DNA of 64,000 nucleotides from Aestuariivirga sp. (GTDB taxonomy: Bacteria > Pseudomonadota > Alphaproteobacteria > Rhizobiales > Aestuariivirgaceae), in the NCBI RefSeq assembly GCF_020252395.1, contig NZ_JADCDB010000014.1, forward strand, positions 62,001 through 126,000, given 5' to 3'. The notes under the pieces were generated by a model, which saw only the letters and a program-made list of their open reading frames with translations, was not told the DNA's origin and did no database searches. Shown in pieces: positions 1 through 64,000 of the stretch. How positions within the stretch are numbered: the stretch's first letter is position 1; each line of letters starts with the position of its first letter. The position numbers and the translations under genes were made by a program.

Positions 1-123
1 GGGGACAGGCAGCACCACGGACCGGTTGGCTTCGGTGGTCCTGGGCAGAAGCAGCCCAGCAATCAGCACAACGCCTCCAAGGGCGAGGATCGAACCTGCA
101 ACGACAATGATAGCGGTCTTCAT
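1..123 (-). CDS. SRPBCC-like membrane-anchored protein, N-terminal fragment
   Basis: Only the first 41 codons are in the window; the gene runs off the left edge. The ATG at 123 is preceded by GAGGAGG about 8 bases upstream. The peptide opens with a hydrophobic segment (residues about 3-27, ending LLLPRT) followed by a strand-like VVLPVP. That N-terminal helix plus 'LLLPR...V..S.V...P' pattern is typical of SRPBCC (polyketide-cyclase/START-like) proteins of alphaproteobacteria. The start lies 3 bases after the stop of the MGMT-like gene, so it is the last visible gene of a leftward run from the hydrolase at 2118. The family call is inference from a short stretch; the ligand is unknown. Confidence 0.5.
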   Translation of the reverse strand, partial: MKTAIIVVAGSILALGGVVLIAGLLLPRTTEANRSVVLPVP

Positions 124-126
124 GGG

Positions 127-624
127 TCAGGCCTCCTCGATGTTGCGCTCAGGCTTGCGCGCTTCATAGTCATAGACGGCCAGTTGCTTGCGCAGCGGCG
201 AGGCGCGTACCCCTTCCGCTGCGAGCAGCACCGACTGGCGTTCGACACCGCCAGGGAGCTTTGGGTTGAGGAAGCCGCCCTTGCGCAGCACCCGCCACCA
301 GGGTGTGAGTTCGTCCTGCGGAACGCCGCGCGCCCGCCGCTCCTCCGCCGCGCGGGCCGACATGTTGGCGAAGATGGCGGTCGAGACCGGGCAGGCCACC
401 GCCACCTTGTGACGCCGCGCGAGCGCCGTCCTGAGATCATCGAGCGTCACGACCTCGCCCGGTTCGAGCTTGCGGATCAGCGCGTCAACCTCCGCCGGGC
501 TCGACACCACCATGGCCCCGCCCTTGGCCTCCGCATAACCCGGCGCACCGCGCGGGATGACATGGACGATGTGCGGCTCGCGCCCGCTGTTCAGGTGCTC
601 GATTGCGGATTTCTTTTTCGCCAT
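127..624 (-). CDS. MGMT-family (alkyltransferase-like) protein
   Basis: 165 residues from the ATG at 624, chosen over an in-frame TTG at 639 because GGGGG lies at good distance and the protein then begins MAKKK. Residues about 55-140 resemble the winged-helix DNA-binding domain of O6-alkylguanine-DNA alkyltransferases: 'LEPGEVVTLDDLR', a conserved CPVSTAIFA segment, then TPWWRVLRKGGFLN and PGGVERQ, which resemble the 'P..RVL..GG.L....GG...Q' tail of that fold. No classical PCHR(V/I) active site is present, so it should not be assumed to repair DNA by alkyl transfer; an alkyltransferase-like binding role is possible. Co-directional with the GNAT gene (91-base gap) and the SRPBCC gene (3-base gap). 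Confidence 0.6.
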   Translation of the reverse strand: MAKKKSAIEHLNSGREPHIVHVIPRGAPGYAEAKGGAMVVSSPAEVDALIRKLEPGEVVTLDDLRTALARRHKVAVACPVSTAIFANMSARAAEERRARGVPQDELTPWWRVLRKGGFLNPKLPGGVERQSVLLAAEGVRASPLRKQLAVYDYEARKPERNIEEA

Positions 625-715
625 AACGACCCCCGGCAAGTCACTGCTGCACGGTGAGGTAGCGCAGGGGTTGAAGTTTGTGAATAAGGCCTGTTTGTTC
701 AGGCTCCGTTCCCGC

Positions 716-1411
716 TCATGCCACCGCCAGGGGTGCTTTCTGACGGCCCTTCTCGTCGAAGTTCTCAGGCCGGAGCCAGCGCTCGAAGCCGGCCCTCACG
801 CGGCGCCAGTCCTTGTCCAGCATGGCGAACCACGCGGTGTCGCGGTTGCGGCCTTTGACGATCATGTGCTGGTGGAAGATGCCCTCGAATTCGAAGCCAA
901 AGCGCGCGGCCGCCTTGCGCGAGGGGGCGTTCAAGGCGTCGCATTTCCATTCGAGGCGGCGCACGCCGAGGTCATCGAAGCAGTGGCGGATCATCAGGAA
1001 GATCGCTTCGGTGGCCTCGCGGGTTTGCTGCAGGCCGGGCGACATCCAGATATGTCCGATCTCGATCACCCCATTGGGGGCGTCTGACCGCATGAAGCTG
1101 CCCATGCCCACGGCTTTGCCGGTGGCGCGGTCGATGAAGGCATAGAACCACGGATCGCGCGAGGCCTGCCGCTCCCCTATCCAGGATTCGAACTGTTCGA
1201 AGCTCGCCCAAGGGCCGTAGCCCAGGTAAGTCCAGACTGTCCCGTCCGGATCGCTGTCCTTGAAGCTTTCATAGAGGTCCCTGGCGTGGCGTTCCGCCGA
1301 CACCGGCTCAAGCAGCACCCAGCGGCCGTGCAACGGGCGCATGTCGGGTTGGGAACCCGGCGGAAGCGGATCAACGGCGGGGCCGGCCGGGCGTGCAGCC
1401 TTCTTGCGCAT
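716..1411 (-). CDS. GNAT family N-acetyltransferase (RimJ/RimL type)
   Basis: 231 residues. The fold is recognisable by the GNAT core: 'AVGMGSFMRSD' (strands 2-3), 'IEIGHIWMSPGLQQTREATEA' (strand 4 and the acetyl-CoA pyrophosphate loop), and the C-terminal 'RRLEWKCDALNAPSRKAAARFGFEFEG' motif typical of the RimJ/RimL branch, which acetylates protein N-termini or small amines. The substrate cannot be read from sequence. The start codon overlaps the stop of the upstream hydrolase (ATGA, 1409-1413), so the two are translationally coupled in a leftward operon. Confidence 0.8.
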   Translation of the reverse strand: MRKKAARPAGPAVDPLPPGSQPDMRPLHGRWVLLEPVSAERHARDLYESFKDSDPDGTVWTYLGYGPWASFEQFESWIGERQASRDPWFYAFIDRATGKAVGMGSFMRSDAPNGVIEIGHIWMSPGLQQTREATEAIFLMIRHCFDDLGVRRLEWKCDALNAPSRKAAARFGFEFEGIFHQHMIVKGRNRDTAWFAMLDKDWRRVRAGFERWLRPENFDEKGRQKAPLAVA

Positions 1412-2118
1412 CAGAAGGTCAGCGTTTCGCCGGACGCCATGACGCGGACCTTGCCGGCATCGGGGCCCATGGCCTTGAGGAACTTCGAGGCGTCGTCATC
1501 CACAAAGCCCTTGAAGGAGGCGAAGTGGCAGGGGATCACCGTTTTGAAATCGAAAAAATGGCGGCAGGCATGGGCTGCCTGATCGCCGCCCATGGTGAAC
1601 CGGTCGCCGATCGGCAGGATGCCGATGTCGGGGCGATAGAGCTCATTGATGAGCTTCATGTCATAGGAGATGCCGGTGTCGCCGGCGATGTAGAGCGTGT
1701 TGCCCTGCTCTTTCTTCGGCGCGATCACGAAACCCGACGGGTTGCCGAGATAGACCGGCTGCCCCGCCACCATATCGGAGGAGGAATGCCATGCGTTGGT
1801 GAAGATCACGTCGAAACCGTCGAAACCGATGCGGCCGCCATGGTTGCCGGGGCTGTATTTCTCCACCCCCTTGCCGTTGAGCCATGAGCAGACCTCGAAA
1901 TTGGAAACGAGCGTGGCGCCCGTGGCCTTGAGGATCTCGACCGAGTCGCCCACGTGGTCGCCATGGCCGTGGGTGAGGAGGAGATGGGTGAGCCCCTGGC
2001 TTGCCTCCTGCCAGCTGGATTTCGCAGCGGGATTTCCGGTGAAGAACGGGTCGACAAGGATGACAGCCCCGCCGGTTTCGATGCGGAAAGCCGAATGGCC
2101 GTGATAGGCGATCTTCAT
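1411..2118 (-). CDS. UPF0173-type metallo-beta-lactamase-fold hydrolase
   Basis: 235 residues from the ATG at 2118 (MKIAYHGHSAF), with GGAG about 8 bases upstream; the reading frame stays open further upstream but that part looks non-coding. The metal-binding loop LLLTHGHGDHVGD (HxHxDH) is intact, with 'AGDTGISYDM' supplying the bridging Asp and 'IPCHFASF' a later His. The set and the YHGHSAF start are those of the UPF0173 (YtkL-like) metal-dependent hydrolases, whose substrate is unsettled. It leads a leftward operon with the GNAT, MGMT-like and SRPBCC genes and is transcribed divergently from ruvX. Confidence 0.85.
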   Translation of the reverse strand: MKIAYHGHSAFRIETGGAVILVDPFFTGNPAAKSSWQEASQGLTHLLLTHGHGDHVGDSVEILKATGATLVSNFEVCSWLNGKGVEKYSPGNHGGRIGFDGFDVIFTNAWHSSSDMVAGQPVYLGNPSGFVIAPKKEQGNTLYIAGDTGISYDMKLINELYRPDIGILPIGDRFTMGGDQAAHACRHFFDFKTVIPCHFASFKGFVDDDASKFLKAMGPDAGKVRVMASGETLTF

Positions 2119-2214
2119 CTGAGGCACTCCTGTGGATGGCGATGTATCCTCCCCTGTCACGGGAATGGCAAGGCAGCGGTTTCGCACCGCCGCGGAATGG
2201 TCTAGGTGAATACC

Positions 2215-2679
2215 ATGGCCGCCCCCGACCTCACCCTTGCCGATGCCGTTGCCGCCATTCCCGTCGGCCGGCGGCTGATGGGGCTCGACCTCGGCGCCAA
2301 GACCATCGGGGTTGCCACCTCCGACCGCACCCGGATGATCGCGACCCCCGTCGAGACCATCGCGCGCAAGAAGTTCACGCTCGATGCGGAGCGGCTGATC
2401 GCCATTGCGGCGGCGGAGAACATCGGGCTCATCGTGCTGGGGCTGCCTGTCAACATGGACGGCACGGAAGGGCCGCGCTGCCAGTCCACCCGGTCCTTTG
2501 CGCGCAATTTCGGCAGGCTGTCGCCCATCCCCATCGTATTTTGGGATGAGCGGCTATCGACGGCGGCGGTGGAGCGGATGCTCATCCAGGCCGATGCCTC
2601 GCGCGCCAAGCGTGACGCGGTGATCGACAAGCTCGCCGCCGCATGGATTTTGCAGGCCGCACTCGACTCGCTCAGATGA
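2215..2679 (+). CDS. ruvX: Putative pre-16S rRNA nuclease / Holliday junction resolvase RuvX (YqgF)
   Basis: 154 residues from the ATG at 2215 (TAGGTG about 6 bases upstream); a GTG at 2206 is the alternative. The RNase-H-like core is complete: GLDLGAKTIGVATSD (first acidic residue), IVLGLPVNMDGTEGPR (second motif) and FWDERLSTAAVER with the later 'KRDAVIDKLAAAWIL' tail. Members act in 16S rRNA 5' maturation and are also described as resolvases. Its stop overlaps the start of the next gene (ATGA at 2676). Length and motif order match the family well. Confidence 0.9.
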   Translation: MAAPDLTLADAVAAIPVGRRLMGLDLGAKTIGVATSDRTRMIATPVETIARKKFTLDAERLIAIAAAENIGLIVLGLPVNMDGTEGPRCQSTRSFARNFGRLSPIPIVFWDERLSTAAVERMLIQADASRAKRDAVIDKLAAAWILQAALDSLR

Positions 2680-3611
2680 CGGCGATCTTCCTCGCGCTTC
2701 TTCCGGTCTTCATGGTGATCCTCGTCGGTTTTGCGCTGAGGAAAGGGCAAGTCATCCCGGACGGGCAATGGGCGGGTCTCGACCATGTCTGCTATTTCGT
2801 GCTGTTCCCGGCGATCATCTTCAAGGAGATCGCGGCGGCGGATTTCTCCAACGTGCCGGTGATGCAGATGGCGGGAGCCATGGCGATTTCGGTGATCGCG
2901 ATGATCGGGCTGCTCGTCCTGTTCAACAAGCCGCTGATGGCGGCGCTGGGGATTAACGGGCCGCAATTCACCTCGCTCGTGCAGGGGGCGGCGCGCTGGC
3001 ACACCTTTATCGCCTTCGCCATCATCCCGCTGACCTTCGGCACGCAGGCGCTGTCGCTGGGCGCGGTGAGTGCGGCGGTGATGACGCCGCTGCTCAACAT
3101 CCTTTGCGTCACCGTCATGGCCCGCTTCGCGCACGAGACCGATGTGCCGCCGGGCCGGCTTCTGCTGTCGATTCTGAAGAACCCCTTTGTCTTCTCCTCC
3201 CTCGGCGGTGTCGCCTGGCAGCTTTCGGGGCTGGAGCTTCCGGCCATGGCGCTGCAGGTGCTGGACATGATTGGGCGCGGCGCTCTGGGCCTTGCCTTGC
3301 TCACCGTGGGGGCTGGCCTGCGCATCGGCTCCGTAGTCACGGAATGGCGGCCGGTGGCGCTGGCCGTCGTGCTGAAGCTCCTGGCCATGCCGGCCCTGAT
3401 GGCGGCAAGCCTGTGGCTGATGGGTGTTGATGGCGAGGCCTTCGCGGTGGCGCTCCTTTGCGGGGCGGTGCCGACCGGCTCCGGCTCCTATGTCCTGGCC
3501 CGCAAGATGGGGGGCGATGCGCCCATGGTGGCCAACATGCTGACCATTCAGGTGATCGCCGCGGCCGTCACAATTCCCCTCGTTTTGTGGCTGGCGGGTG
3601 TGGCCCGTTAA
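2676..3611 (+). CDS. AEC family (auxin efflux carrier-like) transporter
   Basis: 311 residues, very hydrophobic, with about ten predicted membrane segments in two bundles of five. Signature elements are the N-terminal '[16 protein letters not shown]' and '[16 protein letters not shown]', and the C-terminal '[27 protein letters not shown]', which match the membrane transport protein family (Pfam Mem_trans) where a proline- or glycine-broken helix crosses the membrane. Bacterial members export or import organic acids such as malate; the substrate here is unknown. It is translationally coupled to ruvX. Confidence 0.82.
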
Positions 3612-3678
3612 CCCGCTGTGCAAAGGCTTGAGATCGCCCTTGCCGGGGGCGGAAATAGCGCTTACACACCCGGCTTTA

Positions 3679-4638
3679 ATGACACGCGAAGCCCGCCCGC
3701 CGCTCCTCAGGCGCCAGCACTTGCTGGCCATCGAGGATATCTCCTCCCTCGAAGCTATCCGCCTTCTCGACCTCGCCGAACGCTATGTCGAGGTGAGCCG
3801 CCAGACCGATAAGCGGCAATTGGTGCTTCAGGGCAGGACGCAGGTGAACCTGTTCTTCGAGGCCTCCACCCGCACGCAAAGCTCCTTCGAGATCGCCGGC
3901 AAACGTATGGGCGCCGACGTGATGAACATGGCGGTGGCCACATCCGCAGTCTCCAAGGGCGAGACGCTGCTTGACACGGCGATGACCATCAACGCCATGC
4001 AGCCGGATTTTCTGGTGGTGCGGCATCCCTCGTCAGGGGCTGCCGAGCTGCTGGCGCAGAAAGTCTCCTGTGCTGTCATTAATGCGGGCGATGGCCAGCA
4101 TGAGCACCCTACTCAAGCACTTCTCGATGCGCTGACCATACGCCGCCACAAGGAGACTTTCGAGGGCCTGACCGTGGCGATCTGCGGCGACGTGCTGCAT
4201 TCGCGGGTCGCCCGCTCCAACATCCATCTGCTCAACCGGCTGGGCGCGCATGTGCGGGTGGTCGCGCCCTCGACGCTGCTGCCGTCCGGCATCGCCAATT
4301 TCGGCGTCGAAGTCCACCGCAGCATGGAGACGGGCCTCCGGGGGGCGGACGTTGTCATGATGCTGCGCCTGCAGCTTGAACGCATGACGGGAGCCTTCGT
4401 GCCCTCGATCCGCGAATATTACCGCTTCTATGGCCTCGATGCCGGTAAGCTGAGGCTCGCCAAGCCCGACGCCATGGTGATGCACCCGGGCCCGATGAAC
4501 CGCGGTATCGAGATCGACTCGGATGCCGCCGACGGCGTGCAGTCGGTGATCCGCGAGCAGGTCGAGATGGGTGTGGCCGTGCGAATGGCGGTGCTCGACG
4601 CGCTCTCCCGCAACATCCCCGGCGGAGACAATGCATGA
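3679..4638 (+). CDS. pyrB: Aspartate carbamoyltransferase catalytic subunit
   Basis: 319 residues from the ATG at 3679 (MTREARPP). Catalyses carbamoyl phosphate plus L-aspartate to N-carbamoyl-aspartate, the committed pyrimidine step. The carbamoyl-phosphate site [13 protein letters not shown] (about residues 61-73), HPTQALLD, and the aspartate-side '[11 protein letters not shown]' are intact. No pyrI regulatory chain is nearby; instead the stop overlaps the start of a dihydroorotase-like gene (ATGA at 4635), the arrangement of class A ATCases, where PyrB forms a complex with a dihydroorotase-like partner. Confidence 0.96.
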
Positions 4639-5951
4639 TTAATCCTGCCCGCCAGAACGCGCGCCGCCGCGCCTATGTGAATGCCGAGATCGTGGCCCCC
4701 GCCCAGGGGCTGGCCGGCAGGGGCGGGATTCTGATCGAGGATGGCTGGATCCTCGACGTGGGGCCGAAGGTGACGAAGGACAGCGTGGGCTCTTCCGCGC
4801 AGATCACCGACTGCAAGGGCGTCGCCCTCATTCCCGGCCTGATCGACATGCGGGTCTTCACCGGCGAGCCCGGCACGGAATACCGCGAGACGCTGGCGAG
4901 CGCCTCGGAAGCCGCGGCGGCCGGCGGCGTCACCACCATGATCGTCATGCCCAACACCCAGCCGGTGATCGACGATGCGGCGATCGTCGACTTCATTCTG
5001 AGGCGCGCGCGCGATACCGCCTCGGTGCGCGTCGCCGCGATGGCGGCGATCACCAAGGGCTTGCAGGGCGAGCTGATGACCGAGATCGGCTTGCTCAAGG
5101 AAGCCGGGGCCGTGGCCATCACCGAGGGCACCAAAGCTGTGGCCAGCGCCAATGTGTTCCGCCGCGCGCTGACCTATGCCAAGGATTTCGACCTGCTCGT
5201 GGTGCAGCATGTGGAGGAGCCCACGCTGTCGACTGGCGTTATGAACGCCGGCGAGGCGGCAAGCCGTCTTGGCCTTTCGGGCAATCCGGCCATGGCGGAA
5301 GTCATCATGCTGGAGCGCGACCTGCGCCTTGTCGAGATGACGGGTGCGCGCTATCACGCCTCGCAGATTTCAAGCCGCCAATCCGTGGAGGTGATGCGCG
5401 CTGCCAAGGCGAAGGGGCTGCCCGTCACCTGCGGCGTGTCGATCCATCATCTCGTGCTCAACGAGAACGACATCGGCGCCTACCGCACCTTCTTCAAACT
5501 CTCGCCGCCGCTCCGCGCCGAGGAGGACCGGCGGGCACTCGTCGAGGCGTTGAGCGATGGCACCATCGACGTGATCGTCTCCGGCCATGATCCGCACAGC
5601 GCAGACACCAAGCGCCTGCCCTTCGCGGAAGCCGCTTATGGCGCCATTGGGCTTGAGACCATGCTCTCCGCCGCGCTGGGGCTGCACCACAACGACGGCG
5701 TGCCGATGGCGCGGCTGGTCGAGACCATGTCGTCAATGCCGGCCGGGATCCTGCGGCTCGAAACCGGCCGCCTCGCGCCGGGCGCTCCGGCCGATTTCGC
5801 GCTGCTGGACAAGCACCTGTCCTGGACGGTCGAGAAAGATGGCCTGCGCTCGCGCGCCAAAAACTCGCCCTTCGAGCGCCGCACGCTGGAAGGCCGCGCA
5901 GTGGAGACCGTCGTTGCGGGCGAAAGCGTCTTCGCATACGCTCGCAGGTGA
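4635..5951 (+). CDS. Dihydroorotase-like protein, probably inactive (PyrC'/PyrX type)
   Basis: 438 residues, full length for class I dihydroorotase, and coupled to pyrB by ATGA overlap. The fold is clear ([22 protein letters not shown]), but key residues are missing. The metal-binding HxH in the usual DMHVH is DMRVF; the bridging-ligand region 'F(S/T)DDG' is ITEGT; the catalytic Asp of 'TDHAPH' is replaced in SGHDPH. The two later histidines (QHVEEP and YHASQ) remain. In Pseudomonas, a similar inactive homolog (PyrC'/PyrX) is needed to assemble ATCase. I infer a structural partner of PyrB here, with the true dihydroorotase encoded elsewhere. Confidence 0.85.
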
Positions 5952-5964
5952 ACCGTGCCCCTGT

Positions 5965-5997
5965 CCTTCCCCCGTCTTGTCGCGGGGAGGGAGGGGA
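5965..5997. repeat. Imperfect intergenic hairpin between pyrC' and plsY
   Basis: A C-rich arm (CTTCCCC) and a G-rich arm (GGGGAGG) flank a short loop in the 75-base gap. It resembles the stronger hairpin at 25203-25230 and may be a copy of a dispersed intergenic palindrome, or an mRNA processing structure. There is no T-run to make it a convincing terminator. Confidence 0.3.
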
Positions 5998-6029
5998 ACG
6001 AGAACAAGCATGGCGTGCATGGGGGAATG

Positions 6030-6632
6030 ATGGGCTCCGGCCTCGAAATGCTGATTGCGCTGGTGTTCGGCTATCTCTGCGGCGCCATTCCCTTCGGGCT
6101 GATCCTGGTGAAGTCCGCGGGGCTTGGCGACATCCGCACGGTCGGATCCGGCAATATCGGGGCCACCAACGTGCTGCGCACCGGGAACAAGACGGTTGCC
6201 GGCCTCACGCTGATCCTCGATGCGGCGAAAGGCGCCGTGCCCGCCGCGCTGATGGGCTGGCTCTATGGCCCCGAGGCCGGCATCCTCGGCGGGCTTGCCG
6301 CCTTCTTCGGGCATCTTTTCCCGATGTGGCTGGGCTTCAAAGGCGGCAAGGGGGTTGCCACCAGTATTGGCGTGCTGTTCGGCCTGTTCTGGCCGCTGGG
6401 GCTGATCTTCATCGGGGTGTGGATCGTCATGGCGCTCGTATTCCGCATCTCGTCCCTCTCGGCGCTGACCGCGAGCGTGCTGTCGCCCTTCGCGGCCTGG
6501 GCGCTGGGGCGGGGCGACCTCATCCTTCCCGCCGTCATCATGGGGGCGGCGATTTTCGTGACCCACCGCGCCAATATCGCGCGCCTCGTCAGGGGCGAGG
6601 AGCCGCGCATCGGAAAGTCGAAACCGGCATGA
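6030..6632 (+). CDS. plsY: Glycerol-3-phosphate acyltransferase PlsY
   Basis: 200 residues from the ATG at 6030 (the adjacent ATG at 6027 is equally possible; GGGGG sits at 6021-6025). Integral membrane enzyme that transfers acyl groups from acyl-phosphate to sn-glycerol 3-phosphate, the first step of phospholipid synthesis. About five membrane segments are visible, with the three family motifs: GSGNIGATNVLR after the first cytoplasmic loop, GHLFPMWLGFKGGKGVAT, and the C-terminal 'HRANIARLVRGEEPRIG'. Lies in the conserved pyrB-pyrC'-plsY-dprA order. Confidence 0.95.
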   Translation: MGSGLEMLIALVFGYLCGAIPFGLILVKSAGLGDIRTVGSGNIGATNVLRTGNKTVAGLTLILDAAKGAVPAALMGWLYGPEAGILGGLAAFFGHLFPMWLGFKGGKGVATSIGVLFGLFWPLGLIFIGVWIVMALVFRISSLSALTASVLSPFAAWALGRGDLILPAVIMGAAIFVTHRANIARLVRGEEPRIGKSKPA

Positions 6633-6643
6633 CGGGCGCCTGA

Positions 6644-7744
6644 ATGAGCGACGTCCCGTTGAGCGAGGAGGAACGCCGCGACTGGCTGATCCTGTCACGC
6701 AGCGAAAATGTCGGGCCGGCCACCTTCAAGACCCTCATCAGACGCTTCCACTCCGCCGGCGCGGCGCTCAGGGCGCTGCCGGATCTCACGCGCAAGGGCG
6801 GCCTCAAGCGGCCGCCGCGCATCTGGAGCCGCGAGGCCGCCGAACGCGCCATGGCGGATGCGCAGAAGATCGGCGCGCGTTTCCTGTGCAGCATCGAGCC
6901 CGCCTACCCGGCCCTGCTGCGCACGGCGGACAGCGCGCCGCCCGTGCTCTGCGTCAAGGGCGACGAGCGCCTTTTCGCGAAGAGCGGCATCGCCATCGTC
7001 GGCGCGCGCAACGCCTCCGCGCTGGCGCGCAAGTTCACCCGCCAGCTGGCGCGCGAGATCGGGGCCGAAGGCCATGTCATCGTCTCCGGCCTCGCGCGGG
7101 GCATCGACACGGCAGCGCATGAGGCCGCCATCGAAACCGGCACAATCGCCGTCGTCGCTGGCGGCCTCGATGTCATCTACCCACCCGAAAACGAGGCGCT
7201 GCATGCGGCGATCTGCGCGCGCGGGGCGATCGTCTCCGAGCAGGCGCCGGGCACGGAGCCCAAGGCGGATTTTTTCCCCCGCCGCAACCGCATCATCTCC
7301 GGCTTGTCGCGCGCGCTGATCGTGGTGGAGGCGGCGCTGCGGTCGGGCTCGCTCATCACCGCGCGCTTTGCCGCCGAACAGGGGCGTGAGGTCTTCGCCG
7401 CGCCGGGCTCGCCATTGGACCCGCGCTGCGAGGGCACCAACCGGCTGATCCGCGACGGCGCCACATTGCTGATGTCATCGCGTGACGTGCTCGAGGCGCT
7501 GGGAAGCAATGCCCCCCGGCAGATGAGCTTCCTCGAGCCGGACCCGCCGCCGCTGCCGCCGCGCGAACCGGACGCCGCCGACATGCGCCACGTGTTGGAG
7601 CTGCTCTCCCCCAACCCCATCGACATCGACGATCTCGCGCGAGAGAGCGGCCTCGATGCCGCCACGCTCTCCGCCCTGCTGCTGGAGCTGTCGCTCGCGG
7701 GCCGCGTCACGCGCCACGCCGATGGCAGTGTGTCACTGGCCTGA
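6644..7744 (+). CDS. dprA: DNA-processing protein DprA
   Basis: 366 residues. Loads RecA on incoming single-stranded DNA during natural transformation and is widely kept in alphaproteobacteria. Residues about 1-70 form the helical N-terminal (SAM-like) region. The Rossmann-like core follows: GIAIVGARNAS, VSGLARGIDTAAHEAAI, AVVAGGLDVIYPPEN, RNRIISGLSRALIVVEA, and SGSLITARFAAEQGREVFAAPG. After a proline-rich linker, residues about 305-366 make a winged-helix (DML1-like) C-terminal domain. It starts 11 bases after plsY. Confidence 0.95.
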   Translation: MSDVPLSEEERRDWLILSRSENVGPATFKTLIRRFHSAGAALRALPDLTRKGGLKRPPRIWSREAAERAMADAQKIGARFLCSIEPAYPALLRTADSAPPVLCVKGDERLFAKSGIAIVGARNASALARKFTRQLAREIGAEGHVIVSGLARGIDTAAHEAAIETGTIAVVAGGLDVIYPPENEALHAAICARGAIVSEQAPGTEPKADFFPRRNRIISGLSRALIVVEAALRSGSLITARFAAEQGREVFAAPGSPLDPRCEGTNRLIRDGATLLMSSRDVLEALGSNAPRQMSFLEPDPPPLPPREPDAADMRHVLELLSPNPIDIDDLARESGLDAATLSALLLELSLAGRVTRHADGSVSLA

Positions 7745-7773
7745 CGGCGCGCGCGGCGCCCTCCTCAACCCTT

Positions 7774-8397
7774 TCAGCCGCTGTTGTCGGCCGAGCCCAG
7801 CTGGCGGAGCACCAGCACCATGGTGGCGTGAGCCTCGCCCTCGCCCACATTGACGATCTTGTGCGGAAGATCGCCCCGGAAGCGCAGGGTCTCGCCCAGC
7901 TTCACGCGGCGGGTTTCCTCGCCGGTGGTGACGTCGAGTTCGCCGGCGAGGAGGTAAAGGTGCTCCACCGTGCCCTGCGGGTGCGGGTCGGATTCGAGAA
8001 TGCCGCCGGGCCTCGCCCGGAAATCATACCACTGCACCTGCTCGACCAGGTTCAGCGGGCCGGCGATGGCCAAGCGGCACAGCCCGTCCTGGCTTTCAAG
8101 GATGGGCACGCCGGACTTGGACTGGTGCTCGAGGAATAGCTGGGCGCCTTCCGTGCGCAGCACCTCGTCGATCGTTGTGTCCAGCGCCCGCGAGAGCCTG
8201 TAAACGGTTGAAAGAGTTGGGTTCGTTTCGTTCCGCTCGATCTGGGAGATGATCGATTTGGCGACACCCGACTGCTCCGAAAGATCGCCCAGCGACATGT
8301 TGTAGGCCTTGCGCAGGCGCTGGATGGTCTTGCCCAGCGAGGGCGTCGGGTCAAAGTCCTGTGAAGGGGCGTTTTTCCGGCCGCGGCGCGTTGACAT
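7774..8397 (-). CDS. XRE-family regulator with C-terminal cupin domain
   Basis: 207 residues. Residues about 21-76 are an XRE helix-turn-helix ('IQRLRKAYNMSLGDLSEQSG', SKSIISQIERNETNP-like recognition helix, STVYRLSRAL). Residues about 120-200 are a cupin barrel (PHPQGTVEHLYLLAGELDV, LGETLRFRGDLPHKIVN) that probably binds a small effector. This architecture is common for repressors or activators of sulfur and amino-acid metabolism. It is transcribed divergently from the sulfate-assimilation operon, with palindromic sites in the shared 184-base gap, so it is a candidate regulator of that operon; this is inference. Confidence 0.85.
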   Translation of the reverse strand: MSTRRGRKNAPSQDFDPTPSLGKTIQRLRKAYNMSLGDLSEQSGVAKSIISQIERNETNPTLSTVYRLSRALDTTIDEVLRTEGAQLFLEHQSKSGVPILESQDGLCRLAIAGPLNLVEQVQWYDFRARPGGILESDPHPQGTVEHLYLLAGELDVTTGEETRRVKLGETLRFRGDLPHKIVNVGEGEAHATMVLVLRQLGSADNSG

Positions 8398-8422
8398 TTC
8401 GTCGTCCTGAACTTAAAACTCG

Positions 8423-8440
8423 TGTTCGTTAAAACGAACA
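8423..8440. promoter_or_regulatory. Palindromic candidate operator upstream of the XRE-cupin gene
   Basis: TGTTCGTT-AA-AACGAACA is a perfect 8-bp inverted repeat with a 2-base centre, ending 26 bases before the regulator's start codon. The position and symmetry fit autoregulation by the XRE dimer, and the site is also upstream of cysG. Confidence 0.55.
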
Positions 8441-8499
8441 ACCAGATGAATGGATGTTCCGCCAGCTCTTTGATACCGCGTTTTCGTCCCAAAGTTCAA

Positions 8500-8509
8500 A
8501 CGAATTCGT
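8500..8509. promoter_or_regulatory. Second ACGAA/TTCGT palindrome in the shared intergenic region
   Basis: ACGAATTCGT is a perfect 10-base palindrome that shares the ACGAA half-site with the larger palindrome at 8423-8440. It lies nearer to cysG and may be a second binding site of the same regulator. Short palindromes occur by chance, so confidence is low. Confidence 0.35.
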
Positions 8510-8581
8510 GGCTTAGCTCAAGAACCGTCCGGAAGACCGAACGTTTGGAACAGCGAACGAGAAGCTACGGGAACGGATGAC

Positions 8582-9604
8582 ATGCGCTATTTTCCGATCT
8601 TCGTCGACCTTGAGAACCGGCCCGTCACCGTGGTGGGCGGCACCGAGGAGGCGCTGCGCAAGGTGCGCCTGCTGCTGAAGACGGGTGCGGTCATCAACGT
8701 CATCGCCCCGGCGCTGCACGAGGAGCTCGCCGCCGAGCCGCGCGTCAACTGGATCGCCCGTGGCTATCATGCCGGGTTGCTGGAGGGCGCGGCCCTCGTC
8801 TATTCCGCCGATGCCACCTTGAACGAGCGCGTGGCGGAGGATGCCAAGGCGCTGGGCATTCCGGTCAATGCGGTCGATAACCCGGACATCTCCTCCTTCA
8901 TCGTGCCCTCGATCGTCGACCGCGACCCTGTCGTCGTGGCCATCGGCACGGAGGGTACCGCCCCCATCCTCGGCCAGGGCCTGCGCGCCCGCATCGACGC
9001 CATGCTGCCCCACGCGCTGGGCGATCTCGCCGTTGCCGCCGCTTCACTTCGCGGCCGCGTGGCAGAGACGATCCCCGCCGGCAACCGTCGCCGCAGCTTC
9101 TGGTACCGCTTCTTCTTTGGCGAGGTGCGCGAGGCCTTCCTTGCGGGCGAGCCCTGCAACTATCAAGCCGGTGTGGAGAACCTCTTCGCCGCCGAGGCGC
9201 AGGCGCCGCAGGGCCGCGTGAGCTTCGTGAGCCTCGGTTCGGAAGACCCGGAGCTTCTCACTATCAAGGCGCAGCGCAAGCTGCAGGAGGCGGACGTGAT
9301 CGTGCATGATCGCGCGGCGCCACGCGCCATTCTCGAACTCGCCCGCCGTGACGCGGTGCGTGTGGCCGTCAAGGGCGAGCTTTATGACGGCGCCACTGAC
9401 GTGCTGCTGGCCGAGGCCGGCGCGGGAAAGCTGGTGGTGCGCCTGTCGGTGAACGGCGTGTCGCTCGAGGAGACCGTGTCGGTCGCCGCCGAGGGCCTTG
9501 CCTTCGAGACCATCCCCACGGTGCCGCCGCCTAAGCCTGCCGAGGTGATCGCATTCCCCGTCCGCGAGGACATCCGTGAAGAGATTTTGAGAGCCGCATC
9601 ATGA
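8582..9604 (+). CDS. cysG: Siroheme synthase with intact precorrin-2 dehydrogenase half and degenerate methyltransferase half
   Basis: 340 residues, against about 460-480 for a full CysG. Residues 1-205 are a normal precorrin-2 dehydrogenase/sirohydrochlorin ferrochelatase module (VTVVGGTEEALRKVRLLL, NAVDNPDISSFIVPSIVDR, AIGTEGTAPILGQGLRARID). Residues about 215-315 align to the start of a uroporphyrinogen-III methyltransferase (SUMT) domain, 'DPELLTIKAQRKLQEADVIVHDR'. However, the GAGPGDPELLT entry is degraded, the SAM-loop RLKGGDP has become RLSVNGVS, and the second half is missing. Methylation of uroporphyrinogen III presumably needs another CobA-type enzyme. Coupled to the next gene by ATGA overlap. 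Confidence 0.85.
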   Translation: MRYFPIFVDLENRPVTVVGGTEEALRKVRLLLKTGAVINVIAPALHEELAAEPRVNWIARGYHAGLLEGAALVYSADATLNERVAEDAKALGIPVNAVDNPDISSFIVPSIVDRDPVVVAIGTEGTAPILGQGLRARIDAMLPHALGDLAVAAASLRGRVAETIPAGNRRRSFWYRFFFGEVREAFLAGEPCNYQAGVENLFAAEAQAPQGRVSFVSLGSEDPELLTIKAQRKLQEADVIVHDRAAPRAILELARRDAVRVAVKGELYDGATDVLLAEAGAGKLVVRLSVNGVSLEETVSVAAEGLAFETIPTVPPPKPAEVIAFPVREDIREEILRAAS

Positions 9605-9942
9605 CCACCCCGGAAAAGGGCCAACTCGTGACCGCCAACCGCCTGCGCGACGGCATCGCCGTGTTCCTCACCCGCGGAGGCGAGTGGAGCGAGGCGATCG
9701 ACGAGGCCGTGCTGGCGCAGGAGCCGCAGGCCGCCGCAGCTCTCGAGGCCCGCGCCCGCGAGGACGAGAAAAAGACCATCGTGACGGGGTCCTACCTCGT
9801 CGATGCCGAGCGCCTCGATGGCCGGGTGCGCGCCGCGCACATCCGCGAGCGCATGCGGGCGCTCGGCCCCACCGTGAGACTGGACCTCGGCAAGCAGGCC
9901 GAGGGCAAGGGTGCGGGTTTCGCCGCCCCCGAGGGAGAGTGA
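9601..9942 (+). CDS. DUF2849 domain protein of the sulfite reductase operon
   Basis: 113 residues. Small soluble protein with 'VTANRLRDGIAVFLTRGGEWSEAID' and 'GSYLVDAERLDGRVRAAHIRERMRALGP', the pattern of DUF2849, a family found almost only between cysG and cysI in alphaproteobacteria. No catalytic motif is visible. The conserved, coupled position suggests a role in siroheme delivery or sulfite reductase assembly, but no function is established to my knowledge. Confidence 0.8.
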   Translation: MTTPEKGQLVTANRLRDGIAVFLTRGGEWSEAIDEAVLAQEPQAAAALEARAREDEKKTIVTGSYLVDAERLDGRVRAAHIRERMRALGPTVRLDLGKQAEGKGAGFAAPEGE

Positions 9943-9947
9943 TTTCA

Positions 9948-11603
9948 ATGTACCGCTACGACGAGTTCGACCACCAGTTCGTCCGTGAACGCACAAACCA
10001 GTTCCGCAACCAGACCGAACGCCGCCTGTCGGGTGCGCTGACGGAGGACGAGTTCCGCCCGCTCCGCCTGATGAACGGCCTCTATTTGCAGCTACATGCC
10101 TACATGCTGCGCGTCGCCATCCCCTATGGCACGCTGTCGGGCCGCCAGATGCGCCAGCTGGCGCACATCGCCGAGAAGTGGGACAAGGGCTACGGCCATT
10201 TCACCACGCGGCAGAACATCCAGTACAACTGGGTGAAGCTCGAAGACGCGCCGGACATTCTCGATGCACTGGCCGAAGTCGAGATGCATGCGATCCAGAC
10301 CTCCGGCAACTGCATCCGCAACGTGACGACCGACCATTGGGCCGGTGCTGCGGCAGACGAGATCGCCGATCCCCGCCCCGTGGGCGAGCTGCTGCGGCAG
10401 TGGTCGTCGCTCCACCCAGAATTCTCCTTCCTGCCGCGGAAGTTCAAGATCGCGGTGACGGGCGCACCCCATGACCGCGCGGCGGTGAAGGTGCATGACA
10501 TCGGCCTCAGGCTTCACAAGAGCGACGCGGGCGAGACCGGCTGGGAAGTGATCGTCGGCGGGGGCCTGGGCCGCACGCCGATGGTGGGCGTCACCGTGCG
10601 CGACTTCCTGCCCCAGCATGAGCTGACCGGCTATCTGGAAGCCATCATGCGCGTTTACAATCTCTATGGCCGGCGCGACAACAAGTACAAGGCGCGTATC
10701 AAGATCCTCGTCCACGAGATCGGTGCGGAGAAATTCAAGTCGGAGGTCGAAGCCGAATATGCCCGCAGACCTCACCCCACGACGGAAGTGGAAGAGCGCG
10801 AGCTCGCCCGCATCGCCGCCTATTTCGCCCCACCCGCGTTCGAGAAGCTGCCGCGCTGGTCGGCCTCCTTCGAAGAGGCGAAGCTCGGCAGCCCCGATTT
10901 CGCGCGCTGGGCCAAGAACAATCTGGGTCCCCACCGCGCCGACGGCTATGCCATCGTCAACATTTCGCTCAAACCCGAGGGTGGCATTCCTGGCGATGCC
11001 ACCGCCGGCCAGATGCGCGTCATGGCGGATCTGGCCGAGCGCTATGGCAACGACGAGCTGCGGGTGAGCCACGCCCAGAACATCGTGCTGCCGCATGTGA
11101 GGAAGGACGATCTCTTCGCCGTGTGGCAGGCCCTGGTGAAGGCCGGTCTCGCCGCCGCCAATTATGGCCTCGCGGGCGACATCATCGCCTGCCCCGGCCT
11201 CGATTATTGCGCGCTGGCGACCGCCCGCTCGATCCCCGTCGCCCAGTCGATCTCGCGCAAGTTCGCGGACTCGAAGAAGCAGGACGAGATCGGCAAACTC
11301 AAGATCAATATCTCGGGCTGCATTAATGCCTGCGGCCACCACCATGTGGGCCATATCGGCATCCTCGGTCTCGACAAGAAGGGCGAGGAATTCTACCAGA
11401 TCACGCTGGGCGGCTCCTCCGCGGAGAACGCGTCCATCGGCACGATCCTCGGGCCCGGCTTTGCCGGCCACGAGGTGGCGGATGCCATCGAAACCATTCT
11501 CGACACCTATCTCAAGCACCGTCAAGACGGCGAGGAATTCCTCGCCACCTACCGCCGCCTCGGCGCCAGGCCCTTCAAGGAGGCCCTCTATGCCACTGCT
11601 TAA
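9948..11603 (+). CDS. cysI: Assimilatory sulfite reductase (siroheme/[4Fe-4S] hemoprotein)
   Basis: 551 residues from the ATG at 9948 (MYRYDEFDHQFVRERTNQFR). Reduces sulfite to sulfide with six electrons. Two ferredoxin-like and siroheme-binding repeats are visible (HFTTRQNIQYNWVKLED in the first half, RVSHAQNIVLPHVRKDD in the second). The cluster cysteines are complete: C415 and C421 (CPGLDYC), then C458 and C462 (CINAC) followed by GHHHVGHIG. This matches the nitrite/sulfite reductase family; sulfite is favoured because of the APS reductase gene in the same operon. Overlaps the next gene by 14 bases. Confidence 0.94.
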   Translation: MYRYDEFDHQFVRERTNQFRNQTERRLSGALTEDEFRPLRLMNGLYLQLHAYMLRVAIPYGTLSGRQMRQLAHIAEKWDKGYGHFTTRQNIQYNWVKLEDAPDILDALAEVEMHAIQTSGNCIRNVTTDHWAGAAADEIADPRPVGELLRQWSSLHPEFSFLPRKFKIAVTGAPHDRAAVKVHDIGLRLHKSDAGETGWEVIVGGGLGRTPMVGVTVRDFLPQHELTGYLEAIMRVYNLYGRRDNKYKARIKILVHEIGAEKFKSEVEAEYARRPHPTTEVEERELARIAAYFAPPAFEKLPRWSASFEEAKLGSPDFARWAKNNLGPHRADGYAIVNISLKPEGGIPGDATAGQMRVMADLAERYGNDELRVSHAQNIVLPHVRKDDLFAVWQALVKAGLAAANYGLAGDIIACPGLDYCALATARSIPVAQSISRKFADSKKQDEIGKLKINISGCINACGHHHVGHIGILGLDKKGEEFYQITLGGSSAENASIGTILGPGFAGHEVADAIETILDTYLKHRQDGEEFLATYRRLGARPFKEALYATA

Positions 11604-12120
11604 GAACAACGTGCTGGTGCCTGACACCTGGATCAACGTGGAGGCCGAGGGTGCACTGCCTGAGACCGGCGACGTGATCGTGCCCTTCGCGCGGCTCCTG
11701 AAGGAATGGGGCGAGCTGTCGAAGCGCAACACCCGGCTCGGCCTCAGGCTTTCCAACACCGACAAGCCGGAGGCGCTCAGCGCCTTCCTGCCCGGCCTGT
11801 CGCTGATCGTGCTGCCCTTCCCCGCCTTCAACGACGGCCGCGCCTATTCGATCGCGCGCAGCCTGCGTGAAATGGGCTACGCGCACGAATTGCGCGCCAC
11901 TGGCAACGTGCTGCCAGACCAGCTGCAATTCATGCTGCAGGTGGGCTTCGATGCCTTCGAGATCGGCAAGCGATTCCCGTTGGAAACCTGGGCGAAGGCC
12001 TCGCGCCAGATGTCATTGGCCTATCAGCGCGGGTTGTTCCGCCGCGGCGCCGAAGCCGAGATCTGGACCGAGCGCCACACTGACGCCGAACCCTGGCTGG
12101 AACAGCCGCACGCCGGCTGA
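11590..12120 (+). CDS. DUF934 protein (putative sulfite reductase partner)
   Basis: 176 residues from the ATG at 11590, inside the end of cysI. Contains the family core 'DVIVPFARLLKEW', 'GLRLSNTDKPEALSAFLPGL', 'FPAFNDGRAYSIARSLRE', 'YAHELRATGNVLPDQLQFMLQVGFDAFEI'. The latter is the hallmark of DUF934, found next to cysI or cysH in many proteobacteria. No redox cysteine cluster is present. It may take part in electron delivery or assembly for sulfite reduction, but this rests on context only. Six bases separate it from cysH. Confidence 0.85.
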   Translation: MPLLKNNVLVPDTWINVEAEGALPETGDVIVPFARLLKEWGELSKRNTRLGLRLSNTDKPEALSAFLPGLSLIVLPFPAFNDGRAYSIARSLREMGYAHELRATGNVLPDQLQFMLQVGFDAFEIGKRFPLETWAKASRQMSLAYQRGLFRRGAEAEIWTERHTDAEPWLEQPHAG

Positions 12121-12126
12121 ACCGCC

Positions 12127-12837
12127 ATGGACCGCGCCATCTTCGAAAGTTACGCCGGCCTCGAGGGCCGGCAATTGCTGGAGCCGATCCTGCGCGACTT
12201 TGCGGGCAAGGCCGCCGTCGTGTCGTCCTTCGGGGCGGAGTCGGCAGTGCTGCTGCACATGGTTTCGCAGGTGGACAGGGCGACACCCGTCATCTTCATC
12301 GACACGGCCAAGCATTTCTGGGAGACGCTCTCCTACCGCGCCAAGCTGATCGATCGGCTGGGCCTCACCGGGGTGCGCATCATCTCGCCCGATGAGGCCG
12401 ATCTTGCAGCGAAGGATGCCGGCGGCACGCTGCACAAGACCAACGCCGATGCCTGCTGCCACATCCGCAAGACGGTGCCGCTGGCCAGGGCGCTCGATGG
12501 TTTCGAAGTGACCATCTCCGGCCGCAAACGCTACCATGGTGCGGCCCGCGCCACGCTGGACTTTCTGTCGATCGCCAATGGCCGATTGAAGGTGGAGCCG
12601 CTCGCCGGCTTCTCCGCCCTCGACATCGCTGCCTACATGAAGGCGCATGACCTGCCGGCCCACCCGCTGACCGGGGTCGGCTATTTCTCCATCGGCTGCG
12701 AGCCCTGCACCGCGCCGGGCGGCACCGCGGCCGACCCGCGTGCGGGCCGCTGGGCAGGCTCCGCCAAAACCGAATGCGGCATCCACTGGACGCATAACGG
12801 CGAGTCCATCGCCGTGCCCTCGCGCGCCGCGCACTGA
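12127..12837 (+). CDS. cysH: Adenylylsulfate (APS) reductase, thioredoxin-dependent
   Basis: 236 residues. Reduces activated sulfate to sulfite. The PP-loop-like nucleotide site is VSSFGAESAVLLHMV. Four cluster cysteines, C110-C111 (ACCHIRK) and C191/C194 (GCEPC), show a [4Fe-4S] enzyme that uses APS rather than PAPS. C217 in the C-terminal ECGIH motif is the catalytic nucleophile. Last gene of the cysG-DUF2849-cysI-DUF934-cysH operon, which together takes APS to sulfide; the sulfurylase genes are not in the window. Confidence 0.93.
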   Translation: MDRAIFESYAGLEGRQLLEPILRDFAGKAAVVSSFGAESAVLLHMVSQVDRATPVIFIDTAKHFWETLSYRAKLIDRLGLTGVRIISPDEADLAAKDAGGTLHKTNADACCHIRKTVPLARALDGFEVTISGRKRYHGAARATLDFLSIANGRLKVEPLAGFSALDIAAYMKAHDLPAHPLTGVGYFSIGCEPCTAPGGTAADPRAGRWAGSAKTECGIHWTHNGESIAVPSRAAH

Positions 12838-12847
12838 GGGCTGCCGG

Positions 12848-13504
12848 TCAGTCCACCTCGTCGGAGGGGACGATCCACATCTCCTTCAGCGCCGCCTCGC
12901 GCCAGGACTTGAACGCGGGCGTCGACAGGATGGCATCCATATAGGCACGCGTATCCTCCGCCACAGGGATGGCGAAGGTCTCGAAGCGTGAAACGACCGG
13001 GGTATACATCGCATCTGCAATCGAGAACTTGCCGAACAGGAACTTGCCGCCCTTGCCGAAGCGGGCGCGGCAGTCGCGCCAGAGCTGCTCGATGCGGGCG
13101 ATGTCGCGCTTCACCGCGTCATTGAGCGGCACGGGCTTCGGCGGGCGGCGGATGTTCATCGGGCAGGCATTGCGCAGTGCCGAGAAGCCGGCATGCATCT
13201 CGTTCGACACGGCACGCGCCACGGCGCGGGCCGAGATGGTCTTGGGCCAGAGGTTCTTTTCGGGGAAGAGCTCGGCCAGATATTCCATGATGGCGAGGCT
13301 CTCCCACACCACCTGGCGGCCATGATGCAGCACCGGTACGCGGCCTGCCGCGGAATGCTGGGCGATGAGCTTCGCCGTCTCCGGCGTGTCGAGCGGGATA
13401 ACCGTTTCGCGGAACGGGATCCCCGCCATGGAGAGCGCCATCCACGGCCTCAGCGACCAGGAGGAATAGTTCTTGTTGCCGATAACGAGGTGAATGTTGC
13501 TCAT
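12848..13504 (-). CDS. Glutathione S-transferase family protein
   Basis: 218 residues from the ATG at 13504 (MSNIHLVIGNKNYSSWSLRP). The N-terminal thioredoxin-like domain has the NYSSWSLRPWMALSMAGIPF start and 'GRVPVLHHGRQVVWESLAIMEYLAE', the glutathione-binding ES pair. The helical C-terminal domain carries FSIADAMYTPVVSRFETF, the GST capping-box region. Members often act on glutathione conjugates or maleylacetoacetate-like substrates; the substrate here is unknown. Its ATG overlaps the rhodanese gene's stop. Confidence 0.85.
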   Translation of the reverse strand: MSNIHLVIGNKNYSSWSLRPWMALSMAGIPFRETVIPLDTPETAKLIAQHSAAGRVPVLHHGRQVVWESLAIMEYLAELFPEKNLWPKTISARAVARAVSNEMHAGFSALRNACPMNIRRPPKPVPLNDAVKRDIARIEQLWRDCRARFGKGGKFLFGKFSIADAMYTPVVSRFETFAIPVAEDTRAYMDAILSTPAFKSWREAALKEMWIVPSDEVD

Positions 13505-13917
13505 GGTTTGTCCGCCTTCTTCCCGACTGTCTCGACCGGGCCTCCCGCCTCTTTCCAGGCCGCGAAGCCGCCCTTGAGGTTGACGACCGGTTTCAGCCCC
13601 ATGCGCTGCAAGACCTGTGTGGCAAGCAGCGAGCGCCAGCCGGAGGCGCAATGGATGATGAACTTCTTTTCTTCCGCGAAGATCGGCTTGTGATAGGGGC
13701 TCTCGGGGTCGACCCAGAATTCCAGCATGCCGCGCGGGGCATGGAAGGAGCCGGGGATGCGGCCCTCACGCTCGATCTCGCGCGGGTCGCGGATGTCGAT
13801 GATGGCGACACCGGGCTGGTCCAGCAGCGCGATGGCATCGGCGGCGGGCAGGCTCTCCACCTCGGCTTCGGCCTCGGCCATCAGTTGCCTGTGGCCCACG
13901 ACGATGTTCTGCGGCAT
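13501..13917 (-). CDS. Rhodanese-like domain protein
   Basis: 138 residues from the ATG at 13917 (MPQNIVVGHRQL). A single rhodanese fold: 'DQPGVAIIDIRDPREIEREGRIPGSFHAPRG', the active-site Cys in IIHCASGWRS, and 'KPVVNLKGGFAAWKEAGGPVE'. It may act as a sulfur-transferase or in sulfur relay. First gene of a two-gene leftward pair with the GST (4-base overlap). Its closeness to the sulfate-assimilation operon is suggestive but it lies on the opposite strand. Confidence 0.87.
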   Translation of the reverse strand: MPQNIVVGHRQLMAEAEAEVESLPAADAIALLDQPGVAIIDIRDPREIEREGRIPGSFHAPRGMLEFWVDPESPYHKPIFAEEKKFIIHCASGWRSLLATQVLQRMGLKPVVNLKGGFAAWKEAGGPVETVGKKADKP

Positions 13918-14016
13918 GTCCCCTCCCCCGCTGTTCCTCCTTTTTCCTCGCGCGGCGGCGGTGTGCACGTCAAGCGAAATGCCCTCGCCCCGTCGCGGCG
14001 CCATCCGGAACATGCG

Positions 14017-15216
14017 CTAAAGTGACTTCGGCACATAGCGCCAGGTGAACCATCCGACGGCCGCCAGCCAGCCGGACAGGATGACGAAGACCGCGCCAAT
14101 CGGCAGCCAGAGCAACGCGATGGCGAAGATGAAGGCCGGGATCAGTTCCGAGCAGTCGATATAGGTGCGGTAGACGGCGGCCATCTTCTGGCGCTCATGG
14201 TGGCGCACGGCGCGCAGGAAGGGAATGCCGCCCACGCCGTCGATGGCGGAGGCGGAGACGGAGCCCGCCAGCAGGCAGGCGATGGCCACATAGGGAGAGG
14301 CCGTGCCGGCGAGCCCCGCCGCCAGAGAGGCAACGGCGCAAACCGTGAAGGCGACGGCCAGCACCGCGCGCACGCCAAAGCTCCGCGCGAAGCGCCCCGC
14401 GAACCAGGCGGTGAAGAGCAGGATCTGGCTTCCAGAAATCATATAGCCGCCCACCCGCTTGTCGAGGCCTGCTTCCACCAGCAGCAGCGGACCATAGATG
14501 AAGAAGGTTGTCCAGAAGCAGGAGCGCCCGAAGGCGATGAGCCAGGCGAGCCGGAGCCGCGGCTGGGCGAGGAAGCGCCTGACATTGACCAGCGGGTTGA
14601 AGCCCTCGAGGTTGCCAGCAGGCAGCGCCCCGGCAGTGTCCGAAAGCCGCAGCCACCAGAACAGGATCAGCAAACCCGCCGCCGCGCCAATAGCCACGAG
14701 CTGCGGCCCCCAAGGCCCAAAGCTCACATAGAGCGTGACGCCGAGCGCAGGACCGATGGTCCATGAGGCCGTCGACAAGCTGAGGCGGATGGGTTCCGAG
14801 CGCGCCAGCTCGGTGCGCTTGATGTTCTCCATGATGTAGAGCTGCAGCGTGATGTTGAGCACCGCCGCGCCGAGGTTCCTGAGCAGCATGCCCAGCGCCT
14901 GGCCCGCCAGCACGTGGGAGGCGAGCGCGAGGCTCGCCGCCATCATCATGCCGATACCCAGCGTATAGGCCCAGCGCCGCCGCATCCGCCCGAGCAGGAA
15001 GGGCAGCAGCAGCGTTGCCGAGAGCACGCTGAGCGAGACGACGGTCGAGAGTTCGCTCACTTTTTGCGCCGCGCCCAGAATGTCATAGGCCTGCAGGGAA
15101 ATGACGGTCGAGTTGAGCGAGCGCACGAAGCTTTCGACCGCGAAGAGCGATGCGACAGTATAGGCCCCCGCACGGCGCGGCAGCGGAAAATCGGTGGTCG
15201 TGACGTCGGTCGGCAT
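14017..15216 (-). CDS. Major facilitator superfamily transporter
   Basis: 399 residues from the ATG at 15216 (MPTDVTTTDF). About 12 hydrophobic segments are visible, with charged inter-helix loops such as LGRMRRRWAYTLGIGMM after the third helix (MFS motif A-like position) and AGRFARSFGVRAVLAV in the second half. The substrate is unknown. It is transcribed divergently from the CDF transporter (116-base gap) and ends about 100 bases before the rhodanese gene, so it could form one unit with rhodanese and GST. Confidence 0.8.
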   Translation of the reverse strand: MPTDVTTTDFPLPRRAGAYTVASLFAVESFVRSLNSTVISLQAYDILGAAQKVSELSTVVSLSVLSATLLLPFLLGRMRRRWAYTLGIGMMMAASLALASHVLAGQALGMLLRNLGAAVLNITLQLYIMENIKRTELARSEPIRLSLSTASWTIGPALGVTLYVSFGPWGPQLVAIGAAAGLLILFWWLRLSDTAGALPAGNLEGFNPLVNVRRFLAQPRLRLAWLIAFGRSCFWTTFFIYGPLLLVEAGLDKRVGGYMISGSQILLFTAWFAGRFARSFGVRAVLAVAFTVCAVASLAAGLAGTASPYVAIACLLAGSVSASAIDGVGGIPFLRAVRHHERQKMAAVYRTYIDCSELIPAFIFAIALLWLPIGAVFVILSGWLAAVGWFTWRYVPKSL

Positions 15217-15332
15217 GGCTTTGCCTAACAAACGAGCATTTTTCGGGGCTGATCCGCAACCGCCTATCCCGCTGACCCGCATGCCGGAAAGGTATGGCTT
15301 GAGACCGTCACGGGCCGGGGTTAGACAGGGCC

Positions 15333-16754
15333 ATGCACAGTCACAACGGTCACAGTCACGGCGGGCACAGCCACGAAAAGCAGTCGGTCGCGCTCATTTC
15401 CATGGGGGCGAGCGCCGCATTGGCGGTCGCCAAGTTCCTCGCCGCCCTGTTCACCGGCTCGCTCGGCATCCTGTCCGAGGCGATCCATAGCCTCATCGAC
15501 TTCGGCGCCACCATCCTCACCTATCTCGCGCTCAGGGTCAGCGACAGGCCGGCGGATGACCAGCACCATTATGGGCACGCCAAGATCGAGAGCGTCGCGG
15601 CGCTGGTGGAGACCGGCCTCCTGTTCCTTACCACCGCCTGGATCTGCTGGGAGGCGATCCGCCGCCTGCTCGGCGAAGAGAGCCACGAGGTGGAGGTGAC
15701 ATGGTGGGCGGTGGCCATCATCGCAGGCTCCATCATCATCGACTACAACCGGGCGCGGGCCCTGAAGCGCGTGGCGCAGAAGACCTCCAGCGAGGCGCTG
15801 GAGGCCGATGCCCTTCACTTCTCATCCGACATGTGGAGCTCCGCCGTGGTGCTGGCGGGACTGGGCGCGGTGTGGGCCGGCGTTCCGGCGGCGGACTCGA
15901 TTGCGGCGCTGATGGTGTCGGCCTTCATCGCCCATGCCGGGTGGGACCTCGGCGCCCGCACCGTGAACACGCTGCTCGATACGGCTCCCGCCGGGGCAAC
16001 CGGGATCGTACGGGGCCTGGTCAACGACGTCCATGGCGTGCTGGCGCTGAAGTCGATCCGGCTCCGCCCCGCCGGCGCCACCATGTTCGCCTCGATCGTG
16101 GTTGAGGTGGCCCGAACCATGCCGATCGACGAGATCGTCCGCACCAAGGACGCCATCACCGCCGCCGTTCAGGAGCGCTTCCCCAATGCCGACATCACAG
16201 TGACGGCCAACCCGGTGGCGCTCGACAGCGAAACGGTGTTCCAGAAGGTGATGCTCATCGCCAGCCGGCGGAACCTCGCCATTCACCACCTCAATGCCCA
16301 GCAGATTGGCGGCCGGCTGGCGATCAGCTTCGACCTCGAAGTCGACGGCTCCATGCCAATGGGCGAAGCACACGACAAAGCAACCGGCCTCGAGGAAGCA
16401 ATTCGCGCCGAGCTCGGTCGCGACGTCGAGGTGGAGAGCCACATCGAGCCCCAGCCCGGCCGCATGTTGCAGGGCCATGACGCGGCCATGGACATCACCG
16501 GCGAAGTTTCAGCCGCCCTGCTTCAGCTCGCTGCCGCGCATCCGCGGCTGAGCGGCGTGCATCAGGTCCGGCTGCGGCGCAACGAGGAAGGGCTGTTCCT
16601 GCATTATCACTGCCGCTGCTCACCGTCCGATACGGTGGAACAGATCCATGACGCGATAGACCGGGTCGAGGCCGCCCTCAAGGACCGCTTCCCCGGCATC
16701 CGCCGCGTCATCGCGCATGCCGAGCCCCTGGGGACGGAGCCGCACGCCCTTTAG
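15333..16754 (+). CDS. Cation diffusion facilitator (Zn/Fe-type) with extended C-terminus
   Basis: 473 residues, against about 300 for FieF/ZitB. The N-terminus is His-rich (residues 2-14, HSHNGHSHGGHSH). Six membrane segments follow, with transport-site HxxxD in AIHSLIDFGA and a second HxxxD in LHFSSDMWSS. Cytoplasmic 'HHYGHAKIES' matches the CDF signature. Residues about 210-470 contain three consecutive beta-alpha-beta modules resembling the ZT_dimer domain instead of one (ending near 292, 370 and 465). Exports divalent metal, most likely zinc; the exact ion is inference. Confidence 0.9.
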   Translation: MHSHNGHSHGGHSHEKQSVALISMGASAALAVAKFLAALFTGSLGILSEAIHSLIDFGATILTYLALRVSDRPADDQHHYGHAKIESVAALVETGLLFLTTAWICWEAIRRLLGEESHEVEVTWWAVAIIAGSIIIDYNRARALKRVAQKTSSEALEADALHFSSDMWSSAVVLAGLGAVWAGVPAADSIAALMVSAFIAHAGWDLGARTVNTLLDTAPAGATGIVRGLVNDVHGVLALKSIRLRPAGATMFASIVVEVARTMPIDEIVRTKDAITAAVQERFPNADITVTANPVALDSETVFQKVMLIASRRNLAIHHLNAQQIGGRLAISFDLEVDGSMPMGEAHDKATGLEEAIRAELGRDVEVESHIEPQPGRMLQGHDAAMDITGEVSAALLQLAAAHPRLSGVHQVRLRRNEEGLFLHYHCRCSPSDTVEQIHDAIDRVEAALKDRFPGIRRVIAHAEPLGTEPHAL

Positions 16755-17062
16755 AGGCCGCTGTTCGCGGGACCGTGATCGAAGCTTTCCGCCGCCTTGG
16801 ACAGCTCCTTGAGCCGCTCCACCTCGCTGGTGGGCACCTCCACCCGGTGGGCCACACCGAAGGCCTCGTAATAGGCGAACTCAAGGGGAACCATGACATT
16901 GTGGAGCTGCACGGAACGTGCAAGGTTGCGCAGCTCGAGGATCATGTCAGCCAAGTATTCCGCTGTCTCGCGCTGGCGTTGCGCCAGGCTGGGAAGCTCC
17001 GCCGGCGCCGCATCCACGGGCACCGGGGCAAGTTTAGGGGCTGCGCCGCGCCGTTTATTCAT
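16751..17062 (-). CDS. Conserved small hypothetical protein
   Basis: 103 residues from the ATG at 17062, preceded by GGAGG 5 bases upstream, which rules against longer in-frame starts. The N-terminus is basic and proline/alanine-rich; the rest is mostly helical (LAQRQRETAEYLADMILELRNLA) with no membrane segment, cysteine or catalytic motif. Convergent with the CDF gene, whose stop it overlaps by 4 bases, and divergent from topA. I do not recognise a function. Confidence 0.65.
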   Translation of the reverse strand: MNKRRGAAPKLAPVPVDAAPAELPSLAQRQRETAEYLADMILELRNLARSVQLHNVMVPLEFAYYEAFGVAHRVEVPTSEVERLKELSKAAESFDHGPANSGL

Positions 17063-17172
17063 GCCGTCCTCCAGTTGCGTCAATTTCCGAAGTCGCACTC
17101 TACGCGTGCCTTTATGAAATAAAAGCAACCTAACCTTGAATTCGAACTGTGAGTTGAAGAAAATTCCCTCGG

Positions 17173-17200
17173 CTTGAACCCGGCGGGCGATGCCTATATG
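17173..17200 (+). promoter_or_regulatory. Candidate sigma-70 promoter of topA
   Basis: CTTGAA (17173-17178) and TATATG (17195-17200) are separated by 16 bases, 28 bases before the topA ATG. Alphaproteobacterial promoters are weakly conserved, so this is tentative. Confidence 0.35.
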
Positions 17201-17228
17201 AGCCCGTGAAACCTGAACGGGACCCAGC

Positions 17229-19868
17229 ATGACCGTCGTCGTCGTTGAATCACCGGCCAAGGCCAAAACGATCAATAAGTATTTGGGGAAGGATTTCAAG
17301 GTCCTGGCTTCCTACGGCCATGTCCGTGACCTGCCCGCCAAGGATGGCTCCGTGCGTCCTGAAGCCGATTTCGCGATGGACTGGGAGGTGGACGGCAAGT
17401 CGGCGAAGCGCCTGGCCGACATCGCCGCGGCACTGAAGACCGACAACCGCCTGATCCTCGCCACCGACCCTGACCGCGAGGGCGAGGCCATCTCCTGGCA
17501 TGTCATGGAGGTGTTGCGCAAGAAGGGCGCGCTCAAGGGCAAGGCGGTGCAGCGCGTGGTTTTCAACGCCATAACCAAGTCCTCGGTGCTGGAAGCCATG
17601 CGCCACCCGCGCGAGGTGGACGTGCCCCTCGTCGATGCCTATTTGGCCCGGCGGGCTCTCGACTATCTCGTTGGCTTTTCGCTCTCGCCCGTGCTGTGGC
17701 GCAAGCTTCCCGGTTCACGCTCTGCGGGGCGCGTGCAGTCAGTCGCGCTGCGCCTGATCTGCGACCGCGAGCTGGAGATCGAAGCCTTCCGGACCCAGGA
17801 ATACTGGACCATCGACGGCGCCTTCGTGACGCCCAGGGGCCAGGAGTTCCAGGCCGCGCTCAATTCCATTAGCGGCAAGAAGCTCGACAAGCTCGACATC
17901 AAGGACGAAGCCTCGGCGCGCGCCATCGAGCAGGCGGTGAAGGGCCAGCCCTTCAAGGTGGACCAGGTCGAATCGAAGCCCGCCAAGCGCCACCCCTACC
18001 CGCCCTTCCGCACCTCAACGCTGCAGCAGGAGGCCTCCCGCAAGCTCGGCTTCTCGTCTGCCCGCACCATGCAGATCGCGCAGCGCCTTTATGAAGGGGT
18101 GGAACTTGGCGGCGAGACGGTGGGCCTCATCACCTATATGCGAACCGACGGCGTCGACATGGCCCCGGAGGCCATCGCCGCCACCCGTAACGCCATCCTG
18201 AAGAATTTCGGGGAGCCCTATGTGCCGCCCTCCCCGCGCATCTACACCACCAAGGCCAAGAACGCGCAGGAGGCTCACGAGGCGATCCGCCCCACCGAAA
18301 TGTCGCGCCACCCCAAGGAGGTGCGCCGCGCCCTCGACGCGGACCAGTTGGCCCTTTACGAGCTGATCTGGAAGCGCACCATCGCGTCCCAGATGGAAAG
18401 CGCCGAACTCGAGCGCACCACCGCCGACATCGGCGCCGATGGCAAGGACGGCAAGCATTATGCTTTCCGCGCCACGGGTTCGGTGGTCAAGTTCGACGGC
18501 TTCCTGCGCGTCTATCAGGAAGGCCTGGACGATGCCGAGGACGAGGATTCGAAGCGCCTGCCCGCCATGGCGCGCGGCGATTCCATTGGCGTGAAGAAGA
18601 TCGAGGGCGTGCAGCATTTCACCGAGCCGCCGCCGCGCTATTCGGAAGCATCCCTCATCAAGAAGATGGAAGAGCTCGGCATCGGCCGGCCCTCGACCTA
18701 TGTTTCGATCATGGAAACGCTGCGCACCCGCGGCTATGTCCGCCTGGACAAGAAGCGCCTGATCCCCGAGGACAAGGGCCGCGTCGTCACCGCCTTCCTC
18801 GAGAGCTTCTTCCGCCGCTACGTCGAATATGACTTCACCGCAGACCTCGAGGAGAAGCTCGACGAGGTCTCAGCCGGCGCCATCGACTGGAAGCAGGTGC
18901 TGCGCGATTTCTGGCGCGACTTCACAGCGGCCCTCGACGATGTGAAGGAACTGCGCGTCACCAATGTGCTCGATGCGCTGAACGACATCCTCGCCCCCCA
19001 CATCTTCCCGCCCAGGGAAGATAGCGGCGATGCCCGCGCCTGCCCGTCCTGCGGCGGCGGCCAGCTGTCTCTCAAGCTCGGCAAGTTCGGTTCCTTCATC
19101 GGCTGCTCGAACTATCCCGAGTGCAAGTATACCCGCCCCATGACGCCGGGAGCCGAGGGCGCGGAAGCCGTGCCAGCCGAAGGCGTGCTGCTGGGCATCG
19201 ATCCCGAGACCGGCGAGAAGGTGACGCGCCGTGTTGGCCGCTTCGGCCCCTACCTGCAGCTGGGCGAAGCGGTTGAAGGCGAGAAGCCGCAGCGCGCCTC
19301 CGTCCCGCGCAACCGGAAGCCCGAAGAGATCACGCTGGAAGAAGCGCTGAAACTGCTCTCGCTGCCGCGCGAGGTGGGCCTCCACCCCGAGACGGGAAAG
19401 CCCATCGTCGCCAATTTCGGCCGTTTCGGACCCTTCGTGCTGCATGACGGCGCCTATGCCAATCTCGAAAGCCCAGAGGATGTCTTTACGATCGGCATCA
19501 ACCGCGCGGTGGACATCCTCGCCGAGAAAAAGGCCCGCGGCTTCCAGCGCCCCACGGCGGGCGCGCTGAAGGACTTGGGGCCCCACCCGTCGGGCGGCGG
19601 CAACATCCAGGTGATGAAGGGCCGCTACGGACCCTATGTGAAGTTCGGCAAGGTGAACGCCACCCTGCCGAAAGACAAGGACCCCGCGCAGCTCTCCATG
19701 GACGAGGCCCTGGCCCTGATCGCCGAACGCGAGGGGAAGAGCCCGGCGAAGAAAGCTCCCGCAAAGAAACCTCCCGTAAAGAAGACCGCGGCGAAGAAGG
19801 CTGCGCCCAAGAAGCCGGCGAAAAAGGCTGTGAAGAAGGCCGCAAAGACGCCGAAGGAAGCGGCATAG
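17229..19868 (+). CDS. topA: DNA topoisomerase I
   Basis: 879 residues. Relaxes negative supercoils. TOPRIM domain begins VVVESPAKAKTINKYLG and includes TDPDREGEAISWH; the catalytic tyrosine is Y303 in GLITYMRTDG. One four-cysteine zinc finger lies at about residues 604-635 (CPSCGG...CSNYPEC). After it come three topo-C repeats (FGPYLQLG, FGPFVLHDG, YGPYVKFGK). The tail from about 835 is a lysine/alanine-rich extension (KKAPAKKPPVKK-like) that probably binds DNA non-specifically. Start chosen from MTVVVVESPAKA. Confidence 0.97.
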   Translation: MTVVVVESPAKAKTINKYLGKDFKVLASYGHVRDLPAKDGSVRPEADFAMDWEVDGKSAKRLADIAAALKTDNRLILATDPDREGEAISWHVMEVLRKKGALKGKAVQRVVFNAITKSSVLEAMRHPREVDVPLVDAYLARRALDYLVGFSLSPVLWRKLPGSRSAGRVQSVALRLICDRELEIEAFRTQEYWTIDGAFVTPRGQEFQAALNSISGKKLDKLDIKDEASARAIEQAVKGQPFKVDQVESKPAKRHPYPPFRTSTLQQEASRKLGFSSARTMQIAQRLYEGVELGGETVGLITYMRTDGVDMAPEAIAATRNAILKNFGEPYVPPSPRIYTTKAKNAQEAHEAIRPTEMSRHPKEVRRALDADQLALYELIWKRTIASQMESAELERTTADIGADGKDGKHYAFRATGSVVKFDGFLRVYQEGLDDAEDEDSKRLPAMARGDSIGVKKIEGVQHFTEPPPRYSEASLIKKMEELGIGRPSTYVSIMETLRTRGYVRLDKKRLIPEDKGRVVTAFLESFFRRYVEYDFTADLEEKLDEVSAGAIDWKQVLRDFWRDFTAALDDVKELRVTNVLDALNDILAPHIFPPREDSGDARACPSCGGGQLSLKLGKFGSFIGCSNYPECKYTRPMTPGAEGAEAVPAEGVLLGIDPETGEKVTRRVGRFGPYLQLGEAVEGEKPQRASVPRNRKPEEITLEEALKLLSLPREVGLHPETGKPIVANFGRFGPFVLHDGAYANLESPEDVFTIGINRAVDILAEKKARGFQRPTAGALKDLGPHPSGGGNIQVMKGRYGPYVKFGKVNATLPKDKDPAQLSMDEALALIAEREGKSPAKKAPAKKPPVKKTAAKKAAPKKPAKKAVKKAAKTPKEAA

Positions 19869-19951
19869 GCGGACCCCACCCCCCGCCGCCCACCCCCACT
19901 CATCATGCCTGTGCTTGTCACGGGCATCCTTTCTCGGCGCTCACAAAAGTT

Positions 19952-19970
19952 CGCCGGGACGAGCCCGGCG
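19952..19970 (-). terminator. Hairpin after the NUDIX gene (leftward) / topA
   Basis: CGCCGGG and CCCGGCG form a perfect 7-bp stem with a 5-base loop in the gap between convergent topA and the NUDIX gene. Read leftward it is followed by AACTTTT, so it fits best as the NUDIX gene's terminator. Confidence 0.45.
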
Positions 19971-20002
19971 ATGATGGGCGGTGGAGGAAAGTCCTCGCGG
20001 TT

Positions 20003-20410
20003 CTACCTCAGCTTCCGGATGATCGCCTTCAGCTCCGGCTCCTCCACGGCCTCCGCCGCGTCTGGCACCGAGAACCACTGCAGCTTGCGCTGGCCCTGCT
20101 CCGGCCAGTCTGGGTGCTGGATCATCTGTTCGAGCGCGAAAACCTCGACGCGGGTGGGCTGCACCTTGCCCTTGCCGAGGCGCTTGCCGTACTCGAATTC
20201 GCCGATGGGCTTCTTGCTCACCTGGCCGCCGAGGCCCGCTTCCTCATAGGCCTCGCGCGCGGCGGTTTCGGCCGGGGACAGGCCCTTGACCGGCCAGCCC
20301 TTGGGGATCACCCAGCGGCCCGTGTCGCGCGACGAGATCAGCAGCACCTCGCGCGCGCCGCCGCTGTAGCGCCACGGCAGGGCCGCATATTGTTTCTTCG
20401 TGACCGGCAT
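20003..20410 (-). CDS. NUDIX hydrolase
   Basis: 135 residues from the ATG at 20410 (MPVTKKQYAALPWR); an ATG at 20434 with GGGAG upstream is the alternative. The Nudix box is GWPVKGLSPAETAAREAYEEAG: the REAYEEAG core that binds metal is intact, but the first conserved Glu is Leu. 'RWVIPKGWPVKG' is typical of a small alphaproteobacterial subfamily related to diphosphoinositol/dinucleotide polyphosphate hydrolases. The substrate is unknown. Sits between topA and rnr, convergent with topA. Confidence 0.85.
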   Translation of the reverse strand: MPVTKKQYAALPWRYSGGAREVLLISSRDTGRWVIPKGWPVKGLSPAETAAREAYEEAGLGGQVSKKPIGEFEYGKRLGKGKVQPTRVEVFALEQMIQHPDWPEQGQRKLQWFSVPDAAEAVEEPELKAIIRKLR

Positions 20411-20613
20411 TCTCACGGCACCTGTCCAGAACATGGAATCGGGCTCCCGAATAACGTCGAACCGGAAACCCGCATTCAAGGACCATGGTCTTAAGATTGC
20501 GTTCCTGTCATGGCATTCGAAGATCTTATCCACCGCAACTGACGCGGGCCTGACGCGGAAACCCCTGCCAATCCGCTGGATTTTGGCCCCGAAACCCGGC
20601 TAGACCTTGCCCC

Positions 20614-22905
20614 ATGGCGAAACGCCCCGATCCCAAGCCCAAACCCATGAAGGCCGCGAGGCCGGCTGCCTCGCCCCGGCTCCCGACCGAGGCGGATGTG
20701 CTGGCGTTCATCCAGTCCTCGCCCGCGATCGTGGGCAAGCGCGAGATCGCGCGCCATTTCGGCATCACGGGCGGCGGCAAGATCGGCCTCAAGGCGCTGC
20801 TGCGCGGCATGGAGGAAAACGGCCTGCTCGCCAGGCGCTCCCGCAAGCTGATCGGCCGCGCCTCGCTCCCCCCCGTCACCGTGCTGGAGGTGATCGGCGC
20901 CGATAAGGACGGCGAGGCCTATGCTGAGCCCGTCGAATGGGACGAGCGCCAGGCGGGAAAGCCCCCGCATGTGGTGATCGAAGGGGCGGAGAAGCCCCCA
21001 CGCAAGGGCGACCGGGTGCTGGCCAAGATTCAAGCCTCGAAGGACGGCCGCTACAAGTTCCGCGGCCGGGTCATCAAGACGCTGTCGGACCGGTCGAACA
21101 AGGTGCTGGGCGTCTACCGTGTCATCCCGGGTCTGGGCGCCCGCATCGTGCCCGTCGACAAGAAAGCCCGCCACGAGCTGCAAGTGAAAAAGGGCGAGGA
21201 GAACGGCGCTGTAGACGGCGAGCTCGTCGAGGCCGGCATCCTCGAGGACCGCGGCCGCGGCCTGCCCATGGCCCGCGTGCGCGAACGGCTGGGCGACATG
21301 AACGGCCAGCGCAATATCTCGCTCATCGCCATCCACCACCACGGCATTCCCAATGAATTCGCCGAGCGCGTGCTGAAGGAGGCCGGGAGTCTCAAGCCCT
21401 TCGCGCGCGGGCACCGCACCGACCTCCGCCAGGTGCCGCTCCTCACCATCGACCCAAGAGACGCGCGCGACCATGACGACGCCGTGTGGGCCGAGATCGA
21501 CGGGGCCACGGGCGGCGCCAATGTCATCGTCGCCATTGCCGATGTCGCGGCCTATGTCCGTCCCGGAACCGCGCTTGACCGAGAGGCGCGCATCCGCGGC
21601 AACTCGGTCTATTTCCCGGACCGTGTGGTGCCGATGCTGCCCGAGCGCATCTCGAACGACTTGTGCTCGCTGCGCGAGAAGGAAGAGCGCCCGGCGCTTG
21701 CCTGCTTCATGAGCTTCGACAAGTCGGGCCGCAAGACCAGGCACCGTTTCGCGCGCGTCATCATGCGCTCCGCCGCCAAGCTGGCCTATGAGGAGGCGCA
21801 GGCCGCCATCGACGGCCGCCCCAACCACAAGACCGACCCGCTTCTCGAGCGCGTACTGAAGCCCCTCTGGGCCGCCTATGCGATCCTGCTCAAGGGCCGC
21901 AATGCGCGGGAACCGCTCGAGCTGGACCTGCCCGAGCGCCGCCTGGTGCTGGATGCCCATGGCCTCATCGAACGCGTGGTGACGCCCGAACGCCTCGACG
22001 CTCACAAGCTGGTCGAGGAATTCATGATCCAGGCCAATGTCGCCGCTGCCGAAGAGCTGGAGAACCGCAAGACGCCCCTTCTCTTCCGCGTCCACGATCA
22101 GCCGTCGGAAGAGAAGGTCCGCGCACTGGCCGAGTTCCTCCGCACCGTGAACCTGTCCCTGCCCTTGGGCCAGGTCATGCGGCCCAAGCATTTCAACAGC
22201 TTGCTGAAGGAAGCTGAGGGAGAAGATTATCAGCACGTGGTCAATGAAATGGTGCTCCGCACCCAGGCGCAGGCGATCTACGACCCCGTCAACAAAGGCC
22301 ACTTCGGCCTGGCGCTGCGCCGCTACGCGCATTTCACCTCGCCCATCCGCCGCTATGCCGACCTGATCGTGCACCGCGCGCTCATCACCGCGCTGGGCTT
22401 CGGCCCCGACGGCCTGAGCGCTGATGACATCGCGCGGCTGCCGGAAACCGCCGAAATGATTTCAGATGCCGAGCGCCGCGCCATGGCCGCCGAGCGCGAG
22501 ACCATCGACCGGCTGATCGCCGCCCACCTCGCGGACCATACGGGAGCCACCTTCCGGGGCCGTATCGGCGGCGTGGTCAGCGCCGGACTTTTCGTGAAGC
22601 TGGACGAGAATGGCGCTGACGGCTTCGTGCCCGTCACCACGCTGGGCCGCGAATATTTCGTCCACGACAAGGCCCGCCACGCCTTGATCGGCGAACGCTC
22701 CGGCGAAACCTACCAGCTGGGCGACCGGCTGGAGGTCAGGCTCGTCGAGGCCACCCCCGTCTCCGGCGGCATGCGCTTCGAGGTGGTCTCCAAGGGCAAG
22801 GAAGGCCAGCCCGCGAACCGGCGGGCAATACGGCCGACGGCCAGGCCGTTCCGCGGCCACAAGCCCAAAGCCCGTAAGCGCTGGAAGCATGATCCGCGGA
22901 CGTGA
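20614..22905 (+). CDS. rnr: Ribonuclease R
   Basis: 763 residues. Processive 3'-5' exoribonuclease that degrades structured RNA. N-terminal winged helix (about 20-85), cold-shock-like OB domains, then the RNB catalytic domain with DPRDARDHDDAVW (about residues 280-292; metal-binding aspartates). Further RNB motifs are SVYFPDRVVPMLPERISNDL and YAHFTSPIRRYADLIVHR. A C-terminal S1 domain (about 640-725, FRGRIGGVVSAGLFVKLDENGADGF) and a basic tail end the protein. A 78-base stretch around codons 628-653 is partly duplicated at 25046. Confidence 0.96.
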   Translation: MAKRPDPKPKPMKAARPAASPRLPTEADVLAFIQSSPAIVGKREIARHFGITGGGKIGLKALLRGMEENGLLARRSRKLIGRASLPPVTVLEVIGADKDGEAYAEPVEWDERQAGKPPHVVIEGAEKPPRKGDRVLAKIQASKDGRYKFRGRVIKTLSDRSNKVLGVYRVIPGLGARIVPVDKKARHELQVKKGEENGAVDGELVEAGILEDRGRGLPMARVRERLGDMNGQRNISLIAIHHHGIPNEFAERVLKEAGSLKPFARGHRTDLRQVPLLTIDPRDARDHDDAVWAEIDGATGGANVIVAIADVAAYVRPGTALDREARIRGNSVYFPDRVVPMLPERISNDLCSLREKEERPALACFMSFDKSGRKTRHRFARVIMRSAAKLAYEEAQAAIDGRPNHKTDPLLERVLKPLWAAYAILLKGRNAREPLELDLPERRLVLDAHGLIERVVTPERLDAHKLVEEFMIQANVAAAEELENRKTPLLFRVHDQPSEEKVRALAEFLRTVNLSLPLGQVMRPKHFNSLLKEAEGEDYQHVVNEMVLRTQAQAIYDPVNKGHFGLALRRYAHFTSPIRRYADLIVHRALITALGFGPDGLSADDIARLPETAEMISDAERRAMAAERETIDRLIAAHLADHTGATFRGRIGGVVSAGLFVKLDENGADGFVPVTTLGREYFVHDKARHALIGERSGETYQLGDRLEVRLVEATPVSGGMRFEVVSKGKEGQPANRRAIRPTARPFRGHKPKARKRWKHDPRT

Positions 22906-23054
22906 ACCCTCATGCTCAAGCTCTTGATCTGGAGCAACTTTGCGTCAGCTTCCGAAGCCCGTGCAAGCTTCGCCCACGGTGCGATTCCACTTGCTTGCCC
23001 GATGCTCCGGCCCTACCGTTCCCGCTAGACCGGGCGCTTCCGCAGGAGGTGGGG

Positions 23055-24113
23055 TTGACTGTTTTATGGGTGCTGACGGGGCCGAAATCGGGCGACAATG
23101 GCCAGGTGATGAATGCTGCCAAGGCTTCGGGTTTGCCCTTCGAAACCCGCCATATCGTCTTCGACAGCGCGCATCTTGGGCGGAAGCCGGTGGTGCGGGC
23201 CAGCCTTGATGGCGTCGATGCGGAGCGTTCGGACAGGCTTTGCGGGCCGTGGCCCGGCATTGTGCTGGTCATCGGACGGCGCCTGTCCTGCGTTGCACTG
23301 TGGATCAAGAAGCAGTCCGGCGGCGCCACGCGCATCGCCCTGTTCAACGCACCCAAGGGCCGCGCCCGGGATTTCGATCTCGTGGTACTGCCACCTTATT
23401 ACCGCAAACAGAAGTGCGCCAGCGCGCTGTCCATCCGCGCACCGCTGACCGGCATCGATCCCCTGCGCATCGCCCAGGCCGGGAACGAGCTGGCGCAGGC
23501 GCTCGGCGCGGGCCAACGCCCGATCCACGTTCTGTTGGTTGGCGGTGACATGGGCCAGCGCAAGCTGGAGCCCGGCTTCGTTGCCGGCATCTATCGCCAG
23601 ATGCGCGACGGCTTCGCGGCCGGGGGCGCCATCCATGTTTCCACCTCGCCGCGCACGCCGCCCCGCGTGGTCGAGACGCTGCGGCCCATGCTCCGCCCGC
23701 AGGATTGCCTGCACGCATGGCGGCCGGACGCGACAGCGAATACCTATCTCGGTCTTCTGGCGCATGGCGAGAGTTTCACCGTCACCGCCGACAGCCTGTC
23801 CATGCTGATTGAGGTGGCGCGCCTCGGCAAGCCGCTCGTCATCGCCGAACCTCCGCGCCGCCACGGCCTTGCAGGGCTTAAGGACTGGGCCAGCGGCCTG
23901 CTGCGCCCGCGCGACCTGCGCCATGCCCTGCGCATGCTCTACAGCGGCGGCTACGCAGTGCCGCTTGGCATGCCTCCCCAGCCCTGCCGCGGCCTTCTGC
24001 CGGACGATACAGGCCTCGTGGCCGACCGGCTGCGCCTGCTTGCCGGCGCGGAAGCTGAACAGGTCATCCGACATTGCCCCGCAGTCCCCACAGCAGGCCC
24101 CCTCACGCAATGA
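23055..24113 (+). CDS. ELM1/GtrOC1-like protein (DUF1022)
   Basis: 352 residues from a TTG at 23055, chosen because a perfect AGGAGG lies 5 bases upstream and the family core starts at VLWVLTGPKSGDNGQV. The longer frame from 22902 adds 51 poorly conserved residues. The two-lobed GT-B-like pattern is visible: 'NQVMNAAKASGLPFE' type N-terminus, 'HVLLVGGDMGQ', 'STSPRTPPRVVETLRPML', and 'VTADSLSMLIEVARLGKPLVI', which resembles a glycosyltransferase acceptor/donor loop. Plant ELM1 acts in mitochondrial fission; the bacterial role is unknown. Coupled to the next gene by ATGA. Confidence 0.72.
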   Translation: MTVLWVLTGPKSGDNGQVMNAAKASGLPFETRHIVFDSAHLGRKPVVRASLDGVDAERSDRLCGPWPGIVLVIGRRLSCVALWIKKQSGGATRIALFNAPKGRARDFDLVVLPPYYRKQKCASALSIRAPLTGIDPLRIAQAGNELAQALGAGQRPIHVLLVGGDMGQRKLEPGFVAGIYRQMRDGFAAGGAIHVSTSPRTPPRVVETLRPMLRPQDCLHAWRPDATANTYLGLLAHGESFTVTADSLSMLIEVARLGKPLVIAEPPRRHGLAGLKDWASGLLRPRDLRHALRMLYSGGYAVPLGMPPQPCRGLLPDDTGLVADRLRLLAGAEAEQVIRHCPAVPTAGPLTQ

Positions 24114-25024
24114 AACCCACCGTCTTCGTTCATACCAATGCCAAGCAGATCGTTGGCGCGATCGTCTCCAAGTACTCCTTCGAACGCTTCGCCGCCGATC
24201 CGTCGGCCTTCGAGGTGAAGCTCATCGAAACCGCGTCCTATTCCTGGATGCGCGATTATGAAGGCAAGCTCTATCTCCGCGACGGGCTGAAGCGCCGCTG
24301 GCTCAACGAGGATTTGCAATCATTCACCGTGCTTCGTTTCGCGCCGCCGGAGATCATGCGTCACGAGGGGCGCTCGCTCGTGGTCGATCCCGACGTGTTC
24401 TGCATTTCCAGCGTCAACGAGCTGCTGGCGCGCGACATGAAGGGCGCCGCCATTCTGGCGCGCCACCGCACGGGCAGCAAGGAGGCCGCATGGGCGTCCA
24501 GCGTCATGCTGCTCGACAATGCCCGGCTCGCCCACTGGAACCTGCATGAGAACTTCGCCGAAATGTTCGCCTTCGAGCGCGATTACATGAAGTGGATCAC
24601 CCTGCTGACGGAACCGCAGGACCGCATCGCCCCGCTGGAAAGCGTGTGGAACGACTTCGACCGGCTCACCCCCGAAACCCGCATGATCCACAACACGAAG
24701 CGTCAGACGCAGCCCTGGAAATCGGGGCTCCCGGTCGATTTCCGGCCGCCGGAATCGCGTCATGGCCTCACGCCGAAGAACCTCTACCACCGGCTGCGCC
24801 GCAGTCTGTTCGGCGACTATGGCCTGATGGGCAGCTACAAGGCGCACCCCGATCCCAACCAGGAGCGTCTGTTCTTCGCGCTGCTGCGCGAATGCCTTGA
24901 TAAGGGGATGGTGACCGAAGCCATGTTGCGGCAGGAAATGAAGCACAACCACGTGCGGCACGACGCGCTGGACCTCGTCCGCCGCACCCCCACGCTGGAC
25001 GAGAAGCCGCTTTTCGCCGCTTGA
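24110..25024 (+). CDS. Hypothetical protein, possibly a glycosyltransferase
   Basis: 304 residues from the ATG at 24110, overlapping the ELM1-like stop. Features: 'PTVFVHTNAKQIVGAIVSKYSF' at the start, then 'RSLVVDPDVFCISSVNELLARDMKGAAILAR'. There, DPDVF after a hydrophobic strand looks like the DxD metal site of GT-A glycosyltransferases. No membrane segment or signal peptide is seen. Pairing with a GT-B-like ELM1 homolog suggests joint work on a surface glycan, but that is inference; I cannot name the acceptor. Confidence 0.5.
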   Translation: MKPTVFVHTNAKQIVGAIVSKYSFERFAADPSAFEVKLIETASYSWMRDYEGKLYLRDGLKRRWLNEDLQSFTVLRFAPPEIMRHEGRSLVVDPDVFCISSVNELLARDMKGAAILARHRTGSKEAAWASSVMLLDNARLAHWNLHENFAEMFAFERDYMKWITLLTEPQDRIAPLESVWNDFDRLTPETRMIHNTKRQTQPWKSGLPVDFRPPESRHGLTPKNLYHRLRRSLFGDYGLMGSYKAHPDPNQERLFFALLRECLDKGMVTEAMLRQEMKHNHVRHDALDLVRRTPTLDEKPLFAA

Positions 25025-25045
25025 CCGGCCTGCCAGGCCGCACGG

Positions 25046-25124
25046 GCGCGAGACCATCGGCCGGCTGATCGCCGTCCACCTCGCGGGCCATGCGGGCGCC
25101 ACCTTCCGGGGCCGCATCGGCGGG
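25046..25124 (+). pseudogene. Decayed duplicate of a 78-base segment of rnr
   Basis: Bases 25046-25123 match rnr 22494-22571 at about 72 of 78 positions with no gaps, including the codons for RETI.RLIA.HLA.H.GATFRGRIGG. The match stops abruptly on both sides. The same reading frame continues to a TAA at 25191 but has no plausible start. It is best read as a fragment left by a duplication or recombination event in the gap between the hypothetical gene and the TRAP operon. Confidence 0.75.
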
Positions 25125-25202
25125 GAACGCTTCGACGACATCATGATGGGCCTGCTGGCGCGCGAGTTTTCCGCCGGGAGAGATGGACGATAATGGACAG
25201 GT

Positions 25203-25230
25203 TTCCCTCCCCGGCAAAGAGGGGAGGGAA
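25203..25230 (-). terminator. Strong hairpin downstream of the TRAP operon
   Basis: TTCCCTCCCC and GGGGAGGGAA form a perfect 10-bp stem with an 8-base loop, 32 bases beyond the stop of the leftward dctP gene. It lacks a clear U-run, so it may end transcription less strictly or protect the mRNA end. A weaker relative is at 5965-5997. Confidence 0.45.
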
Positions 25231-25261
25231 TTCCTATTGTCGGTATGTTCCGGCGGCTGTG

Positions 25262-26356
25262 TCAGCCCTTCGGGCGGTTGCGGATCATGAAGGCGTCGAA
25301 GGTCAGTTCCGCCACCTGGTTCCACATGTTGGCCTGGTTGCGGAAGGCGGCCTGGTTGTCATAGATCTTCTTGAAGTCCGGATTATCGGCCGACAGCTTC
25401 GCATAAAGCGCGTTGGAGGCTTCGAAGGCCTTGCTCATCATGTCATCCGGGAAGGCGCGCAATTGTGCGCCGCCGGCGATGAGCGACTTGAGCGCGCCGG
25501 GGTTCTTGGTGTCGTATTTGGCGAGCATCGATTGGTTGGCGGTGGCCGCCGCGGTGGCGATGATGGCCTGATAGGTTTTCGGCAGCTCGTTCCACTTGGC
25601 CAGGTTGATCATGAAGTTGAGCGTGGGTCCGCCTTCCCAGAAGCCGGGATAATAGTAATAGGACGCCACCTTGTTCAGCCCCAGCTTCTCGTCGTCGTAG
25701 GGGCCGACCCATTCGGCCGCGTCGATGGCGCCGCGTTCGAGCGCGGGATAGATTTCGCCGCCGGGGATCTGCTGGGGCACGACGCCGAGCGCCTCCATCA
25801 CCTTGCCGCCCATGCCACCGATGCGCATCTTGACGCCCTTGAGGTCATCGAGCGACTTGATTTCCTTGCGCCACCAGCCGCCCATCTGCACGCCCGTATT
25901 GCCGCCCGGGAACACGTGCAGGCCCTGGCTGTGGTAGAACTCGTTCATCAGGTCGATGCCGCCGCCGTGATAGTACCAGGCGTTCATGCCGCGCGCGTTG
26001 AGGCCGAAGGGGATGGCGGTGCCCAGCGCATAGGCGGCGTTCTTGCCCCAGTAATAATAGCTGGCCGTGTGAGCCATCTCGACCGTGCCCGCCGCCACCG
26101 TGTCGGCCGCCTCCGGCATGGGCACGATTTCGCCTGCTGCGAAGGTCTGGATCTGGAAGTTGCCGTCCGTCGCGTCGGACACGATCTTGGTGAATTCCTC
26201 CGCCGCGCCGTAGATGGTGTCGAGCGTCTTGGGGAAGCCCGAGGTCAAACGCCAGCTTATCTTCGGCGATGACTGGGCGATGGCCGGCGTGGCAATGGCG
26301 GTTGCCAGCGAACCGGCCGCTGCGGCCTTCAACAGATAGCGTCTCTTCATAATCAT
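25262..26356 (-). CDS. TRAP transporter solute-binding protein (DctP family, TakP-like)
   Basis: 364 residues from the ATG at 26356 (AGGGAGG 4 bases upstream). The signal region MKRRYLLKAAAAGSLATAIATPAIAQ has a twin-arginine-like RRYLLK followed by AxA, so export by Tat is possible. The mature part has 'SWRLTSGFPKTLDTIYGAAEEF', 'MRIGGMGGKVMEALGVVPQQIPGGEIYPALERGAIDAAEW', the family's ligand-binding pattern close to TakP, which binds 2-oxo monocarboxylates. Captures a substrate in the periplasm for the DctQM permease encoded just upstream. The substrate itself is inferred, not shown. Confidence 0.9.
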   Translation of the reverse strand: MIMKRRYLLKAAAAGSLATAIATPAIAQSSPKISWRLTSGFPKTLDTIYGAAEEFTKIVSDATDGNFQIQTFAAGEIVPMPEAADTVAAGTVEMAHTASYYYWGKNAAYALGTAIPFGLNARGMNAWYYHGGGIDLMNEFYHSQGLHVFPGGNTGVQMGGWWRKEIKSLDDLKGVKMRIGGMGGKVMEALGVVPQQIPGGEIYPALERGAIDAAEWVGPYDDEKLGLNKVASYYYYPGFWEGGPTLNFMINLAKWNELPKTYQAIIATAAATANQSMLAKYDTKNPGALKSLIAGGAQLRAFPDDMMSKAFEASNALYAKLSADNPDFKKIYDNQAAFRNQANMWNQVAELTFDAFMIRNRPKG

Positions 26357-26391
26357 GGTCCTCCCTGTTGCATTCTAGGCTTCGAAAACGG

Positions 26392-27804
26392 TCATGGATC
26401 GAGATCGAGCGGCGCGATGCTCGGCATCTGGATGTCATTCAATTGCTGCTCCACGCCAGCATCGTTGAGCTTTGCCGTATCGGCAATCCAGTAATCGACG
26501 ATTGCCGGAAATGTGATGATCAGCGCCACCAGGATGAGCTGCAGGATGATCCATGGAATGGACCCCAGATAGATGTCCCGGCTCTTGATTTCCGGCGGCG
26601 CGATGCCGCGGAGGTAGAACAGCGCAAAGCCGAAGGGCGGGTGCATGAAGGCCGTCTGCATGTTCACGCAGAGCAGCACGCCGAGCCAGATCAGGTCGAT
26701 GCCGAGCGCATGGGCCGTGGGGATCAAGAGCGGCACGATGATGAACACGATCTCGAAAAAATCGAGAAAGAAGGCGATGAAGAAAATGAACACGTTGATG
26801 AAGATCAGGAAGCCCAGGCGGCCGCCCGGAATGTGGCTCAGCAGGTGCTCGATCCACTTGCCGCCATTCACCCCCTGAAACACCAGGCTGAACACCGTGG
26901 CCCCGATCAGGATGAAGATCACCATGGTGGTGATGCGCATGGTGCCGCCGGCCGATTCCCGCAGCATGCGCCAGTTGAAGCGGCGATGCGCCAGCGCCAG
27001 CAGGATTGCCCCCATCGAGCCCATGGCGCCGGCCTCCGTTGGCGAGGCGATGCCGAGGAAGATGGTGCCGAGCACGAGGAAGATCAGCACCAGCGACGGC
27101 ACCATGCCCCAGGCGAGCTTGGACCACAGGGCGCGCCCCCTCAGGCTGCGGGCTTCGGGCGGCAGCGCCGGCACGCGCTGCGGCTGAAAGATCGAGACCA
27201 GCAGGATGAATGCCGAGAACAGCAGCACCTGCAGGATCGAGGGCCCGATGGCGCCCAGATACATGTCGCCGACCGGCACGCCGAGCTGGAAGGCGAGCAC
27301 GATCAGCACCAGCGACGGAGGGATGACCTGGGTGATGGTGCCGGAGGCGGCGATCACCCCGGTGCCGATCTTCATGTCATAGCCATATTTCATCATGATC
27401 GGGATCGAGATCATGCCGATGGCGATGACGCTGGCCGCCACCGTGCCGGTGATGGCGCCCAGAATGGCGCCGACGAAGATCACGGCCTGGGCAAGCCCGC
27501 CCGGCATCGACCCGAAAAGCTGACCGAAGCCTTCCATCAGGTCCTCGGCAAGGCCTGACCGCTCCAGCACCACGCCCATCAGCGTGAAGAAGGGAATGGC
27601 CAGCAAGAGCTCATTCGACATGATGCCGAAGACGCGGGCCGGCAGGGCCTGCATGAACTCGACACCGAAATAATGGGCCTCGATCGCCAGGAAGCCGAAG
27701 AACAGCCCGAGGGATGCGAGCGAAAAGGCCACCGGAAAGCCGATGAGCAGGAACAGGATGAGCCCTGCGAACATGGCAGGCGCGAGGAGGCCGTAATCAA
27801 GCAC
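26392..27804 (-). CDS. TRAP transporter large permease subunit (DctM)
   Basis: 470 residues, about 12 membrane segments. Family motifs: 'LLAIPFFTLMGVVLERSG', 'GAILGAITGTVAASVIAIGMISIPIMMKYGYD', 'AASGTITQVIPPSLVLIVL', and the C-terminal 'HPPFGFALFYLRGIAPPEI'. Sodium-driven import channel of the tripartite transporter. It starts 15 bases after the DctQ stop and ends 35 bases before the DctP start, giving the order dctQ, dctM, dctP on the minus strand. Confidence 0.93.
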   Translation of the reverse strand: MLDYGLLAPAMFAGLILFLLIGFPVAFSLASLGLFFGFLAIEAHYFGVEFMQALPARVFGIMSNELLLAIPFFTLMGVVLERSGLAEDLMEGFGQLFGSMPGGLAQAVIFVGAILGAITGTVAASVIAIGMISIPIMMKYGYDMKIGTGVIAASGTITQVIPPSLVLIVLAFQLGVPVGDMYLGAIGPSILQVLLFSAFILLVSIFQPQRVPALPPEARSLRGRALWSKLAWGMVPSLVLIFLVLGTIFLGIASPTEAGAMGSMGAILLALAHRRFNWRMLRESAGGTMRITTMVIFILIGATVFSLVFQGVNGGKWIEHLLSHIPGGRLGFLIFINVFIFFIAFFLDFFEIVFIIVPLLIPTAHALGIDLIWLGVLLCVNMQTAFMHPPFGFALFYLRGIAPPEIKSRDIYLGSIPWIILQLILVALIITFPAIVDYWIADTAKLNDAGVEQQLNDIQMPSIAPLDLDP

Positions 27805-27819
27805 GAGCGCTCTCTCCCG

Positions 27820-28359
27820 TCATTGCAGCGGCCTCTCGTAGGCGAGCGCCACCTCGCCCGTGCCGCGCAGCAGCGCCACGCGCTTCACCAATTCGGACAT
27901 GCCTTGCAGCAGGAGCAGCGCAAAGCCCACCGGCAGCAGGCCCTTCACCGGCCACACCGGCAGGCCGCCGGCATTGGCGGACCCCTCCCCCGACCAGAAG
28001 CTGCGCAGAAACCATGGAACGGTCATGTCCAGCATCACCAGGCAGAAGGGAAAGAAGAAAAACAGGAAGCCGAAGATGTCGACCTTGGCCTTGGAGCGGG
28101 TTGAGAGGCTGCCATAGACCAGATCGACGCGCACATGCTCGTTGAGCTTCAGCACCCAGGCAGCACCCAGCAGGAAGGTTCCGGCGAACATCTGCCACTG
28201 GATTTCGAGCCACGCATTGGACGAGGCATCGAAGAGATAGCGCGACAGGGCGTTGGCCGCGCTGATGAAGCAGCTCACGAAACAGAGCACGGAGGCCAGG
28301 ATCGCGGCAGCCTGGCTGAGCCGGTCGATGCCGCGGGACAGGGACAACAGTGAATGCAT
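27820..28359 (-). CDS. TRAP transporter small permease subunit (DctQ)
   Basis: 179 residues with four predicted membrane segments. 'LSRYLFDASSNAWLEIQWQMFAGTFLLGAAWVLKLNEHVRVDLVYG' is the DctQ signature (N.xxRY...W..E......v...g.a..l....HVR.D). Works with DctM as the membrane part of the transporter. First gene of the operon; its promoter should lie in the 236-base gap to DUF983, where I see no convincing -35/-10 pair. Confidence 0.9.
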   Translation of the reverse strand: MHSLLSLSRGIDRLSQAAAILASVLCFVSCFISAANALSRYLFDASSNAWLEIQWQMFAGTFLLGAAWVLKLNEHVRVDLVYGSLSTRSKAKVDIFGFLFFFFPFCLVMLDMTVPWFLRSFWSGEGSANAGGLPVWPVKGLLPVGFALLLLQGMSELVKRVALLRGTGEVALAYERPLQ

Positions 28360-28595
28360 TCGCCTCAGACGCTCCCAGCCTCATCCGCACATGACGCGAC
28401 GATAACAGAAGATGGGCTTGAGTTGACAACCACAATTTTCAGCAGGGAGCGCTTTTCAGGCGCTCCAAATGGCTGGCCGCCCGGCCCCCCGGCCCGGGTG
28501 GAGGCGGCAGGGTCCGTTCCGGTCCTTGCGGCAGACAGTCGCGCGGGGCAAAAGCGCCTTCAATTCGCAAACTCCCTCCCCCATCCTCGCCCGTT

Positions 28596-29027
28596 ATGAC
28601 ACTTACCGCTCAGACTCCCGCCCTCGCCCTCCCGGAACCACGCTCCTGGAAGCAGGCCATGTGGCGCGGCTTCACCTGTTCCTGCCCGGCCTGCGGCGAG
28701 GGGCGGATGTTCGGCAAGTATCTGAAGGTGGTGGATTCATGCACGTCCTGCGGGGAGGAACTGCACCATCACCGTGCCGATGATGCGCCGCCCTATTTCA
28801 CCATGATGATCGTCGGCCACATTGTGGTGCCGCTCGTCCTCGTGGTCGAGAAGGTCTGGCATCCGGATGTCTCGATCCATGTGATGATCTGGACCGCCGT
28901 CACTTTGTCCATGACCTTCGCCCTCATGCCCGCCGTCAAGGGCGCCATCGTCGGTCTGCAGTGGGCGAACCGCATGCATGGCTTCGACCCGGCCCACCGC
29001 GACGGCGTGCATCCGCCCGGGCCATGA
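28596..29027 (+). CDS. DUF983 membrane protein with zinc ribbon
   Basis: 143 residues. An N-terminal zinc-ribbon pair (CSCPACGEGRMFG and CTSCGEELHHH, CxxC x n CxxC) precedes two hydrophobic segments (FTMMIVGHIVVPLVLVVEKVW and a second around 'TLSMTFALMPAVKG'). This is the DUF983 layout, common beside rnr and NUDIX genes in Hyphomicrobiales. The function is unknown. The stop overlaps the start of the NUDIX gene (ATGA at 29024). Confidence 0.85.
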   Translation: MTLTAQTPALALPEPRSWKQAMWRGFTCSCPACGEGRMFGKYLKVVDSCTSCGEELHHHRADDAPPYFTMMIVGHIVVPLVLVVEKVWHPDVSIHVMIWTAVTLSMTFALMPAVKGAIVGLQWANRMHGFDPAHRDGVHPPGP

Positions 29028-29716
29028 CCTACGACCACCCGGAATTCGCGGGTTCCAAGCTCCACCCCAAGGTCCTCAGGCCGAAAGATTCCGCCACCCT
29101 CATGCTGGTGCGGCGGGGCGCGGGCGCACCGCGTATCCTCATGGGCCAGCGCGCCCAGGGCCATGCCTTCATGCCCAACAAATATGTCTTCCCGGGGGGC
29201 CGGCTCGATGCCGCCGACTGCCGCGTGAAGCCGGGCCGGGACCTCCATCCGGCCACGCTCGCGAAGCTCCTCGATCGCATGCGCGGCAGGCCCACCGAAA
29301 GCCGCGCCCGCGGCCTTGCCTATGCCGCGGTACGCGAGACGTGGGAAGAAGCGGGCCTGCTGTTTGGCCGCCGGACTCTGGCGGACGCCCCGGACCTGTC
29401 AGGCCTCACCCTGTTCATGCGGGCGATCACGCCGCCGGGCCGCACCAGGCGCTATGACAGTCGTTTCTTCGTGGCCGATGCCGGGAATCTCTCCAACATC
29501 GAACAGCCGCATCACGATGGCGGCGGCGAACTCCTCACCCTGTCCTGGCTGACGCTGGACGAAATCGCCTCCCTCGACCTGCCGCTGATCACCATCGACG
29601 CCCTGAAGCGGCTGAAACCCTTCCTCGACCAGGGTCATCTGCCGCCCCAGGATTGCACCGCTTCCTTCCAATATCTCCGGGGCAAGAACTGGATGGAGGA
29701 CGAGATTTCCCGGTAG
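29024..29716 (+). CDS. NUDIX hydrolase with 3' end altered by mobile element
   Basis: 230 residues. The Nudix box core AVRETWEEAG is present in a long-spaced variant typical of the large 'NUDIX hydrolase' family near DUF983 (also 'GQRAQGHAFMPNKYVFPGG'). The stop codon TAG (29714-29716) is inside the left inverted repeat of the element at 29712. Joining the flanks through one copy of the 8-bp target duplication gives a native ending of ...EISPAP-stop instead of ...EISR-stop, so only the last three residues changed. Very likely still functional. Confidence 0.87.
   Translation: MTYDHPEFAGSKLHPKVLRPKDSATLMLVRRGAGAPRILMGQRAQGHAFMPNKYVFPGGRLDAADCRVKPGRDLHPATLAKLLDRMRGRPTESRARGLAYAAVRETWEEAGLLFGRRTLADAPDLSGLTLFMRAITPPGRTRRYDSRFFVADAGNLSNIEQPHHDGGGELLTLSWLTLDEIASLDLPLITIDALKRLKPFLDQGHLPPQDCTASFQYLRGKNWMEDEISR
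29704..29711 (+). repeat. Target site duplication, left copy
   Basis: GATTTCCC directly precedes the left terminal inverted repeat and is repeated exactly at 32932-32939. The 8-bp size fits IS1-type transposition. Confidence 0.92.
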
Positions 29717-29731
29717 TGTCTCAGTTTGATT
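29712..29731 (+). repeat. Left terminal inverted repeat
   Basis: GGTAGTGTCTCAGTTTGATT; its exact reverse complement forms the right end at 32912-32931. The NUDIX stop codon lies inside it. Confidence 0.95.
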
Positions 29732-29744
29732 AAGGCTGCTGAGG

Positions 29745-29972
29745 TTAGCTTTTTTTCCAGCGTGCCGTTGCGGCTGCTCGTGCTATTTCTGACCGCTGTT
29801 GAGCGGTGAGACTAGCCGATCTGGCTTTTGCACCCTTTTTTCCGCCTTTTGCCCTGTTGGGGGCATTCCCGAGCGTATCCTCGATTTCACCTGTCGCAAT
29901 ACGGCCCACCATAACGGCACGCGCATTCACATCGGAGGGTCGTTTCTCGCCTCGTGGCCCCTTCGCCATCAT
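29745..29972 (-). CDS. Small basic cargo protein of the mobile element
   Basis: 75 residues, strongly basic. Starts MMAKGPRGEKRPSDVNARAV and has 'VGRIATGEIEDT'; it ends with a Lys/Ala-rich segment (KGGKKGAKARSAS, then LTAQQRSEIARAAATARW). That tail resembles small DNA-binding proteins with a short helical 'R..IA..AA.ARW' ending, so nucleic-acid binding is plausible. Its start overlaps the stop of the 164-residue gene (ATG at 29970-29972), so it is translationally coupled and is the last gene of the cassette. Confidence 0.7.
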   Translation of the reverse strand: MMAKGPRGEKRPSDVNARAVMVGRIATGEIEDTLGNAPNRAKGGKKGAKARSASLTAQQRSEIARAAATARWKKS

Positions 29973-30463
29973 GCGGCCTCGTCATCCCTGTCATCATCCA
30001 AAAGATCTGCCGCCCTTCGCTCCGCAATATCATCGCTGAAGTCAGTGAGAAAGTTCAACTGAGGATCTTCAGGGAAGACCTTGTTCATGTGCTCGGCATC
30101 ACACACCGCGCGGTATACATCCGATGCAATGGCTTCACGACGCTGCCGCACAGCTCTTTGCCGCAGATTTGAAGTGCCGCCTTTGTCAGTATCAAACCAT
30201 AGGCGCAACTGCATACCGCCGTCGCTGATCGCTACGCATTGTTTCGCGCGATAGGAAAACCCATCGGGGTCTCTGCGCATGGCAGTCCGCAATGCGCTAG
30301 TAATCTGCTTACGAAAGATTTTCTTCAAATCCTGCAATCGCGGAACCAACTTCTTGTGTTCCATAGCCCACGAAAGGAAGTCATCGGGATTATTAGCTTC
30401 CGCTCCCGTTGTTTCTTCCCATTCATCCCATGCACGAAGTATTTGTTCATCAAAAGTCGCCAT
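29969..30463 (-). CDS. Unknown cargo protein of the mobile element
   Basis: 164 residues, acidic C-terminus (DLLDDDRDDEAA). No membrane segment or signal. Visible features are 'MATFDEQILRAWDEWEE', a basic helical middle (KKIFRKQITSALRTAMRRDPDG), and a well-formed beta-like stretch 'KQCVAISDGGMQLRLWFDTDKGG'. I do not recognise the family. It starts 10 bases after the metallopeptidase gene's stop and overlaps the next gene, so all four cargo genes are probably on one transcript. Confidence 0.65.
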   Translation of the reverse strand: MATFDEQILRAWDEWEETTGAEANNPDDFLSWAMEHKKLVPRLQDLKKIFRKQITSALRTAMRRDPDGFSYRAKQCVAISDGGMQLRLWFDTDKGGTSNLRQRAVRQRREAIASDVYRAVCDAEHMNKVFPEDPQLNFLTDFSDDIAERRAADLLDDDRDDEAA

Positions 30464-30472
30464 ACTAATCTC

Positions 30473-31627
30473 CTAAAGACCAGTGGGGCATTGCCGACCC
30501 CAACCATCTACATACTGCCATCCAAACAAATGCTCTCTTACGCTCGTCTGATACTTGCGTAGCCAATTGTACTTGTTTGTCTTGTGTTGCACCTGCCCAA
30601 CAACAATAGCAGGATGAATCTCCATTCTTGCAGCGAACGCCAAGACATCTTGTTCAGATATGAATGGACTTTTACGAAGAATGAAGGACGTCAAATGCTG
30701 TTTTGGAACGCAAAATTCCGCTGCAGCTTCATTGGCGCGGCGCTCAATTTCAGAGCCATCCTGAGAATCAGGGTCAGTCTTCATTTCGCAATCAACGGGA
30801 ACGAAGGCAACATCTCGTCCATCGCCCCTTAGAACATGCTCACACTCATGCCTGAGAACAAAAGCAAAATTATCGAGGCGATCTAGCCGGGTTGTCATGC
30901 CAATTGCGGGCTGGCCGTCAATCCACACGCAAACACCATCAACCTTTGAGCCGGGCAACGCTTCGACCAGAACAAATCGAACGCCCGCCTCTCGCAGGAT
31001 GGACGGAATGTGCTTCAGGTCTTCCCGGTCGAGAAGATGGCTTCTGATCTTAGACAGGCTTCCGCGAAGCTTGTCTTCTGAGTATAGCGGCGCACTAACT
31101 GTTTCTGCAATCTTGATGACACGATGAAGCCATGTGTATTGCAGCGGACCAATTGCAGCCTCGTAATCATTGCCGCTAAGCCTAAAGGCACCTGGGGCGA
31201 TCTCCCCGCGGCCAATCCAAGGTATATCTTCAATCCGGTTCTTGCCGAAGAACCGCATCATCTGCAAATCCAACAATCCCGGTTCAGTGTCTTCGATCCA
31301 GCCACGCTTGATCATGTCGCGGACTGGGAAATGAGAAACCCAAGACGCGCGAGTACGAACACCGGGATCAACCGGCTTCGCTTTATTGAGATCATACATC
31401 TTCTGAAGGTTGGCGAAAAAGTCGGGCGGCATGTCGAATGCTGCCCCCAGTGACGCTGCCATATCCGGGGTAATTCCTGCCTTACCAGAAAAAAGAGGGC
31501 TAAGCGCCTGCGGAAGGACACCAAGAATGTAAGCAAGGTCCACCTGCTCCCACCCTCGGGCTTCCAGCTCTTCCTTGATGAATGTACCCGGATGATCGAC
31601 GGGCACAGGCTTGCTCTGGGGCATCAA
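30473..31627 (-). CDS. HigA-type HTH antitoxin fused to an ImmA/IrrE-type metallopeptidase
   Basis: 384 residues. Residues about 12-75 are a HigA/XRE helix-turn-helix (FIKEELEARGWEQVDLAYIL, ITPDMAASLGAAFDMPPDFF). Residues about 235-320 are a DUF955 peptidase: FVLRHECEHVLRG carries HEXXH at 260-264, and E295 in EIERRANEAAAEFCVP is the likely third zinc ligand. Such fusions can repress their own operon and cleave or sense a partner. It overlaps the HigB-like toxin's stop (ATGA), the usual toxin-first higBA order. Its likely job is neutralising the toxin; protease activity is inferred. Confidence 0.85.
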   Translation of the reverse strand: MMPQSKPVPVDHPGTFIKEELEARGWEQVDLAYILGVLPQALSPLFSGKAGITPDMAASLGAAFDMPPDFFANLQKMYDLNKAKPVDPGVRTRASWVSHFPVRDMIKRGWIEDTEPGLLDLQMMRFFGKNRIEDIPWIGRGEIAPGAFRLSGNDYEAAIGPLQYTWLHRVIKIAETVSAPLYSEDKLRGSLSKIRSHLLDREDLKHIPSILREAGVRFVLVEALPGSKVDGVCVWIDGQPAIGMTTRLDRLDNFAFVLRHECEHVLRGDGRDVAFVPVDCEMKTDPDSQDGSEIERRANEAAAEFCVPKQHLTSFILRKSPFISEQDVLAFAARMEIHPAIVVGQVQHKTNKYNWLRKYQTSVREHLFGWQYVDGWGRQCPTGL

Positions 31628-31920
31628 TGGTAATCCTCAATCGCCAAGACGGTGGCGGTCTGCGGGTTGGTTGTTTCGTCCAGCGACAAAACCATACGGT
31701 ATTGGTCATTCAGCCGGATCGAACGAAGGCCGTCCCGGTCTCCTTTCAGCTTTTCGTAGTGAAGGCTCTTCCAGTTCCGCAAGGAGCGGTCATCAACTGC
31801 AGCCCGCAAAACAGTCAGTTTCCGCCGTGCAGACTGAATTACCGATACCGGCAATTTGGTCTTGCCTGCTTCTTCTGTTTCAACGAGAGCCAGCCTGGGG
31901 TCTGCGAACACGACATCCAT
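31624..31920 (-). CDS. HigB/RelE-like toxin
   Basis: 98 residues. The HigB-type fold of the RelE/ParE superfamily is seen in 'LPVSVIQSARRKLTVLRAAVDDRSLRNWKSLHYEKLKGDRDGLRSIRLNDQYRMVLSLDE', in which the 'L...KL.G.R.G..SIRLNDQYR' run is the diagnostic motif. Members cleave mRNA on the ribosome. First gene of the cargo operon, coupled to the HigA fusion. Its promoter is in the 108-base gap shared with the transposase. Confidence 0.85.
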   Translation of the reverse strand: MDVVFADPRLALVETEEAGKTKLPVSVIQSARRKLTVLRAAVDDRSLRNWKSLHYEKLKGDRDGLRSIRLNDQYRMVLSLDETTNPQTATVLAIEDYH

Positions 31921-31933
31921 CCGGGTCTTATAA

Positions 31934-31957
31934 CGTTGATTCTTATATAGTTCAACG
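31934..31957. promoter_or_regulatory. Candidate HigA-type operator/promoter of the cargo operon
   Basis: CGTTGA and TCAACG form an inverted repeat spaced by 12 AT-rich bases that include TATATA (-10-like on the minus strand). It lies 14 bases upstream of the toxin start, where a HigBA autorepression site would be expected. Confidence 0.4.
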
Positions 31958-31992
31958 CCAATAAATGCAAGCCCTTAAACTGACAAATATGC

Positions 31993-32021
31993 TTGACATT
32001 TATCTCAGGCGGGCATATTTT
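31993..32021 (+). promoter_or_regulatory. Sigma-70-like promoter of the transposase gene
   Basis: TTGACA (31993-31998) and TATTTT (32016-32021) are spaced by 17 bases and end 7 bases before the transposase ATG. The downstream spacing is short, so the transcript would have little or no leader. Confidence 0.5.
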
Positions 32022-32028
32022 TCACTTC

Positions 32029-32922
32029 ATGAACAGGCTGCCCCTCAAAACCCGAGTTCAAATCCTCAACATGCTGGTTGAGGGGGCTTCTATGAGGTCA
32101 ACCTCTCGTGTAGCGGGCGTGTCCATCAACACTGTAACCAAACTCCTTGAAGATGTCGGAGCGGTTTGCAGCGCCCTGCACGACGACATGGTTCGAGGAG
32201 TCAATGCCAAGCGGGTACAGTGCGACGAGATTTGGAGCTTCTGTTATGCTAAGGCTAAGAACGTCCAAACTGCAAAGACCGCACCGGACGATGCAGGCGA
32301 CGTTTGGACTTGGACAGCCTTAGAAGCGGACAGCAAGCTGATCCTGTCGTGGCTAGCAGGCGGTCGCGACAGTCAATATGCTGTCGCGTTCATGGACGAC
32401 GTCAGGGCAAGGATCACCAATCGAGTTCAACTCACCACCGACGGCCACAAAGCTTACCTGGAAGCCGTTGAAGGCGCCTTTGGTGGCGATGTCGATTATG
32501 CGATCCTTCACAAGGTCTACGGCGCATCGCCGGACCCCACAAAGGGCAAGTACAGCCCAGCCGAATGCATTGGCATTCAGAAGCGCCGGGTCGAAGGCGA
32601 TCCTGACCCCAAGCACATCAGCACATCATACGTCGAACGCCAGAATCTTACCATGCGGATGGCAATGCGCCGCTTTACGAGACTCACAAATGGGTTCTCG
32701 AAAAAACTCGAAAACCATGTCCATGCGCTTGCGCTTTATTTCATGCATTACAATTGGATGCGTCAGCATAAGAGTTTGAACAAATGGACGCCCGCCATGG
32801 CGGCGGGCCTGACAGATCGGATTTGGACGTGGGAGGACATCCTCGTCATCGCTGACAGGGCAGAAACCGAAGCCGTTCAGGCCAAGCGGCTTGCCCTTCT
32901 CGAAACGCCACAATCAAACTGA
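32029..32922 (+). CDS. IS1-family DDE transposase
   Basis: 297 residues from the ATG at 32029 (MNRLPLKTRVQIL). Residues about 5-45 are a helix-turn-helix (LVEGASMRSTSRVAGVSINTVTKLL). Catalytic candidates are D66 in QCDEIWSF, D138 in LTTDGHKAY and E203 in SYVERQNL, the IS1-type DDE spacing; 'MRRFTRLTNGFSKKLENH' is a further family hallmark. The frame is complete, with no frameshift, and its stop TGA (32920-32922) lies in the right inverted repeat. It moves the whole 3.2-kb element. Confidence 0.95.
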   Translation: MNRLPLKTRVQILNMLVEGASMRSTSRVAGVSINTVTKLLEDVGAVCSALHDDMVRGVNAKRVQCDEIWSFCYAKAKNVQTAKTAPDDAGDVWTWTALEADSKLILSWLAGGRDSQYAVAFMDDVRARITNRVQLTTDGHKAYLEAVEGAFGGDVDYAILHKVYGASPDPTKGKYSPAECIGIQKRRVEGDPDPKHISTSYVERQNLTMRMAMRRFTRLTNGFSKKLENHVHALALYFMHYNWMRQHKSLNKWTPAMAAGLTDRIWTWEDILVIADRAETEAVQAKRLALLETPQSN

Positions 32923-32931
32923 GACACTACC
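32912..32931 (-). repeat. Right terminal inverted repeat
   Basis: AATCAAACTGAGACACTACC, exact inverse of the left end at 29712-29731; followed directly by the duplicated target GATTTCCC. Confidence 0.95.
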
Positions 32932-32939
32932 GATTTCCC
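32932..32939 (+). repeat. Target site duplication, right copy
   Basis: GATTTCCC, identical to 29704-29711. The bases after it (CCGCGCCTTGA) contain the original stop codon of the NUDIX gene. Confidence 0.92.
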
Positions 32940-32946
32940 CCGCGCC

Positions 32947-32975
32947 TTGACTTTGCCCAGCATTTCGGGTTTACC
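32947..32975 (+). promoter_or_regulatory. Candidate promoter of rpmG
   Basis: TTGACT (32947-32952) and TTTACC (32970-32975) are spaced by 17 bases, just upstream of rpmG. It would let rpmG be expressed although the element now separates it from the NUDIX gene. Confidence 0.35.
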
Positions 32976-33003
32976 GGCCCCAAATTCCTGTTTGGAGACC
33001 ATG

Positions 33004-33171
33004 ATGGCCAAAGGCAATGTGATCAAGATCAAGCTGGCGTCGTCCGCCGATACTGGCTATTTCTATGTAACCAAAAAGAACTCGCGCACCAAGACCGACA
33101 AGCTGTCGTTCAAGAAATACGACCCCGTGGCGAGGAAGCACGTCGAGTTCAAGGAAACCAAGATCAAGTAA
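33004..33171 (+). CDS. rpmG: 50S ribosomal protein L33
   Basis: 55 residues from the ATG at 33004 ([15 protein letters not shown]); a tandem ATG at 33001 is possible, and GGAG lies 6 bases before 33004. '[39 protein letters not shown]' is the full L33 fold. There are no CxxC pairs, so this is the zinc-free form. Length matches alphaproteobacterial L33 exactly. Confidence 0.97.
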
Positions 33172-33197
33172 TCTTGGCCCCTTACGGCCCAAATCGA

Positions 33198-33225
33198 AAA
33201 GGCATCGTCCATGGGCGGTGCCTTT
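33198..33225 (+). terminator. Hairpin after rpmG
   Basis: AAAGGCATCG pairs with CGGTGCCTTT (one G-T wobble), loop 8 bases. It lies 26 bases past the rpmG stop and ends in TTT rather than a long T-run. Confidence 0.5.
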
Positions 33226-33256
33226 CGCGTTTCTGACCCCCGTTCAGGAGAAACCC

Positions 33257-34738
33257 ATGCCTGTCGACTACCGCGCCATGATCCCGAGCCTCAGCTTCCG
33301 CAACCAGGCCTTCATCAACGGCAAATACGTAAGCGCGGCCTCGGGCAGGACTTTCGATTGCATCTCCCCCATCGACGGCCGGGTGCTGACCCAGGTGGCC
33401 GAATGCGACGCTGAAGACGTGAACCGGGCTGTCACCGCGGCGCGCGCCGTTTTCGAGAAGGGCTCCTGGTCCGCCTGCCACCCGGGCAAGCGCAAGAAGG
33501 TGATGCTCAAATTCGCCGAGCTGATGGCCAAGCACAAGGACGAGCTGGCCCTGCTCGAGACGCTGGACATGGGCAAGCCGATATCGACGTCTGCGGGCGG
33601 CGATATTCCGGGGTCGATCCAGGCCATCCAGTGGTATGCCGAGGCCGCCGACAAGGTCTATGACGAGATCGCGCCCTACCGCCCGGACTCGGTCTCGCTC
33701 ATCACGCGGGAGCCGATCGGCGTCGTCGCGGCCGTGGTGCCATGGAACTATCCCCTGATGATGGCCTCGTGGAAGCTGGGGCCCGCACTCGCAACCGGCA
33801 ATTCGATCATCCTCAAGCCCGCCGAGCAGTCGCCGCTGACGGCGATCCGCATTGCAGAACTGGCGGCCGAGGCAGGCATCCCGGATGGCGTGCTGCAGGT
33901 TCTGCCCGGTTTCGGCGAGACGGCGGGCCAGTGGCTGGGCCGCCACATGGACGTCGACATGGTGGCCTTCACCGGGTCCACCGAGGTCGGAAAATATTTC
34001 CTGCGCTATGCGGGCGAGTCCAACATGAAGCATGTGTCCCTCGAGACCGGCGGCAAGTCGCCCAACATCGTCTTCGCCGATGCCGGCAACCTCGATCACA
34101 TCGCCAAGACTTCGGCCGATGGCGTCTTCTACAATTCCGGCCAGAGCTGCAACGCGCCCACCCGCATTCTCGTCGAGGACAGGATCAAGGACGAGTTCGT
34201 GGCCCTCCTCACCAAGCACGCAAAGCCCTGGACACCCGCCGACCCGCTCGACCCCAACACGTCAATGGGTGCGATCGTCGACACCGGCCAGATGAACCGC
34301 GTGCTGGGCTACATCGAGGCCGGCCGCACGGAAGGCGCCACGGTGGCTTTGGGCGGCGCGCAGGCGCGCAAGGATACAGGCGGCGCTTATATCGAGCCCA
34401 CCGTCTTCACCGATGTGCGGAACGAAATGAAAATCGCCCAGGAGGAAATCTTCGGCCCCGTCGCCGTCGCCATCGCCTTCAAGGACGAAGACGAAGCGGT
34501 GGGCATCGCGAACGAGTCGATCTATGGCCTGCAGGCCAATCTCTGGACCCGCGATGTGAGCCGCGCGCACCGGCTGTCACGCCGGCTGAAGGCGGGAACT
34601 GTGGTTGTCAACAACGTATGGGGCTCGGACATCACCAACCCCTTCGGCGGCTACAAGCAATCCGGCATCGGCCGCGACAAGTCGCTCCACGCCATGGACA
34701 AGTATTGCCAGGTAAAGAACACCTATATTCAGTTGTGA
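33257..34738 (+). CDS. Aldehyde dehydrogenase (PuuC/AldH-like)
   Basis: 493 residues from the ATG at 33257 (AGGAG upstream). NAD(P)-dependent oxidation of an aldehyde to an acid. The catalytic cysteine is C298 in NSGQSCNAPTR and the general-base glutamate is E263 in SLETGGKSPN. Other family marks are VVPWNYPLMMASWKLGPALATGN, FTGSTEVGKYF and the C-terminal 'NPFGGYKQSGIGRDKSLHAMDKY', a tail common in gamma-glutamyl-gamma-aminobutyraldehyde dehydrogenases. No polyamine genes are adjacent, so the substrate stays open. Confidence 0.88.
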   Translation: MPVDYRAMIPSLSFRNQAFINGKYVSAASGRTFDCISPIDGRVLTQVAECDAEDVNRAVTAARAVFEKGSWSACHPGKRKKVMLKFAELMAKHKDELALLETLDMGKPISTSAGGDIPGSIQAIQWYAEAADKVYDEIAPYRPDSVSLITREPIGVVAAVVPWNYPLMMASWKLGPALATGNSIILKPAEQSPLTAIRIAELAAEAGIPDGVLQVLPGFGETAGQWLGRHMDVDMVAFTGSTEVGKYFLRYAGESNMKHVSLETGGKSPNIVFADAGNLDHIAKTSADGVFYNSGQSCNAPTRILVEDRIKDEFVALLTKHAKPWTPADPLDPNTSMGAIVDTGQMNRVLGYIEAGRTEGATVALGGAQARKDTGGAYIEPTVFTDVRNEMKIAQEEIFGPVAVAIAFKDEDEAVGIANESIYGLQANLWTRDVSRAHRLSRRLKAGTVVVNNVWGSDITNPFGGYKQSGIGRDKSLHAMDKYCQVKNTYIQL

Positions 34739-34796
34739 ATATGTGAGCGGTGCGCAAAGGCCCGCGCCATTGATCAGGGCCGTAGTGGGGATATGA

Positions 34797-34816
34797 GGAC
34801 TGAGGCATGTCAGTCC
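34797..34816. terminator. Hairpin between convergent aldehyde dehydrogenase and scpB genes
   Basis: GGACTGA and TCAGTCC make a perfect 7-bp stem with a 6-base loop. It sits in the 96-base gap where both genes end, so it may terminate either strand. No T-run is present. Confidence 0.35.
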
Positions 34817-34834
34817 CGCCGCCTGCCCCTGCCT

Positions 34835-35764
34835 TTACGGCTGCTCCCCGCCCTGCTCTTCGCTGGCCTCGGGCAAATGCATCTCCAGCGGCAGTTGCTC
34901 GGTCTCGGTGCCGTCGAGCGGGTCCTCGTCGGGCAGCAGGCCGTCGCCCGCCCGCGGCAGGGGGATGTCGAAGCCCGGCGGCAGGTTGGCGTCGAGCAGG
35001 CCCGCGCCCTTCAGTTCCTGCAGGCCCGGCAGATCGGCAACCTCGTTGAGGCCGAAATGGCTGAGGAAGGCGTCGGTCGTGCCATAGGTCACCGGGCGGC
35101 CCGGCGTCTTGCGGCGGCCGCGCATCCTCACCCAGCCGATTTCGAGCAACTGGTCGAGGGTGCCCTTCGAAATAGCGACGCCGCGGATGTCCTCGATCTC
35201 GGCCCTAGTCACCGGCTGGTGATAGGCGATGATGGCGAGCGTCTCCATCGCCGCCTTGGAGAGCTTGCGCTCCTCAACCTTGTCGCGGCGCAGCAGATAG
35301 CTCAGATCATCCGCGGTGCGGAACAGCCACTTGCCCGCCACCTCGACAAGGTTGACGCCGCGGTTGGCATAATTGGCCTGGAGGTCGGCGAGCAGCCCCG
35401 CAACGTCCGTGCCCTCAGGCAGGAATGTCTTCAGATGCGCCGTCTCGACGGGCTCCGCGGTCGCAAACAGGATCGCTTCCACAATGCGCAGGTGCTGGTT
35501 GCGGTCGGCGCGCGGGTGGCGCGTCACCGTCGCCATCGGCTGGACTTCGGTTTCGCCTTCCGGAGAATCCGTGGCGGACTCGTCCATGACGAACTCTTCG
35601 GCCACAATCTCGATTTCCGTCACCTCTTCGGCGAGGATGGACACAAGCTCTTCCCCGCCCGCCGCCTCGCCGCCGGGCTCACCCTTCCCGGCCTCGCCGG
35701 GACCCGCCACCGCCTCCTCCTCGATGGCGGCGTCAACCGCCATGGCTCGCGTCTGCATGGTCAT
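34835..35764 (-). CDS. scpB: Segregation and condensation protein ScpB
   Basis: 309 residues from the ATG at 35764 (GAGG upstream); a GTG at 35773 is possible. Subunit of the SMC-ScpAB condensin-like complex that organises the chromosome. Residues about 85-235 hold the paired winged helices, with LRIVEAILFATAEPVE, 'KLSKAAMETLAIIAYHQPVTRAEIEDIRGV' and 'GRPVTYGTTDAFLSHFGL'. An acidic extension at the N-terminus (residues 10-75) and an acidic/proline-rich C-terminus are longer than in Bacillus. Lies 33 bases after scpA. Confidence 0.93.
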   Translation of the reverse strand: MTMQTRAMAVDAAIEEEAVAGPGEAGKGEPGGEAAGGEELVSILAEEVTEIEIVAEEFVMDESATDSPEGETEVQPMATVTRHPRADRNQHLRIVEAILFATAEPVETAHLKTFLPEGTDVAGLLADLQANYANRGVNLVEVAGKWLFRTADDLSYLLRRDKVEERKLSKAAMETLAIIAYHQPVTRAEIEDIRGVAISKGTLDQLLEIGWVRMRGRRKTPGRPVTYGTTDAFLSHFGLNEVADLPGLQELKGAGLLDANLPPGFDIPLPRAGDGLLPDEDPLDGTETEQLPLEMHLPEASEEQGGEQP

Positions 35765-35797
35765 GTTCCTCACTCCGTTACGTCACTGACACGGCCG

Positions 35798-36646
35798 TTA
35801 GGCCGCGCTTGCCCGCCGCCTGAGATAGATGGGGCGGAAGGGCCCCTCCTGCCTCAGCTCCAGCAGGCCTTCGCGCGCCAGTTCGAGGCTCGCAGTGAAA
35901 CTCGATGCCGTCACCGAGCGGCGCATGCCCGGCTCGGACATGTATTGCGCCAGCCAGATGTCGAAGGTGCCCCAGTCGTCCATAACGCCAATCATGCGCT
36001 CCAGGGCGGAGCGGGCGTCCTTTATGGACCAGGCGGGGTGGCGCCTAGGCACATAGGTCTGATGCACCAGCTTCTTCTTGCGCCGGTCCGCATAGGCCTT
36101 GAGCAGGTCGATAAGATTGTCGGAATACCGGCGTCTGGTGTCGACGACGATGGGCTCCGGCGCGCCGCGCGCGAACACGTCGCGCCCCAGCATGCTGCGC
36201 TTCATCAAATTCTCGGACGCCGTGCGCATCGCCTGCAGGCGCTGCAGGCGGAAGGCCAAACGCGCCGCGAGATCGGCCGGCTCATGCTGTTCCGAGCCGG
36301 GAGGTGCGGGGATGAGCAGCCGTGACTTGAGATAGGCGAGCCATGCCGCCATCACCAGGTAGTCGGCCGCGATCTCCAACTGAAGCTTGCGCGCCTTCTC
36401 GATGAAGTCGAGATACTGCTCCGCGAGCTTCAGGATTGAGATCTGCTTCAGGTCCACCTTGTGCTGGCGGGCGAGTTCGAGCAGCAGGTCGAGCGGCCCT
36501 TCGAAGCCGCCCACGTCGACAATCAGCATGCCGTCATCGGCCACGGGTTCGATGCGCACGGGTGCCTCGCCGTCAGGCCAGCCCTCAGGAGCGGCGGCTG
36601 CAGCCTCATGGGCCGGCTGCTGTTTGCTCTCGTGCTCACTGGTCAC
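35798..36646 (-). CDS. scpA: Segregation and condensation protein ScpA
   Basis: 282 residues from a GTG at 36646. Kleisin that bridges the SMC heads. Diagnostic: FEGPLDLLLELARQHKVDLKQISILKLAEQYLDFIE (N-terminal kleisin helices, about 48-85), and 'YLVMAAWLAYLKSRLLIPAPP'. The C-terminal winged helix ('SFTASLELAREGLLELRQEGPFRPIYL') binds the other SMC head. Continues the dgt-argS-SPOR-nagZ-scpA-scpB run typical of Hyphomicrobiales. Confidence 0.93.
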   Translation of the reverse strand: MTSEHESKQQPAHEAAAAAPEGWPDGEAPVRIEPVADDGMLIVDVGGFEGPLDLLLELARQHKVDLKQISILKLAEQYLDFIEKARKLQLEIAADYLVMAAWLAYLKSRLLIPAPPGSEQHEPADLAARLAFRLQRLQAMRTASENLMKRSMLGRDVFARGAPEPIVVDTRRRYSDNLIDLLKAYADRRKKKLVHQTYVPRRHPAWSIKDARSALERMIGVMDDWGTFDIWLAQYMSEPGMRRSVTASSFTASLELAREGLLELRQEGPFRPIYLRRRASAA

Positions 36647-36793
36647 GCCGGAATCATCCTCTTACCGTCACCATGCTGATACCAAGGGATGGTGGACGAT
36701 TCGCCCCTCTGCCACAACTTATCCCCAGATTCACCAGTGGGATACCCCCCGTCCCGCCTCTCTCGGCCAGAAGGGGGCGAGGAATGGTCAGGG

Positions 36794-37813
36794 TTATGCC
36801 GGCAGCACGGCCGCAAGGTCCTTCAGCGCCTGTTTTCGGTCGAAGGGTTGCGGTTTGCGGGCGGCCTTCAGCGCCTCCTTGGCGCGGGCCAGGGACTTGC
36901 CCTTCAGCACGCCTGCGGCGGCCGCCACCTCTTCCATTTGCGCCATGTCGCCATTGCAATGGAGGACGACGTCGCAACCCGCCGCCAGTGCGCGCTGCGT
37001 CTTTTCGGCATAACTCCCCGACAGCGCCTTCATCGACAGGTCATCCGTCATCAGAAGCCCTCGGAACCCGATCTGCCCGCGGATGACGGAGGAGATCACT
37101 TTTTTCGACAGCGTGGCGGGCGCCGTCTTGTCGAGCGCGGTGTAGACCACATGCGCCGTCATCGCCATCGGCGCATCCGCCATGGCGGCAAAGGGCGGAA
37201 AGTCAAAGGCCTCGAGTTCGGCGCGCGACGCATCCACAACCGGCAGTTCAAGGTGGCTGTCCGCCCTGGCGCGGCCGTGGCCGGGGATGTGCTTGACGAC
37301 CGGCAGTACGCCGCCATCGGCAAAACCCGCAGCATGGGCGCGGGCCAGCGCCATGATGGCCTCGATACGGTCGGAATAGGCGCGGTTGCCCACGATCTCA
37401 TGCGCATCGGGCTGCGGCACGTCGAGCACGGGCACGCAATTCGCGGTGATGCCAGCCGCGACCAGGTCTTCCGCCATCAGCCGGCCCACATTTCGCGCGG
37501 CGCGCAAACCCTGAAGCGCGCTGGCGTTGAAGGCCTCGCCATAGGCGCGCGCCGCGGGGTAGCGCCGCCAGGCATTGCTGGGCGGCCCCAGGCGCTGCAC
37601 GCGGCCGCCCTCCTGATCGATGAACACCGGCGCATTCCTGCGGCCCACGGCGGCACGAAAGGCGCCCGTTAGCGCTTTCAGCTGATCCGGCGTCTCACAG
37701 TTGCGCTTGAACAGAATGAGTCCCCAGGGATTGGCGCGGGCGAAGAAATCACGTTCGGCCGGGCTGAGCACCGGCCCCGAACAACCCGAGATGAAGGCGC
37801 CGACCGGGGTCAT
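36794..37813 (-). CDS. nagZ: Beta-N-acetylhexosaminidase NagZ
   Basis: 339 residues. GH3 cytosolic enzyme that removes N-acetylglucosamine from anhydromuropeptides during peptidoglycan recycling. The family signature VVKHIPGHGRARADSHLELP supplies the catalytic His/Asp pair's loop, and 'GLLMTDDLSMKAL' gives the nucleophile Asp. 'FIDQEGGRVQRLGPP' is the substrate loop. No signal peptide, as expected. 147 bases separate it from scpA, the largest gap in the run, and no gene is seen there. Confidence 0.95.
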   Translation of the reverse strand: MTPVGAFISGCSGPVLSPAERDFFARANPWGLILFKRNCETPDQLKALTGAFRAAVGRRNAPVFIDQEGGRVQRLGPPSNAWRRYPAARAYGEAFNASALQGLRAARNVGRLMAEDLVAAGITANCVPVLDVPQPDAHEIVGNRAYSDRIEAIMALARAHAAGFADGGVLPVVKHIPGHGRARADSHLELPVVDASRAELEAFDFPPFAAMADAPMAMTAHVVYTALDKTAPATLSKKVISSVIRGQIGFRGLLMTDDLSMKALSGSYAEKTQRALAAGCDVVLHCNGDMAQMEEVAAAAGVLKGKSLARAKEALKAARKPQPFDRKQALKDLAAVLPA

Positions 37814-37834
37814 GAAATCAGCCTGCGGCAGGCC

Positions 37835-40405
37835 TCACGGACCCCTCACGATGCAGTCGCTCTCGCCGGCGGCGATCAGCTCGCTACACACTTTGGTTGC
37901 GTCGCCGCGCGTCGGCAGCGGCCCCAATCCCAGCTGATAGCGCGTGCTGCCGCCCACGTTGGTCTGGCGGATCTGCGGCTTGAGCGGGCCGACAACGCTC
38001 GGATAGGCGCCCGCAACACGCGAATATTCCTGGTTCGCCTCGTTTTCGGTACGGAACGAGGCAAGCTGTACCACATAGCCACCGCCAGGTGTGGCCTGCG
38101 GCGCGGTGGCGGCGGGTGCAGTGGCCTGCCTGGTCTGCGTCGCGGCGGATGCAACCTGGGTGGGGGCGGCCTGCTGGGCTGGTATGCCGCTGTCGGAGGC
38201 GCCGCCGTTGAACAGGTCGAAGATGGTCTTGCGCTTCTGCGCTGCGGGAGCGGTGCCCTGGCCCGTCAGGTCCACCGGAGCGGGTGCGTCGACGACAGGC
38301 GTAGCCGGGGCCAGAGCCGGTTGATTGCCGCCCTGCTGCGACGGCGGCACCAGCACCACCGGCTTCGATCCCAGATTGTTGTAGTCCGTCTGCTTGGCAG
38401 CCGGCTTGGCGGCGGTCTTCTTGGCGGCGGTCTTCTTGGCCGGTGGCGGGGGCGGCGGTGTAGGCTCGGCTTCGGCCGTGGGCGCAGGCGGGGTGATCTG
38501 GGTGTCGGGTACAGGCGTCACCGATGTGGCAGCGCCGGGCGCGGCGGCCTTCGGCGGATTTGCAGCGGTGGCGGCTCCCGCTCCCGCTGCTGCTGCTTCC
38601 CCGGCCTCTGAAACAAGAGCCGCCCCGTCGGTGGTTTTTTCCGGGGGCGGCAGGGTCATCTGGTCACTCGACGAGGTCTGGGCCGGACTGGCGGGGGTTG
38701 GCGGTGGCGCCGCCATCCCCCCCTGATCCACCGCCGCCTGGTTCGTCGTCACCTGACTTAACGTCACGGGGCTTGAGGTAACCTGATCCGGCTTGGCCGA
38801 GGCAGCCGCCACCTGGTCCCCGCCCTTCAGGTCAAGACTGCCTTGCTGGTCGCTGCCGGGGATTGGCAGCGGCGGCGGCGGTTCGGGGTCGGGCAGGCCT
38901 TGGCCCGTGGCGCCTTGGGAGGGCGCGTCCGGCGCCGGGATCTGGTTGGTCGTGCCCTGCGGCTCGATCTTCGGCACCTGGTCGGCAAGCGGCACGACGG
39001 CGTCAGGCTGCGCGGCTTCGGGAGGGACAGGGATCTCCTCCGTCGGCTGCATTTCGCCGGTCACTTCCTGCTCGCCCACGATGCGGTCATATATCTGTTT
39101 CTTGCGCGCTGCCGGCGCTTCGGTCTGGGTGTCGCCACTGCCGCTGCTGGCATCGGGTGCGGCCACCTTGGCGGGGGTCGCCGGCGCCGGCACGACGGGT
39201 GAGGAGCCCGGCGAGTCGGAGGCGCCCGCATTGACCAAGTTCTTGAGATCGCCGCTGTAAAACCAGATCACGAAGGCCGTCAGCAGGCCTGCGACCAGCA
39301 AGGCGAGCCCCAGCAGCAACGGTGCCCTGGAGCGGCGCGGCTCGTCGGCGAAACCCTCTTCGGCCTCGTCATGGGCGGACTGCAAGTCACGCGCGCTGGC
39401 GCGGCCACGGGGCGGCAGCTGTTCGTCCTCGAACACCTCGTCAAAGTCGTCCTGGCCGCGGCTCTCCGGAGCAGGGCGGCCGAGGCGCGGCGCGGCGCGA
39501 GCATCGTCCTCAAACTCGTCCTCAGGGAAGTTGCGCGGATCGGGCGGCGGGGCGGGAACATATGAGGCAGGCAGCGGTGGACGCGGCGGCGGGACGCGGC
39601 GGGCAGCGCTGTAGCCCGCCAAGTCGCTGCCGAGGCCCGCACGCGGCATCGCCGGAGTCTGCAGGCGCGGCGGCGCCACATAGCCGGATCCGCCTCCGGT
39701 GCCGGCCGGGCGGAAGGCCGGTTGCGGACGCGCCCCAAGGCTGCCATTGGGACCCGCCCCTGTGCCCGGGCGCAGGAAAGGCGGCGGCGAACGTTCACCG
39801 CCCAAGGCGGGGCGCGGCGGGGTCAGCGGCGGCGTCACGCCTGGACGCGGGGCATCGGCGCGGGTCTCGTCGGCAAAGCTGAACTTGGGCCGTGCCGCGC
39901 CGCCGAGTGGCGGTTTGACGCCGGGGCTGCGCGGTGCGGAAGCTGCGGCGGCAGGGCGCGGCGAAGGCGCGGCGGGGCGTGCCGGCGGCGCAGCGGGCAC
40001 AGGCTTCTTGACTTCGGTTTGGTTGCGGGCGGCCTGCACGCGCTGTTCGGCCAGGCGTTCCGCGGCGGCGCGCTGGGCGCGCAGTTTCTCTGCCAGCGCA
40101 TCCTGCGCGGCATTGTCGGGCGCCTTGGGCGTGGCGCGCGACGCGGACGGCGGCACCGCAGGCGCAGCCGGCGTCCCGGAGGCAGCCTGGGCAGGCTTCG
40201 GTGCGACGCGCGGGGCCATCGGCGCGGGCTTGGTCACCGGCGCCCGCGGGGCGGGCGTGGCAGTTCCGGCAGGCGGTGGCGCAGCCGCCTGCTGCCCGCC
40301 GCGAAACTCATCCGAAAGCTTCGGAAGGTCCTTCGCACCGATGCCGAGACGTTCGCGCCAGTTCCGCTTGTCCGGCCCAGCGCCGTTGCTCGAATCTTGA
40401 TCCAT
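37835..40405 (-). CDS. Large proline/alanine-rich SPOR-domain membrane protein
   Basis: 856 residues. Cytoplasmic N-terminus (about 1-360) is low-complexity, Pro/Ala/Arg-rich. One membrane helix at about 365-385 (LLLGLALLVAGLLTAFVIWF) is followed by a long periplasmic Pro/Thr/Gln-rich region. A C-terminal SPOR domain (about 778-856, 'GGGYVVQLASFRTENEANQEYSRV') should bind denuded septal peptidoglycan. The FtsN-like layout and position between argS and nagZ suggest a division or envelope role. 'DKRNWRERLGIGAKDLPKLSDEFRGG'-like N-terminus is conserved around this locus. Confidence 0.88.
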   Translation of the reverse strand: MDQDSSNGAGPDKRNWRERLGIGAKDLPKLSDEFRGGQQAAAPPPAGTATPAPRAPVTKPAPMAPRVAPKPAQAASGTPAAPAVPPSASRATPKAPDNAAQDALAEKLRAQRAAAERLAEQRVQAARNQTEVKKPVPAAPPARPAAPSPRPAAAASAPRSPGVKPPLGGAARPKFSFADETRADAPRPGVTPPLTPPRPALGGERSPPPFLRPGTGAGPNGSLGARPQPAFRPAGTGGGSGYVAPPRLQTPAMPRAGLGSDLAGYSAARRVPPPRPPLPASYVPAPPPDPRNFPEDEFEDDARAAPRLGRPAPESRGQDDFDEVFEDEQLPPRGRASARDLQSAHDEAEEGFADEPRRSRAPLLLGLALLVAGLLTAFVIWFYSGDLKNLVNAGASDSPGSSPVVPAPATPAKVAAPDASSGSGDTQTEAPAARKKQIYDRIVGEQEVTGEMQPTEEIPVPPEAAQPDAVVPLADQVPKIEPQGTTNQIPAPDAPSQGATGQGLPDPEPPPPLPIPGSDQQGSLDLKGGDQVAAASAKPDQVTSSPVTLSQVTTNQAAVDQGGMAAPPPTPASPAQTSSSDQMTLPPPEKTTDGAALVSEAGEAAAAGAGAATAANPPKAAAPGAATSVTPVPDTQITPPAPTAEAEPTPPPPPPAKKTAAKKTAAKPAAKQTDYNNLGSKPVVLVPPSQQGGNQPALAPATPVVDAPAPVDLTGQGTAPAAQKRKTIFDLFNGGASDSGIPAQQAAPTQVASAATQTRQATAPAATAPQATPGGGYVVQLASFRTENEANQEYSRVAGAYPSVVGPLKPQIRQTNVGGSTRYQLGLGPLPTRGDATKVCSELIAAGESDCIVRGP

Positions 40406-40420
40406 ATGACCCTTACGCCT

Positions 40421-42154
40421 CTACATCTCTTCGGCGGGTCTAACCCCGAGGATCCGAAGGCCATTTGCCAAAACATATCGAATCGCCATGAGGAAGGCGA
40501 GACGTGTTTGGGTGAGTTTCACATCTTCTGTCAAAATAAATCTTAAATGCGGCGAGTCTTTGCCCTTGTTCCAGAGCGCATGGAAATCGCCAGCAAGGTC
40601 ATAAAGATAGAAAGCCACGCGGTGGGGCTCGTGGGCCTGGGCCGCGGCCTCGAGCAGGCGCGGGAACTCGGCCATGCGGCGCACCAGTCCCAGTTCCGCC
40701 TCATCCGAGAGCAGATCGAATTCCGGTGTTTTCGCCGGCTTCAGCCCCTCCTCCGCCGCATTGCGGATGACCGAGCAGGTCCGGGCATGGGCGTACTGGA
40801 CATAGAACACGGGGTTGTCCTTGGATTGCTCCGTCACCTTGGCGAAGTCGAAATCGAGCGGCGCTTCGTTCTTGCGGAACAGCATCATGAAGCGCACTGC
40901 GTCAGGGCCTACCTCGTCCACCACATTGCGCAGCGTCACGAACTCGCCTGCCCGCTTCGACATGCGCACGGGCTCGCCGGCGCGGTAGAGCTTCACCAGC
41001 TGGCACAGTCTGACAATGACCTCGATCTTGCGGTTGGCCGCCAGTGCGGAGCCCAGCGATTCCAATCGCTTGACATAGCCGCCATGGTCAGCGCCGAGGA
41101 TATAGATCAATTCGTCGAAGCCGCGCCGGATCTTGTTGCGGCTGTAGGCCACGTCCGAGGCAAAGTAAGTGTAGGATCCGTCCGACTTGAGCAGCGGCCG
41201 GTCGATGTCGTCGCCAAACCCCGTGGTGCGGAACAGCGTCTGCTCGCGGTCTTCCCAGTCTTCCGGCACCTCGCCCTTGGGCGGCGGCAGGGTTCCCTGG
41301 TAGACGAGGCCCCGCTCGCGCAGCTCGTCGATCGTCTCCTTCACCTGGCCCGACTCGTGCAGCGCCTTCTCGGATGCGAAGACCTCCTGCCGGATGTTCA
41401 GCGCGGCGAGATCATCGCGGATCAGAGCCATCATCATCTCAATCGCCCGCTCGCGCACGATGGGCAGCCACACGGCCTCGGGCTTGTCCTTCAGCGCTGT
41501 CCCGTGTTCGGCGGCGAGCGCCTGCCCCACCGGCTTCAGGTAGTCGCCGGGGTAGAGCCCAGCGGGGATTTCGCCGACTGTCTCGCCCAACGCCTCAAGG
41601 TAGCGCAGATAGGCCGAGCGGGCGAGCACGTCGACCTGCGCGCCGGCATCGTTGATGTAGTATTCGCGGGTGACCTCGTAGCCCGAGGCCGTGAGGAGTT
41701 CGGCCAGCGCATCGCCAAACACCGCGCCGCGCACGTGGCCGACATGCAGGGGTCCCGTCGGGTTGGCGGAGACGTACTCGACATTCGCCTTCTTTCCGCA
41801 ACCCAAAGTAGAAGTTCCATAAGCGCCGCCCTCGGCGAGAACCGCCCGGAGCACCCGCGGCCACTCGGAGGCAACGAGTTTGATGTTGATGAAACCGGGT
41901 CCCGCGATGTCTGCGGCGGCAACGCTTTTGTGCGCCGACAGCAACGCCGAAAGCGACTGCGCCAACAAGTTCGGCGGCATGCCAAAGGCCTTGTTCAGCA
42001 CCATCGCGGCGTTGGTGGAAATGTCACCGTGGGAACGGTCGCGCGGCGGTTCGACCGTCACCCTGGAAAGGTCCGGCAGTGGCACGCCCCGTTCTGCCGC
42101 GACCGTGGCGACGGCCTTGGCGACCACCTGCAGAAACTCAGCAAACAGGTTCAT
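40421..42154 (-). CDS. argS: Arginyl-tRNA synthetase
   Basis: 577 residues. Charges tRNA-Arg. N-terminal ArgRS add-1 domain (about 1-100), class I catalytic core with the HIGH-type motif in [13 protein letters not shown] (about residues 130-142), and the KMSKS-type loop RMSKRAGEF. The DALR anticodon-binding domain ends the protein ([20 protein letters not shown] onward). Starts 39 bases after dgt and ends 15 bases before the SPOR gene. Confidence 0.97.
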
Positions 42155-42193
42155 GTCTAGCTTTAAACTGTTGAAACAACACCCTGCTGGCCC

Positions 42194-43405
42194 CTAGCGG
42201 AAAAGCGGTTCGAGGTCAAACAACCTCTTGTGTTCCGCGATCGCGTAGCGGTCGGTCATGCCGGCGATGAAATCACAGATCTGGCGGGGGCGGCCGTCCT
42301 GCCAGCCCGCCGGCAGGAGCTTCTGATCCTGCATATAGGCATCGAAGAGATCGTGCATAACGCGCCGCGCTCTTGCCATGATTTTCTCCACTTTTTCATG
42401 GCGATACATGCGTTCATTGAGAAATGACTGCAACGCCCGATTCTGCTCCGCCATGGCTCTGCTGAAGACCACGAAGGGCTTGCCGAGATGACGCACCTCC
42501 GCAGCGTTGCGGAAGTTGCTTATTGCGTTGCTGTTGTTGCATGCCGCGATGATGTCGTTGACCATCGCCGACATCACGCGGCGCACCGTTTCATGCACGA
42601 TCCGGTCCTGCTCCAGACCGGGATAAAGCCTCAGCACTTGCGCCAGCGCGTCGCCCGCCAGCGGCACGTCGCCCAAGTCGATCAGCCCGAACAGCCCCGC
42701 CCGCAGCCCGTCGTCGATGTCATGTGCATTGTAGGCGATGTCATCCGAGATCGCCGCCACCTGCGCTTCAGCCGAAGCATAGGAGGCGAGTTCCAGATCA
42801 TGCTCCGCCGCATATTCGATGATCGCCTCGGGCAGCCCGCGCTCCCGGTAGCGGCCCACCGGGTCACCCTCGGCATTGACCAGCGGGCCATTGTGCTTGA
42901 CCAGTCCCTCCAGCGTCTCCCACGTCAGATTGAGGCCGTCGAACTGGGCATAGCGTTTCTCCAGCTTGGTCAGGATGCGCAGCGACTGGGCATTATGGTC
43001 GAAGCCGCCCCAGGGCTTCATCAGCGTGTCGAGCTCGCGCTCGCCGGCGTGGCCGAAAGGCGTGTGGCCAAGGTCATGGGCCAGCGCCAGCGCCTCCGTC
43101 AGGTCCTCGTCGAGGCCCAGTGCACGGGCGATGGAGCGGGCGACCTGGGCCACCTCGATGGTGTGGGTCAGCCGCGTGCGGTAATGGTCCCCCTCGTGAT
43201 AGACGAAAACCTGCGTCTTGTGTTTCAGCCGCCGGAAGGCCTGGCAATGGATGATGCGGTCCCGGTCGCGCGCGAAGGCCGAGCGGAAGTCGGATCCACC
43301 CTCGGTATGCACCCGCCCGCGGGTCTCCTCGGGAAGCGAGGAATAGGCTGCCGTGAACCGCTGCATGGGAGAATCCGTTGACAAGACTGGAGCAGGCCCC
43401 AACAT
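42194..43405 (-). CDS. dGTP triphosphohydrolase-like HD protein
   Basis: 403 residues from the ATG at 43405; the ATG at 43366 (MQRFTAAYSS, 390 residues) is equally plausible because neither has a good Shine-Dalgarno. HD-domain enzyme that removes triphosphate from deoxynucleotides. The HD motif is complete: 'RDRDRIIHCQAFRRLKHKTQVF', 'THTIEVAQVARSIARALGL', ALAHDLGHTPFGHAGE and 'AAISDDIAYNAHDIDDGL'. This is the 'deoxyguanosinetriphosphate triphosphohydrolase-like' type found with argS in Hyphomicrobiales. Its start nearly abuts that of the divergent erpA-like gene. Confidence 0.9.
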   Translation of the reverse strand: MLGPAPVLSTDSPMQRFTAAYSSLPEETRGRVHTEGGSDFRSAFARDRDRIIHCQAFRRLKHKTQVFVYHEGDHYRTRLTHTIEVAQVARSIARALGLDEDLTEALALAHDLGHTPFGHAGERELDTLMKPWGGFDHNAQSLRILTKLEKRYAQFDGLNLTWETLEGLVKHNGPLVNAEGDPVGRYRERGLPEAIIEYAAEHDLELASYASAEAQVAAISDDIAYNAHDIDDGLRAGLFGLIDLGDVPLAGDALAQVLRLYPGLEQDRIVHETVRRVMSAMVNDIIAACNNSNAISNFRNAAEVRHLGKPFVVFSRAMAEQNRALQSFLNERMYRHEKVEKIMARARRVMHDLFDAYMQDQKLLPAGWQDGRPRQICDFIAGMTDRYAIAEHKRLFDLEPLFR

Positions 43406-43406
43406 A
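43378..43406 (+). promoter_or_regulatory. Candidate promoter of the erpA-like gene, possibly leaderless
   Basis: TTGACA (43378-43383), 17-base spacer, AACATA (43401-43406). Initiation 7-8 bases later would fall at or just before the ATG at 43414, which has no Shine-Dalgarno. Confidence 0.4.
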
Positions 43407-43413
43407 CACCATC

Positions 43414-43743
43414 ATGACCGTGTCCATCACCCTCACCGAGGCGGCAGCCTCGCGCATCCGCGACATCCTGGCGAAGGAGCCGGGCAAGGCGGCACTGCGG
43501 ATTGCGGTGAACGGCGGCGGCTGCTCCGGCTTTCAGTATGATTTCCAGCTCACAGAGGCCGCCGCCGAGGACGATCTCGTGATCGAGCGCAGTGGCGTCA
43601 AGGCGGTGGTCGATCCGGTGAGCCAGGAATTTCTTAATGGCGCCGAGATCGACTTCGTCGACGACCTGATGGGCCAGTCCTTCCGCATCAGGAACCCCAA
43701 CGCCACCTCCTCCTGCGGCTGCGGCACGTCTTTCGCGATCTGA
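43414..43743 (+). CDS. A-type iron-sulfur carrier (ErpA/IscA-like)
   Basis: 109 residues from the ATG at 43414 (MTVSITLTEAAASRI). Carries and delivers [2Fe-2S] or [4Fe-4S] clusters. All three ligands are present: C37 in GGGCSGFQY, C101 and C103 in SSCGCG. The ErpA-type ending SFAI is typical of the alphaproteobacterial copy that sits next to dgt and xthA. Which clients it serves cannot be told; the [4Fe-4S] enzymes CysI and CysH in this window would need such clusters. Confidence 0.92.
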   Translation: MTVSITLTEAAASRIRDILAKEPGKAALRIAVNGGGCSGFQYDFQLTEAAAEDDLVIERSGVKAVVDPVSQEFLNGAEIDFVDDLMGQSFRIRNPNATSSCGCGTSFAI

Positions 43744-43781
43744 CTTGCGGCGCATGAGCGCCACCGCCATCATGGGCGGCC

Positions 43782-44567
43782 ATGAAGATCGCCACCTGGA
43801 ACGTCAACTCCATCAAGGCCCGCCTCGACAACGCGCTCGCGTGGTTGCGGCAGGCCAATCCGGACATCCTCTGCCTGCAGGAACTCAAATGCGAGGACCA
43901 CGCCTTCCCGGCGCAGGCCTTCGAGGAGCTGGGCTACAATGTGCTGGTCCACGGCCAGAAGACCTATAATGGAGTGGCCATCCTCTCGAAGCTCAAGCCC
44001 GAGGACGTGACGCGCGGGCTTGCAGGCGAGGACGGGGACAGCCAGGCGCGCTACCTCGAGGCGGTGTTCGCGCGCAAGTCCGGCGTGGTGCGCGTCGCCT
44101 CGATCTATCTGCCCAACGGAAATCCTCTGGGTACGGAAAAATTCGCCTACAAGCTGCGCTGGATGGACCGGCTGCAGGCCCGCGCCAAGGCGCTGCTGAA
44201 GCTGGAGGAGCCGCTGGTTCTGGCGGGCGATTACAACGTGATCCCCACGCCGCTCGATGCCAGGCACCCGGAGAACTGGACCAATGATGCGCTGTTCCAG
44301 CCCGAGTCCCGCGCCAAGTTCCGTACCCTCCTCAATCTCGGGTTCACCGACGCCATCCGGCAGGTCCATGGCGATGAGCCCGGCCTCTACACCTTCTGGG
44401 ACTACCAGGCCGGCGCCTGGCAGCGCAACAACGGCATCCGCATCGACCACCTGCTCCTCTCCCCCCAGGCCGCCGACTTGCTGAAGAGCGCCCACATCGA
44501 CCGCGAAGTCCGGACGCAGGAGAAGCCATCGGACCACGTGCCGGTGGTGATCGAGCTGAAGGCCTGA
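43782..44567 (+). CDS. xthA: Exodeoxyribonuclease III
   Basis: 261 residues. Mg-dependent AP endonuclease and 3'-5' exonuclease for base-excision repair. Endonuclease/exonuclease/phosphatase fold: MKIATWNVNSIKARL (metal-site Asn), LCLQELKCED (metal Glu), YNGVAILSK, AGDYNVIPTPLD and the catalytic SDHVPVVIEL. 38 bases after the erpA-like gene, so probably co-transcribed. Full length for the family. Confidence 0.95.
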   Translation: MKIATWNVNSIKARLDNALAWLRQANPDILCLQELKCEDHAFPAQAFEELGYNVLVHGQKTYNGVAILSKLKPEDVTRGLAGEDGDSQARYLEAVFARKSGVVRVASIYLPNGNPLGTEKFAYKLRWMDRLQARAKALLKLEEPLVLAGDYNVIPTPLDARHPENWTNDALFQPESRAKFRTLLNLGFTDAIRQVHGDEPGLYTFWDYQAGAWQRNNGIRIDHLLLSPQAADLLKSAHIDREVRTQEKPSDHVPVVIELKA

Positions 44568-44711
44568 CGGAAAACATCAACAGAGCTGAGACGGCATTCA
44601 CCTGACGGCCTGGCGCGCTGGAAAGACTTGACCGCTGTCAGTGTCTTGCGCGCCAAATCAAACAGATGGAATCTCTTGCCGAGAGGACATGACTTGCGCG
44701 TGGGAGCATAT

Positions 44712-45302
44712 CTATTTGCTCTGATGAGGCAAAGAGGTTCGCGATGTGCGCGCAGCATGCCGGCGCCACTCTGGCCAGTCAATTGGGCCACCAATTGATC
44801 CTTCCAGCTCGATGTCCGCAGGCTGAAGCCGCCCCGTAAACAATACCAAGTTGTGGCATGCCCATCGGGCACTAGGGACTATTAAAGCGTCAAACCCGAG
44901 AAAGAATGCGGCGTCGGCAATGCTTTGTGTCCGTTCGTAATGTCGCTCTCTGTAGGTCGTCGTTTCAACTCCCAGCCGTTGCAGTGTTGCGAGATCGGCA
45001 ATGCGGAGTGTTTTCGATGATCGAACCTTAAGTTCGTAGCAATCCCATCTTATCTTGGAAGGAAATACCGGTTGGAGTGACAACAGTGCGTCAATCTCGG
45101 CTATTGCGCCGTCCTTTTTCAGTGATGTGTAGAGTACGTCGAATTGGCCGTTGCACCAGCGGCTTTGTGATGGGCTCCCGACAGTAGGGTCTCTGCCATC
45201 ACGCACGCAGCGCCAAACGCGGCCTTCGAAAGGTTCGCGTGCAAAAGCGTCGACTGCGTCAAGAAGCTGGAGATCACGTGCCTTCCGCAATTCGGCCGGC
45301 AT
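44712..45302 (-). CDS. RES-domain toxin
   Basis: 196 residues. RES domain with conserved Arg, Glu and Ser positions: 'RVWRCVRDG', 'SRWCNGQFDVLYTSLKKDGAIAEIDALL'. Characterised members (for example MbcT) degrade NAD+. Its ATG overlaps the antitoxin's stop (45300-45304), the usual order of Xre-RES operons. The sequence is visibly less GC-rich than flanking genes, which suggests horizontal gain. Confidence 0.88.
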   Translation of the reverse strand: MPAELRKARDLQLLDAVDAFAREPFEGRVWRCVRDGRDPTVGSPSQSRWCNGQFDVLYTSLKKDGAIAEIDALLSLQPVFPSKIRWDCYELKVRSSKTLRIADLATLQRLGVETTTYRERHYERTQSIADAAFFLGFDALIVPSARWACHNLVLFTGRLQPADIELEGSIGGPIDWPEWRRHAARTSRTSLPHQSK

Positions 45303-45640
45303 CAGGTATATGCACCGGCTTCAAGGGCTTCAATTACAGCAAGCACCGCCTCAGTTCGACCTTCATTAATAAGGTCGATTGCTCGCTCTCCATTCAGCAT
45401 TGGATGTTTGGAATGAAGCCATAGCCGCGTTTCGTCCGCCGCATAAAAGTCGGAAAGACGATCGACGACATATCGCAACTCAGCGATAACAGTTTGAGTC
45501 CGCAGGTCAGGGGTCGCCTTACCACTGGACCAGCGTGATACCGTTGCCGGAGACACAGCAACAATATTTGCGATGTCTTTTCCCTGTAAGCCTCCATCGC
45601 TTTTCAGATGATCTAGGATTCGGCTCACTGCGGTAGCCAT
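45302..45640 (-). CDS. Xre/MbcA-ParS-type antitoxin
   Basis: 112 residues from the ATG at 45640 (AGGTG 7 bases upstream). Residues about 8-50 are a helix-turn-helix (LQGKDIANIVAVSPATVSRW). The C-terminal half holds the MbcA/ParS (DUF2384) domain, 'LWLHSKHPMLNGERAIDLINEGRTEAVLAVIEALEAGAY', whose last residues usually plug the toxin's active site. Forms a coupled pair with the RES toxin; DNA binding should give autoregulation. Confidence 0.9.
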   Translation of the reverse strand: MATAVSRILDHLKSDGGLQGKDIANIVAVSPATVSRWSSGKATPDLRTQTVIAELRYVVDRLSDFYAADETRLWLHSKHPMLNGERAIDLINEGRTEAVLAVIEALEAGAYT

Positions 45641-45659
45641 GATTAACACCTATCTCTCT

Positions 45660-46037
45660 TCACTTGACTTGATTACTCGGTTCTCTGATCGCGAATGCCG
45701 CAGATCGCGTTGCCCTAGAACTTGTCTTTTCGAGGCCACCTAGGGCTTCTGTCAGAACGCCATCGGGATTAGCCCATGGTGCGTTTCGTGCCTGACCAGC
45801 ATACCTCGCGATTGCCGATAGCTCTGCAACATTGGTGTCAAAAACGAGCTCATGACCTTCTTGACGCAGAGCCGATACTAGGTCTTGTTGCTCTTTCAGC
45901 GACCCGGCTTCGATCACGAAGCGGTCGTATGGCAGCCGTTCAGCTTCAAGGAGATGCTCTAAGCGCCGATGCTCACTTACTCGCAAGAAACGTGCGATGG
46001 GAGCCGGCTGGCCATGTAGATAGACGACGTTGCTCAT
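45660..46037 (-). CDS. Unknown protein leading the Xre-RES operon, perhaps a truncated remnant
   Basis: 125 residues from the ATG at 46037 (GGAAG 5 bases upstream). It begins MSNVVYLHGQPAPIARFLRV, then 'DRFVIEAGSLKEQQDLVSALRQEGHELVFDTNVAELSAIARYAGQARNAPWAN'. This resembles what I recall as the N-terminal strand-helix part of longer (over 300 residues) TIM-barrel-like hypothetical proteins often seen near TA loci. Here the last 25 residues look unrelated, so the gene may be truncated or frameshifted. It lies 19 bases before the antitoxin and is AT-richer than its surroundings, like the pair. Confidence 0.5.
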   Translation of the reverse strand: MSNVVYLHGQPAPIARFLRVSEHRRLEHLLEAERLPYDRFVIEAGSLKEQQDLVSALRQEGHELVFDTNVAELSAIARYAGQARNAPWANPDGVLTEALGGLEKTSSRATRSAAFAIREPSNQVK

Positions 46038-46058
46038 ACCAACTTCCGAATCACAGAG

Positions 46059-46083
46059 TTGCATATCGCTTTCACGAATGCAA
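46059..46083. promoter_or_regulatory. Inverted repeat upstream of the Xre-RES operon
   Basis: TTGCAT and ATGCAA with a 13-base centre, 22 bases before the first gene. A possible operator for the Xre antitoxin; short arms, so weak evidence. Confidence 0.3.
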
Positions 46084-46176
46084 GTTATGAAATCGACTAT
46101 TTTGGCAGATAGAGCTTTCCTTCGGGTCTGAGTTTATTGAACTCCCGGCCTGTTTGCCTTACCCCGTTCATAGAAA

Positions 46177-46204
46177 AACCCGCGCGCCTCGCGGCGCGCG
46201 GGTT
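46177..46204 (-). terminator. Intrinsic terminator of the phasin gene
   Basis: AACCCGCGCGCC and GGCGCGCGGGTT form a perfect 12-bp stem with a TCGC loop. Read on the minus strand it runs into TTTTTC, and lies 26 bases after the phasin stop. Confidence 0.9.
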
Positions 46205-46229
46205 CCGTCAGCTCAATCCGGCGAAGCGG

Positions 46230-46574
46230 TTACTTCGGGGCCTTGACGCCGAAGGCGGCCATGGAGGCCTCGAAGGGCTTGTAGGCTTCCTTGGCGGTGG
46301 CGACGTACATTTCGTTCAGCTTGGTCATCTGGGCGACCAGCGACTCGTAATGCTCCTTGGCGAGGGCTTGCTGGACCTCGAGCGCCTTGTCGAGCGACTT
46401 CGTCGCGGTGAGCTTCTCGAAAGCCGCGGTGCCCTTCTCGAAGGACTGGCGCGAATAATCGGCGGCTTCCTGGGCGATCGCCTGGAAACCCTTGGTCAGG
46501 GCGTTCGAGGCGGCAACATAGGCCTCGAAACCGTTTTTGCCGAAAGACTGGAACTCTTCAAAGGACTTCATCAT
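46230..46574 (-). CDS. Phasin family protein
   Basis: 114 residues from the ATG at 46574 (GGAG 7 bases upstream; the second ATG at 46571 is possible). Amphipathic, helix-rich and free of Cys. 'SFEEFQSFGKNGFEAYVAASNALTKGFQAIAQEAADYSRQSFEKGTAAFEKLTATKSLDKALEVQQ' is the phasin pattern of proteins that coat polyhydroxyalkanoate granules. It implies that the organism stores PHA. A good promoter and a strong terminator frame it as a single gene, consistent with high expression. Confidence 0.9.
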   Translation of the reverse strand: MMKSFEEFQSFGKNGFEAYVAASNALTKGFQAIAQEAADYSRQSFEKGTAAFEKLTATKSLDKALEVQQALAKEHYESLVAQMTKLNEMYVATAKEAYKPFEASMAAFGVKAPK

Positions 46575-46607
46575 GGTGCGTCTCCATTTGCCGTAAAGTG
46601 AATGCGC

Positions 46608-46637
46608 GTAATATGTGCGCCGCAACATGGTTGTCAA
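46608..46637 (-). promoter_or_regulatory. Sigma-70-like promoter of the phasin gene
   Basis: On the minus strand TTGACA (46637-46632), 18-base spacer, TATTAC (46613-46608), 34 bases before the ATG. The full -35 consensus is unusual in this genome. Confidence 0.6.
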
Positions 46638-46833
46638 TATCTATTTTGCATTGCACCATAACTTTCTCGGTGGAAATGCGCAGGCCTTTGATTTACTCCC
46701 CCGTAACAGTGCTTGGTCGAAAAGCACCAGAAACGCAGCAGAAGGCAGTTGGCCGGGCCAGCGGGCTGGCTGGACTGGCCGGACTATGATAAACTTAACC
46801 CACTTTGGGGTGGGCCGATTTGGTGGAGTTGGC

Positions 46834-48420
46834 ATGCATTTTCTTGGGCTCCGCGGCGACCGACTGAGGCCGTGCATGGGATCACCGGTGTTGCGTGTTT
46901 GGGTGTTGCGTGTTTGGCGTCAGGCGGTGGCTGCCGTCCTAGCGGTGGGACTGGGCATATCCGCCGCATATGCTGCGCCGCGGTTCTCCGCCCTCACCGT
47001 CGACGCCCGCGATGGCAAAGTGCTCTATGCCAATGACATAGACGGCATCCGCCACCCGGCCTCGCTGACCAAGATGATGACGCTCTACCTGCTGTTCCAG
47101 GACCTGAGCGCCGGCAAGCTGAAACTCAATTCGCCGGTCACCGTTTCCGCCCGCTGCGCTGGCATGGCGCCCTCGAAGCTGGGCGTGAAGGCCGGCCAGA
47201 GCATCACGGCCGAGACGGCGACGCGCGCGCTGATCGTCAAATCGGCCAATGACATCGCCTGCGCCGTGGCCGAAACTCTCGGCGGCAGCGAGAGCGCCTT
47301 CGCGCAACGCATGACGCGCACGGCGCGCAGCCTCGGCATGTCGCGCACCACTTTCCGAAACGCCTCGGGCCTGCCCAATCCCAACCAGGTGACCTCGGCC
47401 CGCGACATGGCCACGCTCGGCCTGCGTCTGATGCGCGACTACCCGCAGTATTACCCCTATTTCCGTACACGGAGCTTCGTCTTTCAGGGCAAGACCATCA
47501 CGGGCCACAACCGCCTGCTCGGCAGCTACGAGGGCGCCGACGGCATCAAGACGGGCTATGTCGCCGCCTCGGGCTTCAACCTCGTCACCTCGGTGCGCCG
47601 TGGCGACAGGCGCCTCGTCGGCGTCGTGCTGGGCGGCAGGTCCGGCGCCTCGCGCGATGCCTACATGAAGCAGATGCTGAGCCAGTATTTCGACGACGCC
47701 ACGAGCGGCCGGACCATTGCCGCCTATGCGGGTTCCGCCAAGGGCGCCAAGCCGACGGAGGAGACTGAAACCGCCGCGGCGGGCAATGCCGCTGCCGCGC
47801 CCGCCGCCAAGCAGCCGCGCAAGGATGCCGCAGCGAAACGTCTGGCCGCGCGCAAGAGCAAGGCCAAGGAAGACCGGACCGCCGCGGCGGGCGCTGGCGA
47901 GCCTGCCGAACAGGGCGACACCGAGGACGGCGTGGACCAGATGGCGAACCTCGCAGCGCAGGCAGCACAGCCCGCAACGGCCGCCGCGGCGCCGGCTGCC
48001 ACGGGAACCACCACCCAGGCCGCAGGAGAAACCCCGCAGGTCGAGACCGTTCCCGCGCCCATGCCGGATCAGACGGTGGGCGAGGCGCCGTCAACCGGGC
48101 CTTCCGAACAAAAAACGCAGGCCCAGCAGTTGGCCGATCAGGCCCAGATGGCCGCGATCGCCGCGGGGACGGATGGCGGCTGGAGCATTTCGCTGGGCGA
48201 CTATGCCACCAAGGCCGATGCGACGGCGGTGTTGCAGCAGATGCGTAAGCGCACGCCCGGCGTGCTCGGCGGCCGCACCGCCCAGACGGTGAAGGTTGAG
48301 AAGAAGGGCAAGATCACCTATCGCGCGCGCTTCACCGGCTTCGACCAAGCCTCGGCCGCCATGGCCTGCAAGACCATCAAGAAGAAGAACGCGCCATGCC
48401 AGCCGGTGGGACCGTCGTGA
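46834..48420 (+). CDS. D-alanyl-D-alanine carboxypeptidase with SPOR domain
   Basis: 528 residues from the ATG at 46834 (GGAG 5 bases upstream). Signal peptide to about residue 48 (hydrophobic AVAAVLAVGLGISAAYA). The PBP5/6-type serine peptidase has all three motifs: S77-x-x-K80 (ASLTK), S137-x-N139 (SAN) and K239-T-G (KTG). It trims pentapeptide stems in the periplasm. A Pro/Ala-rich linker leads to a C-terminal SPOR domain (about 445-528), so it should act at division septa. Codons 19-28 are a tandem 15-bp repeat (VLRVWVLRVW). Confidence 0.93.
   Translation: MHFLGLRGDRLRPCMGSPVLRVWVLRVWRQAVAAVLAVGLGISAAYAAPRFSALTVDARDGKVLYANDIDGIRHPASLTKMMTLYLLFQDLSAGKLKLNSPVTVSARCAGMAPSKLGVKAGQSITAETATRALIVKSANDIACAVAETLGGSESAFAQRMTRTARSLGMSRTTFRNASGLPNPNQVTSARDMATLGLRLMRDYPQYYPYFRTRSFVFQGKTITGHNRLLGSYEGADGIKTGYVAASGFNLVTSVRRGDRRLVGVVLGGRSGASRDAYMKQMLSQYFDDATSGRTIAAYAGSAKGAKPTEETETAAAGNAAAAPAAKQPRKDAAAKRLAARKSKAKEDRTAAAGAGEPAEQGDTEDGVDQMANLAAQAAQPATAAAAPAATGTTTQAAGETPQVETVPAPMPDQTVGEAPSTGPSEQKTQAQQLADQAQMAAIAAGTDGGWSISLGDYATKADATAVLQQMRKRTPGVLGGRTAQTVKVEKKGKITYRARFTGFDQASAAMACKTIKKKNAPCQPVGPS
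46888..46917 (+). repeat. 15-bp perfect tandem repeat inside the carboxypeptidase signal peptide
   Basis: GTGTTGCGTGTTTGG occurs twice with no gap and in frame, encoding VLRVW twice. Slippage here would lengthen or shorten the n-region of the signal peptide without a frameshift. Confidence 0.9.
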
Positions 48421-48435
48421 GCCCTTCGCCGTGGC

Positions 48436-49128
48436 TCATGGCAGCAGGAATTCCTTGGCCTCGTTGATCTTTGCGGCGAGATAGTCCGACCCGCCGAGAT
48501 CGGGGTGCGCCGTTTTCATCAGGCGGCGGTGCGCGGCGCGGATTTCGTCCGGCGTGGCGCCTTCCTTCAACCCCAGAATGGCCAGCGCCTCGGCGCGGGT
48601 CATCTTCTGCGACGTGGTGACGGGCGCGCGGCCTGCCCCGCTGTTCCACTGCTGGCGCCATTCTGGGTGCGTGCGCTCGATCCAGGCCTCGAACAGGGCG
48701 CGGCTCTGGTCGGGTGCGGCTGCGCATTGCGCGTGCAGCGCCTGCGCCTCGACAAGCGTCAGGCTCGACAGCCTGCGGCCCCTGAGCGGGCCTGCCAGCA
48801 CCTCGCCATCCATTCGGCCCGAATCATGGTCGAGCTGCATGGCGATCAGGCTGGTCGACACCTTCGAGGCCTGACCCGGGCTCTTGCGCTGCCACGGCAT
48901 GCCATTGGGGAACATGGCCTGCTGGCCCATGAGGCCGAGGCCCAGCATGAAAAGCGGGATCGCGACATTGACCTCGCCGCGCAGCGTGAGCAGCCCCGCG
49001 AGGGCGATGACGGCGATGCCGCCCATCTTGCGGATGAGCCCCCGCACCTGCGCCGGCTGGGCATTGGCGAAGGACTTGACGAGGTACCAGCCGCCCACCA
49101 CGATCACGAGGCCGAGGATGAAATTCAT
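48436..49128 (-). CDS. DnaJ-domain membrane protein
   Basis: 230 residues. One or two N-terminal hydrophobic segments ([16 protein letters not shown]; '[14 protein letters not shown]' and '[14 protein letters not shown]') anchor it, and a C-terminal J domain (about 172-230) carries HPD in [11 protein letters not shown]. It should stimulate an Hsp70 partner at the membrane, in the manner of DjlA; the client is unknown. Convergent with the carboxypeptidase gene and 13 bases after the VWA gene. Confidence 0.87.
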
Positions 49129-49141
49129 CGTACGCCGTCCG

Positions 49142-49843
49142 TCACTTCATCTGGCCAAGCAGAAGGGCGGCCGCGCCGCCGCGCCGGGCGGAATGGTCTT
49201 CGAGCGCCGTAAAGCCGCCCGCGGCATAGACGGCAACTGCCGCCAGCAACTCGCGCAGGATCTTGGCCGCATCGCTGCCGAAGCGGAAATAGGCTCCGCG
49301 GGTGAGCCGCGCGATCTCGCGGAAGCCAGCCTCGGCGGCGGGATCGCGGCCCTCCTGAAACATGAAGACGGGAATGCCGATGAGGCCGATCTCGCCGGCA
49401 AGCTGGGCCAGCGGGTCGATCGCTTCCTCCAGCGCGTCGCCAATATAGATGCAGGCATTGACCTTGCCGGCTGCGGCTTCACCCTTGAGGTGCTTCAGCA
49501 CGCGGCCGATCTGGGTGTGGCCGCCCCGGCAGCGGATGCCGGACATGAGCCGGGCCAGCACGGCGGTGTCAGGCGTCCACATCGAGGCGCGGCATTCATT
49601 GAAGCCACGGAAATAGACGAGCTGCACGTCAAGCCCGCCCACCCGGCCCGCTTCGGCAAACATGTCGCCCTGGATCGAGAGCGCCATGTCCCAGCTGTGC
49701 TGGCGGCTCATGGTGGCGTCCATCGCGAGCACGAGGCGGCCCTTGCCGCCGCCGGTGGCGGGCGGCGGCATGTCGCGGACGCGGGCGAGGAAGGCCTCGA
49801 CATCGCCCTCTCCGCCCGGATCATGGCGCTTGATGTTCGGCAT
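49142..49843 (-). CDS. VWA-domain protein
   Basis: 233 residues. A von Willebrand factor A fold: '[20 protein letters not shown]' supplies a MIDAS-type DxTxS, and later '[16 protein letters not shown]' and '[12 protein letters not shown]' supply the remaining metal-site residues. No signal peptide is seen, so it is probably cytoplasmic and mediates protein contacts. It lies between the EipB-like and DnaJ-domain genes in a leftward run with 13-15-base gaps. Confidence 0.8.
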
Positions 49844-49858
49844 CGACGGCCCGCGCGC

Positions 49859-50683
49859 TCAGTTGCAGCTCGGCTTGTCGAGCAGCTTCAGGTCGGTAAG
49901 CGTGCCTGAGAGCGCGAAATCGCCATAGTCGAGCACCAGGCCGGAGGCCACGCCGTTGTCGTACATGTCGAAGCTCACCTGGTATTCCGGCGTCTCGGCA
50001 TTGCCATCGAGCGTGAAGTAGCTCACCGTCATCGGCCAGGCGGCATCGCCCTTGAGCGCCGCGGCGGCCGGGTTTGCAGCATCGCGCGCGATGCTGCCCG
50101 GCGGCTTCTGCCGGCCGACGAAAGAGATGGCGCGGAACGACTTAGCCCCGTCGGAACCATCAAAAACGATACTCGAATCGCGGCCGCCGCCCGCCTCGCC
50201 CAACGCCATCAGCCGCAGCTGGTGCTGCATGGGCAGGGCTGCGCCGGCCGGAACCGTGAAGGGCTCGCCGGGCTTGCTCTTCAGCGTGGCGGCGCCCTCG
50301 GCGTCGGCGCTCTTTCGGGTGAGGCTGATGCGGTCGGTCTCCTTCACCGTGCCGTTAACGCTCTCCTTCAGCTGGTGGCGGAGTTCCGTCGCGCCGGCGT
50401 TCTCAAAGGTGGTGGTGAGGGTGTCGATCACGGCGATGCTGCCATCCTCCTGACGGTATTTTGTGGCCATGCGGAAGTTCACCGTGAAGCCGTCGCAGGA
50501 GGAGCCGTCGATCTCGAAAGCGAGTTTGCCCGCCGCCGACTGCAGCGAGGCCCCCTCATTGGCGCGCAGCAGGGTGAGGTCATAGATCGCCCGGTGCGGA
50601 GCAACCGTGGCGGCATCGGCGGCACTGGCCAGGGCCAGCATGGTCAGGGCCAGCATGGCCGGGGCGGACAGAACGGTTTTCAA
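49859..50683 (-). CDS. EipB-family periplasmic envelope-integrity protein (DUF1849)
   Basis: 274 residues. Signal peptide (MKTVLSAPAMLALTMLALASAADA) then 'APHRAIYDLTLLRANEGASLQSAAGKLAFEIDGSSCDGF', the start of the EipB spiral beta fold. Two cysteines, C63 and C273, match the conserved disulfide pair. In Brucella, EipB supports envelope integrity and stress survival; the same role is inferred here. First gene of the EipB-VWA-DnaJ run. Confidence 0.88.
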   Translation of the reverse strand: MKTVLSAPAMLALTMLALASAADAATVAPHRAIYDLTLLRANEGASLQSAAGKLAFEIDGSSCDGFTVNFRMATKYRQEDGSIAVIDTLTTTFENAGATELRHQLKESVNGTVKETDRISLTRKSADAEGAATLKSKPGEPFTVPAGAALPMQHQLRLMALGEAGGGRDSSIVFDGSDGAKSFRAISFVGRQKPPGSIARDAANPAAAALKGDAAWPMTVSYFTLDGNAETPEYQVSFDMYDNGVASGLVLDYGDFALSGTLTDLKLLDKPSCN

Positions 50684-50763
50684 TTGCTTCTCCTCAGGCG
50701 GGATGGTCCTATGCGGACCATCTACAGCAGACTAACATAATCATCGGACAACAAGAGGCAAAG

Positions 50764-51747
50764 ATGGCGGCAGCAGGGACGGAGACGCCCCGAGTCCTGG
50801 TCACCCGGAAGATGATGCCGGACGTCGAGCGCCGGATCGCCGCCACCTTCCGCGTCACCCTCAACCCCGATGACCGGCCGATGACGCGTGACGAGATCCT
50901 GCGCCTGGCCGCAGCCCATGACGGCCTGCTGCTTACCTCCTTCGACAAGCTGGGGCCGGAGTTCATCCCCTCTCTCCCGCCCTCGATCCGCATCATCGCC
51001 ACGCATTCTGTGGGCTATGACCATCTCTCGATCCCGCAGGCGGAGGCGAAGGGCATTGCCGTCACCAACACGCCGGGCGTGCTGACCGATGCGACAGCCG
51101 ATATCGCACTCCTTCTCATGCTGGGCGCGGCGCGCGGCGCCTCCTGGGGCGACCGCATGGTGCGCGAGGACCGCTGGGGCGAGACGACGCTCGTCTCGCC
51201 GATGGGTCTTGACGTCTCCGGCCAGAGGCTCGGCATCCTCGGCATGGGGCGCATCGGCCAGGCGGTGGCAAGGCGCGCCCGGGCCTTCGGCATGGCGATC
51301 CACTACCACGCGCGGAGGCCCGTGGCGGCGGAGGATGCGCGGGGCGCCGCCTACCACGCGCGCTTCGCGGACATGCTGCCCAACATCGATTTCCTGTCGG
51401 TCAACTGCGCCTCCACACCGGAAACGCGCGGCATGGTGAATGCAGAAGCCTTGGCGCTGCTTCCCAAGGGCGCCATCGTGGTCAACACGGCGCGCGGCGA
51501 CATCGTGGAGGACGACGCGCTGATCGCCGCCCTTGCCTCAGGCCATCTCGCCGCGGCTGGGCTTGACGTGTTCAAGGGCGAGCCGCGGATCGACCCGCGC
51601 TACCGCGGTCTCGACAACGTGTTCCTGCTGCCGCACATCGGCAGCGCCACACCGCGCACGCGCAGCGCCATGGGGCACAAATGTATCGACAATCTCGAAC
51701 AGTTCTTCCGCGGCGAGCGCCCGGCGGACCTCATCACCCGCGCTTGA
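50764..51747 (+). CDS. D-2-hydroxyacid dehydrogenase (glyoxylate/hydroxypyruvate reductase type)
   Basis: 327 residues. NAD-binding Rossmann domain with GILGMGRIGQAVARRARAFGM. Catalytic residues are Arg in NTARGDIV, Glu in DVFKGEP and His in LLPHIGSATPRTR. The catalytic and signature pattern is that of glyoxylate/hydroxypyruvate reductases or D-glycerate dehydrogenases. Divergent from the EipB-like gene. Confidence 0.9.
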   Translation: MAAAGTETPRVLVTRKMMPDVERRIAATFRVTLNPDDRPMTRDEILRLAAAHDGLLLTSFDKLGPEFIPSLPPSIRIIATHSVGYDHLSIPQAEAKGIAVTNTPGVLTDATADIALLLMLGAARGASWGDRMVREDRWGETTLVSPMGLDVSGQRLGILGMGRIGQAVARRARAFGMAIHYHARRPVAAEDARGAAYHARFADMLPNIDFLSVNCASTPETRGMVNAEALALLPKGAIVVNTARGDIVEDDALIAALASGHLAAAGLDVFKGEPRIDPRYRGLDNVFLLPHIGSATPRTRSAMGHKCIDNLEQFFRGERPADLITRA

Positions 51748-51820
51748 TTCCGGGGCCCCGAGCGCCCAATCTCGCCCCCATCCAAGGGGCGCGGGGGCCC
51801 CTTTTCGACAGGAGAATATA

Positions 51821-52285
51821 ATGGGACAGATCGACAAGCGCCTCGCCGAACTCGGCATCACACTGCCCGTGGCGGCAAAGCCCGTGGCCAATTACGTGCC
51901 CTGGGTGCGCACGGGGAACCTCGTGTTCATCTCTGGCCAGGGCCCATTGGAGGACGGAAAAGTCATATGGCCCGGCTGCCTCGGCATCGACGTGTCGCTG
52001 GAGGACGGCGCCAAATCGGCGCGGCTCTGCGGCATCAACGTGCTGGCGCAGTTGAAGGATGCATGCGGCGGCGACCTAGACCGGGTGAAGCGCGTGGTCA
52101 AGCTGCTGGGCTTCGTCAATGCGGCGCCCTCTTTCAAGGACCACCCCAAGGTTATCAACGGCGCCTCCGACCTGATGGTCGAGGTGTTCGGCGACAAGGG
52201 CCGCCACGCGCGCTCCGCCGTCGCATCGCCGTCACTTCCGATGGGCATCTCCACAGAAGTCGAGGCCATCGTCGAAGTGGAGTGA
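51821..52285 (+). CDS. RidA family protein
   Basis: 154 residues from the ATG at 51821 (AGGAG upstream). YjgF/RidA fold: 'YVPWVRTGNLVFISGQGPLEDG', 'VKLLGFVNAAPSFKDHPKVINGASDLMVEVFGDKGRHARSAVASPSLPMG'. The conserved Arg at about 137 (GRHARSAV) is the residue that binds imine intermediates in RidA. Belongs to the longer 'RidA' subgroup usually next to GDPD; 2 bases separate it from that gene. Confidence 0.9.
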   Translation: MGQIDKRLAELGITLPVAAKPVANYVPWVRTGNLVFISGQGPLEDGKVIWPGCLGIDVSLEDGAKSARLCGINVLAQLKDACGGDLDRVKRVVKLLGFVNAAPSFKDHPKVINGASDLMVEVFGDKGRHARSAVASPSLPMGISTEVEAIVEVE

Positions 52286-52287
52286 AC

Positions 52288-53046
52288 ATGAACGGAACGA
52301 AGAGCTGGCGCGCTGCCGATCTGGTGACCGCGCGTCCGATCGCCCACCGCGGGCGGCATGACGTCACCAAGGGCATCGTCGAGAACACGGCATCTGCCTT
52401 TTACGCCGCGATTGCAGGTGGATATCCAATCGAGTGCGATCTGCAGCGGACGCGCGACGGCGAGGCCATGGTGTTCCACGACGACCATCTGGACCGCCTC
52501 ACCGAGGGCCACGGGCTGGTGAAGAACATCAGCGCGGCGGAGATGAAGGCGCTGGCGATTCGAAATTCGCGGGACCGGGTGCAGACGCTGGCCGAGCTCC
52601 TCGCCCAGGTGCGGGGCCAGGTGCCGCTCATCATCGAGCTCAAGTCCAATTGGGACGGCGACGTGCGTTTGGCCGAGCGGGCAATCGAGGTGCTGAAGGG
52701 CTATGACGGCCCCTATTGCCTCATGTCCTTCGACCCGGACATGATCGCGGCGGTGCGCCGCCTGTCGCCCGCCACCATCCGCGGCATTGTGGCGGAGCGC
52801 TGCGATGATCCCTATTACGGCGCGCTGCCGCTGGCCAAGCAGATGGAACTGCGCACCTTCTCGCATGTATCGCGCACCAGGCCCGACTTCGTGTCGTTTC
52901 AGTTCGAGGAACTGCCCTGGGCGCCGATCACCGCGCTGCGCAGCTCCGGCGTGCCGGTCATCAGCTGGACAATCCGCACGCCTGAACAGGCCGTAATGGC
53001 TAGAAGATGCTCCGACCAGATCACCTTCGAGGGATTCCCAGCCTGA
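52288..53046 (+). CDS. Glycerophosphodiester phosphodiesterase
   Basis: 252 residues from the ATG at 52288. Hydrolyses glycerophosphodiesters to glycerol 3-phosphate and alcohol. TIM-barrel motifs: PIAHRGRHD (His), 'ENTASAFYAAIAGGYPIECDLQRTRDGEAMVFHDDHLDRLT' (metal Glu/Asp and catalytic His), PLIIELKSNW, and 'VPVISWTIRTPEQ' near the C-terminus. No signal peptide, so cytoplasmic. Second gene of RidA-GDPD-DUF482-HIT, a co-directional set common in Hyphomicrobiales. Confidence 0.92.
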   Translation: MNGTKSWRAADLVTARPIAHRGRHDVTKGIVENTASAFYAAIAGGYPIECDLQRTRDGEAMVFHDDHLDRLTEGHGLVKNISAAEMKALAIRNSRDRVQTLAELLAQVRGQVPLIIELKSNWDGDVRLAERAIEVLKGYDGPYCLMSFDPDMIAAVRRLSPATIRGIVAERCDDPYYGALPLAKQMELRTFSHVSRTRPDFVSFQFEELPWAPITALRSSGVPVISWTIRTPEQAVMARRCSDQITFEGFPA

Positions 53047-53047
53047 C

Positions 53048-54187
53048 ATGCTGAGGGCCGTGACCAGTGCCCTGGCGATCGCGCGGGCGGACTGGGACCG
53101 CCTCGCCAACCCTCCTGACGCCGAATTCAACCCGCTCGTCAGCCATGACTTTTTCCGCTGTCTGGAGGAGTCCGGCTGTGCCGTGGCGAAGACGGGCTGG
53201 ACGCCGCGCCACCTCGTGCTGGAGGTTGAGGGCCGCATCGCGGGCATCGCGCCCTGCTATCGCAAGGGCCATTCGCAGGGCGAATATGTCTTCGATTATG
53301 GCTGGGCCGATGCCTATGGGCGGGCCGCCGGGCGCTATTACCCCAAGATGCAGGTGTCGGTGCCCTTCACGCCCGTCACCGGGCCGCGGCTCTTCGCCAG
53401 GACCGAGGCAGAACGGCGCGAGCTCACCTCGGCTCTCATCGCGCTGTGCACCGAGGAGGAGGCATCCTCCGTGCACATCACCTTCCTGCCTGAGCGCGAC
53501 TGGGAGGCGCTCGGCGGCAAGCTGTGGCTCAAGCGCACCGACATCCAGTTTCACTGGATGAACAAGGGTTATGCGAGCTTCGATGACTTCCTCGGCTCTC
53601 TCTCATCGGGCAAGCGCAAGAACATCCGCAAGGAGCGCGCCTCGGTGGGTAACGCCGGCATTGCCATGCATGCGCTCACCGGCAAGGACATCGCAGAGCG
53701 GCACTGGGATGCCTTCTTCGACTTCTACATGGACACGGGCTCGCGCAAATGGGGATCTCCCTACCTGAACCGCCGCTTCTTCAGCATGATCGGCGAGGCA
53801 ATGAGCGAGCACATTCTGCTGGTGATCGCCGAGCGCGGCGGAAAACCGATCGCCGGCGCCCTCAACTTCATCGGCTCGCATGCGCTCTATGGCCGGAACT
53901 GGGGGGCCATCGAATATCACGGCAATCTGCATTTCGAGACCTGCTATTACCAGGCCATCGACTTCGCGATCGCGCGGAAGATGCCGCGCGTGGAGGCCGG
54001 CGCGCAGGGTGCGCACAAGCTGGCGCGGGGCTATCTGCCGCAGAAGACCTATTCGCTGCACTACCTCGCCCACCCCGGCCTGCAGCGGGCGGTGGCCAAC
54101 TACCTCGAAGCAGAGCGGGCCGGCATCGACCAGGAGCAGCAGGCGCTTGCAGCACACTCGCCTTTCCGGCAGGAACAGGACTTCTAG
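53048..54187 (+). CDS. GNAT/DUF482 family protein (peptidogalycan-biosynthesis type)
   Basis: 379 residues. The DUF482 pattern is clear: 'NPLVSHDFFRCLEESGCAV', 'WADAYGRAAGRYYPKMQVSVPFTPVTGPRL', 'FHWMNKGYASFDDFLGSLSSGKRKNIRKER', 'NFIGSHALYGRNWGA' and 'FETCYYQAIDFAIARKMPRVEAGAQGAHKLARGYLP'. It is related to FemABX/GNAT acyltransferases; the substrate is unknown. Starts 1 base after GDPD. Confidence 0.85.
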   Translation: MLRAVTSALAIARADWDRLANPPDAEFNPLVSHDFFRCLEESGCAVAKTGWTPRHLVLEVEGRIAGIAPCYRKGHSQGEYVFDYGWADAYGRAAGRYYPKMQVSVPFTPVTGPRLFARTEAERRELTSALIALCTEEEASSVHITFLPERDWEALGGKLWLKRTDIQFHWMNKGYASFDDFLGSLSSGKRKNIRKERASVGNAGIAMHALTGKDIAERHWDAFFDFYMDTGSRKWGSPYLNRRFFSMIGEAMSEHILLVIAERGGKPIAGALNFIGSHALYGRNWGAIEYHGNLHFETCYYQAIDFAIARKMPRVEAGAQGAHKLARGYLPQKTYSLHYLAHPGLQRAVANYLEAERAGIDQEQQALAAHSPFRQEQDF

Positions 54188-54200
54188 AGGGACGAGACCG

Positions 54201-54623
54201 ATGAGCTATGACGCCAACAACATCTTCGCCAAGATCCTGCGGGCAGAGATTCCCTGCCACAAGGTCTACGAGGACGAGCACACGCTGGCCTTCATGGACG
54301 TCATGCCCCAGGCCGACGGACACACGCTGGTGATCCCCAAGATGCCGTTCCGCAACCTGCTCGACGCTGACCCGAAAGCGCTTGGCTCTCTCATGACAAC
54401 GGTGCACAAGGTGGCCAATGCGGCGAAGCGGGCCTTCGGCGCCGATGGCGTGCTCATCCAGCAGTTCAACGAACCGGCCGCGGGGCAGACGGTGTTTCAC
54501 CTTCATGTCCACGTGTTGCCGCGCCATGAGGGCGTGCCGCTCAGGCCCCATTCGGGCAAGATGGCGGATCATGCGGTGCTGGCCGAACACGCAGCACGGA
54601 TCACGGCCGCTCTCGCCAGTTGA
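54201..54623 (+). CDS. HIT family nucleotide hydrolase
   Basis: 140 residues from the ATG at 54201. HIT motif H100-x-H102-x-H104 (VFHLHVHVLPR), with 'NNIFAKILRAEIPCHKVYEDEHTLAFMDVMPQADGHTLVIPK' at the N-terminus. Likely hydrolyses adenosine 5'-monophosphoramidates or dinucleoside polyphosphates. 13 bases after the DUF482 gene. Confidence 0.92.
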   Translation: MSYDANNIFAKILRAEIPCHKVYEDEHTLAFMDVMPQADGHTLVIPKMPFRNLLDADPKALGSLMTTVHKVANAAKRAFGADGVLIQQFNEPAAGQTVFHLHVHVLPRHEGVPLRPHSGKMADHAVLAEHAARITAALAS

Positions 54624-54714
54624 GCCCGGCTACGGCCCCTCGCCAAACCCGGATGCGGGCGGCCATCGGTTTTCTGGCGCAATGTGCTATAATCGCAGAC
54701 AGTGGAGGTGACCC

Positions 54715-56094
54715 ATGTGCCTGGCCTGCGACCTGATCCAGCGACACCGGCGCAATCTCACGCGGCGCGGCATGCTTGCCGGAGCAGCAAGCCTCACCCT
54801 TGCCGCCGCCCTGCGCAGCCAGGCGTCCGCTGCAATGCCCCCCGCCACGACGCCGCCGCAGCTCATCACCGGCGCGCAGGTGTGGGACGGGGTTGCCGGC
54901 AAGCCCCTGGGGCCGCTCGACATACTGGTCACCGGCGGCAAGATCGCCGGACTGGGTCAGAACCTCTCCGCCCCCGAGGGCACGCGGCGCATTTCTCTGC
55001 CGGGCCATATGGTGACGCCCGGCTTCATCGACAGCCATGTTCATGTCACGCTGCGGCCCGAGCTGGAGGACAAGATCTTCTCGCTGTCGTCTTCCGCCAA
55101 GGCGCTGCTGGGGGTGGAGGCGCTGGGCATTCTGCTCGATCGCGGCTTCACCACAGTGCGCGACGTGGGCGACATGGACATCCACGGGTACACCACCATG
55201 GACCTGGCCCGCGCCATCGCGGAGCGCCAGATCGCCGGGCCGCGGCTCATTCCAGCGGGCCACCTCATTTCCACGCGCGGCGGTCACGGCGATGGCGGGC
55301 CGCTGCTCGGCGCCGACAGCGACCCGTGGCAGAACAGCCTTGCGGACGGTGTTGACGAAATCCGCAAGGTGGTGCGGCGCGAGATCAGCCGCGGGGCGCA
55401 ATGGATCAAATATGCCGGGTCTGGCGGCTTCTCGAGTCCGGCGGACGATCCTTCGCAAGTGCCCTACAGCCAGGAGGAGATGAACGTAATGGTGGAAACC
55501 GCCCGCGACCTGGGCATTCCCGCCACGCTGCACGTCTATGGCGACGGGGGCATCCGCCGGGCCCTCGTTGCGGGCGTGCGCTGTGTCGAGCACGGCAATC
55601 TGGCGACACCCGAAACGCTCGGCATCATCGAGGACAAGGGCGTGTTCCTGGTGCCCACGCAGATCGCGGTGATCCGCCAGGCGCGGCAGATCGATGACGA
55701 TGCCTTCTGGACGGCGGCGGGCAAGCCGCCCTATGTGCGGGCGAAGTACCGCAAGTACGCGGCGCAACTGATGCAGGCCGCGCATAATCTGGCGGACAGC
55801 AAGGTGCAGATTGCATTTGGCACCGACATCGGCACCTTTTCCTTTGCCACCAACAACGCCGGCGAATTTGCCGAGATGACGGCCAATGGCATTTCCACGC
55901 TGCGCGCGCTCAAAGCCGGCACCAGCGTGGCGGCGGAGCTGCTGCAGCAGCCCGACATCGGCGTTCTTGCCGCCGGCAAGACGGCGGACATCATCGCTAT
56001 GCCGGGAAACCCCTTCGACGACATCACCGTGACGGAGAAGGTCGAGTTCGTGATGCGCAGCGGGGTGGTGCACAAGGCTCCGGCAATGCCGTGA
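54715..56094 (+). CDS. Exported metal-dependent amidohydrolase
   Basis: 459 residues. The N-terminus has a twin-arginine-like signal: LTRRGMLAGAASLTLAAAL, then AxA near residue 39. The amidohydrolase barrel starts with GFIDSHVHV (H108 and H110), continues with 'WIKYAGSGGFSSPADDPSQVPYSQEEMNVMVETA' (metal-bridging Lys-type region) and 'CVEHGNL' (His), and ends with 'FGTDIGTF' (catalytic Asp). Relatives (imidazolonepropionase-like) cleave cyclic amides or dipeptides; the substrate is not predictable. GGAGG lies just upstream of the ATG. Confidence 0.87.
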   Translation: MCLACDLIQRHRRNLTRRGMLAGAASLTLAAALRSQASAAMPPATTPPQLITGAQVWDGVAGKPLGPLDILVTGGKIAGLGQNLSAPEGTRRISLPGHMVTPGFIDSHVHVTLRPELEDKIFSLSSSAKALLGVEALGILLDRGFTTVRDVGDMDIHGYTTMDLARAIAERQIAGPRLIPAGHLISTRGGHGDGGPLLGADSDPWQNSLADGVDEIRKVVRREISRGAQWIKYAGSGGFSSPADDPSQVPYSQEEMNVMVETARDLGIPATLHVYGDGGIRRALVAGVRCVEHGNLATPETLGIIEDKGVFLVPTQIAVIRQARQIDDDAFWTAAGKPPYVRAKYRKYAAQLMQAAHNLADSKVQIAFGTDIGTFSFATNNAGEFAEMTANGISTLRALKAGTSVAAELLQQPDIGVLAAGKTADIIAMPGNPFDDITVTEKVEFVMRSGVVHKAPAMP

Positions 56095-56171
56095 CGTGGG
56101 CCGGATTGATCAAAATCAAAGCGGTGCCGGTGCGCCACTCGCTAAGTTATACCCATAATGGGGAGATACTC

Positions 56172-56438
56172 ATGAATCACAAGCACCGCAAAGTCCTCCA
56201 CAGCCTGTTCAGCCATCCGCTGCCCTCCAACATCCAACTCCACGAGGTGGAGCCGGTGTTCAAGGAACTGGGCGCGGAACTGAGCCATTCCGGCCATGGC
56301 CGCCTGATGGTGAGCATGAAAGGCCACACTGCCACCTTCCACGGCGCCGATCACGGGCTCTCGAAGGACGAAGTGCACAACATGAAGAAGTTCATCGAAA
56401 CCTGCGGCATCGAGCCGGCACGGGATTATCCGTTGTAA
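56172..56438 (+). CDS. HicA-like orphan protein
   Basis: 88 residues from the ATG at 56172 (GGGAG upstream). Double-stranded-RNA-binding-like fold typical of HicA toxins: 'SNIQLHEVEPVFKELGAELSHSGHGRLMVSMKGHTATFHGADH', with the usual active His apparently in FHGADH/HSGHG, followed by 'LSKDEVHNMKKFIETCGI'. No HicB-type antitoxin is adjacent, so it may be a domesticated single-copy gene, or the toxicity may be lost. No strong link to the neighbours. Confidence 0.7.
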   Translation: MNHKHRKVLHSLFSHPLPSNIQLHEVEPVFKELGAELSHSGHGRLMVSMKGHTATFHGADHGLSKDEVHNMKKFIETCGIEPARDYPL

Positions 56439-56583
56439 GCTGCCAGGTTCAGCACTTCACATTCACCTCGCCCGGGCTTGGACCCGGGCGTGTTTGCTTG
56501 TGATCCAGGAACGCAGCCCGATGATTCTCCCTTCCGTCCATTGGCTGCGCCAACGGGAGAAGGACTCGCGGATACAGATCGCC

Positions 56584-56611
56584 AAAAAAAAGACCCGGTC
56601 TCCACCGGGCC
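56584..56611 (-). terminator. Intrinsic terminator of the rpoBC operon
   Basis: On the minus strand GGCCCGGT, GGAG loop, ACCGGGTC (one G-T pair), then T8 (the A-run 56584-56591). It lies 25 bases past the rpoC stop. Confidence 0.92.
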
Positions 56612-56636
56612 TCTTTCGCCTCATCTTCCGCCCGCC

Positions 56637-60803
<4,167 letters not shown>

Positions 60804-60901
60804 CGGCCATTTCTCCATTTTGTGCGGGGTGCGCGTAACCCGCGGGGTGTTCGAATTCCATTGGGGTGGCCGGCGGAAGGCTTCCCTGCCGCCTACCGGA
60901 C

Positions 60902-64000
<3,099 letters not shown>

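Follow-up and report, generated by a model that had tools for sequence, protein, structure and literature searches.

The element and its insertion site

The window, i.e., the complete stretch of 64,000 nucleotides which was analysed, harbors a complete element of 3.2 kb at positions 29712-32931. The terminal 20 bases of both ends are perfect inverted repeats (GGTAGTGTCTCAGTTTGATT; left repeat 29712..29731, plus strand; right repeat 32912..32931, minus strand; 20/20 identical). Over 26 nt the ends are 92% identical. The right repeat contains the transposase stop. On either side lies a copy of the 8-bp target duplication GATTTCCC (29704..29711 and 32932..32939), recognized as a direct repeat and from an empty site. 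The insertion displaces the last codons of a host gene which by eye is NUDIX-like (28961..29716, plus strand). The empty site is found in a congener (locus L114); it reads GACGAGATTTCCCCCGCGCC, whereas in the window GACGAGATTTCCC is followed by the element and GATTTCCCCCGCGCC. Because this empty site exists, the duplication is independently shown. Anatomy and empty site together show that the whole unit was inserted by the transposase with an 8-bp duplication, in agreement with the sequence-only reading, which had recognized a bounded element with perfect ends, a duplication and an intact transposase. The copy number in its own genome is one. Cargo operon and transposase gene are transcribed divergently from a promoter region at 31921..32031, in which TTGACA...TATTTT was spotted by eye 5' of the transposase.

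The transposase

The transposase is an IS1-related DDE enzyme encoded in a single, intact frame (32032..32922, plus strand). The residues D65, D137 and E202 are read as the DDE triad; of the 63 delimited elements described below, no fewer than 61 conserve each of them. The top-scoring NCBIfam IS family is IS1 (NF033558, 67.6 bits), below the curated cutoff of 100; PF03400 also stays under its cutoff (23.2 vs 24.1 bits). Membership in IS1595 was rejected (NF033547, 18.9 bits vs a cutoff of 75). The earlier designation as IS1-like with passenger genes is supported in the sense of an IS1-related element; IS1 is the best-scoring family, below the curated cutoffs. With single-frame members of the IS1 family the element shares the DDE residues, ends beginning with GG and the 8-bp duplication; it differs by its scores, its length, F0 (see below) and its cargo. 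A trait of IS1 is the two-frame insA/insB arrangement; here a single frame is present instead. Elements of the IS1 family are small, carry transposase genes only, and generate target duplications of 8-9 bp. The 8-bp duplication lies within this range and is exact in 62 of the 63 elements, which were selected for a duplication. The small transposase-only format was not encountered among these 63 (1947-4416 bp).

The cargo of the window element

The cargo operon on the minus strand starts with a HigB-like toxin of 98 aa (31624..31920; PF05015, 33.0 bits, cutoff 27), which overlaps the start of the antitoxin gene by 4 nt. The latter (30473..31627, minus strand) codes for a HigA-type HTH domain (TIGR02607, 51.8 bits, cutoff 47.7) fused to an M78/ImmA-IrrE peptidase (Peptidase_M78, 23.4 bits, cutoff 22) with the motif HECEH. 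The HigB toxin and HigA-HTH/HEXXH metallopeptidase fusion proposed earlier is borne out by these scores, and the order, HigB gene followed by HigA, is that of a HigBA type II toxin-antitoxin system. The partner of the HigA-M78 protein is F2 (164 aa; 29969..30463, minus strand; AF2 pLDDT 90). Neither Pfam, NCBIfam nor PADLOC has a model that F2 matches, and no fold in the PDB or in a viral library passes E<=0.001; among the viral folds the unnamed A0A220NS53 comes closest (E 0.016).

The closest characterized relative of the cargo is an anti-phage system. PD-lambda-2 consists of a HigB-like toxin, a HigA-Xre protein fused to a peptidase and a third gene, and the order of toxin, HigA-peptidase and third gene is identical to that in the window (PMC9519451). 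The HigA-M78 protein matches component B of PD-lambda-2 (PADLOC PD-Lambda-2_B, PDLC03982) with 127.3 bits (E 2.3e-37). In contrast, components A (PDLC03981) and C (PDLC03983) have no match in the own genome at E<=10, in the case of A even though the toxin is HigB-like by Pfam, and neither HigB nor F2 matches any PADLOC model at E<=0.01. F2 as component C is not supported, since the C profile finds no match; further, F2 has 164 aa compared to the 374 positions of the C model. The HigB/HigA-M78/F2 cargo resembles PD-lambda-2, with the peptidase as the one protein that matches a profile of this system. RosmerTA (RmrT/RmrA, PADLOC models) likewise combines an HTH-M78 protein with a toxin partner, yet the window protein matches RmrA weakly (21.0 bits). 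Three genes are similarly ordered on a plasmid, where a toxin of the RelE/ParE family, HigA-M78 and a weak match to F2 lie beside a type I restriction-modification gene and an Abi gene; this plasmid shows no transposase match of the element's family.

A family of elements with changing cargo

We examined 104 loci with a related transposase and considered an element as delimited when both ends and an 8-bp duplication were present. This applies to 63 of the 104 loci, with lengths of 1.9-4.4 kb; in one set of 21 loci, 14 have ends plus duplication. Ends like those of the window element thus occur with duplications at 62 other places, and every one of these elements is longer than a bare IS. All 63 have the same cargo slot of at least 400 bp, located between F0 and the transposase; sometimes a second slot exists behind the transposase. 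In L088 the slot contains neither a long ORF nor intact cargo. Of 100 related genomes, 19 have a transposase match (own genome and fragments included), and in a species-level genome collection at least 578 stretches have a related match.

The HigA-M78/F2 pair recurs in nine of the 63 elements, window included. HigB is present in three, all within these nine, i.e., it is missing from the other six. The recurrence which the sequence-only reading asked for was found for ends, duplications and the peptidase/F2 pair, and in three elements for the toxin. The opposite outcome, identical ends without cargo and a cargo that never recurs, did not materialize: the sole cargo-free copy seen, L244 from the viral-contig sample, is a 776-bp deletion derivative.

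The pair is absent from 54 elements, which carry other cargo. Listed toxin-antitoxin, defence or nuclease families are present in 37 of the 63 elements and none of them in 26. The commonest cargo family is RmrA-type (14/63); P63C is present in 7, SDH protease in 5 and nSTAND/AAA in 4; sister elements carry RosmerTA-, SocA-, PemK-, Abi- and NYN-type genes. Among 121 cargo ORFs the RmrA models match 14-21 members each, PD-Lambda-2_B 11 and RmrT five; among 109 ORFs from the flanks no model has more than one member. On the transposase tree the cargo type of 51 labelled elements changes at least 29 times. It is slightly clustered (39 changes vs a mean of 43.0 after shuffling; as low in 8 of 200), which indicates that cargo exchange is frequent, not free. 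Five sister pairs whose transposases are 86-92% identical carry different cargo.

F0, a second core gene

At the left end lies F0, a basic protein of 75 aa (29745..29972, minus strand). Since a basic protein of about 75 aa is encoded by all 63 delimited elements, F0 as cargo is ruled out; it is the second core gene of the transposon. Two small proteins had been counted as cargo. Both ORFs, of 75 and 164 aa, are supported by relatives, but the shorter one belongs to the core. The idea of a fixed four-gene cargo had to be given up, on account of this core gene and of the many elements lacking the HigA-M78/F2 pair. Across 100 related genomes, the own included, each of the 18 strong F0 matches (E<2e-16) has a transposase match no more than 2.1 kb away, and F0 accompanies 16 of 17 full-length transposases, the exception being on a 3.9-kb contig. 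In the more distant viral-contig sample a profile detects no F0 with 13 of 57 full-length transposases and inside 11 of 36 delimited elements. The window copy is the only one among the 63 in which F0 is antisense to the transposase. Here F0 appears inverted into the cargo operon and, judging from the 4-nt overlaps, is likely to be expressed together with the toxin-antitoxin genes.

The F0 family was defined by clustering with a coverage rule; without this rule F0 merged with seven longer P63C-family proteins. In the viral-contig set, several long ORFs on the minus strand, taken as P63C type, start with an F0-like motif, which suggests a reason for this merging.

What might F0 do? A palindrome (up to 2 mismatches) is present at the left end in 35 and at the transposase promoter in 36 of the 63 elements, compared to 1 of 366 flank windows and 2 of 189 cargo windows. 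It is found at neither position in 21 elements, and the window copy, with 4 mismatches at both, is without it. The palindromes at both promoters of many relatives suggest a shared repressor, perhaps F0. F0 most likely is the small DNA-binding regulator of the element, which would act at these paired sites. Instead, F0 might be a transposition helper, binding the ends or acting as a target factor, or a nucleoid-like protein, for which we see a sizeable chance, somewhat short of even. The protein is rich in lysine and arginine, three helices are predicted with modest confidence, and the record of an M. loti plasmid annotates it as histone H1. F0 has no PDB fold match (E<=0.001), no match among sequences of solved structures and none in Pfam; its sole family match is a PHROG of unknown function. 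The paired palindromes fit a regulator, yet the HTH of the transposase itself could be the binder.

A proposed small carrier of defence genes

An IS with passenger genes unrelated to transposition is a transporter IS (PMC7986276), and the window element carries such genes. The IS1595 family includes examples; like these, the element has a single transposase and passenger genes between its ends, and it differs by the low IS1595 score, the conserved F0 and the frequent turnover of cargo. Transporter ISs are a recognized class in several families (PMC7986276). We consider it likely that the element belongs, as a transporter IS, to a large family related to IS1, with a core of F0 and transposase and an exchangeable, defence-rich cargo slot. 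This core would comprise two ends of about 20 bp, the single-frame DDE transposase and, at the opposite end, F0, with the cargo in between. We are evenly divided on a more far-reaching proposal, namely an undescribed, widespread family of 2-4 kb transposons with a transposase and its own repressor F0 on paired operators, which mobilizes single interchangeable defence or toxin-antitoxin cassettes and swaps them by recombination in shared core segments. The sister pairs suggest that recombination between conserved ends, F0 and transposase would bring about such swaps.

The wider question is how defence systems spread from genome to genome. Well-known defence carriers are large, i.e., Tn7-like elements, prophages and islands. 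If the proposal is true, an IS-class carrier of 2-4 kb would be about the simplest vehicle for immunity genes. As ends and core are recognizable, the cargo slot lends itself to a systematic survey, and the unknown genes it contains (F2, F7, F9, F10, P63C and others) are candidate new genes of the defence or toxin-antitoxin type. Elements of the Tn3 family are larger and have a different transposase. They carry toxin-antitoxin pairs as passenger modules which are exchanged (PMC7157771); the cargo of the present family extends well beyond toxin-antitoxin genes. For Tn7-like transposons PMC8649781 reports a similar richness in defence and toxin-antitoxin genes, with cargo in 96%; the present family differs by a size of 2-4 kb and one transposase gene, no further transposition gene being recognized except F0.

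ISfinder may already list the family as a subgroup of IS1 that carries passenger genes, a possibility to be taken seriously even if we would not quite bet on it. That transporter ISs are recognized in several families and that three of the four best plasmid matches are annotated as IS1 family transposase point in this direction. On the other hand, a search of largely open-access literature found no paper with the end sequence and, judged by titles and abstract openings, no description of IS1-family elements with such passenger or defence cargo.

HigB and HigA are classical addiction families. Both are present in the window, and SocA-, PemK- and HigB-type families in sister elements fit an addiction module which kills cells that lose the element and stabilizes it with no use to the host. 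We hold this to be rather unlikely as the role of the cargo: many cargoes, such as the P63C, SDH protease and nSTAND/AAA types, are not evident toxin-antitoxin pairs, and PD-lambda-2, the best-matching characterized relative, confers phage defence (PMC9519451). The likeness to PD-lambda-2 and the RosmerTA-, SocA-, PemK-, Abi- and NYN-type genes in sister elements favor defence at least as well as addiction. Phage defence by abortive infection is the most likely function of the HigB/HigA-M78/F2 module. HigB would inhibit translation, HigA-M78 would repress HigB and neutralize or gate it, and F2 may be an accessory needed for triggering. A host which retains the element would profit from such a cargo.

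A one-off event, namely the chance insertion of a toxin-antitoxin operon into a simple IS, to which the single copy and the unique F0 orientation could be ascribed, is extremely improbable and was rejected in view of the recurrence: 63 of 63 elements exceed a bare IS, with at least 400 bp in the same slot, and nine share the peptidase/F2 pair.

With respect to the target, base counts reveal a weak preference, with C as the first base in 29 of the 63 duplications.

The window element and its insertion site

Read from sequence in its ends, target duplication, empty site, core genes, recurrence and cargo turnover, the window element (29712-32931) is best described as a transporter IS from a family related to IS1, in which a second gene is conserved and the defence-rich cargo is exchangeable. 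Its terminal 20 bases on each side are perfect inverted repeats, and the target duplication GATTTCCC borders it left and right. In a congener (locus L114) the uninterrupted site holds a single GATTTCCC; thus the element is a clean insertion. It displaced the final codons of the host gene at 28961-29716.

The transposase (32032-32922, plus strand) is intact and single-frame. Its best IS model is IS1 (NF033558) with 67.6 bits, below the cutoff of 100; the IS1595 model scores only 18.9 bits. In its own genome the transposase has one match, and the end motif (≤2 mismatches) occurs at both element ends and at one other place, there with 2 mismatches. The minus strand carries an apparent operon of a HigB-like toxin, a HigA-type HTH fused to an M78 peptidase, F2 (164 aa, 29969-30463) and F0 (75 aa, 29745-29972), with 4-nt overlaps at HigB/HigA and F2/F0.

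Immediately behind the same host gene, a different genome carries a family member with a 73% identical transposase (L122/L163, G034:C1), oriented the other way and offset by some tens of bp; this is an independent insertion. Two other congeners (L113, L117) have unrelated sequence replacing the usual neighbour behind this gene. Changes may therefore be frequent at this spot.

Recurrence of the element

A scan of a genome collection yielded at least 578 related stretches. The best 80 of these, together with loci of related genomes and the window, make up 104 loci; six pairs have identical transposase stretches, in no case both among the delimited elements. Of the 104, 63 were delimited by both ends plus an 8-bp duplication, in a sample skewed to window-like transposases and with ends located by motif and selected for duplication. 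All 63 duplications differ from one another; 62 are exact and one has a mismatch. In the 41 uncounted loci an end was missing from the stretch, the contig ended or the flank was short, or no duplication matched. The 63 elements measure 1947-4416 bp (median 2932); a transposase alone needs about 0.9 kb. When 21 loci were re-read (16 with longer flanks, 5 plasmid stretches), ends and exact duplication were present in 14 (2611-4224 bp), of which five also belong to the 63 counted above. Viral contigs supplied a more distant sample (68 loci, 4 being repeats of another), in which 36 loci have ends and exact duplication, with 35 different duplications.

L244 is a 776-bp deletion derivative, which has no cargo but keeps F0, a transposase stub of 60 aa, the ends and the 8-bp duplication. 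The 321-kb Brevundimonas phage vB_BpoS-Gurke contains a distant transposase relative (31% identity) at ON529850.1 174791-175663, where no feature is annotated.

The cargo

The interval between F0 and transposase is at least 400 bp long in all 63 elements; in 18 at least 400 bp lie behind the transposase as well. L088 is a complete element whose cargo slot has no long ORF; its cargo probably decayed. Cargo families were counted per element by cluster, one representative of each being searched in Pfam or PADLOC. Most frequent were HTH-M78 proteins of the RmrA type (14/63) and like PD-lambda-2-B (9/63), then P63C (7), NYN, SDH protease and RmrT (5 each), nSTAND/AAA (4), HigB, SocA and HARE-HTH (3 each), and PemK and Abi_2 (2 each). 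Families counted as toxin-antitoxin, defence or nuclease occur in 37 of 63 elements (29 by a stricter list); the other 26 have none of these, single-copy cargo genes not being individually assigned. Among 121 cargo ORFs of 62 elements the PADLOC RmrA models had 14-21 members each and PD-Lambda-2_B had 11, whereas among 109 flank ORFs (120-450 aa, no more than two from each of the same loci) no model exceeded one member; with sets of unequal size and selection and partly homologous cargo ORFs, this is a contrast rather than a test. The cargo may well provide phage defence.

The window cargo resembles the anti-phage system PD-lambda-2. HigA-M78 scores 127.3 bits against PD-Lambda-2_B (PADLOC); no PADLOC model hits HigB or F2 at E≤0.01, and the PD-Lambda-2_A and _C models find nothing in the window's own genome at E≤10. 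The published PD-lambda-2 consists of A, which is HigB-like, B, a HigA-Xre-peptidase, and a third gene required for defence; B by itself was toxic, and A rescued this toxicity (PMC9519451). The gene order is shared, yet the third gene differs. Judged by anatomy, the window cassette would work like PD-lambda-2, but it is not classed as a member. All 9 elements that have the peptidase also have F2; HigB is there in 3 of the 9. F2 matches on plasmids are confined to three records, two of which have the family transposase and F0 alongside. The third, a Paraburkholderia plasmid, shows no match to the family transposase and carries a like order of an annotated RelE/ParE-family toxin, HigA-M78 (42% identity) and an F2 match (25% over 73%, E 5e-4), with a type I restriction gene and an Abi gene nearby.

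Cargo exchange

A transposase tree of 63 rows, built by a quick method, requires a minimum of 29 switches of cargo type for the 51 labelled elements. When all ten cargo groups are included, 39 changes are needed against a shuffled mean of 43.0, and 8 of 200 shuffles come out as low; hence cargo tracks the transposase to a slight degree only. Five sister pairs (L054/L065, two contigs of one MAG; L039/L043; L063/L072; L090/L099; L080/L095) match by 86-92% in transposase and short leader. Parts of F0 match too, and all pairs except L080/L095 match in the left 65-90 bp. Between these shared parts there is no match. The simplest reading would be that cargo exchange between elements is recombinational, with crossovers in the parts which sister elements share.

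F0, a second core gene

F0 is encoded in 63 of 63 elements on the side distal to the transposase, and on the transposase strand in all except the window element. Across 100 related genomes, the window's own included, 26 F0 matches occur in 19 genomes; all 18 with E<2e-16 have a transposase match no more than 2.1 kb away, as against 1 of 8 weaker ones. Here 16 of 17 full-length transposases have F0, the exception being on a 3.9-kb contig. F0 is present in 19 of the 21 re-read loci. In the viral-contig sample a profile finds F0 in 25 of the 36 elements with ends and exact duplication (in L197 by its rear half only, on the other strand) and near 44 of 57 full-length transposases; the other 13 are one contig-end case and 12 at 40-57% identity. 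F0 therefore marks the closer part of the family. Three of these 13 viral-contig cases without F0 by profile (L216, L220, L221) have another small basic ORF with a motif seen by eye, NQIAHxVV, which resembles the front part of F0.

The predicted F0 structure has three helices (pLDDT 79, pTM 0.35); neither fold nor sequence matched the PDB. A PHROG of unknown function is matched by 57 of 61 F0 members. We suggest that F0 regulates the element. Of the 63 elements, 35 have a palindrome, ATGCTT-N5..7-AAGCAT (≤2 mismatches), near their left end (27-126) and 36 have it at the promoter of the transposase; 29 have it at both places and 21, the window element among them, at neither. Background is 1/366 flank and 2/189 cargo windows. 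The palindrome is a putative operator common to the left and the transposase promoters, which F0 or the transposase would bind. Finally, long cargo proteins of L183, L188, L192, L205 and L213, apparently of P63C type, open with a motif (GGKARA...RW) resembling the end of F0.
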